Shown here one piece after another: positions 1-64,000 of a DNA stretch of 64,000 bases. Positions within the stretch are counted from its first letter, which is position 1. Every line of letters starts with the position of its first letter. Origin of the DNA: Cavenderia fasciculata (Eukaryota; Evosea; Eumycetozoa; Acytosteliales; Cavenderiaceae); the NCBI RefSeq assembly GCF_000203815.1, contig NW_004457737.1:2232001-2296000 (forward strand), written 5' to 3'. Below the pieces are notes generated by a model. The model worked only from the letters and a program-made list of their open reading frames with translations. It was not told the origin of the DNA and did no database searches. The position numbers were made by a program, and so were the translations under genes.

Positions 1-230
1 ACATGAAGTGAAGCAACTCTCCTTTCATTCATTTCATTGTACAACCTATTGATCCCTAATTTATCTGTATCAATCATTCTTCTTGCAAACTGCGTACTCT
101 GTTGCTCAAGTCCAAAGAAAAAAAAATGAATTTTTTTGATTTTTCTTGTGGTGATCATTGAGTGAGCAACAGAGAATGAAAAGAGACTATTCGTATATTA
201 TATCCATTACAGTAGATTATATATATAAAG

Positions 231-708
231 ATGGCTTTCAAACAACAACCATTCGGTCAATGGGCCGCTTACCAAACTAAACACTTCTGGCCATTCATGG
301 TCGGTGCTCTCGTATGGGGTGCTCTCATCACCAAGGTACACATTGGTATCACTGGTACGTAGTTTATCTCTCTCTCTTAACATAACATCATCTTGATGTA
401 TACTACAAATATATTAACTGTTTCACTACTACTACTATTACATCTTTATCAATATATACAGATAAGAACAGAGCTGAATCAGGTAAATAACAGATAAGAA
501 CAAGAATTATGCATATGATTGATGAAATGCGAAAAGAATCGATATTGAAAAAGAGAAGATAGAATAAGAAAGAATAATTATTGACACATTTATCTTCATA
601 TCTATCTATTATATATCTCTATCTATCTATCTATTAGCCTACTATGAAAAGACTCAAAGACTTACTCACCCAGAGAAGTTCCAAGGTCACGGTCACGGTC
701 ACCACTAA
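231..708 (+). CDS. Putative mitochondrial F1Fo ATP synthase small subunit (Atp18/j-like)
   Basis: Three exons, 231-354, 462-482 and 638-708, join in frame to a 71-residue protein. Introns are GTACGT...CAG and GTAAAT...TAG. The protein has a short N-terminal amphipathic part, one hydrophobic segment at about residues 18-38 containing a HFWPFMVGALVWG core, then a charged tail ending in GHGHGHH. A Trp-Pro-Phe entry into a single membrane helix followed by a short soluble tail is the pattern of subunit j/i (Atp18) of the mitochondrial ATP synthase, which sits in the membrane Fo part at the dimer interface. The assignment rests on this short motif and on size only. Other small inner-membrane subunits are possible. 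The middle exon is only 21 nt. The start is the first ATG after an AT-rich leader. Confidence 0.55.
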
Positions 709-1497
709 ACTTGGTAGATTTCATATTCCATTCATATAAATATCATGTTTGCTGAGAAACGACAAACAACAACAGTATTATTAGTAATGCACCGATTAAT
801 CAAGCAATACAATATGATAATATCAAAGCAAGCTGGTATTTAATAGAACTAATAAACAGTGTATCAAAAAATTATATATCAAAACAATCAGCAACAATAT
901 TAGTCAGTAATAACAATGTGGATAAATAACATCGACAGAAGAAAGAAAGAAAGACATGGAATTTACAAAAGAAAAATGTTTAATCTAAAAAGTTAAATTG
1001 ATAATGAATATATATATGAACATCAACCAAAAGAGGAGAAGACAAGATCACGACATTGCCATCATGTGATACTCTCTCTTTTGTTTCATATGATATTTTC
1101 AATCAACTCTTCCTTTTTAGATAAGAAAATTTATGTATATGTGTATCTGTACGTCTTTTTTTTGAAAAGGGTGCCTTGTTTTATCTATCTCTTTTCATCC
1201 AATCCATGAATCCAATTTAAAATGGTTATTATTATTTGTTGTTGTTGTTGTTGTGTGCTTGTGTTATTTCATCCATTTATGTACATAATAACAATAATAT
1301 TTTTAAAAGATTGGTAATATGTAATTCCCATTTGTTGTTGTTGTTGTTTGTTGTTGTTTGTTGTTGTTTGTTGTTAAATCCCTCCCCCACCTTTGATAGA
1401 TAGATATTGTTACTATCCATCCAATCCATAATACACTATTATTATTCCACAACGTTCATTATATATCTACTATTATTATTATTATTATTATTATTTT
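709..1497. other. Intergenic, convergent 3' ends
   Basis: AT-rich spacer between two converging genes. It contains TTG/GTT triplet runs near 1231-1375 and an ATT run just before the SNARE stop. I see no coding or RNA gene. Confidence 0.6.
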
Positions 1498-2200
1498 TTA
1501 AACTGCCATCGCCAATACACTAACAACGATTAAAACCAAAAATAATACACAAATAATGATCCAATAGGGAGTTGTCTTTGCATCTTGAGTTAAACGAACC
1601 AAACTCTTGTTTGCATTCCTTAGTCTACCATGAGTGCTATCTACATGTGAATTCAAATCATCCAACATTATACTCTGTGATTCTGCTTCAGAGCCTATAC
1701 CAATTGCCAATTCCTTTTGTCTTGTGACACTATATGATAATGAATCCAACAATTGATCTTGTTCTATAAAAAGTGAACATTATATAATGTTATGTGTTAA
1801 CAAGATTTATAATATAATATCTATCACTTGAGTCGACATACCTTTCATAACTTGAGTATTTCTATCTAATATTTGATTGTTTGAATATGATGAAGACTCT
1901 TCTGTCTCTTTTACTCCCCACTTTCTATTACCATTGTTATTATTATTGTTTGTTGCACCTTCGAATAATAGAGCACTCCTTAAAGTATAGGTAATTAAGT
2001 AATTATGTAAGTATGTATAGGGTGTGTATCAATCAATGTATGTATAATACAAACTTTGCAGCATCTGATAAATAAGGTTGATTGAAATTAGGTTTATTAC
2101 TATTATTGTTGTTATTGTTATTGTTATTGTATCCACTTCCACCTCCACTTCCATTTCCCCAATTATTATAATTGCCACTATTATTATTATTATTGTACAT
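1498..2200 (-). CDS. Qc-SNARE, syntaxin-8/Bet1-like
   Basis: Three exons on the minus strand: 2200-2055, 1978-1842 and 1763-1498, giving 182 residues. The N-terminus is Asn/Gly-rich. A SNARE helix follows, from about LLDSLSYSVTRQKELAIGIG through SQSIMLDDLNSHVDSTHGRL, then one C-terminal membrane anchor (YWIIICVLFLVLIVVSVLAM). The central-layer glutamine is the Q of the AESQSIMLDDL stretch, matching the ...EQNEIIDDL... region of syntaxin 8. The protein would act in endosomal or ER-Golgi membrane fusion as the Qc partner of a four-helix bundle. The first donor is GTTTGT rather than the nearby GTATTA, because only this keeps the frame (AAK|SALLFEG). The family is clear; syntaxin 8 against Bet1 is not settled. 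Confidence 0.82.
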
Positions 2201-3015
2201 CTTGTTTGTTTGTTCTTGTTTTACTCTCTTTTCTTCTTCTTTTTTTTAAACCTATCTATCTACTATACTAGTAAACAAAAAACCAACTCTCTTATTCTTG
2301 TTTGTTGTGTGAATATATCTTTCTCTCTCTCTCTTTGTAATGAATGAATGAATGAAAAAAAAGTAATAATTAATTACCAAACACACATCCGCTCACGAGA
2401 AGTCATTTAATATTTTTTTTTTATCCTATCTCTTGAAAATTGGGGATCGTGGTCAATCGACTGTTCTGTCTGTCTAATCTCAAGGTTTAGTCACTCCTAC
2501 TGCTACTCGATCCATAAAATACTTCAAAGAATTCATTGACAAGAGAATGAGAGAACAGTGACGATGGATGATACAAAGTAGTAAGTTCATGATATGATAT
2601 GATATGATGATGGTTGAATGAACATTCCAAGGAATGATTTATATTGCTTATCGATATCTTATGTAGTACTAACCAACCCAACCAACCAACTTCTTCATCC
2701 AAAAAATAAATACAAATAACTTAATTTATTCAGTTATTTGTGCAAAACTAAACTAATCCAATGATTGTTCTTGAGAACTATATTTGTCGTTGGACAATGC
2801 AAGGGGGACAATAATAACAAAAGTCAATATAACGAAGTTCGCCGTTGACTTGACGGGTCAAAAAAAAAACTTGAGTCAGTTCAACTCACTTTGACCCACC
2901 AATTCTAAAAGCAAAGCTTCTTTGTTTAATTTTAGTATACTTACATCCTCCAATATATTTATATATTTATCTTATCTTTTTTTTAGATATCTTATACAGT
3001 ATTACCAACATCACA
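2201..3015. other. Intergenic, divergent promoters
   Basis: This spacer separates the SNARE gene (minus) from the RAMP4 gene (plus). It is T-rich near 2225-2250 and 2410-2425, and holds a GC-richer cluster at 2846-2898 described separately. A short minus-strand open frame at 2487-2702 has no family signal and is not called. Confidence 0.5.
2846..2898. promoter_or_regulatory. TTGAC cluster with inverted repeat upstream of RAMP4 gene
   Basis: TTGAC occurs at 2846-2850 and 2851-2855. The second is part of a perfect dyad, TTGACGGGTCAA (2851-2862). GGGTCAAA (2856-2863) pairs with TTTGACCC (2891-2898), with TGAGT/ACTCA inside. The cluster lies about 120 bp upstream of the RAMP4 start. TTGAC is the core of the WRKY W-box, and dictyostelids have a WRKY factor; a regulatory role is inference. 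Confidence 0.3.
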
Positions 3016-3367
3016 ATGGTATGTCTTTTATGTCAACTACAACAAATATGATCTAAACATGTTCTAACTTTATCAACTCTTCTTCTTCTTACTTCCTTGT
3101 GTATAGCAATCACGTGTCCTCCGTCAAAAGTCTGAACGTATCAACCAATTGGCTGGTAAGAAGATGGAACAAAAGAAAAAGGAAGGTGGTATCTCTTTGA
3201 ATCCATATGTCCTTGGTTTCATCATCTTTGTTGTTGTTGGTTCATGTATGTATAGAAGAAGAAGAAGAAAAAGAAGAAAAAGACCTTTACCTTTTAAAGA
3301 TCTTTAATACTAATCATATTGTTATTGTTATATTATAGCCATCTTATCAATCTTCAAGGGTCAATAA
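3016..3367 (+). CDS. Stress-associated ER protein, RAMP4/SERP family
   Basis: Exons 3016-3018 (ATG only), 3107-3245 and 3339-3367 give a 56-residue protein. It has a basic N-terminus (QSRVLRQKSERINQLAGKK), a small linker (GGISLNPY) and one C-terminal hydrophobic helix (VLGFIIFVVVGSSILSIF). This is the shape and motif order of RAMP4/SERP1, a tail-anchored ER protein that binds the Sec61 translocon and the ribosome and helps newly made membrane proteins under stress. Length is slightly below the usual 60-66. The first intron follows directly after the start codon, so the first coding exon codes only methionine. Splices are GTATGT...TAG in both cases. Confidence 0.85.
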
Positions 3368-3732
3368 ACAAGATTAATCAAGTAAACCAATAAGAACAAA
3401 AGAACAATATAGAGGGAAAGGGACAAACAAATAGATATCTATTGATTAGATAGATAACTAATATAACACGGAATATCAAATAATAATAACCATAAGAACA
3501 ATTACAATGTTTTAAGCGTTGTAAATGTAACAAATAAATTAATGTATAAATAACTTATAATACCAAACTACATAGATATCTGATATGTGTGTCATTTTTG
3601 AAGATTCTTTCGTTTTATGCACAAGCGGATGAAAATTTGTCAAAACTTTATGATGTAGACCCTGAAACGAGATCATTGCATTTGTATTCATTTCAGTGTT
3701 ATTACTTTACAAGTACTTAGATAGATCTAGAG
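3368..3732. other. Intergenic
   Basis: AT-rich spacer between two plus-strand genes. No gene or clear structure seen. Confidence 0.6.
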
Positions 3733-4035
3733 ATGAATACTATTGTAAAGCAATCAACTTCAACATTGTACAGTGCAGCTGTATCATCATCATTGGGATT
3801 CCGTTTTATTGCTGGTGCAATCAAAAAGAATCAACCGATCGTTAGAAGAACTACTTGCATCTTGTCAAACGGTGCTACCATCCCAATCTATACTTCAATG
3901 CCATACGCAGAGGTTTGGAGATCATCTATCGATAGTTATAACACTAAACCAGATCATCAATTCGACAGCAAGTCAGAGACCAAGAAAAAGAAACAAATGA
4001 AGAGAGATTCAAGATTCCAAGATTACAAAAACTAA
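3733..4035 (+). CDS. Small basic protein, possibly a mitochondrial ribosomal protein (bL31m/mL55-like)
   Basis: Single exon, 100 residues, first ATG. The N-terminal 40 residues are Ser/Thr/Arg-rich without acidic residues, as expected for a mitochondrial targeting sequence. A short block follows (RRTTCILSNGATIPIYTSMP), resembling the beta-hairpin with 'LSNGATI' seen in organellar L31 and in MRPL55 proteins. The C-terminus is highly basic (KKKKQMKRDSR). Overall it fits a rapidly evolving mitoribosome subunit. Similarity is too short to choose the subunit, and a different mitochondrial protein is possible. Confidence 0.4.
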   Translation: MNTIVKQSTSTLYSAAVSSSLGFRFIAGAIKKNQPIVRRTTCILSNGATIPIYTSMPYAEVWRSSIDSYNTKPDHQFDSKSETKKKKQMKRDSRFQDYKN

Positions 4036-4375
4036 TCTAATCAAATACATACAACAAGATATATATACACACTTTTTAAATCCTACATTTGGATGCTATC
4101 ATGTACATGGCATCACATTAACAAAAGATTAGATGGATAGTCATAGTTAAACATATGACTATTTGTACACTATCACAAACACGACAACGACAACGACAAC
4201 GCATAAGAATATAATGAATGTACAAGGAATAAATCATTAACATTACAACAATCAATCAATCAACAAGTTGATTTGGAGAAAATGAAAAAGAAAGAACAAG
4301 ATATCTTGGATAGTCATAGTATTTAAATATTTTAATAGTAATACATTTATTTATTTTTGGATTTAGATTGATCAT
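4036..4375. other. Intergenic, convergent
   Basis: 3' spacer between a plus and a minus gene. It contains short ACAACG and CAAT triplet-like runs (about 4183-4265). Nothing else seen. Confidence 0.6.
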
Positions 4376-5374
4376 TTAATGTATCAATTGTTTCTTTTCA
4401 TTCTCTTCAATCTTTTTAATGTGTTCAAGTAAACCAGGAGTTTGAACTCTTCCAGCAAGGCGTGCAATTAAATCATTCTTTAACTTAAAGTTTGGTTGGT
4501 GAATATGGATATGTGTATGATGTGGTTTGACTGTATGGATATGTTGTTGTTGTATTTGTTGTAATAATGGTGATGATTCGGTTGTTGTGGTTGCTGTCGA
4601 TGTGGTTGGTTTCATATTGATAGTATGTTCAATTGGTTGGAAATGGTGTTGTTCATATTCCATCAATGCATCACTTGCTTGGAACATTTCATTTGGGTAG
4701 ACATTCAATAGTTTCTTTAGATTATTGGTACCCTTGATAGCCGTTAGATGAGAGTAGAGACGATAAATGTTATAGGCCAAAAACACATTTGGTCCAGGTA
4801 AAATGGTTGCAGCCACTGTGAATGGGATCATCAATGTATGAACGATAGACCAGAATTTATGATACGATGCACGTTGACGTACTACTACACCAGTATATTT
4901 AAATGCTCTTCTTTCACCCAAATTACTTGGGTATAATATTTTAAATAATGTCTCGGACGAAGACGATGAAGTTGACGTTGAAGTTGATTGTTGTTGTTTA
5001 TCAACGATAAAATCTTCAACATTGATAGATGAGAATTGTTGAAAGATTGCTTCTTCTGGATGTATCTTTGATTCCAAGTAGATGAGTAGTTGTTTGAGAC
5101 GACCTTTGACTCCGACACCTTCTGACGCTTCGTCAATCTCGCGTCTTGACTCTACAGCCTTTGCTTTGGTGTATGCGACGGCACCTTGCAACCGCTTCAT
5201 CATACTTCGTTGCGACGACTCTTGTTTCTTGCTAGCTGGGTCAGTGTCATCCATAACCATGTCGGCTGCATTTGAAGACTCGACCGACAACGACGCCTTG
5301 TTTGCAATAAACTCTGCCTTTTCACTATACAATGTCCATCTTCTCTGTGATATTCTAACTAGAAATACTCTCAT
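4376..5374 (-). CDS. Mitochondrial K+/H+ exchange-related protein (Mit_KHE1 family)
   Basis: Single exon, 332 residues, starting MRVFLVRISQRRW. The C-terminal half carries a conserved block with KFWSIVHTLMIPFTVAATIL, then PGPNVFLAYNIYRLYSHL, two closely spaced hydrophobic stretches around a Pro-Gly-Pro-Asn turn. This is the signature of the fungal YDL183C/Mit_KHE1 family of inner-membrane proteins linked to mitochondrial K+/H+ exchange. The N-terminal part has a predicted helix (RLKQLLIYLESKIHP); low-complexity Ser/Thr and His-rich inserts are typical of dictyostelid proteins. The N-terminus is basic, consistent with mitochondrial import. Family membership is fairly secure; transport activity is not shown. 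Confidence 0.7.
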   Translation of the reverse strand: MRVFLVRISQRRWTLYSEKAEFIANKASLSVESSNAADMVMDDTDPASKKQESSQRSMMKRLQGAVAYTKAKAVESRREIDEASEGVGVKGRLKQLLIYLESKIHPEEAIFQQFSSINVEDFIVDKQQQSTSTSTSSSSSETLFKILYPSNLGERRAFKYTGVVVRQRASYHKFWSIVHTLMIPFTVAATILPGPNVFLAYNIYRLYSHLTAIKGTNNLKKLLNVYPNEMFQASDALMEYEQHHFQPIEHTINMKPTTSTATTTTESSPLLQQIQQQHIHTVKPHHTHIHIHQPNFKLKNDLIARLAGRVQTPGLLEHIKKIEENEKKQLIH

Positions 5375-5647
5375 TCTTTATATATATATATATACAAATA
5401 TAGATAGATAGATAGATAGACAAGAGGGTGTACACGAATGAATATATAAATAATATTATAGATATTTATGTTGGGAGAATGAAAAAACTTATTCTTCATG
5501 TCCCCCAAACTAACTGAACCGACCCCCACCTAAATATTTTAATATTTGTATCATACCGATTTGTATTTGTTCGTTTCGAATAGTCATCTTCATCTCATCA
5601 TCTGATCCAATCGATCAATCGATCAAATTAAGCAATAATATAAAGAG
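5375..5647. promoter_or_regulatory. Short bidirectional promoter region
   Basis: A 273-bp spacer separates the starts of the divergent KHE-like gene and the 5648 gene. It holds TA repeats (5380-5395), GATA repeats (5401-5421) and AT-rich boxes. Both genes must draw their core promoters from this stretch. Confidence 0.5.
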
Positions 5648-6755
5648 ATGGTCAAGAGAAAAGATAAAGATACAACAACAAAGACGACTGATGCAATTCC
5701 AACAACATCGTCGTCATCGTCGTCGACTGCTGATACAACAGCAACTACTACAAACAAGGAGAAGAATGGAGTACTAAGTGCAAAAAAGATGAGAGGGTAT
5801 AAGAGAATGTTTCAGGCATTTGCCAATGATGATATAGAAACTAATCAAAGTATGATATATACAACAACAACAATACTTGAAGTTACATTGATGATGATGA
5901 TGAATGACTAATTAATTCAATCTTTTGAATTAAAAAGAATTATCAGAGACATGGGACTTGTATCAGAGATATGGACAACAGGAGATTGGAGACATTAGTA
6001 ACCCGTCGTTAGAATATTTAAATGAAATACAAAAAGGTGTCTCTTTTAAATTGGTCGAGAGATATAAATCAAAGTATCAAAAGAATCAAAAGGTTACGTC
6101 AACCATCGACCATAAAATGAGACAAGTGTATGACAGTGAACAACTTGTTGGTGGCGACAATAACAACAATAACACTAATCAAACAACAAACAAAAAAAGA
6201 AAATCAAGAAACGACAATGAAAGTGATGACGAAGATGAGGAAGAAGAAGAAGAAGAAGAAGTACAAAGTGATGATAGTCAAGAAGATGAAAGCGAACAAG
6301 AGTATAGGAGTAGTAGTAGTAGTAGTGATGAAGATTCATCTGATGATGATGAAGAAGATCGAAATAGTCGAAAAACAACCATATCAACAACAAATAATAA
6401 TAATAATAATAATGACAACTCTCAACTCATTCCAACGATTGATGAATACGTTGAAAGGGAGAGATACAATAGATACCCATTAAGTAGAGTCAGCCTATAC
6501 TCTAGAAATGTTGAAAGAAAGTGTGGTCCTGAAATATTAATGGCACTTGGTATGATCAACAAATTAATTAATCAATCACCCCTCTACCTCCTCTCCTCTC
6601 CTCCTCTACACGAACCCTGCCACCCCCTAACCCCCACAAATCGAACCGTTTCAACTTACTAATCGACCGATGTTTGTCTATTACTATTAGGTATCTTTCA
6701 ACAACAATATTTAATTCAACTTATCCAATCTATCAAGCCATCAAACAATGAATGA
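5648..6755 (+). CDS. Unrecognised acidic, probably nuclear protein
   Basis: Exons 5648-5849, 5947-6549 and 6691-6755 give 289 residues; both introns begin GTATGA. The N-terminus is Thr/Ser-rich. It is followed by a conserved-looking helical segment (KKMRGYKRMFQAFANDD, then WDLYQRYGQQEIGDISNP) and a long Asp/Glu/Ser tract. A final block, with IDEYVERERYNRYPLSRVSL, continues into CGPEILMALGIFQQQYL. The acidic tract next to KKRK suggests a nuclear chromatin or ribosome-biogenesis factor, but I do not recognise a family. Without the last intron the frame would run into a Pro/Ser-rich tail unlike the rest, which supports the three-exon model. Confidence 0.6.
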
Positions 6756-8178
6756 ATGAATGAACGAACGAGGAATGAACCACTTTCAAAGCGAACATCA
6801 TCATCGTCATCATGTCTCCTACTAGTACTAGTCCCATTCCTCTTCTTCTTCCTAATCTAGTAAGTTTACAGTGAGGGAACATTTAACATTTCAACCAATC
6901 AGCCAACCATTATATATATATATATATCTCTATATCTAGAGTTGTTCATCAGCTATATAGATTCCCTTTCCGGAAATTGTGTGTTTATATTATTATCCTA
7001 ATAGTTGGACACAAAAAGTTTTATCAGAGCAGCAGATGGAAAAAACGAGAAGCTATGAAAAGAAAAGAAGAGGGAGAGGAAGAAACCAAGAAGAAGAGGA
7101 AATACTTATAAATTTAAATCAATCAATCATCTCGTTGAAAACAACAATTTTGTTATAATAATAATAATAATAATAGTTAATATATTAGATATGATTATTA
7201 TGGATATATAGTTATAACGTTTGACATTAAAGAATAATAAATAGTTCACCAATCATCAAAAAGAAATAAGAGAAAGGAGAAAAAAAAAATAAGAGATAAA
7301 GATAGAGATAGAGATAAACCTTTACTTGTATATTATATATATATGGTACAAGTTTTAAAAGGAGTAATATAAGATAAACTAGTTCTCTTTTTTTTTCTTT
7401 TTTTTAAATTTAAAAAGAGGAATATTAAAAAAGGGAGGGAGCACCATCAAATTAAGAATAAGTTGGAAACATCATCATCATCATCATCATCGATACCGTG
7501 ATAGGAAAACTAAAAGGTAGGTCAGAAACTCATTTCCTTTCATAGTAGTCCTGTTCCCCTCATCACATCATCTTACCCCCCCACACACATTCATTACCCA
7601 CTATCTCACATACACATTTTATATTTCCCCGACTGATGTCCAGATGAGGAGATGATCATCTGCGACTTGTAAAAGATCATATGCATGATGTTCCTTAGTG
7701 CCCCCCATTTTTACACTTCAAACAATCATTGGTATATTTTTTAATTTTAAAATGATTTAAATTTACCAATACCATTTATTTATTTCCATTTTAATCCATT
7801 GGTAAATATAATAGTAGAATTTTCTTACCTACCCTAATTTAAAATATAAATTCAATATATATATAGTTTGTTGGTTTGGTTGGTTAGTTGATTATCAAAA
7901 CAATATTATTATTATTATTAATTTCCATTGTATAAACTAATTATTCTTATTATTATTTGTATATTTCTTTTTTATTTATCTATCCATCCATCCACTATTT
8001 ATCTATATAATTTTATCTTTTAATCTTTTCATTTTAGACTAATTCTATTATTGTTATTATTATTATTGTCAACAACAATAATAATAATGGTGATTAATAA
8101 TTGTCATCATTGTCATCTATAAATTAATTAATTTATAATTCCTTTTCTTTTTATTTTATTTCTTTCACAACACACAAG
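6756..8178. other. Long intergenic region
   Basis: 1.4 kb of AT-rich sequence with TCATCA, ATT and GATA runs, and poly-T near 7385-7405. A 12-bp palindrome, AGATGATCATCT, lies near 7650. It is presumably the promoter and leader of the 8179 gene. No coding region seen. Confidence 0.5.
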
Positions 8179-11100
8179 ATGATAAATAATAATCATTCAC
8201 CAAGAAATCCTCTTGGATTTTTTTCACTTCTCAACAATGATCAACCAAACAACAACACCACCACCTCCATTTCAAGCACAAGTACCACTACTTCTGCCAA
8301 TCATGTTTTATCATCACCAAACAAGTCCAAACAGCAGGCTGAAGAAACCCATGAAAAGTATATGGTTTCATACAAGGTATCTGAATGTTCAAAACATTTA
8401 ACTTGTAAAAATGATAGAGATTGGTAAATATCAAAATTAAATTAAAAAAAAAAAAACAAAAAAGAAAGTATCCATTTTATTAATTATTTTATTATTTATT
8501 ATTATACAGTTTCTTTTATCACAAAATCGAAGAAAAGAGAAGATGTCCATTTGATCTAAATGGAAACTTAGTTTATTCCCACCTCCTTTGTCCAGAAAAA
8601 TGTGATAAAGTTAATGTATGACAATCAAATCACAACAAACAATTAATTATAATTTAACCAATATAATAATATTAATCTCTTTTATTTTATTTCTTTTTTT
8701 TTTATTCTTTTTTATTTAGTGTAAATTTTCACATAATGATGTAGAAGTTATGTACCATCCAACAATCTATAAAACCAAGATGTGTAATGATTTCGCGAGT
8801 AGCACAAATAAGTGTAAAAAGGGACGTTGGTGTGCCTTTGCCCATGGTGAATTGGATCTTCGTGTTGTGTCTAGATCAGATGGAGGAGTGAATGGTTCAA
8901 ATGTATCTTCATCGCCATCAAGAGTATCACCAACTTCCAAGCAATCCCATCACAATGGAAGCAGTCCATCAAAGTCACCTTATTCTGGTAAATCCATTGG
9001 TAATAATAATAATAATAATGGAAGATTCTCAAAGTCCAACAACAATAATGGTCACAGCCACAACAATAATAGTCATAGCAACAACATTAATAATTCCAAC
9101 AATGGTTTATTATTCAATCAATCACCAACATTATTAACAACTAATATTTCAAATTCTAAATATTATCCTGATCATTATGATCCAATTGCTATTGGTAATT
9201 TATTAAGTGTAGGTAAACAACATATAATGATAAATAATTGCAATATAATAATATATATTTATTAATTTATTAATTTTTTATTTTTATATAGAATGATATA
9301 ATTAGATTTGGAACTTTAAAGATTGATAAAAATGATAAACCATATGCATATGTTGATACAAATATGCTACCTGAAGATATATTGGCAACAATGGACGGTA
9401 TCAAGAAAGAAAAGATTGGTATTTTAAATCAATTTCATAGAAATCGTGCCATGGATGGTGATATTGTTGTTATCAAGTTGGACGGTTTGGATCAACAACC
9501 ATCACCACCATCACAACCATTACAAGATTCAAACGAAAGTGAAAACTTGTTTAAAGAATTGGCTGCTCTTGGAAATGGCTCCAACTCGTCATTGAGCAAC
9601 GAACAATCCAATCATCAAACCATACCCATTGGCATTCAAGAAAAGTGGAGAACTGGTTCAGTTATTGCAATTTTAAAATCCAATCACAAGACTGTCTACT
9701 CGTGCACGTTTAACAAACAAGTTGGTGACGTGCTCTATTTTACTCCATTGTTGGATAAAAAGGTTGAATGTATTTTGGTCAAACATCCACAAAGAACCAT
9801 CTTTAATCCTTCTCACTCTACATTTTATAAAATTGAAACTCAACTCTTATGGCCAACCAATTACCCTTTTGTTATTGGAGAAATTAAAGAAACCTATCAA
9901 TCTCATGATGAATTGGAACAAGAAATAATGGTAACCAAATCAAATCAAATCAAATCAAATATCATCTTTAATCAATTAATATTAATTAATTATTTTATTT
10001 TATTTTACCTATTATTTTTACCTTTAGTCATTAAGTTTAGAAAATGGTTTAAATGGTGAATTCTCAGAGGCACTTCAATTACAAGTTCTTGGCCTCAGAA
10101 ACAATATAAATACTGTCAAAAGAAAGGATTTGCGTAACTTTCTTACTTTTTCGATTCATCCAATCCAACAAGACATTCCAGTTTGCTTTTCGTGTGAACT
10201 GTTACCAAATGGAAATGTTAAAGTATGTAATAAGAAAGAGATTAATATTGATCAATATATTGGTATAAAGAACATATGTATTAATTTTATTTATTTCTTT
10301 CTTTCCTTTTTATTTGTATTTTTATTTAGTATTATACACATATTATTGATATTACAAATTATATTAAACCAAAAACATTTACAGACATTGAAGCAGCAAA
10401 CCGTGGATTTCACATTGATATGGGATCGTATTCATATCCATTACTACCAACCGAACTCAAAGAACAACTTTCACTGACACCTGGAAAGGACCAATATGCC
10501 ATCACCGTCGATTGGGAGCTATCAGAGAGTAACATTGTCAATACCAACATTTATTTTTCAGTCATCAACTCCAAGTGTAACCTGACCTATGCTCAATGTC
10601 AATCGTATCTCGAACCCAATGGTGTTATCGTCGGCTCTCCAAACCATGATTTAGTGGAATCTTTAAAGAGAATGTTTACAGGATTGAATCATTTCTATTT
10701 GTATTATGCCAAGAATACCTATGAATATCCACCTGTCAACTTTAGTTCTCAAGACCACTCGTTTATCTATACCATGGTGGAACAGATGAAGGTCATCTCC
10801 AACTATATCACTGGCAATATCACTCCTCTACCAAACCATCATTTTATTTATAAATGTTCTACTACAACTCCTCCTGCTTCCATCATCGACGAACTATTGG
10901 ATACTGCCAAGACTCACAACATTGTCTTTCCTACCATCTGTTCAAAGCAAAAGGATACCATCACACTACAAGATATCGTTGGAGATTTAAAATCTCATTA
11001 TCCACAAGGTTTAAATTATTTTCTATTTAAAATTGTAAAATTAATTAAATATCTTGGTATGTATAAAATATAAAAAAAACAAAAACAAAACAATATTTAT

Positions 11101-14100
11101 AAATACTAATTATTATTTTCTTTTTTTTTATTTTCTTCTTTTTAGAATCATATACATTTGATAAAAAAAGTTATCAACAATTCCCATTTTATTTGGAAAT
11201 CACTGATCCATTTAAAAGATATGGTGATATTTACAATCAAAGAATTTTGGCATGTGCATTGACCCGTTTACAACAACAAGATGCTTCGGGCCCAAACAAA
11301 CTACTATCTCCAATGGAGATATTTGATATCTTGCCACCATCTCAGCCAACCGGTCAACAGCTTTTGGATCATTTGGAGAAATGTAGAACAAGAACAGCAA
11401 AGTTGGAGAGACAGTATCGTGTCGCTTGCTTTACTCATCGTCTACGCGCCAAACCACTGTTTACCACCTCTACCATTGTCGCCATCACACAAGACAAGAT
11501 CGTCAAGCTTTGGGTTCCACTTTTAAGTGCCGTCTTTGATTTGGATATGAAGATGATCAATGGATGTACATCCATGTGGATGGATCAATCAAGCACACTT
11601 CAAACTCTATGGGATCAAAGATTCATTGGTATTGATTGCTCAGATTTCATTCCTCTCAAATCAAATCCATTATCACTTTCAACCATCAATCAGCCAATTA
11701 ATAACAGCCACCACAACAACAACAACAACAGCAACAATCATCATCATCATAACAACAATATTAGAAAGTCATTGGATGGTCAAATTCAAAAACCACAAGA
11801 TTCACGTTTAATGCCCATCAGTTACAAACTCTATGATTCACTTCAAATTCAAATCTCGTCTCATCATAGTAGAAAGGTTAGAACAAACGAGTATTCTTTG
11901 CAATTCCTTTTCAACAATGATTTCTTGCCATGGTGTAACGATCATTATCAAAAGACTGAATGTTTCATCAACTCCAAGTCTATTACACCAGTTGATAATT
12001 TCGATACTGAAGTCGCCTATATCAACTATTGGACCTCTATCATTGATTTGAATGCTTCTCTTGTATGTATAAAATAATAATAACAATAATAATAATAATA
12101 ATATCAAATATATTGGAAGCCATTATGAATATTATATTTATTTATTTTATTTATTTAATTATTTTTAGAATTCATTACATAAATCAGATTCAGTTTATGC
12201 TCATGATTTAACAGTATCTTGGAGTAAGAAAAAGAAGAAATATGTTGGTTCATTCAATTTGCCTGCCAATCAAATACCAAAGAACAACAAGATTTGTCGT
12301 GGTGATTTCCTTTGCCTTAGATATCTCGGTGAAGAGAAAACCATTCTATCATTACATGCATTGATTACCAAATCAACAAAAGATGAAAAGAACCTTGGAA
12401 TGTTACTTGTTAAATTCTCTACTAGATCTTCAAAATTAACACAAAAACATTATTCAGTTGTATGTAGAAATATATCAAAAAAAAAAGGATGTTATCATTC
12501 TAATTATTTAAATTATTTATACTAATTAACTTTGTTTTTTATTTATTTTAGGAAATAATATTTAGAGATGAATTTCATAGAATGTTGGCAGACAGTGTAC
12601 AAAATATGGTAAGTCCTTCTGATGAGATTCGTCATTTGGTATTGAATTCTCTACGTTCCAATACCGATGGTTCAAGTATTGTTAGAAAGGACTATAGCCA
12701 TAACGATTTTCAAGATTTTCAAGGTGCAATTGATTCACTTCCAATCAAACCAAATCAAGAACAACTCGTTGCACTCCATAGTTCACTCTTTAATACTGCA
12801 ACCATCATTCAAGGTCCATCTGGTTCTGGAAAGACTGCTTTGATATCTATTATCACTTATCTTGCGGTAGGTGATTTCAAACATCAAGGATTCGTTCCAA
12901 AGGTTTTAATTTGTGGTCCAAATGATTATAGTGTTGTAAGTATAAATATTATTTATTTTATATTTTAATTTAAATGAATATTTATTAATTTATTTAATTT
13001 TAGGATGTAACAACCAAATCTTTATTAGAATTATTCCCAACTTTGAAGGTATTAAGAGTTTATCATAGTTCACAGGAGACCAATGGCCATTTTGATAATG
13101 GAATCTACTCTATTCCAGAAGATATCAAAGGTATCACTTTGCACCACAAAATCAATGAAAAAAGATTATCTCTATCAACTTCAAGAGATAGTTTAACTTC
13201 TTTATGTATGTAAAAAAAAAAAGAATGCAAAAAAAAGAAATATTATGTTTCTATTTTAAATTTATTAACTTTTTATTTTTCTAATTTTAGATTTAAATGA
13301 TGCAAATGTTATTTGTTGTACTTCATTGACAGCAACTGAAAAAAGAATTATTGATTTAAATATACGTTGGGTCATTATTGATAATGCACATCAAGAGCTT
13401 GAACCACAATCAGTTGGTGCATTGTCCAAAGCAAATCATTTTATTCTTGTCGGTCAACCAACACCAGATATTCCAGCAAACCAAGTATTGATCAAATCAA
13501 AAGTCATCAAGGACATTTTCTCTACTCCACTCATCAAGAATCTTGCAAAGAAGATTCAACCATTCAATCTTGCCCATGTTTATTCAACTTCTATTTTTTC
13601 AAAACCTTTATTTTTCCAAGTATGTAAATTAGAATTATATATATTTACTCAATCTTGGTTAATATTTATTAATAATTTATTTTATTTATTTAGGATAAAA
13701 AAACAATTACATTTTTTGATATTAAAGGAGAAGAGTCTAGTGAATCATCACTTTTTGAAAAGGATCTATCTTTTAGTTTCTTCAAGTCATCATCATCAAA
13801 GGATATGGGAAATCTATTGAATCAAGAAGAAATCAACTTTACAGTTCACCTACTCCGTTACTTGATCAATGTTCTCCAAATTCCATCGTCTTCCATTTCA
13901 GTCGTCTCTCCATATCCATGTCAAGCAAGAAATATTCACAACGCTTGTATTCAAAAGCAATTTCAAAATCACAACTTATCCGTCAAGGTTTTATCAAGTG
14001 ATGGTTTTCAATATAATCAAAATGATGTAAGTAGAAATCAATCATTTAATTATTATTTTTTTTAATGAATATTTATTTATTTATTTAATCTTTTTAGTAT

Positions 14101-14570
14101 ACTATAGTATCAATGGTTAATAATAGATCTTGTGAATCTATTGATTCCTCAATTGGTTTTGAAAATGAAGAAAGCTTTGTAAGTCATCCTTATTGAAGAT
14201 CAAATCATATCACATTTTAATTATTAGAATACTTTATTAACCATGCATCTTCATTTAGATTAAAAAGATTCAAAGTTCAACAAGAAAAGGATTATTTATA
14301 ATTGGAAATATTGGTTCAATGAAAAACAAATCATTATGGAAACCTATCGTAGATCAATTTGCTCCTCATTATGTTCAATCGGTTGACACTAGCAAAAATG
14401 AAAAACCAATCTTTGCAACCGAGGACAAGGATGATTTCATTAAAATCGTGACCCTTCCAACGACAAACAACAACAACAGCCCAAATGAAATCCATCCCAA
14501 TGTCCTCCCTTTCTTCTCGTCACTCCAATTAACCAATTCCTTTTCCAACAACAACAATCAATTAAATTAA
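8179..14570 (+). CDS. Multidomain CCCH finger / RNB-like / UPF1-like helicase protein (HELZ2-like), likely catalytically degenerate
   Basis: Fourteen exons: 8179-8423, 8510-8615, 8720-9208, 9292-9930, 10028-10222, 10330-11056, 11146-12062, 12169-12459, 12552-12935, 13004-13205, 13291-13619, 13694-14026, 14098-14178 and 14259-14570. Together they code 1749 residues. Residues about 66-170 hold CCCH fingers, including C70-x5-C76-x5-C82-x3-H86 and a last finger after YHPTIYKTKMC, as in unkempt and plant TZF proteins. Residues about 240-900 resemble an RNase II/Dis3 module: a cold-shock part (RAMDGDIVVIKL), then RNB-like THIIDITNYIKP and PLLPTELKEQLSLTPG. Residues about 1275-1700 are a UPF1-type SF1 helicase with GPSGSGKT at 1291-1298. 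This domain order is that of HELZ2. The RNB acidic residues and helicase motifs II, III and V are altered (see findings), so a scaffold role is likely. Introns are short and T-rich; all junctions keep frame. Confidence 0.8.
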
Positions 14571-14887
14571 ATTAAATTAGGGTTCCATAACAATTAAATT
14601 AAAAAAACAAAAAAATTAAAAAATAAAGATTTTTTTATTCATGCAAGATGAACCACACAAAAAGGATGTTGATCACACCCAACCACGCTTAAATTGTATT
14701 AAAAAATTTATTGTTGTATATTTGTTGTTTGTTGTAAAACTAGATAAAAGAAACAGTAGTATTAGTATTATTAGTATTAGTAGTATTATTATTGTTACAA
14801 TAGAAGAACCTTCATAATCATAATCGTCATTCAATACATTCATTCATTAGTAGCATTACGCGTCATCGAATAACATAACAGAAAGAA
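14571..14887. other. Intergenic
   Basis: AT-rich spacer with ATTAGT-type repeats near 14760-14795, leading into the NDR kinase start. Nothing else seen. Confidence 0.6.
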
Positions 14888-16877
<1,990 letters not shown>

Positions 16878-17423
16878 CACTTATTCAACATAACAAAACA
16901 AACACGACACTCCCCCCCCCCCCAAAAGAAAAGAATCATTCAAAAGATAGACATATAAACCAAATAAAAAATCAACCACCAAATTTGTAGCTTTGAAACA
17001 AAATATATATATATGTATGAACCCTTATAATACCTTTTAAACGGTGTTTAAGAGTTTGAAATTTGGCGCCTACCAATTATTCAGAGCCACCCACCGCATA
17101 TCAGAGCTACCCTTTTTTTTTTTTAAATCAGCACTAAAGTTAAGGGTTAATCAGTCGCTGTAATGATGATTTTGACAATATGTAAATATTAATTGTAAGA
17201 GATATACCTCCTTTTTGTGTATATTCGATTGATTCTTTCCACCAACAAATCATCAACCCTCCTCAACGAGAAACACATCCCATGTTCCTAAACAATGCTT
17301 TGATCAAAATCCCGCCAACGCCAATACCCTTTCTTAAATTAAATTTTGATTTTTTTTTGTATAAGACTTAAAATATGTTCATTCCATAGTTCATTATTAC
17401 CTTTATCAAACACCAACATCACT
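16878..17423. other. Intergenic
   Basis: 3' flank of the kinase gene and 5' flank of the small CaaX gene. It contains a run of 12 C at 16912-16923, and two near-identical TCAGAGCCACCC/TCAGAGCTACCC boxes near 17081-17112 spaced 20 bp apart. A T-run and TATA-like stretch (17348-17380) precede the small gene. Confidence 0.5.
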
Positions 17424-17676
17424 ATGACACTTTATGGTAATTATTTAATATTATAGATTCCAGCAAATTGCTGACCATTTATTTCTTTCTATATCTTTTT
17501 AATAAAAATTTCCCAAAGAAACAACCATATCTGTTGCCAAGGCCCCAATGGTTCAAGAGGTTCCAAATATTCCTAATCCTCAAAGAGACAATGCAGCGCC
17601 ATTCGGTGTAATCATACCTATAGAGTATAGACACTTATTCGAGACTAAAGAAAAAAATTCTTGTAATATCTTGTGA
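17424..17676 (+). CDS. Small CaaX-box protein, two-exon family (copy 1)
   Basis: Exons 17424-17436 and 17519-17676 give 56 residues. Exon 1 codes MTLY plus one base; exon 2 begins ETTISVAKAPMVQEVPNIPN and ends EKNSCNIL. The last four residues, CNIL, fit a C-terminal CaaX prenylation box with Leu at the end (geranylgeranyl type). The gene at 42741 has the same intron position, the same phase, the same GTAATT donor and clearly homologous exon 2, and also ends in a CaaX box (CIIQ). Such agreement between two loci 25 kb apart supports a real gene that is too short for routine calling. I know no named family. A small membrane-tethered peptide is the inference. Confidence 0.6.
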
Positions 17677-17847
17677 TCAAAATTCGGTTCTCCTTTTGGC
17701 CATGGCGACTTGTCATGTTTAGATCATTCGAGATGCTCATTAAGATCAATTTAAAAAACAAATATTAATAATAAAAATTTCATATATCAAAAGACATCAA
17801 TATTATCTCAATGTGTAGAGCTAGTGAGGTCAATAATAATTTTGATA

Positions 17848-17899
17848 AAATAAATTAAAACAATCAACTTTTCAAATAAATTAAAACAATCAACTATTC
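17848..17899. repeat. 26-bp direct tandem duplication
   Basis: Two adjacent 26-bp units at 17848-17873 and 17874-17899 begin AAATAAATTAAAACAATCAA and differ at one position near the end. Confidence 0.85.
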
Positions 17900-17954
17900 A
17901 TTCTATAGAATTCAACGACACCATAACTATATATTTATTTTTATTCACACATAG

Positions 17955-18030
17955 AAACAACTGTATCTATTACCAAGACCCAAAGGTTCAAAAGATTACA
18001 AAGACTTTACTTCCAGACACTCCCCAAAGT
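17955..18030 (+). pseudogene. Relic of exon 2 of the small CaaX gene family
   Basis: The sequence following a TAG acceptor (17952-17954) matches the start of exon 2 of the 42741 gene closely (AAACAACTGTATCT...), then loses the reading frame after about eight codons, where a run of four C has become three. No exon 1 or CaaX end is visible. It looks like a decayed third member of the family lying 280 bp downstream of copy 1. Confidence 0.55.
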
Positions 18031-18413
18031 ACTTTAAATTTGTCTTCAGACAGAATAAAAAACCTCCCTCTTTTAAAAAATATTTTCGGATGGATAATCT
18101 TTACAATTTATTGGATGATGTTGTTTGTTGTTGTTTAGTTTATGATGTTACTGTATTATGGGTGTTGTGTGGAAGGTGGTCATTATAATTATGGTGGATG
18201 GACAATGTGTTTAAATACATTGGTTGAAACTTTTTAATAAAAATAAATAAATAAATTAATTTTGTTTACACTATAATGAAAAATATATTAATATTATTAT
18301 AAATGTCTCTATTCTATTTCTATTTCTTTGATACTTACATCTTTAATACAAAAAATAAATTCATTTGGAAAAATAAATAAATTTGGGGTGATTTTGGTGG
18401 CACGCCACGATCG

Positions 18414-20855
18414 TTAGTGCTTTTCATCGATATAGGGATGATGAGGCATGGAATAAAGATGATGGCTATATCCATGATGATCGGCTGGGGCCCAATGACC
18501 AGTATGATGATGCACACCATTTTCCAAATGGTGATGGACAGCTGGTTGAGGTTGTTGGTGATGGTGGTGTGGAGGGTAGGCCCACGGATATTCCATTGCA
18601 CCGGTGAGTGGGATAGATGGAAGTGGTGGATTAGACATTGATTCTGGTTTAATCTTTGGTGAATTATTAGTATTATATGAATTATTTTGTTGAAGGTGAG
18701 GTGGTTGTTGTTGTTGGTGGTGTTGCTGTTGTTGTTGTTGTTGTTGGTTAGTACTAGTTGTTGAAGTGGTAGATGTAAAGATTGATGGACTTGATTTAGA
18801 CATTGGTAATGGGGGTGGAGTTGGTAATGGTGAGCTGGGGATCAATGCAGATGAGCTTGTGCTGGCACTTGATCGATTTAAAGGCTTTCTCTTTGGTCGG
18901 TCCGAAGGACTGGAGGGAGCGACTTGGTCATCCCTTGGTGGATAGCCATTGAGGGTTGGCGATGGATAGGGGAGAGCCTTTTTACGAATAGAGTTTGCAT
19001 TGTGTTTTCCATTGTTGTGGGCATACAAATCGACAGAGTGGGCTTCGTATTTGACACCATCCTTGGAGAGTGCCGATAAAACAATGCGGAGTCTCTTGCT
19101 CAGCTTGGCCAATTTGAGTTCAAACTCTAGGGCAGACAAGGCTACCGAAGTCGACGATGGATATCTGTACACTCGAACCGACTCGACCGACAGGCCTTGG
19201 GGGTCTGGAGGTGGCAACTGTGTGCTCATCGATTGAGGGAGAACTGGATTGGGTGATGATGAGGGTGGACTCACTGCAATGGCAACAGTGTATTGACTGT
19301 TTCCTTGGAATTGTGATGGGGATTGGATAGGCGATTGAGCTGGTGATGAAAGTGAAAATGAGGATGGTGATGGTGAGGTGTTTATGGAACTGGCCATAGT
19401 TTGCATAATGTTTGAAGGTGATGGAGATTGTTGTTGTTGTGTATTGGTTGGAGGTGAATTGGCTGATGCATTCTGCCCAGACCCGCTATTGTTGGATTGG
19501 TTAAATGGTGTGTTGGCGGTTGAGCTATTTTGTGCGTTTGCAGGAGACGAGGATGGGGAGTTGGCAGACGACGCCTGATTCGATCCTCTTCTACCTCCAT
19601 TGGCAACATCCTGTGAATCCAAGAGTTGAACTTGTAGTGCGATCTTGACCAACTCAGACTCGCTGTGTACTATCATTTTGAGACGCTTTCCCTTGCCCTC
19701 AGTGACTCTGATTTGGTCGTTTTGAACGATTTGCATCCAAGTTCCCTTTGAGCCTCTTGGTTTGTGATAGAGGTCGATTTTTATGTTACCTTCGATAGTT
19801 GGAAACATTGGTGGATGTAGGGTATAGGGTACAGGGGCCATGGTGGGCGATGGCGTGTAACCGAGATGGAGTTGTGGAACCTTTTCCATTTCGGCGGTTT
19901 GTGGTGGTGGTGAAGCCTCTTGAGAATATGAGTAGGCGGCACCAGTTGGTTCTTGTCCAAGGCCACCACCAGTGGACGCGGTCGATGTGTTGAGTGGAGG
20001 AGGTGGGATAAGATTTGGGAGATATGCAAAATAGTTGGGGTAGGGACGCGACCATTGTTGAGGAGACTGTGAGATTCTGGGAGCATTGTTGTCAAACAAT
20101 GGTGCATATATAGATGGATAGATCACGCCCTGACCTCTTGGATAGTGGTAACTCATGTTGGTTGGTGGGCTGTGAGTGTTTGAGATTGAGTGGTGTCCAT
20201 CACCTTGGAGATCATCAGAAGAGTCTGACAATCTGGAATTATAGAAATGGCTTGGCTGCTGAACATTTGGTGGTTGTGGTGTTGGGTTTGGTTGCTGCTG
20301 TTGCTGGGTTTGGTGAGACGAAGGTGATTGTCGCTCGGCAGTTTGAGATTCCTGATATTTGCTCATAAATGATTCATGAAAATTGGGGAAATAATGTTGC
20401 TGATGTTGTTGTTGTTGTTGAGTTGGGGTTTGATAATCCTGGGGTGACTTGATTGGTTCCTGTTGTTTTAGTACCAAGGATCCTTGTGAATGAATTTGAA
20501 TTTCTCTAATGTTATTGTTGTTGTTGTTGTTATTGGAATTGTTGTTGGTTGGTGGGAATAATTGTTGTTGAGGGGTATTACTAGTGGTCCTATGATTGGT
20601 TTGTTGACATAAATTCGTAATATTAGTAAATTGAATATTTTGGGGTTGTTGGACCTGATTTTGATGATGCTGTTGATGTTGATTCTGGTTTTGGTTTTGG
20701 TTTTGATTGTTTATAGTACGGGGTACTGAAAAATGATGGAAATTGTTTGTTCCCATCTGGAAACTTGGGGTATGTGAAATAGAATAATCGGTACTATTGT
20801 GGTTATTGTTGCTGGCTGCTGGTTGTTGATGTCGATTAAAGTTAAAATTACTCAT
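18414..20855 (-). CDS. CudA-like transcriptional regulator
   Basis: Single exon, 813 residues from ATG at 20855 (MSNFNFNRHQ). The open frame continues nine codons upstream without another ATG. Most of the protein is Gln-, Asn-, Ser- and Pro-rich. Two ordered blocks stand out. The first, at about residues 355-415, has NIKIDLYHKPRGSKGTWMQI and RVTEGKGKRLKMIVHSESEL. The second, at about 545-640, has SVESVRVYRYPSS and LSKRLRIVLSALSKDGVKYE. This split core inside low-complexity sequence is what I associate with CudA/SpaA-type nuclear regulators of dictyostelid culmination and spore formation. I assign it by this resemblance from memory, not by alignment. The C-terminus is His/Pro-rich. The very long upstream region fits a developmentally controlled gene. 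Confidence 0.6.
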   Translation of the reverse strand: MSNFNFNRHQQPAASNNNHNSTDYSISHTPSFQMGTNNFHHFSVPRTINNQNQNQNQNQHQQHHQNQVQQPQNIQFTNITNLCQQTNHRTTSNTPQQQLFPPTNNNSNNNNNNNNIREIQIHSQGSLVLKQQEPIKSPQDYQTPTQQQQQHQQHYFPNFHESFMSKYQESQTAERQSPSSHQTQQQQQPNPTPQPPNVQQPSHFYNSRLSDSSDDLQGDGHHSISNTHSPPTNMSYHYPRGQGVIYPSIYAPLFDNNAPRISQSPQQWSRPYPNYFAYLPNLIPPPPLNTSTASTGGGLGQEPTGAAYSYSQEASPPPQTAEMEKVPQLHLGYTPSPTMAPVPYTLHPPMFPTIEGNIKIDLYHKPRGSKGTWMQIVQNDQIRVTEGKGKRLKMIVHSESELVKIALQVQLLDSQDVANGGRRGSNQASSANSPSSSPANAQNSSTANTPFNQSNNSGSGQNASANSPPTNTQQQQSPSPSNIMQTMASSINTSPSPSSFSLSSPAQSPIQSPSQFQGNSQYTVAIAVSPPSSSPNPVLPQSMSTQLPPPDPQGLSVESVRVYRYPSSTSVALSALEFELKLAKLSKRLRIVLSALSKDGVKYEAHSVDLYAHNNGKHNANSIRKKALPYPSPTLNGYPPRDDQVAPSSPSDRPKRKPLNRSSASTSSSALIPSSPLPTPPPLPMSKSSPSIFTSTTSTTSTNQQQQQQQQHHQQQQPPHLQQNNSYNTNNSPKIKPESMSNPPLPSIPLTGAMEYPWAYPPHHHHQQPQPAVHHHLENGVHHHTGHWAPADHHGYSHHLYSMPHHPYIDEKH

Positions 20856-22545
20856 TGGTGGGGATGGATGAATTAATTTCACACATAAAATAAATAAATA
20901 GATTAAATAAATAAATAAAGAGATTTGTAATAAATTAAATAAATAGATTAAATAAATAAATAAATAAATAAATTAAATGGTACAAAATAAATAAATAAAT
21001 AAATAAATTAAGAGGTGTTGATGGATTGATTAGATGGATCAATTAATTTTATAATAATTAATCTGTTAATTTGTTTGATATTTGTGTTTTAATTTGTTTC
21101 TCTGTCTACACTTGGTAGAGGCAGGAAAAAAAAAAAAGGTTTAAAATATTTTTTTTTGATGGTATATATTGGATGTTTTTAAAACATAGATAGTATAGTA
21201 GTTGTGTAGATCTATAATAAGTATATTATTATTGTTGTTATTGTTGGTGAGTTCTTTTAATGATGGGAAACGATGTTTGGGAAAAAAAAAAAAACAAAAA
21301 AGATGGGATTGGATTGACAACAGCGATAATTAACTAGATGGCACGAAGAAGAAATAAAGCTAATTGTTGTTGTAGTAGGAAATGATATATCATTGTTTTT
21401 TTTGTCTCTACTGTCCCCTGTTTTGCTGTGCTGTTGAATATTAAAAATGCTAGTTCAAGATAAGGGGAATTCTCTTTTAGGGGATAAATATCCAGAGGTA
21501 GGAGGAGAACATATACAATAAAATGAATTAAAAAAATGGTGTGATGAGAAACAACCAAAAAAAAGATAGATAGATGATCACTGTTGTACAACAACAACAG
21601 GGTTGTTTTGGATTTTAACAACAACAACAACAAACTATAGTGTGCGTTATTGACTGAATTGAATCAAATGATGTGTTGCAGTTTCACTCTCTAGTCTGCT
21701 GCCATCTTGATATATTGGAGTATACATTCCCCTTATATTAAGAACCCCAATTTCTTGCATGGAAAACTGTAGAAAGATGTTTTAAAATGGGTATCTTTTT
21801 TCTCCAAGGAATCGCTCTACACATCATTGTTGCATCCCCTGAAAAATAAAGTCAACTTTCGAATTATGTTCTACCACCGGTCAGTCTGTGTGGGTAGTGT
21901 TTGAGTGGTGGTGATAGTGATTGATCGAGTAGGGTGGTGGGTAGAAGCACGGAGAGTGATATGTCATACGACAGTGACGAAGATGAAAAAAAAAAAAAAA
22001 AAAGTAGCGTGCTGCAGTGCAAAAATAATCATAATGGTGTGACTGACCTGACTCACTCACTCACTCTCACACAACACAAAGTTTCAATTAATTAATTAAA
22101 AAAATGCGGTGCAGTCGAGGAGGAGGAGGAGTGGAAATAATTATGATCATAACGATTAGACGACGTGTTATCGTTGACTTTTGGAGCACGAAACTACTAC
22201 TACATGCAAACAAGTAGGTAGAGCATAGGGTAGAGGAGGTGAGTGGTAAGATGGAGAGGATTGAGGGATAACATAATTATCTCAATCTATATGATGAGAT
22301 CATGTGAACACGACAAACTCACCCACTACCACTACTCTATATAAATATTCTACTACACTACTTGTTTGTTGCAACCCACTTTTTTCTTTCTTCTTCCTCT
22401 TCTTCTTCTTCCTTCTTCTTTATCTCTTCTTTTTTTGTTACCACACCACCAGTGAAATTGCCATCCAACCAACCAACCAGTCAACCAATCAATCCATCAA
22501 TTAGCATAGCTGACTGGCAGACTGGGTAAGCAAAAAGGGCGCCAG

Positions 22546-22565
22546 AACTGGACTGGAATCCAGTT
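22546..22565. other. Perfect 7-bp hairpin
   Basis: AACTGGA (22546-22552) and TCCAGTT (22559-22565) form a perfect stem around a 6-nt loop, in a GC-richer patch next to a CAG run. Function unknown. Confidence 0.5.
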
Positions 22566-23075
22566 TCTTGGATGGTGCAGCAGCAGCAGCAGTTAAGATG
22601 CCATTATTGGAAAATGGAGAAAATAGAACTGGGAACAAGCCTATCATCTGATCATGTAGTCAAAGATGATGGAATTGATGATGTATGACTCGTGCGGAGT
22701 ATTTTTTAATTAATTAATTGCTGGTATTACGCATACGAGGAGGATACGTATTTGTGATGGGGGACAACAAAATATATTTGATTGATATCACCCACCATCT
22801 GTACTGTCTATCATATATATATAACACATCAAATTAAAATAAAAATATCAAAAGACTACAAAACGAAACATTGTGTTTTTGATAAATCAAATATCACACC
22901 ACGATTTTCGTGTATCCAAAAAAAAACAATTGTTGGTGTGTGGGTTATTCTAAAAATAAATAAAGATAAGATGGATGGATTGATGGATTATTTGTAGAAT
23001 GATGTGTTTGGTTTTCAGTCCAACCCATTCAAATAAAAAGGAGAGATATAATTGGACTATGTCTTGATGATATAT

Positions 23076-23273
23076 TTACATTATGATGTCACTCATTGTT
23101 ATTGGTGTTGTTGGTGTTATTGATTCCACCATTGGATTCGGTTGGTAATCCAATTGGAATCTAATTCCGGAAGACATTTGGTGGTTTTCCCGATGCTCCT
23201 GATGTTGTTGGTTATTTCCAATGTAATGTAAATTGGGGGATTGTTGTAGGTGTTGTTGGTAACAATAATCCAT
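23076..23273 (-). CDS. Weak small open frame, Gln/Asn-rich
   Basis: A 65-residue frame with its own ATG (MDYCYQQHLQQSPNLHYIGN...) has composition like dictyostelid coding DNA and ends in TAA at 23076. No family is recognised and no splice partner is evident. It could be a chance frame in repeat-rich DNA or part of an unspliced leader of the CudA-like gene. Confidence 0.2.
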   Translation of the reverse strand: MDYCYQQHLQQSPNLHYIGNNQQHQEHRENHQMSSGIRFQLDYQPNPMVESITPTTPITMSDIIM

Positions 23274-24548
23274 AATTATCTTTTTTCGTGTGTTTAATAA
23301 TAGGCGGTAGTTGTTGTAAAAGTCTATCAAAACAAAACAAACAAAAAAAAAGAGTAGTATAGTTTTTGTTTGTTTGTTTGTTTGTTTGGTTGGTTGGTTG
23401 GGATATGTGATTTTGGTTGGTTGGATATTTTTTGGAAACACAATAACAATTAAATATTGTTTATATAGGTTCCAATAAAACAGAGTTTAGAATTAAAGAT
23501 TTAATTGTTTGTGGAGAACTGAGCGGTTTGGCTTTTTTGGAACATATTAATTACAATTTTTGTCATTAAAAGATTTAAAACCAATTGGTTCTCTATAGCT
23601 AGGTCGATTCTTTTGTCACAGTCTCCTCTATAGCACTATGATTACCCATTATACACAAATAAATAAATATCTATTTACTACCATATTATGGTTTACAACA
23701 AACAAACAAAACACAACACATTATCTATATCTGATAAATCCACAAAATATCTATCTCTGATCACATTGTTGTGGTGAGTGTATAAGTGTCTTTCTGGAAT
23801 ATGGAAAAAGGGTCAACCGCCAATATGGAATGAGGATAAAGGGAAGGGAAGAGTGAGGGGGGTATGAAAAACCATTGGGTGATATATATCACTAGGTATG
23901 GTGCAGTAAAAAATATCTTAGATGTCCAATTGTGAATGAATATATTCATTCCACCACCCTACCACCACCACAACCACCACCATATTCACAATTTGCTAGT
24001 GCCCGCCTGTTCTCGACCAATACCAATCCACCCGCTTCCAATACCCGTTCCACATCCCATATTCATAAATAAATATAGAGAGTGGGACTGATGCCATGGT
24101 GATTCTCTGACATTGACACAAAGTGAGAATGAGAGACAGAGATAGTGTGTGGAAACATAAACAGAAAGCCAAGCATCATATTGGCTGGCGCTATATTTAT
24201 ATTTAAAATTACTCTATAGTTTGTGGGTGGAGACATACTTTTAAATTGAATGAATGAATGAATGAATTGAAATTTCTTGTGCACAAGCAAGCAAACAATC
24301 TTTTCTTACTTTTTGCAAAGATAAGATGACACTATTGCAATATATATAAAATATCGATCGGAAGTATGTATCTATAAATATAAACAGACACGCACACTAG
24401 ACTAAACTAGAAAGTTTCTTAATTTATCTACTCTACTATTATTATTGTTTTTGATTTGGCGGGGTTTGTCGTGATGGGTGAGGGCAGATTCAACCCAAAT
24501 TGCGCAAAAAAAAAAAAATGAGGGCTCGCAAAAAAAAATCAAAAACAA

Positions 24549-24603
24549 AAGGTCGGAGGACCTTCAACAATGGTGATCGGAGTGATGATCGGGTGCGACA
24601 CCC
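24549..24603. other. Two adjacent GC-rich hairpins
   Basis: AAGGTC-GGAG-GACCTT (24549-24564) and GGGTG-CGA-CACCC (24591-24603) are perfect short hairpins 26 bp apart. The surrounding 130 bp is much richer in G and C than the rest of this gene-poor region. It may be a structured RNA or a protein-binding cluster; no known RNA family is recognised. Confidence 0.4.
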
Positions 24604-25368
24604 ACACAATGTTTGTTTTTAAGGGGTGGGGAAAAGTTATTCTTGTATTCCTATGATGATTTAAGATTTAATTATATCTTTTTTTTTTTAATATAAACAT
24701 AGCACATTCTGTGCAAAAAAAGCTAAAGAGCCCATTCCATCCCGAACAATGAACTAACTTTAAAAAAGATTGAGGGTTTTTTTCTATGTGGTCGGTGTGG
24801 AGATGTCAAGTTGTTACATAGTCTATCTTCTATTCTTTGTTGCGGTTGTTGTCTTTTAGTTGTTGTTGCAGTTATTATCGTTATCGTTGTCTCTGTTTAC
24901 CTTTTTTAAATAAAACTCTAATCTAATAATAATAATAATAATCGTCGGGTTTTGTTGGAGCTATTAATAAATAGTAATAAATATAAAATATACAATAATA
25001 ATAATCTTTATCTCTCTTTATTGTTACTGAGATATATATTTTGTCTTGTTCTTTTGAATGATCAGAAGCAACCCCACCTTTTTGAGGTAAAAACAGTAAA
25101 CATATCAAACATTCCTAGATATTAATTGAGGCAGAGTGAGAGAGTGATTGCAACACGCTACCTTGCACCTTGTGTTTCTGGAGATATTTTCAAGTTTTGG
25201 TTTTTCTCCTCTTCCTATCGCCACCCAAGAGACGTGCAAAGTTTTTGATTTGGTTTGTGAATGAAAAAAATGTCTATCCAACGATTGGTTCATCCGTATG
25301 TTTTGATGTTCTCAAAGGCTGAGGTTGGTTTTTATTGATTGAATCCATCTCCCAACCGTTATGCGTGT

Positions 25369-25430
25369 GTTTCGAGAGAGAGAAACGACTGATCCCAAGA
25401 TTCATCAATTAAAAGCAGCCTCAACGAGGC
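25369..25430. other. Two short hairpins
   Basis: GTTTC/GAAAC (25369-25373 with 25382-25386) and GCCTC-AAC-GAGGC (25418-25430) are perfect stems in a GC-richer patch, 270-330 bp from the 3' end of the acyl-CoA oxidase gene. Function unknown. Confidence 0.35.
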
Positions 25431-25699
25431 ATGGTGTACCCCTCCGACTAGACAAAAAAAAAAAAAGGGTTGTGATCCAAAAAGAAATGATGGATGGTTT
25501 TTCATGGTATGATGCGATTTTATAAAATTAGATTTTTTTTTTTACAATATTACTATTTCGGGCATAATGATACGTTGTTTAAATTCCATAGGTCATCATT
25601 ATTATTATTATTATCCCCCTTCTTTGTTGTTGTTGTGTATAATTCCTGTTCTTTGTTGTTGGTGGTGTTGAAAATTTTGCTCTTGTTCTTATTTTTTTT

Positions 25700-28335
25700 T
25701 TAATAGTTTCTTTCTACTCCATATCTAAACTCTTGTACGTAATCGGCTTGTGCGATTGGTGCGTGAATGAATTGTTCGGCGATATCAAAACTATTGACAA
25801 GGTCAAGACCGACTGGTAACATATCTTGGCATAATTTACTCAATGATTCCTTGATGCGGATGCCACTTTCATGAGTTAAACCGTCATAGCACATAAAGTA
25901 ACTAAAGTAGTAGTAGGTAGAAAAAGATTGGATTGATTGAAAAGGGTTAGCACATGGTTTAGACAATGGTAAAAAGTCAAATTGAGTCGATTTTGATTGA
26001 CTTTGTAGAAGGATCATCAGAGGGTGGGAGATAAATTAAAAAGGATAAAAAAGGAAAAAGAGGCCAACCCAGGGCTTTCTTCTAAAAAGTAGGGGGATGT
26101 ACGACATGTTCATCCAAAGTTGAGGGGGATGATCGATGGTGCGCTGTTGTGTAGGCAAGTCGGCGACACTGACTTGGGGTATGACATTTCGCCTTGCCAG
26201 CGAAGCGACACTTTTTTTTTTGTTTTGTAAAAAAAAATATCATCATTTCATCCAATTGCCTTTTTTGGTCACAAAGTCTTTTTCCCTCTCATTCTTTTTC
26301 ACTCTCTTCTATTCGATCCTTCAAACAGTTTATCGACGGGTTGAATTTTGTTTGTTTTGATTTGAAGTTTTGTTTGTTTTCTTTTACATACCCTAAATCT
26401 TCAGTAACTCTATAAACAAAGAAAAGATTTCTACAAAGTTCTAATACTGGTTGAAGGGATGGAGCAGCCTTGTTGATACCTTCTTGGAAGAACTCCAATG
26501 TGATACGTTCTATGTAGGCCTTGCCCAAGAATGTGACAGTGTCGAGACAACTGTTCCAGGCGACTTGGAGGTTCTTGCCTTGGTCGATGAAACCCATGAT
26601 CTTTTGTGAGAGGGTTTGGACAAGATGTGATTCTCTCCACTTGAGTGTTTGAATTTGGAAAGAGGCGTCAAAGATCTTGGTGCCGTGGTTTGGAAGGGTT
26701 GGGGTGTAACGACCCTTTTGGAGCTCGACCAAGAGGAAACGAGCGACCTGTTGGAGGAGGACGTGGTTGTCACCTTCGTAGGTCAAGTCAACGTCCGAGT
26801 CTGACTTCCAGTTGGCGATTTGGTTAAGTGAACTGAAACCTTGACCACCGCAACTCTCACGTGTTTGTTGGAGAGTGTGAGTCTTGAACCATGTGACGAC
26901 GGCCTTGGCACCCGAGGCGAGGATATGGAGGTCCTTGACATTTTGAGGGGTCTTGTTTGGTTCGCAGTACACTTGCTTGAGTTGACGTACGGTGAATGTG
27001 AATGCGACGGCCGATGCGACGAGTGGGAAGAGACGACGTTGGTGCGACAAGTATTCCATGATGGGGGCTTCCTTGCCCTTGCTGCCAAATTGGCGACGTT
27101 GGTATCCGTAACGCACGCAAATGATCAAGGCTGCCTTGGAGATGTTGAGTGCCGACATGGAGATCAACACACGACCACCAACCAATGGGCTGACCATCGT
27201 ACCAAATCTCTTTCCCTTGCCTTGGATGGGTGACGAGTAAGTGCCGTCCTTTTGGACATCACCATATTTGTTTAATAAATTGTCTCTTGGAATTCTCTTA
27301 TTATTAAACCAAATTCTACCATTATCAACTCCTTGTAATCCAAGTTTATGTCCATTATCCATAATTCTAACATCTAAAAACAAAAATAAAAATAAAATAA
27401 TTAGTTGTTATTGTTGTTGTTGTTGTTGAGTCTCTTTTATCTATCTATCTATCTATTTACTTTCAACAATTGAACCATCTGGATTACGAATTGGAACAAC
27501 AAATACATGTACACCATGATTGACACCACCAGTGATGAGTTGAGCAAATACAGAACATGCTTGACCGTGTACGGCAGCATTACCAATCCAAGACTTTTGA
27601 GCACTCTCTGATGGAGTGTTGATGACAAACTCTTCAGTGTCCTTGTCATAGGTGGCAGTAGTTTCAATGCCTTGGACATTACTACCATGTCCCAATTCAG
27701 TCATACCAAAACAACCTGGAAGCTTCCAAGTATCGATATCTTTGAGGTATTTGAGGTGATGCTTCTCTGTACCAAGGTTCAAAACAGCATTACCAAACAA
27801 TGAAAAGTGTACTCCCATCTTTACAGATAATGAATTATCGGCAAGTGATGCAAGTTCCAATGTCATCAAATATTTGTTTGGATCTCTGAGAAAAACAAAA
27901 AAAGACTATGAGTATGCAAGTTTGTATACGTATTGTGAATACTTTCTCTTTATCTTGTTCTTTTACTTACCTATTAAGATCAGTAATTGAAATCAAACCT
28001 TGTTGAATGAGTTTGACAGCTCTCTTTACAGTGAGTTCACGCCATTCTTCCTTGTTCATGTTATATCTTGGTGCAAACAATGGATCTCTGAGAGCTTCCA
28101 ATATGGCTTGCTTGTGTTGCTTGTAGGCAGGGTTGCTTTCCAAAAACTCACGCAACTCTTCCTTGTCCCACTTTGAGATTGGCTTGCTTGGTTTGTCTGG
28201 TGTAATATTCAATGGTTCACTGCCATTTGATGTAGCAGCAGTCGATGCTGAAACATCATTTGATTCAAGCCAAATGTCATCAACCGATGGCAAAATGTGG
28301 CTAACTATAGTATGAATTCTGTCATATGATTCCAT
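25700..28335 (-). CDS. Peroxisomal acyl-CoA oxidase (ACX3-like)
   Basis: Four exons on the minus strand: 28335-27971, 27885-27461, 27373-26392 and 25901-25700, coding 657 residues. The enzyme carries out the first step of peroxisomal beta-oxidation, using FAD to turn acyl-CoA into trans-2-enoyl-CoA with release of H2O2. Visible motifs are FGMTELGHGSNVQGIETTA (flavin and substrate region), GLQGVDNGRIWFNN, and DLTYEGDNHVLLQQ with the catalytic glutamate. The N-terminus, RIHTIVSHIL at residues 6-15, resembles the targeting segment of plant ACX3 (RAHVLANHIL), a PTS2-type signal. The C-terminus (VERNY) is not a PTS1. Length is that of the family. The last intron, about 490 nt, is long for this genome; the others are under 90 nt. 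Confidence 0.9.
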
Positions 28336-29256
28336 TTCTCGATATTGTATAGTAACTTTCTCTCTCTCTCTCTAATATAAATATAAATAATAATGTAATG
28401 GTTAGAAACAACTCTGCTACTCTACTTGTGATGATCTGTCTCTTTGCAATGTTTTTTTTTTTTTTGTTTTGAAGATTTCTTTTTGGTCTATTTTTGTGCA
28501 ATTTCAAAAAAGTGTAGAGGAGAGATGAAGCGCTGAAGACGAGATGTTGTTGTTGTTGTTGTTTAAACGAACGAAAGAAAGACGAGAGATAAAAGAAGAA
28601 ATAGGAGAAATGAAGAAATAATAAAAAAGAGGGAAGAGATAATGACAACTTACTTTTTACTACTTTCTTTGGTTATGGTGTGTGGGTATTGTGTTTTGAG
28701 TGTTGTGGGTTGTGGGATGTTGTGGTAAACGACGAATGACAACCTTTCTTTTATCTCTTGGACTAATATATATATATATTTATATAAATATAGAATACAC
28801 AGATAAATTAATTAATATACAACAATATTTGTTAATAATGATCTCTTTGTTTGTTTGTTATCTTCTTCTGTTTTCTTGTAGTGCCACCATCCCATGCACA
28901 ATTGCAAACACAAACAGTTAAACTAGTTTTATTTTTTTTTTCTTGACGAAACTGTCCAAAAAAGGATATACATGATGGGGCAAGGAGGGCGCACCAACCT
29001 TCAGGTTGAGTTTTCACCAGTTGGCAGATCTGTCGTCTTGTCAAATTTCGAGCCCAACCTCGGAAAAAAATGAAAGATATCTTCTTCTTTTTCAATTTCA
29101 AACAATTAATAATCGATCGGCATGGAATCCTTATCCTGAGGTAACTAACCCAAATCAGTGGAAATCATTTTCCAACAGATAAACACAGATATAATAGATT
29201 TATATAGCTGAGTGATATATAATATTGATTTTAAAATATATATATTTTTTTTTGGT
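28336..29256. other. Intergenic with a GC-richer patch
   Basis: The promoter side of the acyl-CoA oxidase gene lies near 28336-28700. Between 28960 and 29075 the sequence is GC-richer, with a CAACC-TTCA-GGTTG hairpin (28995-29008) and a second AACCT motif nearby. It could code a small RNA; no family recognised. Confidence 0.4.
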
Positions 29257-30501
29257 CTAACTTGAAAATAATAAATGTTTATTTTTTGTAATAAACCAAG
29301 AACTTGTACAAATAAAAGTATTGGTACGATACTCTTTGATGTCAATTTTTAATAATTTAAAGTGATTTGATTGAATGTCACTGACCAAGTATTGGAGCAA
29401 GACTGTTTTACCACCATTGAAAGCTCTCCACAAGTCATTGCGTGTGATTTGATAATTACACTTTTGAACTAGATGGTCGAGTACTTGATAGCGACCAAAA
29501 TCAACAGCACATACTCCAAGGTTTATCAAGTCTTCTTGAGTGTGTTGAATAGATACGAGGAAAAATTTGACAAGATCAATGTGACCTTGTTCAATGGCAT
29601 GTGGAATGAGTTTAAATGAAATGAATGGAAATGAGAGAGGAGGCCATTTCAAGAGGGCGTATACAATATATCGTACCAATTCAACTGATCCACTTTGTAA
29701 TGCCGATGTCAATGTTTGGTGTAGCTGATTATCTCTATAGTTTTTATCAACAAACTTGGTGATTGCTCTAAAAAAGTCTAGGTTGCCAGAGATGGCCACC
29801 ACATTGAGTAGTTCGAATGAAAATACATAGCCGTCTGGCACCTGTGACAGGATTAGATCAGTAATTTTAGAGTGTCCCCAAAGCAGAGCAGTTTCCAATG
29901 CCTTTTGTAATACCTTGACTATATGAGTCTTGTCAAGATGTTGATTGGGTTTCATCATCTTTTTGATGAGCCATTTTACAATTTTAAATTGGTTTAGTTG
30001 AGTTGCCTTGTTGAGAAGATCGAGTTGTTTAAAGTAGTGGTATCGCTTTACATCGCTAAATGATGGGTCATATGTAATATATATCTTTTTAATAAAAGCT
30101 AAATGACCACCTTTGATGGCCAGATAAATTGTCCTTTCAATGTGTCCAGTATCTTGATTTAGTTGAAACTCGTCATTAAACTCGTCACCACCAACGTTGT
30201 CCTTGTTAACCTCGTCTGGACATGTAACAAATTGTGTAGTTAAGTGATTCTTTTTAATTTCTCTTCGGATAATGTCATTGGCAACCTTGTTACCGTGATC
30301 TTTGTAATAAATATACATCCAATCGACATCGTTGATCGGTGTTGTCAAGAGTAACAATAGTTCCATTTCTCGTTGTTCCATGACAGCTGCTTGTATCATA
30401 CCTTGAACCCATCTATTCTTTAGTCGAATGCTCTCTATTCTACCAGACTCTATCATCCATCTCAAATAAACCCATTTATATTCCTTTTCATCGATATCCT
30501 G

Positions 30502-30573
<72 letters not shown>

Positions 30574-31716
30574 TTTATTATTGTTGTTGTCTTGCATACA
30601 CTGCATGATAGATTTTCTTGTTTGTAATCCTCCTCCTCCTCCTCCTCGTCCACTAGCACTAGCCAGTTTTGATTCGATATAATCGATCATTTCTATATTA
30701 CTACGTGTTACGGGTGCGGGATAGAGTCGTTGTTTCGTGGTTTTTTGGTAGGATTGGATTCCAATGAGTGTCTGTAGGTGTGTCATGTAACGATCGGGCA
30801 TCTCTATTTCACCACCATCAAAAAAGTAATCAGAGGCGACAATGTCTAGCCATTGGATATACCTGCTTGTAACGATGGTTTGGTCAGTCGTCGGTGATCC
30901 CAACGAATCCCCAAACACCAATCGAAATACATCGAGTGGTAGATGGAAGTGATTCACTGATATCAGCTTCTCAGGTGCACCCCCGAGTCGCTTCAATGTG
31001 AAGTTTCGCATGTTTGGTAGATTAGGTGGTAGTTGCTGGATCCACCGACATACTAGACGAGCCATCTCGTCGAGATTACCGGGATCACTTCGACATGAAT
31101 TAAATAGATCGAGTAAACCCAATTTAAGACTCTGGGTTGGATGTGAGAAGAGAGGGTCTTGCAACTGTCCAGACATGACCATCTGCAATCGATCGAGGAG
31201 AAAACTCGTACATGGGACGGACCGAGCCATTGCAGCGCAACGAACTGTTTCAATTCTCCACATTGCATAACCACCATCTTGTTGTGATCTAGATAGTAGT
31301 AGTTTGAGTGGGTAGGCAGTCGCTCGATTCTTTGCAGCCCCATTAACAACACTATGACAAAGAAATAGATGACTATGTTTAAAGTAGATATAGTCAAATA
31401 TGTCAATGTCTTGTTCAGTCACCATCTCACACAACAGTGCAACGTCATTGCTATCTAGTAGTGTTGTCAAGTGATGTCTATGTGCCAACTTGTGTCTGAG
31501 TAGTTTTAAATATCCATTTCTAATCATCCATCTAATATTCCTCATATCCTTGTATCTAAACATTCGCATTGGATCAGCAGGTAGACTTCCATCACCCAAA
31601 TGCTCTAATCGATGTATTCGTACTTGTTCAAAGATACATCGTACCAAAACTTTACTTTTAAACACCTTGTTAAATACATCCTCGAAGATAATAAGATATC
31701 TATCTTTATCATTCAT
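29257..31716 (-). CDS. Dictyostelid ankyrin-like repeat protein with Asn tract
   Basis: Single exon, 819 residues, starting MNDKDRYLIIFEDVFNKVFK. After a helical head (KVLVRCIFEQVRIHRL) it is built of weak ankyrin-like helix pairs, for example VELVRYIVYALLKWPP and GHIDLVKFFLVSIQH. A run of about 25 Asn sits near residues 380-405. This is the layout of the large dictyostelid ankyrin-like families; a partner or function is unknown. The head is related to that of the tandem genes at 43920-50508 (MDKKYIILLFKNIYLREQV), so all four belong to one broad family. Unlike those genes it has no acidic/basic tail and no intron in the start codon. Confidence 0.75.
30506..30597. repeat. (ATT)n trinucleotide tract coding poly-Asn
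   Basis: A nearly pure ATT run read as AAT on the minus strand, inside the ankyrin-like gene. It then passes into ATTGTTGTT. Slippage-prone and length-variable by nature. Confidence 0.9.
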
Positions 31717-31836
31717 TCGTATATATATTCTTCTTCTTCTTTTTAATATATTCTAACAACTACTAATTTTGTCTTTTAATTCTTTTAAAACATAAAGAAA
31801 TCCCAAAACTCCCAAAGTTTGATTTCTTTATTATGT

Positions 31837-32259
31837 TTACTTTACTGGAATTTGTTTGTAAGGTTTAAGTAAAGTCAATGAGATGGTAAGTGGTGGACTT
31901 TCTTTGCATTGGAAATTACCTTCTGGTAGTTGGTATACCTTTCCTTGACGAGTCAAGGTGACCGATGACATTGTCATTACACGTTCACTACTCCAAATAT
32001 CTACACCAGTCTTGCTTTTTACTTGACTAAATTCTAAAATCATTTGAAGAGGGAATAAGCCCAATGTAGAATTCCCATATGTAGCTACATATATCAAAGA
32101 GGAAAAGGAAAACAAAAGGAACGCTTGTCAATAATAGTGAACTATTAAAAATGAAGATCATCAAAAGTGTTAGTTCAAATAGATTTACTTACATGATCCA
32201 TCTATAGTTGAAGTTCCTCTCTCATGAACTACTTTAATGGTGGTTGGAAAAACGTTCAT
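31837..32259 (-). CDS. Small unrecognised protein
   Basis: Exons 32259-32193 and 32084-31837 give 104 residues. The intron is GTAAGT...TAG, phase 1. The start MNVFPTTIKVVHERG is chosen for its A-rich context and because upstream codons are hydrophobic and unlike the rest. The protein is mostly predicted beta, for example VMTMSSVTLTRQGKVYQLPE and PPLTISLTLLKPYKQ, without signal peptide or membrane helix. I recognise no family. It lies between the ankyrin-like gene and ACC on the same strand. Confidence 0.55.
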
Positions 32260-32546
32260 TGTTATTGTTATAAATCGAAATATCAATTGAACATTAATAA
32301 ATAAGCAAGCCGTCATCGCAGGACTCTGTTTGTTATTTTTTTTTATACCATTTCCAAACACAAATGGCAAATGCACGGTTAGGTTCATGCATGGTCACGT
32401 GCACATAAAATAGATTTCAAGATTAAAAAAAACACATACTCTCAACCTTGAATTTTAGAGAGGATTGGAAAAGGTTCATAATTATTTTGATTTAAGTTTA
32501 ATTTTAATTTATTTAATTTTAATTTATTTAATTATGAAAAAAAAAG

Positions 32547-35500
32547 TTATTGATTTAATTTTGATAATAAATATTTCTTTTGATCGGGAGGTAAAGAATT
32601 TAATATTTGTACAAAACCGTCGAGAACAGCTTCATTGTCTTGACCATTGAATTCCATGATTTGTTGTTGAATGTATTGTGAACGCAGCTGCGAGATTCTT
32701 TCGGTGAGAAGGGTAAACGATTTGTCGATAAAGTCGGCACGCCATTCGTTGTTGTGCAATGTTTCGGCGGGGGTGTTGGCCGGTGCAATGTTGGCGATCC
32801 AGCCGTCGAGCAATTGACGACGCTGGAGACGCGAGAGCGTGGGGTTGACACGTGCAATGAGACGGAGTTGTTGTTCCTCAAAGAGACGGCATCGGAGACG
32901 GTTGTAAAAGTAGAATCTCGATGTCTTCCATTGGACAACGTCGGCAATGACTCCCTTGGCCTTCATACGACCCGGGGTGTCGTGGAGATCGGCAAATTTA
33001 ATGGCGATCTGTTGGTAGATGGAAAGGAGCTCCTTTTCACGGGCGGCAGCTTGGGCACGCAGGGGTTTGGCGTCGTCGGCACTGGCAGCTTGGGCAATCT
33101 CGGCGTCGAGCTGGATGAGACGGCTGTCGAGACGATGCATAGTGCGGATGAGCTCGGGGTCACGATACTTGATCTCGACGATGCCGTTGGGCTCGAGGAC
33201 ACCACCACGGGCACTCTCAGACGCGTACATTTCCATCATATCGAGATTGATGGTTGAGTCTAGTACGACCCAGGCACCACCACGCAACTCACCTTCGGGT
33301 GGGATGTATACAATGACTGGTTGTTTATAGTCGCGTAGGTTATCGACAATCATCGAACCAAACTTGAGTATCTCGTCAAACATGTCACGCATACCACCCG
33401 AGAACCCACGCCAGTTGGCGAGGATAAAGAGTGGTAGTTCTTCACCATTGTTAAAGTCGGCGATAGCTTGAGCCGTCTTGAATGAGGAATCGGGGTACCA
33501 CACCTGAGCAGCTTGCGACGAGACAACCTCTTGCGAGAGTGGGTTGGCTGGGTCAGCAGGGACAACCTTTTCAATGGTACGTGTCTCGACACCAATGACT
33601 CCGACTGGAATACCACCCAGACGGGCACGACCGCAGACGACTGTCTTGGCCCATCCACCTAATGTCTCGGTAAACGAGTCACGATCAAACAAACCACTGA
33701 TCCATACCAATGGGTCAATATCTGATGAATGTCCTTGAATCATATCGCGTATATTGTATTTGGTGTTGAGCGATGGGTCGAAATCAATCTCACGGTTGGG
33801 AGTATCGATTGGTGCTAGAATGGGCACCATCTCACCCTTGCTACGTGGTACGTATGACACCCAGTGCAAGATCGAGCGAATACCTGCCAACTCATCATTG
33901 ACAGAGATGTGAGACACACCATTTGGATACATGATCTGTGCACCACCCAACTGCTGGTTAGATTCATACACATCCTTGCCAAGCACCTTGTTCAATGCCG
34001 ATGCACCCGTTAGAATGATGGGTGCGTCGTTTTGGATGGTACGCTGACCAAGACGAACGAGGTAGGCGCCAATACCGACTGAACGACCAGTGACGAGGGT
34101 GATGGTAAAGATGTCCTTGTAGGCCTTGGACGTCTCTCCAGCAATCAAACCACTCCAACTGAGATTCTCAACACCAATACCATTCTTTTGACCGATAATG
34201 TCGGTGAGGATCCACTTGTCGTCTTGCTTGACTGCGCTGATGGCGTTGGTCTCGGCAAGACGTTGGTAATCTTGGTCTTCGAGGTAGAGTGCACGCACAC
34301 CCTTGGACGGGTCCTTGTCGTTGTTCCAGAGTACCTTGAACTTTTGCTTGACCTCGTCGGCCAGACCGATACGTGCACCCGAGTTGGACGATAGGTAGAT
34401 ACGCGGGATCTGCTCAGTACGAGCCGTCTCGGAGGCAAGTTGGAACAACAAATCTTCTTGTGGTCCAAACGACCCAATTTGATGAGTAATATCGTTGGCA
34501 ATAACGATGACTTGACGACCAGCAGGGTACTCTGGTGTGTAGAGCGTCATGCGCCATGCGACCATACCAATGTCGTTGTAGCCAATTGGACGATACGTCT
34601 CTTCGAGCTTGGGACGTATGTCTTCGGGTAGCTGGCAGAATGGGACGGTTGGAGGAACATCTGTCTTGGTGCCGGGTGCCAAGATGAGCTCGACGGCATC
34701 GACGACGGCGCGAGGAGGTGGGTTAACCTTTTTGGGATTGGCACGGTTTGCGTCCATGTACTCGACCCACAGCGACTGCAAAGCCTCTTGGAAGAGGTCG
34801 GGGAAGTCATAGACATAGGTCGTGTCAAGACGCTGTGCCTTGAAACGGTTACGTTGCACGGCGTCCATGATAGGGTAGGGGGTGTCGACGGGCATGCCCT
34901 CCCAGATACCACGGTTGCTGCCTGGCACGACGGCAAACACGAGTTGGCCGGCTGCGTTGAGTTGTTCATAGTAGCAGTACACTTGGAAGGCGTAGCCGGT
35001 TGGGTTTTGCACAAAGAAACGAACGGGGATGAGCTGGTTCTCCTTGCGCAATTTGCCCTTGACCTCGACTTGTCCAACACGCAGCTTCCACATACGTGCG
35101 CCGAGACGGTCACCAATCTCCTGCACGACATATCCAATCATACGCTCGTCAAACATGACCTCGGGTAAGATGTTGAGGAAGATGTTGTGGTTTTGTGCGC
35201 GTTCGTAGCGCTTGGCACTGGCGATGGTCATCTCAAGCGCTTCGAGAGACTCGGACAACATGGCTTCAATCTGGCTGAGCAAAATATCGACAATCTTGAT
35301 CTCATTGCTGCCCGAGAGATCACCATAACGCAACACTGAACGCACAAAGAAGCATCTGTCGGCGTCTGGATCAGTCTCACGCTTTCCACGTTCCTGTGCA
35401 TAGTAGAGATGTATACGCTGGCTCTGTGTGGGGACGTGTGAGATGTCAAAGTTGGACAGCTTACGTACTTCAAGATGGTAGGCCATGGCAGGCTCGATGT

Positions 35501-38500
35501 GACGGAAGATAGGGTCCTCGAGGTACATGTGACGCTCGCGGAATGTGTAGTATTTGGGTTGTTGACCGACCTCTCCGCAGCATACAAAAGTGACACGACG
35601 CACACGAGCAGTAATGAGCTCACGGTAGTTGCTCTTGAGGATGGCCGCAAAACGCACGGTCGCGCTATTCTCCTCTGCGAGTGTGTCGGGGTAGTAACCG
35701 GTGAGAACGACCGAGAGGATATCGGTTGACTCGCCACCTTGATTCTTGGGACGACCGCCGTTAAAGTCGTCCTCGACATTGTAATATCTGAGTATTTGTG
35801 GTAGTGTCTGTGCAAAGCTAGTCTCGTCGGCAAAGTGCACCATCATACCATATCGAAGCTTGCATTGGTCTTCGACAGCTTGTAAACTGTCGGTCGAGTC
35901 GGTACGCAGCATTGACAACCCGTTCATGATGGGGTTGTGTGAGCGCGAGCCATTCAAACCGGCACCGCCATTATGTGAACGCGAAAGTGCCATATGTTGC
36001 TGTTGCTGCAGTGTTGGGCTGTTGTTACCTGATGGCAGTGAGATGTAAAAGTGCCACTCTACACAGTTGAACCCGCGTTGCTTGGATCGCTCGTCAAGCG
36101 AGTCAGTCACACGGGTGTCCTCTACAAAGTATGAACGATATGAATGGCGTATATACGCCTCCATTGCAACCTTTCTCGTGGATGCACAGTCTGCTGTAAA
36201 GTTGGGCACGAGGATATCGCAAATCTCGGCCGTCTGTTTGGTCAACAATGACATTTCCTTGAGATAGGCAATTTGGTTGAGTGCTGGTGCATTGATTGAT
36301 GTTGGAGGTGTAGAGGATGAAGAAGATGATGATGTTGTAGAGTCAGTTGATCCCTCGAGATCGGCAGCAGACTGCTTTTGAATATCAATAATATTTTTGA
36401 TGGAACGACGTAGTTGGTCGACACGCTGGTCACCCGATGGCAGCTGACTGTTGACTATGATTTGTTTGGCACGCAACGAGATCTCAATGGATGCGCCAGA
36501 CAGGCCTGACAGCTTCTTGAGCTGGTCGGTATAGTCGGCGGTCGAGTTGGTGGCATCGATCTTTTTGAGGATGGTTTGGACGAGGGCATACTTTTTGCTT
36601 TGTGGGTGGATCGAGAGGGCAACGTCGCCAACCTTTTTAATGTCGTCCTTGTAGAGCTGACGCACGCTCTTGAGGACGGTCTGGATGTTGCGGTGCTGTA
36701 CCAAGTCCTCGAGTGTGATAAAGTCCTCGAGGATGGAGCGCACCGTGGCGATACGGGCACCGCCGGCGCCGTCGACGTAGCGTTTGGCGAGGTCAGCAAT
36801 CGGCGCGACGGTCGTAGCGATAGTCTTGGCAGCCGACTCGTTCTCGACCATCTGACGTGTCAGATAGTTGTTGAGACGGTGCAGGAGCACCTTGGAGGTG
36901 AACTGGTCGCGTTGGACGAGTGCATTGCTTATTTCCTCGCGGATCAACTCGCATAGCGGCGCGGGGATACGGTTATGAATCACCGACAAACTCTCGTTGA
37001 GCTCGTAGTAGGGGAGCAGGGGGTCGGTCATTTGCACAAACAAATTGTCGATCAGAGTCTGCACCGAGCACACTTCATAGCCCGTCAACACATTCTTGAC
37101 GGCCACCAAAGTGGCCTTGGCGAGTTGGTGTGGTTTCTCGCCACGGAGAATGGGTGGCTGCATGCGGTCGAGTGTTCCGGCAAACACGGTTGATTTCTGC
37201 ACGGCGCACCCTTCCTCGAGCTCGAGGTTGGCGATGATGGCGCCAGCACCCATGGCCCCACCCTCTGACAGGTGGAACTTGATACGTCCACTCTCGGGGG
37301 CGACGAGGGGCATGTACATCTTCATGACCTCGATTTCGGCATAGGCCGCGCCCTTGGAGACGACTGATCCGTCGTCGACGAGGTAACGCACGAGCTTACC
37401 AGGAGAAGGAGTACGCAAGATGGATGGATCGTACTCTTGTGAAAATGTGCATGTCTTTTGGTCAATCATCAGGCGCAACCCAGTGACTTCATCGCGGCCA
37501 TAGACTACATGTGTCTTGCCATTCATCATGACAATCAAACCACCGTCAGTCATGCCAACCACGTTAACGTCTACGATATTGGTCTTGTCGCGCACAAGCA
37601 CGATGGCAAAGCTGGTGGGTGACCGACGGATCACCTCGAATTGATACTTGATGTTGTGGTAGATGAGTTCGACGGGCACGATGTTGGCGAGCAGCTCAAG
37701 TGATGGCAGTTGACCAACAGTCACCTGGCCTGTAAACTCGACCAATCGTTGCTGGTAGGTGGTGTATGCTTTGTATAGTGCACCGCACAGTACGACAATC
37801 TGAGTGTCGGGTTTGTGCGACTTGATCTTGTCGGCGATACGTTTGTCGAGCCAACCCGTGTGGATGGCGTTGTTCTTAAAGTCGTCTGTCTCCAAGAGAT
37901 GGATAATGTACTCTACGGGCGTGCGAATGTCGCCACGAATCGAGATCTCTTTGAGTCCGAGCACCATGCTCTTGCGTGCGTCCTCTCTGGTGGGGCCCGA
38001 GGCAAAAATGTGGCCAAACTGCGAGTCGGCGTATTCGTGCAGGCCACCGTTGGCACCCACACTAAAGTATCCCCACACGTTGGGCGTGCTGCGAAACGTG
38101 AGTTCATGTATACCTCCCGAAGTGGGCTTGAAGCCTTCGTCGGGGTTCTCACCCGTGATACGCACGGCGATGCAGTGGCCCTTGGGTGGAAGACGCTTGG
38201 CATAGTCTTGAAGGTCGATAGCTGCGTCGCCAAAGGGTGTCTGGCCGTAGAGACGGCGAATATCTGGTATGCGGAACAACGGGATACCCATGGCAATCTG
38301 TAGCTGCGTGGCGGGCAAGTTGACACCCGTAATCTCTTCAGTGACTGGATGCTCGACCTGTAGACGTGGGTTAAGCTCGAGGAAAAAGTAGTCGCCGTCT
38401 GCAAACAGGTACTCGACCGTGCCGGCACCGACGTAACCCACTTCTTTGACAAGACGCACGGCTGCGCGCTCCATCTCGAGCCAGACCTCTGGTGTGGGGG

Positions 38501-39383
38501 CGAGGGCAGGACCTTCCTCGATAATCTTTTGGTGACGACGCTGCACAGAGCAGTCACGTCCGTTTAAAGAGATAGCTTCACCATACTGGTCTCCCACAAT
38601 CTGTACTTCAAGATGACGTGCGTTGGGCACGAGTTTCATGATAAAGACGGGCGAGCCTGGCACCTCTGACTGCACCTGACGAAAGGAAGCGGCCAACTCG
38701 TCCATCGAGGTGACCTTTCTGATACCCTTGCCGCCGCCACCCTCGCTAGCCTTGATCATTGCGGGGAAGCCGATCTTTTCAATGACCTCTTTGGCCTCGT
38801 CGACCGTCTCGACGGTTGCCTTGCGATAGATGGCTGCGTCGACACCACCCGTAGCCTGGTAGTCGACTGTTAAACCCTGTCCACTCCATGGCACACAGGC
38901 CACTCTTGCAGACTGCGCGACAATGGTCGATGCGATCTTGTCTCCGAGATCACGCATGGGGCCTGCGGGTGGGCCTATAAACGATATACTGGTGCTAGTT
39001 TTGCTCAGCAAGTCTGGCAAACGTGGGTTCTCTGATGCGTGGCCCCAGCCAGCCCACACAGCCTGCACGCCCGCGCGCTCGGCCAAATCCACAATTGTAT
39101 CTACATTGGCATAGTTGTTGTTGTTGGAGCCGCCCGGCACCTCGATGATCTGGTCTGCCATACGGATGTACTCGGCGTTGGCCTTCATATCCTCGGGCGT
39201 CGCCATCACCACAAACTCGATGGCTCGCTCATTGCCAAAATGTGTGTATGCCCATTTTCGAACGGATCTGATTGCTTTGACGGCTGCTATACCATTGTTG
39301 GCAATCAATATCTTTTTTATAATCTTTGTTCCATTTAGTTGATTAATGTATTCTTCCAATATCAATGATTTTGAATGGTCCAT
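32547..39383 (-). CDS. Acetyl-CoA carboxylase, eukaryotic multidomain type
   Basis: One exon codes 2278 residues. Order of domains: biotin carboxylase (about 15-510; KKILIANNGIAAVKAIRSV, ATP-grasp glycine loop EGGGGKGIRKV), biotin carboxyl carrier (EVMKMYMPL, biotin-accepting Lys688), a long ACC central region, then carboxyltransferase (about 1500-2180; PRIYLSSNSGARIGLADEV). It makes malonyl-CoA for fatty-acid synthesis and elongation in the cytosol. Length is close to yeast and animal ACC (about 2230-2350). The N-terminus begins only about 20 residues before the biotin carboxylase core, so the animal extension with the AMPK site is absent. A Ser-rich loop (DSTDSLQ) lies in the central region. 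Codon use is GC-rich compared with all neighbours, as for a strongly expressed gene. Confidence 0.97.
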   Translation of the reverse strand: MDHSKSLILEEYINQLNGTKIIKKILIANNGIAAVKAIRSVRKWAYTHFGNERAIEFVVMATPEDMKANAEYIRMADQIIEVPGGSNNNNYANVDTIVDLAERAGVQAVWAGWGHASENPRLPDLLSKTSTSISFIGPPAGPMRDLGDKIASTIVAQSARVACVPWSGQGLTVDYQATGGVDAAIYRKATVETVDEAKEVIEKIGFPAMIKASEGGGGKGIRKVTSMDELAASFRQVQSEVPGSPVFIMKLVPNARHLEVQIVGDQYGEAISLNGRDCSVQRRHQKIIEEGPALAPTPEVWLEMERAAVRLVKEVGYVGAGTVEYLFADGDYFFLELNPRLQVEHPVTEEITGVNLPATQLQIAMGIPLFRIPDIRRLYGQTPFGDAAIDLQDYAKRLPPKGHCIAVRITGENPDEGFKPTSGGIHELTFRSTPNVWGYFSVGANGGLHEYADSQFGHIFASGPTREDARKSMVLGLKEISIRGDIRTPVEYIIHLLETDDFKNNAIHTGWLDKRIADKIKSHKPDTQIVVLCGALYKAYTTYQQRLVEFTGQVTVGQLPSLELLANIVPVELIYHNIKYQFEVIRRSPTSFAIVLVRDKTNIVDVNVVGMTDGGLIVMMNGKTHVVYGRDEVTGLRLMIDQKTCTFSQEYDPSILRTPSPGKLVRYLVDDGSVVSKGAAYAEIEVMKMYMPLVAPESGRIKFHLSEGGAMGAGAIIANLELEEGCAVQKSTVFAGTLDRMQPPILRGEKPHQLAKATLVAVKNVLTGYEVCSVQTLIDNLFVQMTDPLLPYYELNESLSVIHNRIPAPLCELIREEISNALVQRDQFTSKVLLHRLNNYLTRQMVENESAAKTIATTVAPIADLAKRYVDGAGGARIATVRSILEDFITLEDLVQHRNIQTVLKSVRQLYKDDIKKVGDVALSIHPQSKKYALVQTILKKIDATNSTADYTDQLKKLSGLSGASIEISLRAKQIIVNSQLPSGDQRVDQLRRSIKNIIDIQKQSAADLEGSTDSTTSSSSSSSTPPTSINAPALNQIAYLKEMSLLTKQTAEICDILVPNFTADCASTRKVAMEAYIRHSYRSYFVEDTRVTDSLDERSKQRGFNCVEWHFYISLPSGNNSPTLQQQQHMALSRSHNGGAGLNGSRSHNPIMNGLSMLRTDSTDSLQAVEDQCKLRYGMMVHFADETSFAQTLPQILRYYNVEDDFNGGRPKNQGGESTDILSVVLTGYYPDTLAEENSATVRFAAILKSNYRELITARVRRVTFVCCGEVGQQPKYYTFRERHMYLEDPIFRHIEPAMAYHLEVRKLSNFDISHVPTQSQRIHLYYAQERGKRETDPDADRCFFVRSVLRYGDLSGSNEIKIVDILLSQIEAMLSESLEALEMTIASAKRYERAQNHNIFLNILPEVMFDERMIGYVVQEIGDRLGARMWKLRVGQVEVKGKLRKENQLIPVRFFVQNPTGYAFQVYCYYEQLNAAGQLVFAVVPGSNRGIWEGMPVDTPYPIMDAVQRNRFKAQRLDTTYVYDFPDLFQEALQSLWVEYMDANRANPKKVNPPPRAVVDAVELILAPGTKTDVPPTVPFCQLPEDIRPKLEETYRPIGYNDIGMVAWRMTLYTPEYPAGRQVIVIANDITHQIGSFGPQEDLLFQLASETARTEQIPRIYLSSNSGARIGLADEVKQKFKVLWNNDKDPSKGVRALYLEDQDYQRLAETNAISAVKQDDKWILTDIIGQKNGIGVENLSWSGLIAGETSKAYKDIFTITLVTGRSVGIGAYLVRLGQRTIQNDAPIILTGASALNKVLGKDVYESNQQLGGAQIMYPNGVSHISVNDELAGIRSILHWVSYVPRSKGEMVPILAPIDTPNREIDFDPSLNTKYNIRDMIQGHSSDIDPLVWISGLFDRDSFTETLGGWAKTVVCGRARLGGIPVGVIGVETRTIEKVVPADPANPLSQEVVSSQAAQVWYPDSSFKTAQAIADFNNGEELPLFILANWRGFSGGMRDMFDEILKFGSMIVDNLRDYKQPVIVYIPPEGELRGGAWVVLDSTINLDMMEMYASESARGGVLEPNGIVEIKYRDPELIRTMHRLDSRLIQLDAEIAQAASADDAKPLRAQAAAREKELLSIYQQIAIKFADLHDTPGRMKAKGVIADVVQWKTSRFYFYNRLRCRLFEEQQLRLIARVNPTLSRLQRRQLLDGWIANIAPANTPAETLHNNEWRADFIDKSFTLLTERISQLRSQYIQQQIMEFNGQDNEAVLDGFVQILNSLPPDQKKYLLSKLNQ

Positions 39384-41931
39384 CTAAAAAACAAAAAAAG
39401 TCAGTCATGTTTCAATTGATTTCCATGGTTTTCCAAAACTCTTTCTTCTTACCTTTTTTGTCTTCTATATGTTTGTGATATAAGTATATGTGTATAATAT
39501 AATATATATATGTGATATTATAATTAGGAATTATTACTACCGACTATGTGGGATAATAAAACCTAACCTACTACTACTACTACTACTAGTACTACTACTT
39601 CTACTACTTCTACTTCTACTGTTACTACAATTTGATTTCGTTTGTAATAAACTATACATGCATAATAATACCAGCCGTTGCTATATTATTATTATTATTA
39701 TTATTGGTTATTGGTTGTTTGGAAAAAGGCAAAGAAAACCCTTAACTACTATAAATATTGTTCTATATATATATATATATAAATTGAATATTAATATATT
39801 GATATAATTTAGGTTGGGATTATTGGATTATTGGTAAAACAATATTGCTGCTTTTTAATTGAACAAAACTAGTAAAGTTTAAAGATTATTTTAACCTTGG
39901 ACACCTGTCCACCAACCAACATAAAACAAAACGCACAACACACATAACATATACACACACAAAAAACAGGTCGGAAATGAGTGATGTAAAGTACTCAACA
40001 TCATCTGGCAGATCTAAAATATATTTTAATTCATTTGTATCGCGTGCGTCTTTGTAATGTTTACTCTAGTATAGTATATCCAATTATCTTTTCTAGATGA
40101 TGGAGGGGGATGGGATGCAAGACCGATCCGAATAAACAAAGCAATATTGTTGTTTTGTCACAAATAGAAATATGTTGTTATATATAAATCTTTTAAACTA
40201 TAAACCAACTCTATAGAAATTCCTCCAATTTTTATAACATCTAAATTCTTAAATTGAACTTACAATATAATATATTGTATTGAAGTTGATAATGTAATGC
40301 TACAGAGTTGTTATTATTATTATTATTATTATTAATTTTAGATATTGTTGTTGGGTTGTCAATCTTAAAGGCTTGTTGTTGGTTATACTGTTATGATGAT
40401 GATGATGATAATCCTTTTCCTTGACTGCTTTGCTGTTATTCCAATAATTAATTAATCAAACCGACGTTGTCACTTGTCATTCATTCAAGTACTATTATTC
40501 TTCCTTGTTCTTGTTCTTGTATGAATCTCTGTTTATCTTGCGGTTGTTGTTGTTGTTGTTGGTCAATATAAGTTATGTACATCTCTCCACCCATCTGCTA
40601 AACCTGTTACCACAACATTATTCATTATTGAACCTTTCAAACAATATGTTTATAAATATGTTATAACATTCGATTATCTATTGGTTGGCAGAGTATCCTA
40701 TGAACAAGTAGAGAGAGAGAGAGAGATATAGATATAATATGACACCTCCCCTTTCACCACATCATACCATTCTGACACACGACGACTACATACAAAAAGT
40801 CTTCTACTTCATAACCAAAACGCACACCCCTTCCTTCTCTTCCTCCTCCTAACCATGTCACAAAGATTATCGATTTTATATATCTTCAACCCCTTTGCTC
40901 TCTTAATAGTCACACACTATTATTATTCTTCACCGATATTGTGTCAAATAAACAATGACAATCTTGATGAACACCACCATCATTCATCTTCATCTTTTCT
41001 CTCTCTCTCTCTTTCTCTCGTGGAAATGGTGCAGTTCTTTCTTTGTACAATCACATGTATGTATAAAAGAGAAATGTAACAAAAGTTACAAACACTACTA
41101 TAGCTACAAAGGTAATACCAACATTTTAATTAATAATGTTCTTTTTAAACTGTGAATGAGGAATCGATTGATTGATAGTTAAACTCTTAAGAGACTTGCT
41201 ATAGTTGGTTTTTAATATAAATAATATATAATATAGATTGATGTCGTTACTAATATTGTTGTTGTATCTGTTATCTTTGATATTGTTATTATTACTATTG
41301 TTGTTGTTGTTTTTGTTTTTGGTCTGAACAAATGAACTATTTAATAATAATAATACAGATATATATATATATATATATTTAAAAGAATAAGAAGAAGAGG
41401 ATAGGGATAAGGATAGATGAAATGGATAGGATGGGATTATAGAATAAAAGTTAATAAAAGAAAGACAAAACCAAAAAGTGTTTTGGTCCAATAAGGTGTT
41501 GTCAGGTGACGCCACACTTCAACCCTTTGGTCTCCTTCCTGTTAAAGTTGTAGGTGCCTCTTGAGATACAGAGCCTGTAACTTTCTAGTTCCCTCAGTTT
41601 CCCAAAGCCGGCTGAATTTCATCTGCCAAAAACTTTCGTTTTTTATAAATATCTTCAAAGTTTTATCCACTGAGAGATCAGGGATTGTTGACTTTATTAA
41701 TGTATGAAAGATAGATAGAAAGATATTTGGCAGTAGATTACATAAGGGAACTTACACACTCAAAAGTGCAATGGGAACCGACAAAAAACAGCAAACTAAC
41801 ACTTCTCTCTCTTTACTACTCAAGTTGTTTACAACTAACTTTTCAATCGATCTTTATCTCAATTAATATCATTCATTGACCCGATGCATTGAATTGATTC
41901 AGTCTTTACTATTCTTTTCAAAACAATCAGC
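39384..41931. other. Long intergenic region upstream of ACC
   Basis: 2.5 kb, AT-rich, with CTA/CTT triplet runs (39570-39620), TA repeats and GTT runs. It holds the ACC promoter near 39384-39900. A CT-rich leader-like stretch precedes an ATG at 40855, which opens a 74-codon frame with a hydrophobic start that I do not accept as a gene. The GC-rich structured patch at 41501-41620 is listed separately. Confidence 0.5.
41501..41620. ncRNA. Candidate structured RNA (nested stems)
   Basis: This 120-bp patch is clearly richer in G and C than its flanks. A long imperfect hairpin spans 41544-41584: AAAGTT (41544-41549) pairs with AACTTT (41579-41584), extended by G-U pairs, AGG/CCT and, past a 3-nt bulge, CTCT/AGAG. 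An outer stem CTTTGG (41525-41530) / CCAAAG (41602-41607) encloses it. GTCA-GG-TGAC lies just upstream. No coding frame with ATG covers it. Strand is unknown and no known family is recognised. Confidence 0.35.
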
Positions 41932-42255
41932 TGACCTCACCAAGATTGCATCATCTGGTTCGATTCTAATGATTGATTATTTAAATCATCATTGTATCTA
42001 TACTTGTTTAAAGGACAAATAGATATACTCCAACATTATATCATCAAACAACCAGAATTGAAGAATACTCTTCTTCAAAATGGTCTTGTCACTCGAAAAG
42101 ATATAAAGGATACTATGACAGAAAACCATATGGAGATGTTTCTATACCTTTTGAAAAAAGGGTATTTAAAATATTATCATTGTCGTAACCAATTTATTTA
42201 AATGCGATACAACCTTTAATTAGCAAAGGATCGTTATAATAATCCTAAACTACGA
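41932..42255 (+). pseudogene. Relic of the C-terminal part of the tandem ankyrin-like family
   Basis: From CTCACCAAGATTGCATCATC onward the sequence follows the 3' third of the genes at 43920, 46191 and 48471. The shared segments include those coding SSGSILMIDY, the VTRKDIKD-type stretch and MEMFLYLLKKGYL. About 40 bp covering RAHSRALLES are missing and in-frame stops follow; the acidic/basic tail is not reached. It is a 5'-truncated, decayed fourth copy 1.7 kb before the array. Confidence 0.75.
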
Positions 42256-42403
42256 ATCATATCAGGTCACTCACCACATTGCACCTGGAAATGTAAAGTA
42301 ATGTTTGTCACCACAGTTGTTTCTGTATAGTCTTTATTATAACAGTTCATTCCTCTTCACAAACAATGTAATAAGATAGCTATTTAAATATCAATCAATT
42401 TCG

Positions 42404-42455
42404 AATCAGATAAAAATAAATGATTGATTTCTTTTTTATTTATTTTTATCTGATT
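42404..42455. repeat. Perfect 18-bp inverted repeat
   Basis: AATCAGATAAAAATAAAT (42404-42421) is the exact reverse complement of 42438-42455, with a 16-nt spacer. It lies between the ankyrin relic and the small CaaX gene. Confidence 0.85.
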
Positions 42456-42740
42456 TGTGGATGGGTCGGTCACTGAGGAATATACCGATACGGTTGGTCA
42501 CTCACTCACTCAATATTCCTTAAACAAAGGATCTAAAGATTATTATAAATAAAATCTGGTGGTGGACCAGAACCCAAATTTACCAGAATGCAGGGTGGCG
42601 GCCGAGAATAACAGCCACTATGACGATACACTTTATATTGATTTGGTATAAAACATCAAGTTTTCCAGCAATATTTTCATTCAACTGAAACTGTTCATTC
42701 TACAATTTTAACAACAAACAACAATAACATCTTCATCATC

Positions 42741-42974
42741 ATGCCTCTTTTTGGTAATTATTTATTTGTTTAAAATGGTTGACAGTATCGTTGCACAACG
42801 TTATTAAGTTCTTTCCTTATTTCTTTAGAAACAACTGTATCTGTTGCCAAGACCCCAAAGGTTCAAGAGGTTCCAAAGATTCCGAATCCCCAAAGAGACA
42901 ATATAAGATTTGGACCAACCCCAGTCGATGGAAGTGGGAGCAAAGGTGGTTCATCATTATGTATTATCCAGTAG
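42741..42974 (+). CDS. Small CaaX-box protein, two-exon family (copy 2)
   Basis: Exons 42741-42753 and 42829-42974 give 52 residues: MPLF, then ETTVSVAKTPKVQEVPKIPN, a Gly/Ser-rich stretch and the end SSLCIIQ. CIIQ is a textbook CaaX box with terminal Gln, a farnesyl-type signal. The intron is GTAATT...TTTAG, phase 1, in the same place as in the gene at 17424. The N-terminal half of exon 2 is conserved between copies while the middle differs, yet both keep the C-terminal Cys box. The upstream leader is rich in CAACAA and lacks other ATGs. It lies alone between the ankyrin relic and the tandem array. Function unknown; a prenylated small membrane peptide is inferred. Confidence 0.62.
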
Positions 42975-43919
42975 ATTACTCCCCAATTCAATTCGTGTCT
43001 TGACAACCAACCCAACCCAACCCAACCAACTTCACAAGTACTATAGACTTGTTTAGATAGATCATAAAGGAAATATAGTTGTTCAATTTTATTAATAAAC
43101 TTAAAAACATTTCTTTGTAATAAAATAATTTGTCTTCTTGTCTTGGTTGTTTCATTTGGGATCTTTTATAATTATATTTATGTGTTCGCTGTATAAATAT
43201 TTATATACTAAATTAGTATCATCGATTGCAAATATAGATTCCAGACTGACCAATTAATTATTATTGAATGATGTTCAATCTCTCACACTTTGTTTTAGTG
43301 TATTTTTTTTTTTTTTCCTTTTCAACTATGGGCTGTATGTGAAGAGATATCTTCATTTTTGTCTATCTTCATAACTAACTAACTAATAACTATCTATCTA
43401 TCTAATTTGTAGTTGTTTATCACATATTTACAATCAGTTTAATATTCCTAACATGATTCATTCATCTCAACTTTAACATTTATAAAATGACAGCAAATAT
43501 ATATATTTATTTGTTAAAAAGGCAACTTTAACAATCAAATATAACTCTATATTCTAGTACTTTGAATGAATCAACAACATTAGAATATTCTTCTTCTTGT
43601 GTGTGTATTAAACAAAGGAAGTAATCACTCGCTCACTCAGAAACAGAAGAAATGCATTGTTCCCATTTGATAGTAAACCACCTCTATCACTACTCTCTTG
43701 TTGCTTACAACTTTTTTCAATCGGCATTGGAACCATCTTCAATCTTTCATTCACAAATGTGGTATGCCCATACAGAGAGATACTAATCAATCCAATCAAA
43801 TCTCTTCCCTCCAAAAAACAACGGTGATCATTTTGGCGGGAGGGAGTTTAATATGATTGGATTGATGTTCATTACACTAAAATGATTATTTTCAATAGTA
43901 CTCAAACACAAATAGAATA
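42975..43919. other. Intergenic before the ankyrin-like array
   Basis: AT-rich. A tandem CCAACC-type run follows the CaaX gene stop, and a T-run lies at 43304-43316. The last 60 bp before 43920 match the corresponding region before the 46191 copy (AAAATGATTATTT... to CAAACACAAATAGAATAAT), so the promoter was duplicated with the gene. No other gene seen. Confidence 0.55.
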
Positions 43920-45930
43920 ATGTATGTATATAAATAGTAACTATAACAATAACGATCCTCATTTTGTTATTAAACTCAATCTTATTTATTTATTTAAATA
44001 AAGGGATAAGAAATATATCATATTATTGTTTAAGAATATATACTTGAGAGAACAAGTTAAAAAGTTCTTTCCAAAACCTGACTTGGTCGAAGGTTTAAGA
44101 GTGTATCGTTATGATCATTGGCATACTGCTAATCAAATGTTGGAGTATGGTTATGGTGGATTGTTACTCGACAAGATCAACAGAGGTATTGTCGTTCCTT
44201 TTCAAGGCAACCAAGCTATCGAGTTGATATGTGAAAAGGTAACAGACTATGACATGTTTATGCAGTTTTACAACCTCAAAAGGGATGCATTTCTGTCAAA
44301 ACATCTCGTATCGTGTGCAATCAAAGGTGGAAATGTCAGAATTGTACAGACTCTTCTTGACCAGATCACTCCAATGACAGTCTGCACAGACAATGCCTAT
44401 GTTATGGCTGTCTATCATGGTCGACTCGATGTGCTAAAGTTGTTGATTGAAAGAAAGGTTGAATATTGTGCTGGTGACATATCTCGAAGCCTACAACTGT
44501 TGGATTCAGGCTGGACATCCAATGACCTATCTTGCTATGGTCTCCGACTCGACACCCTAACGATTCGAGACGCCACCGATGCCATGGCAGCATTCAACTT
44601 TCTCAAAAACAGTAAACAATTCAAATCAATACCCGATGTCTTCAACCAAGGTCCAGACTTTAATGAACGCAAAGGCAACTTTGGTCCATTTGTACGATAC
44701 GAAGAGTTTCTGAAAAGACATCCCCACATGCTTGACAACAGACCCTACCTCACTGAATACATTCGGTTGTTGCAGTCTGGTTCAAGTTTTGGCCGTTCAA
44801 AGCTTCAGCGCATCAAACACGAGCTATCCGATCCCAAACTCAATATTCAAGATTTACTTAAAGATAAAACGACAAAATGGTATAAAATACGAGCATTAAT
44901 CAAATGCGGGAGTTTGGATGATATGCCTGCCATCATTCGCAGCATCGATATTGGTGGACCCGAGGTGTTTGACGAAGCAGTTTCTCGAAAAGATGAAAAT
45001 GCACATTTGGTGGTTGAACTGTTACTCAGCAGTGGAATGAGTATCCCCCAACCTTGGCGTCGACGTAAAGTGGATTCGGATAAAACTTGGGATCTTCTCG
45101 AACCACTTTTACCACATGGATCTGAAAGAGAACCACAGAGAGACTCCTCGAATCATTATGTAGACAATAGAAAAGAATCAAGCAGAAGAGCAAATGTCAT
45201 TTGCAAATGTATGTCATTGGAATTGTTTTTCGTACATTGCCGTCAATACACCAAATACTCTCAATATGACCATGATCATTTGTATAGCGTCATTACAAAT
45301 GGAAGTGCCCAAAGTTTGGAATTTGTAAAGTCAATAGTACAACATCCAAAATTTCCAACCAAAGAGTCAATTTGTCTCACCAAGATTGCATCATCTGGTT
45401 CGATTCTAATGATTGATTATTTCAAGTCATTGTATCCATTATGTTATACCGATCGTGCACATTCACGTGCTCTCTTGGAATCAGGACAAGTAGATGTACT
45501 CAAACATTATATCACCAAACAACCAAAATTGAAACGTATTCTTAGCGGTCTTGTCACTCGAGCATATATCAAGTATCTCTTGACAGAAAACCATATGGAG
45601 ATGTTTCTATACCTTTTGAAAAAGGGGTATTTGGAATATTACAATGGTCTTCAATCAACGTCTGCATATAAAAAAGATCCAATTTGGAAAGGTATTATTT
45701 TATTTGCAAAGGATCGTTATAATAATCCTCAAGAAACAGATGATGATGATGATGATGAAGAAGATGAAGATGAAGAAGAAGAAGAGGAGGAGGAAGAGGA
45801 TGAAGAGAAAGAGGAAATCATAAAGATACAACCAAAAAGAAAAAAGCCAGAAGCAAAGCAAGAACCAAACGGCACCACTAAAACAAAAATGAAGAAGATT
45901 GAACAACCAAAAAAGAAATCAAAGAAATAA
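43920..45930 (+). CDS. Ankyrin-like family protein with acidic/basic tail, array copy 1
   Basis: Model: AT at 43920-43921, intron 43922-44003 (GTATGT...AAAG), then 44004-45930, so ATG is split AT|G and the protein (642 residues) starts MDKKYIILLFKNIYLREQV. No other ATG is available in frame before the conserved head. Helix-pair repeats follow (GGNVRIVQTLLDQITP, HGRLDVLKLLIERKVEY, SGQVDVLKHYITKQPKL). The tail has a run of about 30 Asp/Glu and then Lys-rich sequence with KRKK and PKKKSKK, good nuclear localisation signals. The function of the family is unknown; a nuclear or chromatin-linked scaffold is inferred from the tail. It is closest to the 46191 copy. Confidence 0.75.
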
Positions 45931-46190
45931 CTTTAAATTATATTATTATTTAATTATAAATAGTATCCATTTTCTTTCTTTGTTGCTTTGATCAATAAAA
46001 AAAAAAGTGAAGTTTTTAATATATATATAAATATAAAAAAATCAACTAGCTGAACTTCAATACTATTGCAAGTTCCCCCAAAAATACTTACTTTACTTCG
46101 AAACACACAAAAGATGATTGTTAAACACACAAAAGAACACTAGTAAAATGATTATTTCAATAGTAGTAGTTCTCAAACACAAATAGAATA

Positions 46191-48255
46191 ATGTATGTAT
46201 AAAATAATAACGAGAGTAATGTGATAATTAGTATTAATAAACTCAATCTATTTATTTATTTATTTAAATAAAGGGATAAGAAATATATCATCATTGTGTT
46301 TAAGAATATATACTTGAGAGAACAAGTTAAAAAGTTCTTTCCAAAACCTGACTTGGTCGAAGGTTTAAGAGTGTATCGTTATGATCATTGGCATACTGCT
46401 AATCAAATGCTAGAGCACAACCATGTTGGATTGCTACTAGACAAGATCAACAGAGGTATGGTCGTTCCTTTTCAAGGTAATCAAGCTATCGAGTTGATAT
46501 GTGAAAAGGTAACAGACTATGACATGTTTATGCAATTGTATAACCTCAAAAGAGATGCATTTCTGTCACAACATCTCGTATCGTGTGCAATCAAAGGTGG
46601 AAATGTCAGAATTGTACAGACTCTTCTTGACCGGATCACTCCAATGACTTTGTGTACATACAATGCCTATGTTATGGCTGTCTATCATGGTCGACTCGAT
46701 GTGCTAAAGTTGTTGATTGAAAGAAAGGTTGAATATTGTGATTGGGACATATTCCTCAACATAGAGTATTTGGAATCTGGACGACGTAGGGACCTATCTC
46801 GCTATGGGATCCAATCTGACGTCATAATGATTCGAGACGCCACCGATGCCATGGAAGCATTCGACTTTCTCAAGAACAATGAACAATTCAAATCAACAGT
46901 ACCCCATTACATATTTCCACGCTTGACCTCAGCCCAAGGCAACTTTGGTCCATTGATACTGTATGAAGAGTTTTTGAAAAGACATCCCCACATGCTTGAC
47001 AACAGACCCTACCTCACCAAATACATTCGATTACTGCAGTCTTCAGACCGACGTTACTCTCATTCAAATCCTCATTCAAGGTTTGAATGCGTCAAACACG
47101 AGCTATTGGATCCAAGACTCAATATTCGGTATTTACTTTTGGATCATGATACAACAGAGTGGTCCAAAAAAAAAGCATTGATCCAATACGGGAGATTGGA
47201 TGATATGCCGGCTATCATTCGCAGCTTACATACAGAGATTGATGGATCAGATATCTTTGAAGCAGCCGTGTCTCGAAAAGATGAAAATGCACATTTGGTG
47301 GTTGAACTGTTACTCAGTAGAGGAATGAGCATCCCCCAACCTTGGCGTCTATGTAAGGTGGGTTCAGATAAAACATGGAACCTTCTCGAACCCCTCTTAC
47401 CACATGGATCCGAAAGAGAACCACTGACCTCCTCTCCGTGGTATGAAAAAAGTCGCAAAGAATCAAAAGAAAAAGAAAGAATAGCTGATATCATTTGCAG
47501 ATGTATGTCATTGGAATTGTTTCTCGTACATTGCCGTCAATACACCAAATACACTGCATACTCTGAATACGATTATAATTCAAAATATGATCATTTGTAT
47601 AGTGCCATTACAAATGGAAGCGCCCAAAGCTTGGAATTTGTAAAGTCAATAGTACAACATCCAAAATTTCCAACCAAAGAGTCAATTTGTCTCACCAAGA
47701 TTGCATCATCTGGTTCGATTCTAATGATTGATTATTTCAAGTCATTGTATCCATTATGTTATACCGATCGTGCACATTCACGTGCTCTCTTGGAAATCAG
47801 GACAAGTAGATGTACTCAAACATTATATCACCAAACAACCAGAATTGAAACGTATTCTTAAAAGTCTTGTCACTCGAACATTTATCAAGTATATCGTGAC
47901 AGAAAACTATATGGAGATGTTTCTATATCTTTTTAATATGGGGTATTTAAAGTATTACCATGGTCTTCAATCAACATCTCCATTTAAAAGAGATAAAACC
48001 TGGAAAGGTATTATTTTATTAGCAAAGGATCGTTATAATAATCCAAAAGAAAAAGATGATGTAAAAGAAGAAGATGAAGAAGAAGAAGAAGAGAAACAAG
48101 AGGAAGAAGAAAAAGACGAGGAGGAAGAGGAAGAAAAGATACAACCAAAAAGAAAAAAGCCAGCAGAGAAAAAGAAAGAATCAAAATCAAACAACACCAC
48201 AACAACAAAGATGGATAAGAAGATTGAACAACCAAAAAAGAAATCAAAGAAATAA
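46191..48255 (+). pseudogene. Ankyrin-like family, array copy 2, frameshifted
   Basis: Start model as in copy 1: AT at 46191-46192, intron 46193-46273, coding from 46274. It is close to copy 1 throughout until one extra A in the GGAAATCAGG run (47793-47800; copy 1 has GGAATCAGG). This shifts the frame after ...RAHSRALLE and stops it at 47861. The remaining part (SGQVDVLKHYITKQPELK through the acidic and Lys-rich tail) is intact in the next frame to 48255. The shift is either a recent inactivating change or a sequencing error; all else is open. If transcribed it would make a protein lacking the last helix pairs and the nuclear tail. Confidence 0.75.
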
Positions 48256-48470
48256 CAATAAAGATACATAGATTTTACATTATATATTATTATTATCTAA
48301 AATTTATTATAAATCAAGAAAAATAAATTTATTAAAAAAGACAAAGGTTGCAAATATGTTTTTTTTTTCCACTAAACTTTACTTTGGTATGTTGTGTGAA
48401 ACAAAACGATCGATGAATAATGAATTTGTTGTTATATTATTTCACAGTCTACAATAAATAATGTATGTAT

Positions 48471-50508
48471 AGTAATAATATCATGTTTTATTTAAAAAGA
48501 TATCTCTAACTCTCTCTCTCTCTTTGCTTTGATTTCATAAAGGGATAAGAAATATATAGTATCTCTGTTTAAGAATATATACTTGATAAAGCAAGTGAAA
48601 AAGTTCTTTCCCACCCCCTACTTGGTCGAAGGTTTAAGAGTGCATCGTTATGATCATTGGCATACTGCCAATCAAATGTTGGAGCACGGACATGTTGGAT
48701 TGTTACTTGACAAGATCAACAGAGGTATTGTAGTTCCTTTTCAAGGCAACCAAGCTATCGAATTGATATGTGAAAAGGTAACAGACTATGACATGTTTAT
48801 GCAGTTTTACAACCTCAAAAGGAAATCATTTCTATCAAAACATCTTGTTTCGTGTGCAATCAAAGGTGGAAATATTAGAATTGTTACGACTCTTCTTGAT
48901 CAAGTCGATCCTATTACATTGTGCACAGACAATGCCTATGTCGTAGCTGTCTATAGTGGTCGACTCGATGTACTAAAGTTGTTGGTCAAAAGAAAAGTCA
49001 GCTACTTTGCTACTGACGTAGATCGTATCCTAGTTAATACCAGATATGGCACAAACCTATCCAGTAGTGGTCGAGTTGGGCAATTCAGCATCTTAAAGAT
49101 TCGAGATGCCATTGACGCCATGGAAGCATTCGACTTTCTCAAGAAGAGTAAACAATTCAAAAAAACAATACCCAACGCTAAAAAAGCAGAGCTCTACAAT
49201 GTCAAAAGCTCCGAGCCTCACTTTGATACATTCATAAAGTACCCAGACTTTCTGAAAAGACATCCCCACATGCTTGACAACATACCCTACCTCACTGAAT
49301 ACATTCGATTGCTACAGTGTGGTTTGCATGTCTTGTGCGTCAAACACGAGCTAGCCGATCCTAAAATCAATATTCAGGATTTGCTGAATTTGGATCAATT
49401 CGATTCTCAGCTGTCTCAACACGTAAAACCAGCATTGGTCCAATACGCAAGTTTGGAGGATATGCCAACTATCATTCGTAGCTTAAACTTTACTGCATTG
49501 GGTTATCGCCAAATATTTGAAGCTGCTGCTGCCCGACAAGATGAAGATGCACATTTGGTTGTCAAATTGCTACACGATAGTGGGATGGCTATACCAAACT
49601 ACTGGAATGGATACAAAGTGGGTTCACAAAAAACATGGGACTATGTCTCACCATTTTTATCACCAAGGTGCATCCCACAATTCCTGCCAGATACAAGTGT
49701 ACGTAGAGATACAACAAAAAGAATAGTTGAAGTCATTTGTGTATGTATGTCACTGGAAACTCTTCGCTCAAACAATCAATACTCTGTATCTGACTGTTTG
49801 TATCGTGCCATTGCAAATGCAAGTGTCCAAAGTTTGGAATTTGTAAAGGCAATCTTACAAGATCCGAAATATTATCGAGCTGTAGAGATGGACCTCACCA
49901 AGATTGCATCATCTGGCTCGATTCTAATGATCGATTATTTCAAATCATTGTATCCCCACCTTTATAAAGATCACGACCAAGTCCTCGCTCTCGTCAAATC
50001 AGGACAAGTCGATATGCTCAAACATTACATCACCATGCAACCAAAATTGAAGGATCTTCTTCAAAGCGGTCTTATCACTCGAAAAGATATAAAGGATATT
50101 ATGACTGGCGATCATTATGAAATGTTTCTATACCTTTTGAAAAAGGGGTATTTGGAATATTACAATGGTCTTCAATCGACCAATTCATATAGATGCAATC
50201 CAACCTGGAATGGTATTATTATATTTGCAAAAAATTGTCATAATAGAAAAGAAACAGAAGAAGATGAGAAAGAGGAAGAAGTAGAAGTTCGAGAAGAGGA
50301 GGAAAAAGAAGAAGAGGAAGAAGAAGATGATGAAGATGAAGAAGTAGAAGTAGAAGTTCAAGAATCAGAGGAAGAAGAAAAAGAAAGCAAAAAGATTCAA
50401 CCAAAAAGAAAAAAGCCAGCAGAGAAAAAGAAAGAATCAAAATCAAACAACACTACTAGAACAACAAAGAAGAAGATTGAACAACCAAAAAAGAAATCAA
50501 AGAAATAA
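48471..50508 (+). CDS. Ankyrin-like family protein with acidic/basic tail, array copy 3
   Basis: AT at 48471-48472, intron 48473-48542, then 48543-50508; 655 residues starting MDKKYIVSLFKNIYLIKQVKK. It has the same plan as copy 1 but is more diverged. Head and repeats are conserved (YDHWHTANQMLEHGHVGLLL, SGSILMIDYFKSLYP), with a variable middle, a longer Glu-rich tract and the same KRKKPAEKKKES...PKKKSKK end. The tail DNA is closer to copy 2 (AEKKKESKSNN in both), while the body is equally distant from both, which suggests exchange between tails. The upstream leader is not shared with copies 1 and 2. Confidence 0.75.
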
Positions 50509-50557
50509 CTTCAAATTATGACGATTGTATTTGTATTATTCTTAATATCATTTTGAT

Positions 50558-50731
50558 TTACCATGCAGGTTTTGGTTTCATTAATTCGATAAAAGCACCA
50601 ACTGAAAGGGCCTGGACACCCCTGTACATCCTAATACCCCATTTGGTACAAGCAACAAGCCATCCTCCTACTCTTTTTAACTCTTCTTCGCTGAAATACC
50701 AAATTGGTCCATACTCTGATTCAGCTATTGG
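50558..50731 (-). other. Coding-like fragment on the minus strand
   Basis: A 57-codon frame begins exactly after an AATAG acceptor-like site and ends in TAA at 50558. It reads like protein (YFSEEELKRVGGWLVACTKW, then GIRMYRGVQALSVGAF) with even codon use and many Trp/Gly, unlike chance AT-rich frames. No ATG or donor partner is found. It may be a last exon or a gene remnant; family unknown. Confidence 0.4.
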
Positions 50732-50850
50732 CTATTAATAATTGAATATTAGCAACTTTTAATAATTATTATTTTTTGACAATACAAACATATTTATAAA
50801 TACTATTTTGTGTTAATTGTGGCATTATTTCTTAATTCTTATCTATCTAA

Positions 50851-50922
50851 TCAATTATTGAATGAATCATTTATCCACTGTGTGACAAACCCTTTAAGAA
50901 TAGCTTGGATGATTTCCAAAAC
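50851..50922 (-). other. Second short coding-like fragment
   Basis: After a TTTAG acceptor-like site the minus strand reads VLEIIQAILKGFVTQWINDS and stops after 23 codons. It could be the end of the same unknown gene as 50558-50731 in an alternative arrangement, or a chance frame. Confidence 0.25.
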
Positions 50923-51110
50923 CTAAATTTTTAAATTTCTAAATGGTATTTCTTTTTGAGAAAAAGATTGATGGATGATATCGAGAGAGATGATATTTGT
51001 TTGTATTATTAATTTAGGAGTATATTTATTTAAATAGAGGGGGGAGGGAGTTTTATGATATTATTATTATTATTGTTTTAGTTATTATTATTATTATTAT
51101 TTGTTATTAT

Positions 51111-54100
51111 TTATTCGGCCTTTGTTGAATTTGAAGAAGTATTATTTGAGCTTTCTCTAAAGTGTTTCAAGAGTTTTTGGGTGACATCTAATTTCTTGTC
51201 AGTGTCAGCTAATTTCTTGTCGGCGTCAGCCTTGTCCTTGACGAGTTGTTCGTTTTGGAGCTTTAATTCAGCAACAGAAACTTGTAATTTTTTGGATTCA
51301 TTATCAGCGGTTTCACTGTCCTTGAGAGCCTTTTCCAATTGGATATTGATGACCCCAAATCTAGCCTTCTCGGCATCGAGTCTGTCTTGGAGGTCTTGGA
51401 TGTCGTCAGAGCCATTGGTGTTATTTAATCTTACAGGTTGTGGTGGTTGTTGTAATTCGTCAATCTTTTTCTCGAGATCTTTGATGTGTTGGTCTTTTTG
51501 TTTAATGTCAGATTCCTTGTTATTTAATTGTTCATTCTTGTTGTTTAATTCTTGTGCCTTGTCATTGAGTTGCTTTTGGAGTTCTTCTTGGTCGGCTTGT
51601 GATTTGGTGGCAGCAGTTTGCGATTCTGCAGTCAATTTTTCGAGTTGTTCTTGCTTGGCTTGTTCGTCCTTGCTCTTGGTGTCCAACTCTACGTTCTTGG
51701 CATCCAATTGGCTCTTGAGGTCTGTGATTTGAGAGTTGACGGCAGTAGAAGAGGCAGCGAGTTGCTCATCCTTTTGAGTCAATTCAGCATTCTTGGCGTC
51801 CAATTGAGACTTGAGGTCGGTGATTTGGTCATTGACGGTAGATGAGGAAGCAGCGAGTTGCTCATTCTTTTGGTTCAATTCTTGGTCCTTATTTTTGATT
51901 GCTTCATCCTTGCTCTTGATCTGTTCGTTGGCAGCATCGAGTTGCGATTGGAGGGATAAAGTTGATGCGAGTTGTTCGTCCTTGTTCTTGATTTGCTCGT
52001 TCAAGGACTTGAGTTCATTTTCGTTATTTTTGATCGTTTGTTCCTTTTCAGCCAATTGGGTGTTGAGTTGGTTGACTTGTTCTTGTGATTCAGAAGAGGT
52101 TGATTGTGATTGGCTGATTTGTTGGTTCAATTTTTCAATGGTCGATTGCAAGTCGGTGGCCTTGGCTTGTTCGGCTTGGACGTCCTTGTTCTTGGTATCC
52201 AACTCGACATTCTTGGCATCCAATTGAGCCTTGAGGTCGGTGATTTGAGAGTTGACAGCGGTAGAAGAGGCAGCGAGTTGCTCATCCTTTTGAGTCAATT
52301 CAGCAGTCTTGGCGTCCAATTGAGACTTGAGGTCGGTGATTTGATCATTGACAGTAGATGAAGAGGTAGCGAGTTGCTCATTCTTTTGAGTCAATTCAAC
52401 ATTCTTGGCGTCCAATTGAGCCTTGAGATCGGTGATTTGAGAGTTGACAGCGGTAGAAGAGGCAGCGAGTTGCTCATCCTTTTGAGTCAATTCAGCATTC
52501 TTGGCATCCAATTGAGACTTGAGATCGGTGATTTGATCATTGACGGTTGAAGATGAAGAGGTAAGATCTTGGTTCTTTTGGTTGGCAGCTTGGAGTTGGG
52601 CGGCAATATCGTCGACAATCTTTTTGTTTTGTTCGGCGATGGCTTCGAGTTGGTCTTGCAACTTTTCAATTTGGAAGTTCTTCTCGGCCAATTGGTTCTC
52701 GGTGATCTTGTCCATGGTACGTTCTTCCTCTTCGATAGTCTTGATACGTTGTACCAACTTTTCACGTTCTTGTTGAGCGTCGGCAAACAATTGGCTCAAG
52801 TCCTTGTGTTGCACTTGGAGGGCAACAAACTTTTCGTTCAATGAGGCGCTTTGCTTGATGACAGTCTCACGCTCGTTGTGCACCTTGGAGAGGTCGCCTT
52901 GAGTCTTGATGAGGTCGGTCTGTGTGTTGGATAGGTCTCTCTTTTGGGCCTCAATGATGGATTGGGCGGTGGCAATGTCGTTCTTTTGCGACTCGACGGT
53001 TTGGTTGAGTGCATCGATGGCCTTTTGTGAGGCAAGATTGACTTGGGCATTGTTGTTGGTGTAGTTGTATTGGTTGAGCGAGTTGGCGACGTTACCAGTC
53101 TTGCCAGATTCGATTTGACGTTCGAGTATCTTGATACGCTCGGCCAAACGTCCCTCGGAAATCTCCTTTTGCAATTGAACATTGTTGATTGTGTCTTGTT
53201 GGAGGTTAAACTTGATCTTGTTGTCTTCACGCTCCTTTTCCAATGCAATCTCGGCAGCTTGGAGCTTGCTCTTGATGTTTGACAACTTTTCCAATTCGGT
53301 TGGGGCGTGCTTGACGACCTCCCATCCTGGTCCGTTCAAATCAGCCTTGTCAACAGCAGCTGGGTTTAATTTCTTGGCTGGTGCATCCAAATTAACAATC
53401 AATGAATCCTTTTTATTTGATGTTGAAAATGGTTTACCTAAAAATTAAACAAAACAAGTTAGAATAATGTACATTGAGATTATCAACACATCCAGAATAT
53501 ATTAATATTAATACTAATTAATATTTACCTTCTTTCTTGTTTTCAGTGGCAACAACTGGGGTAGTGGCGACGACGACTGGAGCAACAACGGCAGCAGCGG
53601 CAGCCTTCTTTGGAGCAGCGACTGGTTCAACAGCAGCCTTCTTTTCAGCCTTCTTTGGAGCGACGACTGGTTCAACCTTCTTTGGAGCAGCGACAGCAGC
53701 GACGACTGGTTCAACCTTTTTGACCTCTTCGACCTTCTTTGGCTCTTCAACAACCTTCTTGACCTCTTCAGCTTTCTTGGCCTTCTTGGCAGCCTTCTTT
53801 GAAATGACTGGAGCAACAACTACTGGTTGTTTGACTTGTTCGACCTTCTTGACTTCTTCAACCTTCTTTGGTTGTTCAACAGCCTTCTTGACCTCTTCAA
53901 CCTTCTTTGGCTCTTCAGCCTTCTTTGGTTGTTCAACCTTCTTTTTGTCAGCAGCAGTCTTCTTTGATTTGTTGGGGGTGTTGTTGGATGAAGTTGCCTT
54001 CTTGGTGGTGGCAGCAGCCTTGTCCTTTTGAGACTGTTCGCTCTTGAGAGTGTGTTGGGCCTTTTCAAGTGCACCCTTGTAAGCACTATCGGGCTTTATT

Positions 54101-54168
54101 ACAAAAAAGTAATAAAAGTACCCAATCAAGCCAACAAATGCGGCTCCTAAGATTAAAATGGCTACCAT
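51111..54168 (-). CDS. ER membrane coiled-coil protein, ribosome receptor p180/kinectin-like
   Basis: Exons 54168-53529 and 53437-51111 give 988 residues. An N-terminal membrane helix (VAILILGAAFVGLIGYFYYF) is followed by a 190-residue Lys/Val/Glu/Ala/Pro region with repeated KKVEEVKK and PKKAE units. Then comes about 720 residues of continuous coiled coil (heptads from about residue 265 on). One N-terminal anchor, a basic repeat region and a very long coiled coil is the plan of p180 (RRBP1) and kinectin, which tether ribosomes, mRNA or microtubules to rough ER. Orthology cannot be claimed from composition alone. The coiled coil holds near-identical 32-residue repeats in pairs. Codon use is rich in C-ending codons, suggesting good expression. 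The intron is GTAAAT...TAG. Confidence 0.65.
51695..51860. repeat. Coiled-coil coding repeat, one 64-residue pair
   Basis: One pair of 32-residue units (SSTVNDQITDLKSQLDAKNA type, then SSTAVNSQITDLKSQLDAKN type) is nearly identical at DNA level to units at 52200-52560. Confidence 0.7.
52200..52560. repeat. Coiled-coil coding repeats, two 64-residue pairs
   Basis: Four 96-bp units alternate between a VNDQITDLKSQLDAK form and a VNSQITDLKAQLDAK form, giving a 192-bp higher-order repeat with very few differences. Confidence 0.7.
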
Positions 54169-55843
54169 TATTGTTTTGTGATTATTATTACCTTTGGAAG
54201 AGTTATTAATTACTACTACTATTACTATTACCTATTTATTACTATTACTACTACTATTACTAATACTACTACTATTGTTGCTGCTACTACTACTAATAAA
54301 TATTCTATATAATGAATGAAAGAAAGAAAGAAAGAAAGAAAGAGTTGAGTAATTTATAAATAATGAATGAATAGATAAATAATGAATAAATAGAATATAA
54401 TGATTGTTGGTCTTCAAGAAAACAAATAGAAAACAAAAAGGTAACTCTAGAGGTGGTTATATATGTGATGTTTTGGAAAGATGAGATGGATTGATTTCCT
54501 TTCCTTTCCTTTGTTTCTTTTCTTTCTTTTCTTACTTTAGATACTATGTATTGTTAAGGGTAGGTTATTTTAAAATTAAAAAACAACACACAGTAGCTGC
54601 AGGAGCTAAAACAACAGCCAAATGTGAGAGGTGACGGTGGTGGTGGTGAAGTGGGGTAGGTTGTTCAATAAAACAAAGAGCAGTGACAAAAAATAGAACT
54701 CTGACCAATCATAAATTTAGATATCTAAAATTATAATTATATTATGCCAAACTTTTGAAGACAGAGTAAAAGTAGACTTGTGGAAGAAATTTTTTTTGAA
54801 AATCATGACGATGGTGACGGTGCTTAAAAATAACATATGACAAGAGGTTCCTCTCTAAAAATAATATGACAAGATGATATGTTGATGGTGATCCAACCAA
54901 CTGACTGATATAATTATTATTGTAGACAATTATTATATCTATACTATAAATCTTGAGTAACCTAGTACGATCATCATTAATCAACCCGTACGTAAGCAAG
55001 CAAAAAGGGGGGTTCACAAAAGAGTTATAAATCTTTGTGTGTGTTGAGTGTAAAAGAAGAGATCAATCAACAACACTCTGTAATTCTGTCTAACTTTTGT
55101 TTATCTATCTTTTACTGTTAACAAATATCAGAGAATAGTGATAAACAAAAGAAATGAAAAGAAAGAGAAGAAAGGATCTGTCTTGAGCTCCACATGTGGT
55201 ATGTAGATGATGATATTGACAAACTTACAATCAGATGATGATGATGATGATGATGATGGTAGCTCAATACTTCTAACTACTACCTTACCTAACTAACTAA
55301 CTAACTATTGGGGGAAATATATATAATTAATTCTAAGCGAGAAAATCGACTGAGATAATGTCAATGGAAAAGTATTGGGAGAAGGGTATGATCATCACAC
55401 CTTTGAGCAAGAAATCTGATCAGAGAGGCTGAAAAAAAAAAATTAGAAAAAAAAAAAAAAAAAAACAATCAAAAAGAGGAGGAGGACAACCCAACCCTTC
55501 CTTTCATCACCAACATACGATAATATTGATCACCTCTACCCTATGTTTCAAAGTACCTCGACATCCTCTCTTGCATTGTCATTATGAAGATGGATGGACA
55601 AGAGGGAGAAACAGAGTACTATTTGAACTGGACTTTAATTTGACCAACCATAGTTCCTTTCTTTTTGAAAAGATGGTGATGATCTAAAAGAAATCGAGGT
55701 GATCAAGAGTACCCGAACTTCAAAAAACGAATAAACCATGATTATTATTTGATTTTCATCAATTTAAATGATCTCAGTTCATTCATTCTTTTACTTTAAT
55801 TAATTACTGTAGGATAACAAACATATAGACATTTCAAGATGCT
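54169..55843. other. Divergent intergenic region
   Basis: 1.7 kb between the p180-like gene (minus) and NRDE2 (plus). It has ACT triplet and AAAG runs (54225-54345), GAT repeats (55216-55258) and poly-A (55429-55464). No gene or clear RNA seen. Confidence 0.55.
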
Positions 55844-58800
55844 ATGAGTCATAGACGTCCACCCCCTCTATTTCCTGCTTATGCAAAGGGGTCTCCTCCT
55901 CCACCTCCACCTCCTCAATTAGCTTTACCTATTCAACCTCCTCCTCCTCCTACTCCACCCGTGGAAGATACAAGGAGTAGTTCCCTACCACCTCCTCCTC
56001 CACCCCCTTCTACCTCGTCAGATGATCATCTTCCACCACCACCACCTCCTCCTCCTCCACCTATAGAAGATCCAACAAATAGTAGTACTACTCTACATCC
56101 ACCTCCACCTGTACCTCTTGATTATAAAAGGAAAACAGCAGCTGATTTCTTCTTTTCAACTGCTTCCTCTGCCTCTACTTCTTCATCTTCTTTATCTGAA
56201 GAACTACCTCCTCCTCCTCCACCACCACCTCCATCTGTACCTCTTGATCCAAAGGAAGCAGAAGAAAAAAGACTACTAGAAAGAAAAAAGAGAATAGAGC
56301 AAGCATTGATATCATATCAAAGAGATGCAAGTAGTAGTAGTGAAGAAGACGATACAAGTGATGACGATGATGAAAAGAAGAAGAAAAGAAAGAAAAAGGA
56401 TAAAAAGAAGAGTAAAAAGAAACATAAAAAGTTAAAAGGGGAAGATACTAAATTGTAAGTACATTAAAAGTAGAGCAGTTTACACTCAACATACATATAC
56501 TTACACATTATTTTGTACATTTAGATCTATATCATATTATGATGATAAGGGATATGTAACAGACTATAAAGGAGACAGATCATTATTGATCAATGATATG
56601 ATACCAAAGGATAAGTTGGCATCCTACAAACAAGACCGTTCAAGTGTATTGGGTTTGGATGGATACTCGTTGGTGTTTAACAAACATAAAGGATTGGTTT
56701 TGGAACCAACCGATTCAATTGGTTATACAGGTCTAACAAGATATTGGTCAAAGTTACAAAATAACAACAACTCAAAGTCGTCGGTTGTATCAACCATCAA
56801 GATTACTCCATCCCTATTGTCAACCGATCCATTTACAAAGAATCAAGATTATATTGTATTTCCAAAAGATCAAAAGGATGATGATAATGCATTATTGGAT
56901 GATAATAGTAATAGTAATTCAGATTTAGTTTTAAAAAGAAATGCAGAGTTGAATGAAATGGTTTCAAAGGATCCACACAATGTAAAGCTTTGGTTAGAGT
57001 TGGCTGAATTTCAAGACGAGTTTGATATCTTTAATTTCCTTGGTAGTCGTAGACAAAGGGCTGGTGTGGTGAGCAAGGCAAGACGTGCAATCATTGAGAA
57101 AAAGATTGCGATTCTGCGAAGGGCGTTGACTGAGAATCCGCAGTCTGAGCGCTTGACAATCGCCTATCTCCACACAGCTGCCAAGATTTGGGATCCAGAA
57201 CAAATACTCCAATTGTGGCACCGAGTACTAGACGCACAGAGTGACGCGTTCTTAAAGTCACAGGACCGATCCAACACGACCGTCTTTTCAGAGACATTGT
57301 GGCGCGAGTACATTGACTTTGTTCAATCCTATTTCAAGGGATTCACAGTGACACACACGAGAACTATCTATCTCAACGCCATCAAACGAATGCTAGCTAA
57401 ACGAAGATCACTCAAACCCAAGGAAAAGGGGTTCGACGAACAGGTTGGATTGGTCGAACGCGCCATACTTGTGATCGTGTCTCAATGGACTCGATTTGAA
57501 CGACAGGCTGGATACAGCGAGCGCGCTATTGGCATCTACCAGTCACTGATCGAATTCAATCTATTCATGCCACACAAGCTATCAACACAGCCCCAGAACA
57601 CCATCATAGCCAATTTTAAAACTTTTTGGGATAGTGATCAACCAAGAATCGGTGAAGTGGATGCTGTTGGTTGGAGCAATACCAAGTTGGACGCAGAGTT
57701 AGATAATATGACACTGGAAGAAATGGAGAAACTTTTAGCACAACAAGAGCAAGATGAACTAGACCAAGAAGAAAAAGAAAAAGAAAAGGAAAAACAACAT
57801 TATAAAAAAGCATCCGACTTTTTCTTTGATCTTCCTCCTCGTTCACCAAAAGATATGGATATGAATCAAGAACAAGAAGAACAAGAACAACTCATAGAAG
57901 AAGAAAAAGAAAAAGAAAAAGAAGAAATTGAAATTGAAAATAGACAAATGGAATTGATTGAAATTAAACAAGAACAAGAACAACAAGAACAAATACAAGT
58001 AAAACAAGAAAAAGAAATTCAATCAAATAATAACAATAATAATATAAAGATAAAAGAGGAACAACAACAACAAGAGACGATATCGATAATAGAGAAATAT
58101 GATGGACCATATTCAGAATGGATATATAAAGAAATGACCAAAGAATCAAAGGAATGGTTACCAAGTAAACTATTAGATGATGTTGAAATGGATGATGATG
58201 AAAAGAATCAATCAAAAGAAGAAGGAGATGATGATACAGAGAGAATAGTATTATTTAATGATATAAAGGATATTCTGTTTCGTATTGTCCGAGAAGATTA
58301 TAAATTGGAATTGGTGTACCAGTTTTTAGATTTTCTTGGCGTTGCAAGAGACGAAACTGTACAAATGTCCATTCTACCTAGATATTCATTTGACAATCCT
58401 CTTCGTAGAGAATCTTCAAATTCAATTGAAGATAATCTATCATCTTTATTTTTAAATTTGGAACAGAAATCATCATCATCATCATCATCATCACAAGTTG
58501 AACCAACATGGTCAAAGGCATTTAATATATTTAATCCAATTAAATTATCAAATGATAAATTTGATTTTATAGAGTATGTAATATCATAATAATTTCACCA
58601 TACCATTTCTAACATAATCATTTCACTTACTTTTATTAGGAGAATATTTAAACAAAGTTTAAATAGATTTAAAGGAAATATAGAATTAATGATTCATTAT
58701 ATTCAATTAAAGTCAACTAGGAATATAGATGAATCTATACAATTGTGTAAACAACTATTGGAACAAAATAGAAATGCTGTTATTCTTTATGACACCTATG

Positions 58801-60069
58801 CATCGTTGTTGTTGAAACAAGGTAAAATACAAGAATCTAAAAAGATCTATCAAACATCGTTGACTATTGTCAAATCACAAATCGACTCGCTTCAACCATC
58901 ATCGACACCACCACTCCTCTTCAATGGTCAACCACAACAACAACAAAACCAAATGAAAAAGGATCTAGAGATTATTTATCGACAATATTGTCTTGTTGAA
59001 ATGCAAATCATCTATAATACGGTTACAAATGATCCTAGTTTAGTTAAAAAATTCATCAAGGCTCGTAAACCATTTACTGAAATGTTTACATTACCCATTC
59101 ACATTCTTTGTTGTTTTATTGAAAATCAATTCCAACCATTCTCTATTAAATCAACTCCCATTACATCAAGTAGATTATTAATTTGTCAAAAGGTAAATAT
59201 ATCAAATAGATAATAGATAATAGATAATACCAGTACTAGTTCTATTTTATTCTAATCATCATTTTTAATATCTATCTATCTATCTATTTATTTATATTTA
59301 GAATTTTGAAAGTCAATTTAAAGAATATTTTAATGATAATTCTTCTACTTTTATAGTATCAATTAATTTTATAATCAATTATTGTATATTTCAATTATTG
59401 ACAAAAGATTTGGATAGTTGTTTAGAAATATTTAATCGATCGCTACCACTATTTAACAATAGTGACAATGACAATAGTAGGAGTAGAGAAGGATTAGTAA
59501 TTTATTTGGTAGAGGTAATTACAAAGTATGGTCCTATTATTGGATCGGCACCTTTTAAAATCAAGAATACCATTTTTGGAGTATTGAATGATTACTATGA
59601 TCATCCAATACTGTTGTCATCATTTTTGAATTGGGAGTCAAAGAGTGGAGTGATTAATAGAGCTCGTCAATACTTTGACCTCAAGACAGTGTCGACACCA
59701 TCCACCACACTTTGGCTCTACTCTATCGAATGTGATAGACATCGTATTGGAGCAGGTACAAGAATCAAATCGATATTTGAACGTGCCATTGAATCCGACA
59801 CTCAATCAAAACACTCTATTGTATTGTGGCGACTCTACATACTATTTGAATTCTATCGTAACCGTCATCGTGCCTCCAAATCACTCTACTATCGAGCCAT
59901 CAGAGCATTACCTTGGGCCAAAACCATTTGGCAATTAGCATTTACAAAATTATCAAATCTATTCAATTTGAATGAATTAAATGATATCATTCAATTAATG
60001 AAAGAAAAGGAAATAAGATTAAGAATCACTACTACTACTATATCTCCAACTCAAACTCAAACTCAATAA
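55844..60069 (+). CDS. nrde2: NRDE2 homologue (nuclear RNAi-defective-2 family)
   Basis: Exons 55844-56454, 56525-58573, 58640-59192 and 59302-60069 give 1326 residues. Residues 1-135 hold five long proline runs. Residues about 160-205 are acidic then Lys-rich (KKKRKKKDKKKSKKKHKK). The following block with YYDDKGYVTDYKGDRSLL matches the MTR4-binding region of NRDE2. From about 365 comes the HAT/TPR-like NRDE2 domain (LNEMVSKDPHNVKLWLELAEF, then WDPEQILQLWHRVLDAQSDA), with a Glu/Gln-rich insert at about 620-780 and a C-terminal HAT block (RIKSIFERAIESDTQSKHS). NRDE2 is a nuclear protein that binds the exosome helicase MTR4 and guards mRNA export and splicing. Length is near that of human NRDE2 (about 1160) plus inserts. 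A two-codon upstream frame, ATGCTATGA, overlaps the start. Confidence 0.85.
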
Positions 60070-60232
60070 TTTATTAAATAAATAAATAAATCTCTCGAAT
60101 ATTTATTTATTTCCAAAGAGATTCATGCAAGATTTAGATAAATATATATTTAGATTTATATTTATTTATTGAAAGATTTATTTGTTTTGTTATTAGTGGG
60201 GGTAAATGCAAGTGTGACGGTTAGGAGGGTAA

Positions 60233-60447
60233 AAAAAAGGAGGGAAGACCATTGCCCCCTAACGTGGGGAAATGAGATTGAAGGTTTTGCCAAAGAAAGG
60301 ATAACGGTTACACTGGTTCGTCATCATCAGTATCAAACATTGGAAATGAAAATATCTTGAAAGATTCACTATGATTTAATTGATTCTGTATTGTTTTCCA
60401 ATCATTGTGTTCCCTCCTTTTTTGCATCAAAAGTTCCCTCCTTTTTT
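60233..60447. repeat. Three copies of a 14-15 bp element, one inverted
   Basis: GTTCCCTCCTTTTTT occurs at 60409-60423 and 60433-60447. Its complement, AAAAAAGGAGGGAA, lies at 60233-60246. The inverted copy could pair with either direct copy. All lie 140-350 bp upstream of the SAP-domain gene. Confidence 0.7.
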
Positions 60448-60473
60448 AAAGGAGTGATTTGAATTTTAATTGG

Positions 60474-60515
60474 TTTTTTTTTTTTTCTCAGCATCAACAC
60501 TTCAGCTTTATAAAT
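60474..60515 (+). promoter_or_regulatory. Core promoter: T-run and TATA box
   Basis: A 13-T run (60474-60486) and TATAAAT (60509-60515) lie 70-110 bp before the SAP-domain start. TATA plus oligo-T is the usual dictyostelid core promoter. Confidence 0.5.
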
Positions 60516-60584
60516 CCACCAAACAGCTAAGTTGTTTATTATTTAGTATTATCCATATAACTATATATAATATATCTCGACAAT

Positions 60585-61921
60585 ATGTCTTCAATCGACG
60601 ATCTCATCAAAAAGTTTGCTACTGCCACCCTCTTTGAGGACCCATCCTTTGCTTCAAAGGTTGCCCTATCAGACGAAGAAAAGGCCAAAAAGGACGCCTC
60701 CCTATCTACCAAGAAGATGAAAGAGCACCTTTTGGAAAGATGCGAGTTCTACGGTCTCAAGGGTTTCCTCCGTACCCTCTCACTTGCCGAACTCAAGGAA
60801 TTATACACCCCATTCGTTGAAAAGGATGAAAAGGTATGTACAATAATATATTATTATTAATATGACACCCAACCAAACCACTCCAAACTACACTAAAGTA
60901 GTTTGTTCAACGCTCAACAACCAACCCACACAAAGTTGAGACCCGTCTCAACACAACGAAAACAGTAATATATAATATTTGTATCAGAGATACTTACAAA
61001 TGTTTTTTTTTTTTCCAACTATTTTTTTTTTTTTTTTTTTTTTGTTAATAGCCTTACGCAATGAGAATCAAGTACATCAAGAGACTTTCGACCAAGATTG
61101 CTGGTTTGACCATCTCCAAGTTCTTGACCAAGCACTGTAATGACAAGATTCTCGAAATCCTTGCCGAACATTGCACCACCCCAAAGGCCTCGTTAAAGAC
61201 CAACTTGGTTGCCGAGCTCCGTGAAGGTGGTCTCAGATTGATCTTGTCCGACACTCCAAACGCCGTCCTCCAAAAGATGGTCGACGACCAAAACATCAAC
61301 TTCCAATCCAACAACCAAGACCTCTTGATCGACACCTTGATGAGTGGCAAGGCCCCCAAGGAGATCAAGAAGAAGAAGAAGGAAGTCGTCATTGAGTTTG
61401 TGGACAAGAAGCCAAAGCTCGCCAAGGGCAAGAACCTCGGCTACCACGACATCTTCCAACACTACAATCTCGAAGAACTCGCCGATTATGCTCGTGACAA
61501 GAGAATCAAGGTCTCGGGTACCAAGCCAGAACTCATTCGTCGTATTCTCGCTTTCTGGGAGACCGGTGCTGATGGTTTCAAGCCAGAAAAGGTCAAGAAG
61601 GAGAAGAAGGAAGTCGAAAAGAAGGTCAAGAAGACCACCACTACCACCACTACCACCACCACCAAGGCTGCCACTCCAGACACTGAAGTCGCCGCACCCA
61701 TCCAAGACGAAGAAGTCGAGTCTGACGAAGACTCCTCTGACGCCGAAGATGAGGAGCCAGATCAACAAGTCGAAGCCGATGACACTGACGACGAAGAGGT
61801 CGAAGTCACCCTCAAGAGTGTTGCCGCCAAGACTACCGAGACCCCAGTCACTCCAATCAAGAAGCAAACATCTGTCATCAAGACCAGCAAAAAGACCCGT
61901 GGAAAAACTACCCCAAAGTAA
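60585..61921 (+). CDS. SAP-domain nuclear protein with acidic tail
   Basis: Exons 60585-60833 and 61052-61921 give 372 residues; the intron is GTATGT...TAG and carries a T25-like run. The N-terminal part has helical segments (KMKEHLLERCEFYGLKGFLR). A SAP motif lies at about 212-250: YHDIFQHYNLEELADYARDK continuing into KVSGTKPELIRRIL, the helix-extended loop-helix that binds AT-rich or scaffold DNA. Lys-rich stretches, a run of ten Thr (about 275-285), a Asp/Glu-rich region and a basic end (KKTRGKTTPK) follow. This suits a chromatin or RNA-processing protein. Exons use many C-ending codons (GTC, CTC, ACC), so the gene is probably well expressed. The exact partner or family name is not known to me. 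Confidence 0.75.
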
Positions 61922-62393
61922 ATCAATTTGACTAACAACAACAACAATATCATTATCCTCCCCAATATATTTATCAACTTAGACAATCATCAATCATAAT
62001 CTTCTCCCTTCCATCCCAGTACTTATACAAACACTCTAACCCCTCACTTTCTATACATACAACGTCGTCATTCATTGTGTTTTAGATTGCAATGATATCT
62101 ATATATTATTTTGTAAATCCTTCTTTTTCTTTAAAATACTTCAAACTTCATTGTTTGATGTATAATAAATAACAATAACAATTATTAAAAAAAAAAAAAA
62201 ACCAATAATAATCATCATTCCCAAAATGGGTTTATTAATTTTTGTAACCGCAAAGATGAGGGGATGGATGTGAGGTTAGGTTGTCTCTTGTCCCTTGCAA
62301 CAACTTTTTCGACTAACCATCATTAATTTGTCAAACAAGTAGAATAAGTAGAATAAGTAGAATAAGTAGAGATAGGATAGAGTAGATAGAGAT
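61922..62393. other. Intergenic
   Basis: 3' flank of the SAP gene (poly-A run near 62187-62200) and 5' flank of the F-box gene, with four tandem GTAGAATAA units just before its start (62338-62371). No gene seen. Confidence 0.6.
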
Positions 62394-64000
62394 ATGAAAT
62401 CAAGTTATGACGATTCCATCATGATGGTTGATGAGTCGTCTAGCAGTACGAGATTCAAAAGACATAGCACGAATAGTCATCATCATCACAATAATCAATT
62501 TAGTGATAGTCATTTCATTGATGATTGTAGTACTCAATTATTGTCATCATCTTCATCGTCGTCAATGTCATCATCATCATCATTATCAATGTCATTGTCA
62601 ACGACATGTTATATCTATTCATTGCCAGTCGAGGTATTTGAGCAAGTTATGAAGAACTTTAGCTCAAAGGAAATCTGTATATATATGTCAAGTCTATCAA
62701 AGTTCTTCTATAGAGTATCACAATCAAATTCATTGTGGCATTACTATTGTGTAAAGGATTTTAAAATTAATTCAGGTAAACTATAGTAGTAGCAGTACCT
62801 GTACTTGGCTAGAAACAATTATATATTATACTAACCTTTCTATGTGAATCTGGTTATAGGTGTACAAAAATTATTTAAACAACAAATAGATTGGTATCGA
62901 GAGTACCATGTTTTATATCAAGCATTAAAGGATATTAGTTTATCACCTTTATATCTAAGTGATGACAATTCATTGAGAATTACAAATCATCATCAATTAC
63001 AACAACAACAGCCAGATCAACAACAACCAATACAACAACAACAACCGGATCAACAACAACAACAACAACCACTTTACATACATAATCATCATTTAAATAT
63101 TATACCACCACCTCCACCAAATCATCATGATTTACTTAAATCAAATATCAATACTCATCATCATCACAATTACAATAGTCACTCTCCTAATAGTAATACA
63201 ATTATATTAAATACTAGGAAATCAAAACCAGATTCTACTCTTGTATGTTATCAATCATAATGATGCAGTGGAATGGAATGGACAATGATTGACGATTTTA
63301 TTTATTATTTCTATTTCTAGTTTATTCAATCAAAGAAAAAAATAACACCATTACCATTTGGTAATTTTACTGTTGCCTATTTTGAAATAACATTATTGGC
63401 TGCTGGAATTGATCAAAATATATTTATTGGTTATTCCCTTTCTTGTGAACAATATGATAAGAAACAAGTTTTAAAGTATGTAAAGATATATATATATATA
63501 TTGATGATGAGGGGCTATTTGGAATAACACTTTTTAAATTTATTTATTTATTTTTTTAGGACAAATGTTTCATTTCATGGAGGTGATGGAGGAATGTATT
63601 ATACACCGGTGATGGGAAAGGAAATTAGTGAACCTTGGATGCGCAATGATACGGTTGGATGTGGTTATGATTTTTCACAAAAAGTTATCTTTTTCACAAA
63701 GAATGGAGTGTTGCTGGGCAAGTCATCGTTGCCAATCAGCATTACAAAGTTGTATGCTACTATTGGCACTATCTCTTATGGAGACAAATTTTCAATCAAT
63801 TTTGGAGGAGATGGAGCTAAACGTTTTGAATATGATATAGTTCAATATCAACAAGAACATCAACAGCAACAGCAACAGCAGCAACAACAACAACAACAAC
63901 AGATACCTACACCATCAGGTACCCATTTTATATATCCATTGTATAGTTTACAACAACAAATGCAAGAAAAGTTTTTGGTAGAGTATTTTGAGGACGAGTA
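62394..64000 (+). CDS. F-box and SPRY domain protein (partial, runs off the window)
   Basis: Exons seen: 62394-62775, 62860-63242, 63321-63475 and 63560 onward, open to the window end. After a Ser/His-rich head an F-box lies at about residues 75-125 (IYSLPVEVFEQVMKNFSSKE, then MSSLSKFFYRVSQSNSLWHYYC), which would recruit the protein to an SCF ubiquitin ligase through Skp1. A Gln/His-rich linker follows, then a SPRY domain: FGNFTVAYFEITLLAAG, IGYSLSCEQYD, DTVGCGYDFSQKVIFFTKNG and GDKFSINFGG. This domain would bind the substrate. A poly-Gln run follows at 63858-63902. Junctions: GTAAAC, GTATGT and GTATGT donors with TAG acceptors, all in frame. The C-terminus lies beyond the window. Confidence 0.82.

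Follow-up and report, generated by a model that had tools for sequence, protein, structure and literature searches.

A CCCH–RNase II–UPF1-type fusion gene with degraded nuclease and helicase motifs in the social amoeba Cavenderia fasciculata

We analysed a window of the Cavenderia fasciculata genome, meaning the whole 64,000-nucleotide stretch of DNA (G000:C1:2232001-2296000, G+C 0.36; source genome of 30,995,898 bases in 21 contigs), and found a gene of 14 exons whose product joins three CCCH zinc fingers, a Dis3-type RNase II/RNB module and a UPF1-type SF1 helicase module in one chain. Three of the four catalytic aspartates of the nuclease are replaced, and helicase motifs II–VI are degraded. 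By analogy with known proteins of similar make-up, the product is probably a non-catalytic RNA clamp, that is, an RNA-binding regulator that would repress selected transcripts or route them to decay.

Gene model and domain make-up

The locus covers positions 8179 to 14570 of the window on the + strand, starting with an ATG at 8179 and encoding 1749 amino acids plus a stop codon. The open spliced frame of 14 exons bears out the span and length proposed in an earlier note on this DNA.

8179-8423, 8510-8615, 8720-9208, 9292-9930, 10028-10222, + strand: exons 1-5
10330-11056, 11146-12062, 12169-12459, 12552-12935, 13004-13205, + strand: exons 6-10
13291-13619, 13694-14026, 14098-14178, 14259-14570, + strand: exons 11-14

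All 13 introns are GT-AG and 68-107 nt long, with a G+C content of 0.13 versus 0.34 in the exons. Such short AT-rich introns, together with polyN tracts, give the genome a dictyostelid look. With training on 7,986 codons from other window ORFs of at least 300 aa, the codon score of the model frame was positive in all 14 exons (0.04 to 0.21 per codon), while both shifted frames scored negative in each. Homology also runs across the exon joins: the UPF1 alignment passes in a single piece through 8/9, 9/10, 10/11, 12/13 and 13/14, apart from a gap of one residue near 10/11, and the RRP44 alignment does so through 5/6 and 6/7. The donor of intron 5 (GTATGT at 10223) joins NGNVK to YYTHIIDITNYI, fitting the RNB alignment. 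Least sure is the join at intron 3, whose donor, GTAGGT at 9209, is the sole in-phase choice among four candidates. In exon 8, the in-frame upstream stop is the TAG of the acceptor and the earliest in-frame ATG lies well within the 1B region, which leaves the helicase module without an independent start in this exon. The same argument is weaker for the join between the fingers and the Dis3 module, because the in-frame Met of exon 4, which likewise opens at the acceptor TAG, is found at aa 305, within the MAFFT-aligned region and upstream of the phmmer match. Judged by its sequence, the locus encodes one real, intact, fused gene.

A pattern scan, Pfam and phmmer located the three modules in this chain, as the earlier note had described, and the HMM searches it had proposed returned RNB and AAA_11 matches that are both over their cut-offs.

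8386..8845, + strand: three CCCH fingers, aa 70-86, 109-122 and 139-159 (pattern scan)
9292..10063, + strand: cold-shock-domain (CSD)-like region of the Dis3 module, aa 281-505 (assigned by position)
10121..11264, + strand: RNB domain, aa 525-840 (PF00773, E 6e-35; RRP44, E 1e-21)
11454..11930, + strand: tentative S1/OB domain with an N/H-rich insert, aa about 904-1062 (position after RNB as in Dis3)
12202..12560, + strand: UPF1 1B-like domain, aa 1118-1206 (PF18141, E 9e-4; the UPF1 phmmer alignment spans the region)

In finger 1 the third Cys codon is split by the exon 1/2 splice, and in finger 2 the third Cys codon opens exon 3. While the CCCH pattern of the fingers holds, their proposed unkempt type is borderline: zf-CCCH_UNK matched aa 132-166 in the full-length Pfam scan (E 1.6e-6, 28.4 bits) below its cut-off of 31.1, and reached 35.8 bits at the locus in a genome search, the genome's best score, with one other match below the cut-off.

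The RNB match scored 121.5 bits against a curated cut-off of 29.3, placing the protein in the RNase II/RNB superfamily at the level of the fold; the TIGR02063 RNase_R model matched with E 8.6e-28 and 97 bits, far under its equivalog cut-off of 597.85. The nearest solved structures by phmmer were RRP44/DIS3 (1e-21), followed by DIS3L1, DIS3L2, RNase R and Ssd1, in a search that returned 27 sequences with E up to 10. Upstream of RNB, the RRP44 phmmer alignment begins at about aa 320 and the MAFFT alignment at about aa 287; the Pfam scan of the protein gave no separate CSD match. Similarly, there was no Pfam match to an S1 domain in the protein. An AlphaFold model of exon 7 reached a mean pLDDT of 60.5 with 68 RNase R rows as input, with seven strands of at least three residues, and 30.4 from the single sequence. 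Foldseek matched this model best to RNase R and, lower down, to Rrp44, with a weak best E of 3.7e-3 (121 matches with E up to 10, zero at 1e-3 or below). We keep the S1 label tentative because these matches are weak and partly circular, the other input rows being RNase R.

In the C-terminal part, AAA_11 (E 1.2e-22, 81.4 bits) and AAA_12 (E 2.1e-12, 47.4 bits) both exceeded their curated Pfam cut-offs. The UPF1_1B profile, at 19.6 bits, did not reach its cut-off of 28.5; together with the coverage of 1B by the UPF1 alignment, the two AAA matches place the module among UPF1-like SF1 proteins at the level of the fold. Its nearest solved structures were UPF1 (1.6e-20), then NAM7, ZNFX1, Sen1 and SMUBP-2 (phmmer, 21 sequences). 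Pfam found no match to the N-terminal zinc domain of UPF1 in the locus protein.

Residue losses in the nuclease and helicase modules

Alignments located the two former active-site stretches of the nuclease:

10151..10192, + strand: former RNB active site SIHPIQQDIPVCFS, with H537, D542, P544 and V545 in the four Asp columns
11196..11228, + strand: second active-site stretch, EITDPFKRYGD against HFTSPIRRYxD, with K824 in place of the first Arg

Three of the four aspartates of the D-x5-D-x-D-D signature are thus lost, the loop lacks one residue through a deletion, and DPFKRY stands in place of SPIRRY. In a control sample made up of the best 80 of at least 297 bacterial relatives and all 77 viral-contig relatives, the four Asp columns held Asp in 157 of 157 sequences. 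The SPIRRY arginine was also present in 157 of 157, a count that is biased for the bacterial rows because this stretch was part of one bacterial search pattern; the four aspartates were in none. RNase II proteins without these aspartates are taken as inactive. Mutation of Asp at these sites abolished nuclease activity in diverse RNase II subfamilies, as described in PMC8097288. With H537, D542, P544 and V545 at the catalytic positions, the locus protein falls outside the RNase II/RNB enzymes as defined by the four catalytic aspartates.

For the helicase, alignment gave the following motifs:

12813..12836, + strand: intact Walker A GPSGSGKT, aa 1291-1298
13371..13475, + strand: motifs II and III, IIDNAH (N1430 in the Glu column) and VGQPTPD, aa 1426-1460
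13563..13619, + strand: motif IV region, QYRMHP reduced to VY plus a four-residue gap, aa 1490-1508
13991..14306, + strand: motifs V (FQGRE to FQYNQ) and VI (LTRAR to QSSTR), aa 1608-1662, across two exon joins

Motif II, DEA or DES in relatives, reads DNA, with the Walker B Asp kept and the Glu lost. Motif III has GQPTPD in place of GDxxQL, the arginine of motif IV is absent, and in motif VI a Ser is aligned to the arginine of TRA, a placement that other alignments could move by one or two residues. We aligned nine SF1 relatives from the same genome, among at least 13 other loci: all nine have the Walker B Glu, the motif III GD and Q, and the Arg of motif IV, and all five that reach motifs V and VI have the motif V Gly and the motif VI Arg. 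Among loci outside the alignment, inspection by eye found MEEA at C4:158k, DEA at C3:2277k and DES at C18:459k; the sequence at C5:1629k stops short of the Walker B motif. Motif I is the only one fully intact in the locus protein, which falls outside UPF1-like SF1 enzymes as defined by motifs I–VI. Since Walker A and the Walker B Asp are kept, nucleotide binding may remain, and 'disabled' applies to motifs II–VI. The earlier observation that both modules lose catalytic residues holds at the level of sequence.

Furthermore, the losses extend beyond the active sites, as many other invariant columns are changed. Of the RNB columns invariant in four intact paralogues, the locus protein keeps 33 of 76 (3 gaps); for the helicase the figure is 35 of 74 with four paralogues, or 44 of 97 with three after dropping the row without Walker A. 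These counts describe broad drift and claim no statistical concentration at the active sites. Identity to each of three Dis3-type paralogues is 21%. In the RNB tree, where no row was identified as Dis3L2, the locus branch is 6.7 changes per column long and joins no supported group; bacterial RNase R rows are nearest by path, a placement without support. The helicase branch (4.5 changes per column) likewise has no supported placement, and the genome's own UPF1 is nearest among seven paralogues by path and identity (24% over 494 columns), again without support in the tree. A search of the genome with a 1410-residue query revealed no close paralogue: among at least 15 matching stretches (16 candidates scored, a lower bound), the four off-locus ones had 26-29% identity. 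For helicase relatives in viral contigs, two pattern matches were obtained and none was confirmed.

Sequence error as the cause of the losses was considered and ruled out, the losses being many, present in both modules and partly multi-base. Some of the active-site codons need at least two base substitutions and so do not represent single read errors.

Proposed function and rival explanations

For the nuclease half, fungal Ssd1 offers the best precedent by analogy; with Sts5 it belongs to the RNase II pseudonucleases of the Dis3L2 branch. The locus protein resembles these in having an RNase II body with catalytic Asp replaced, and tentatively also in carrying an insert in the S1 region. Ssd1 proteins have sites for Cbk1, an NDR kinase; a pattern search for this type of site, sought as an Ssd1 feature, found none in the locus protein. 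According to the description in PMC8934651, Ssd1 has Ser, Val, Glu and Phe at the four Asp sites, where the locus protein has His, Asp, Pro and Val, and it binds RNA at a new site, its channel being blocked. CCCH fingers and a helicase, both present in the locus protein, do not figure in that description of Ssd1.

For the helicase half, UPF1 is the closest solved relative, the 1B region included, and differs in that motifs II–VI are degraded in the locus protein. UPF1 is described as gripping a DNA hairpin in ATP-free assays, with the 1B/1C protrusions determining the grip (PMC6138625), which could serve as a model for ATP-independent holding. The CCCH fingers would then choose the RNAs, the Dis3-type body without its metal-binding aspartates would hold them uncut, and the UPF1-type core, lacking hydrolysis and coupling motifs, would hold them without unwinding. 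Transcripts clamped in this way might be translationally repressed or handed to partners in the decay machinery, similar to the presumed action of Ssd1. A scaffold role of this kind had been suggested in the earlier note, and with the Ssd1 precedent (PMC8934651) it is the natural reading. HELZ may be compared for its outer parts: as described in PMC6769256, it carries a CCCH motif and, C-terminal to it in the same chain, a UPF1-like SF1 core, and it drives repression and decay of bound mRNAs via CCR4-NOT. That description of HELZ includes no RNB domain, which the locus protein has, and the PAM2 motif, a HELZ feature, was found zero times in the locus protein.

An alternative is that the protein is an orthologue or close functional equivalent of HELZ2, that is, an antiviral or anti-retrotransposon effector whose fusion was inherited from an ancestor common with animals. 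This is unlikely. The parts list is indeed similar: a single chain carries RNB, then a UPF1-like helicase, and also zinc fingers, which human HELZ2 has in its name. In the account of PMC9839780, HELZ2 degrades RNA in vitro from 3' to 5' and its triple Asp mutant does not, and the RNase-dead mutant had a less than two-fold effect on LINE-1 restriction, so a dead RNB alone would be compatible with such a role. However, HELZ2 has two helicase domains flanking RNB (PMC9839780), whereas the locus protein has one, C-terminal to RNB, has lost both active sites and starts with a block of three CCCH fingers. Moreover, a double Walker A mutant of HELZ2 was severely impaired in LINE-1 inhibition (PMC9839780), and motifs II–VI are degraded at the locus. 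Among solved structures UPF1 is the closest match to the helicase, the genome's own UPF1 is nearest in a tree that gives no supported placement, and HELZ2 was absent from the solved-structure matches of both the RNB and the helicase phmmer searches. What remains of the 'HELZ2-like' label is a comparison of parts, by analogy; kinship is not established, and the claim that the protein works like HELZ2 is weak because its helicase motifs are degraded. The antiviral role also proposed in the earlier note, drawn from the HELZ2 analogy alone, is unsupported. An origin in defence against RNA parasites has been argued for nonsense-mediated decay and CCCH proteins (PMC5031192).

It is similarly improbable that the nuclease is dead while ATP, bound at the intact Walker A, switches the affinity for RNA. 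Walker A GPSGSGKT and the Walker B Asp are indeed intact amid degraded later motifs, which would suit an ATP-gated clamp. Residues of motifs IV, V and VI, however, couple the nucleotide to RecA closure, and these are missing. We regard it as very unlikely that the gene is decaying under relaxed selection, open yet functionless: the long tree branches and the broad drift beyond the motifs would fit, but the frame stays open for 1749 codons, all 13 introns are canonical and every exon shows coding codon use, which argues against it, although the changes at two or more bases of some active-site codons suggest that the losses are old. The least likely explanation of all is that two or three adjacent genes were wrongly joined, for although reading slightly past the donors of exons 3 and 7 reaches a stop in each case, the GTAGGT donor of intron 3 is less usual and Met 305 of exon 4 could in principle start a Dis3-type gene, exon 8 has no usable start ahead of the 1B region, introns 3 (83 nt) and 7 (106 nt) are within the lengths of the others (68-107 nt) and homology spans many exon joins.

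Returning to the non-catalytic clamp, the wider claim that the gene represents a dual-pseudoenzyme family of social amoebae, in which an RNB and UPF1-type fusion, familiar from an interferon effector of animals, exists in Amoebozoa too and both motors were traded for RNA recognition, is possible though somewhat doubtful. If true, RNase II-derived regulators arose outside fungi as well, here with a dead helicase fused. Pseudonucleases as such are already known, and PMC8097288 describes at least four losses traced in fungi; the locus gene adds an RNB loss in a social amoeba within a three-module fusion whose second enzyme is also lost. It would thereby allow a direct test of whether losing catalysis while keeping a grip on RNA has repeatedly given rise to mRNA regulators, and it bears on whether the RNB-helicase fusion predates animals. 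Among the papers listed by literature searches, with subscription journals mostly outside their coverage, none dealt with such a fusion in an amoeba.

Related genes in the genome and neighbours in the window

Of the eight other RNB genes found in the genome, six were included in the nuclease-site alignment. Five of the eight carry the full Asp signature (C14:3203k, C2:248k, C7:1751k, C7:164k and C18:162k). A divergent RNB gene, L015 (G000:C5:150332-151258), reads DPETSMGIDD, with the second signature Asp changed to Gly, and has TPIRSF where SPIRRY is expected. L016 and L018 (G000:C5:563804-564496 and 567134-567697) lie in tandem and are near-alike, with an RNB-like domain that is degraded: where the active site is expected they have SPLTPSKDDIALG or a close variant of it, SPIRRY is replaced by SPSSYY, and the frame of the second copy differs near the end, as if shifted. 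From these sequences, L016 and L018 are possibly further pseudonucleases, and at least one, probably three, of the other RNB genes appear degraded, so the lost RNB site would not be unique to the locus gene. Amoebozoan RNB proteins outside Dis3, Dis3L1, Dis3L2 and Dss1 are named aRNIIL, and not pursued, in PMC8097288; the locus gene, or the degraded RNB genes on contig C5, may belong to this group.

Two of the helicase loci, L024 (G000:C18:458358-461576) and L025 (G000:C7:310568-313786), lie on different contigs and share about 2 kb of near-identical DNA over an SF1 helicase exon, showing 2 differences from base 1216 onward of the 3219-base loci. Their similarity points either to a duplication that is very recent or to a duplicate made in assembly.

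Directly downstream of the locus, at 15245-16874, lies a protein kinase gene with Pkinase and Pkinase_C matches, a make-up that we take to be NDR-like. Three tandem ORFs of 642, 529 and 655 codons at 44002-50505 have near-identical starts and ankyrin matches under the cut-offs, and on their sequences they look to be a young local family. At 56436-58586, the window encodes an NRDE-2 family protein (Pfam 7.5e-77), the family being named for its need in RNA interference. On the - strand, a single-piece ORF of 2278 codons (32550-39383) matches acetyl-CoA carboxylase from biotin carboxylase to carboxyl transferase, and is intronless across its length near the 13-intron locus gene.
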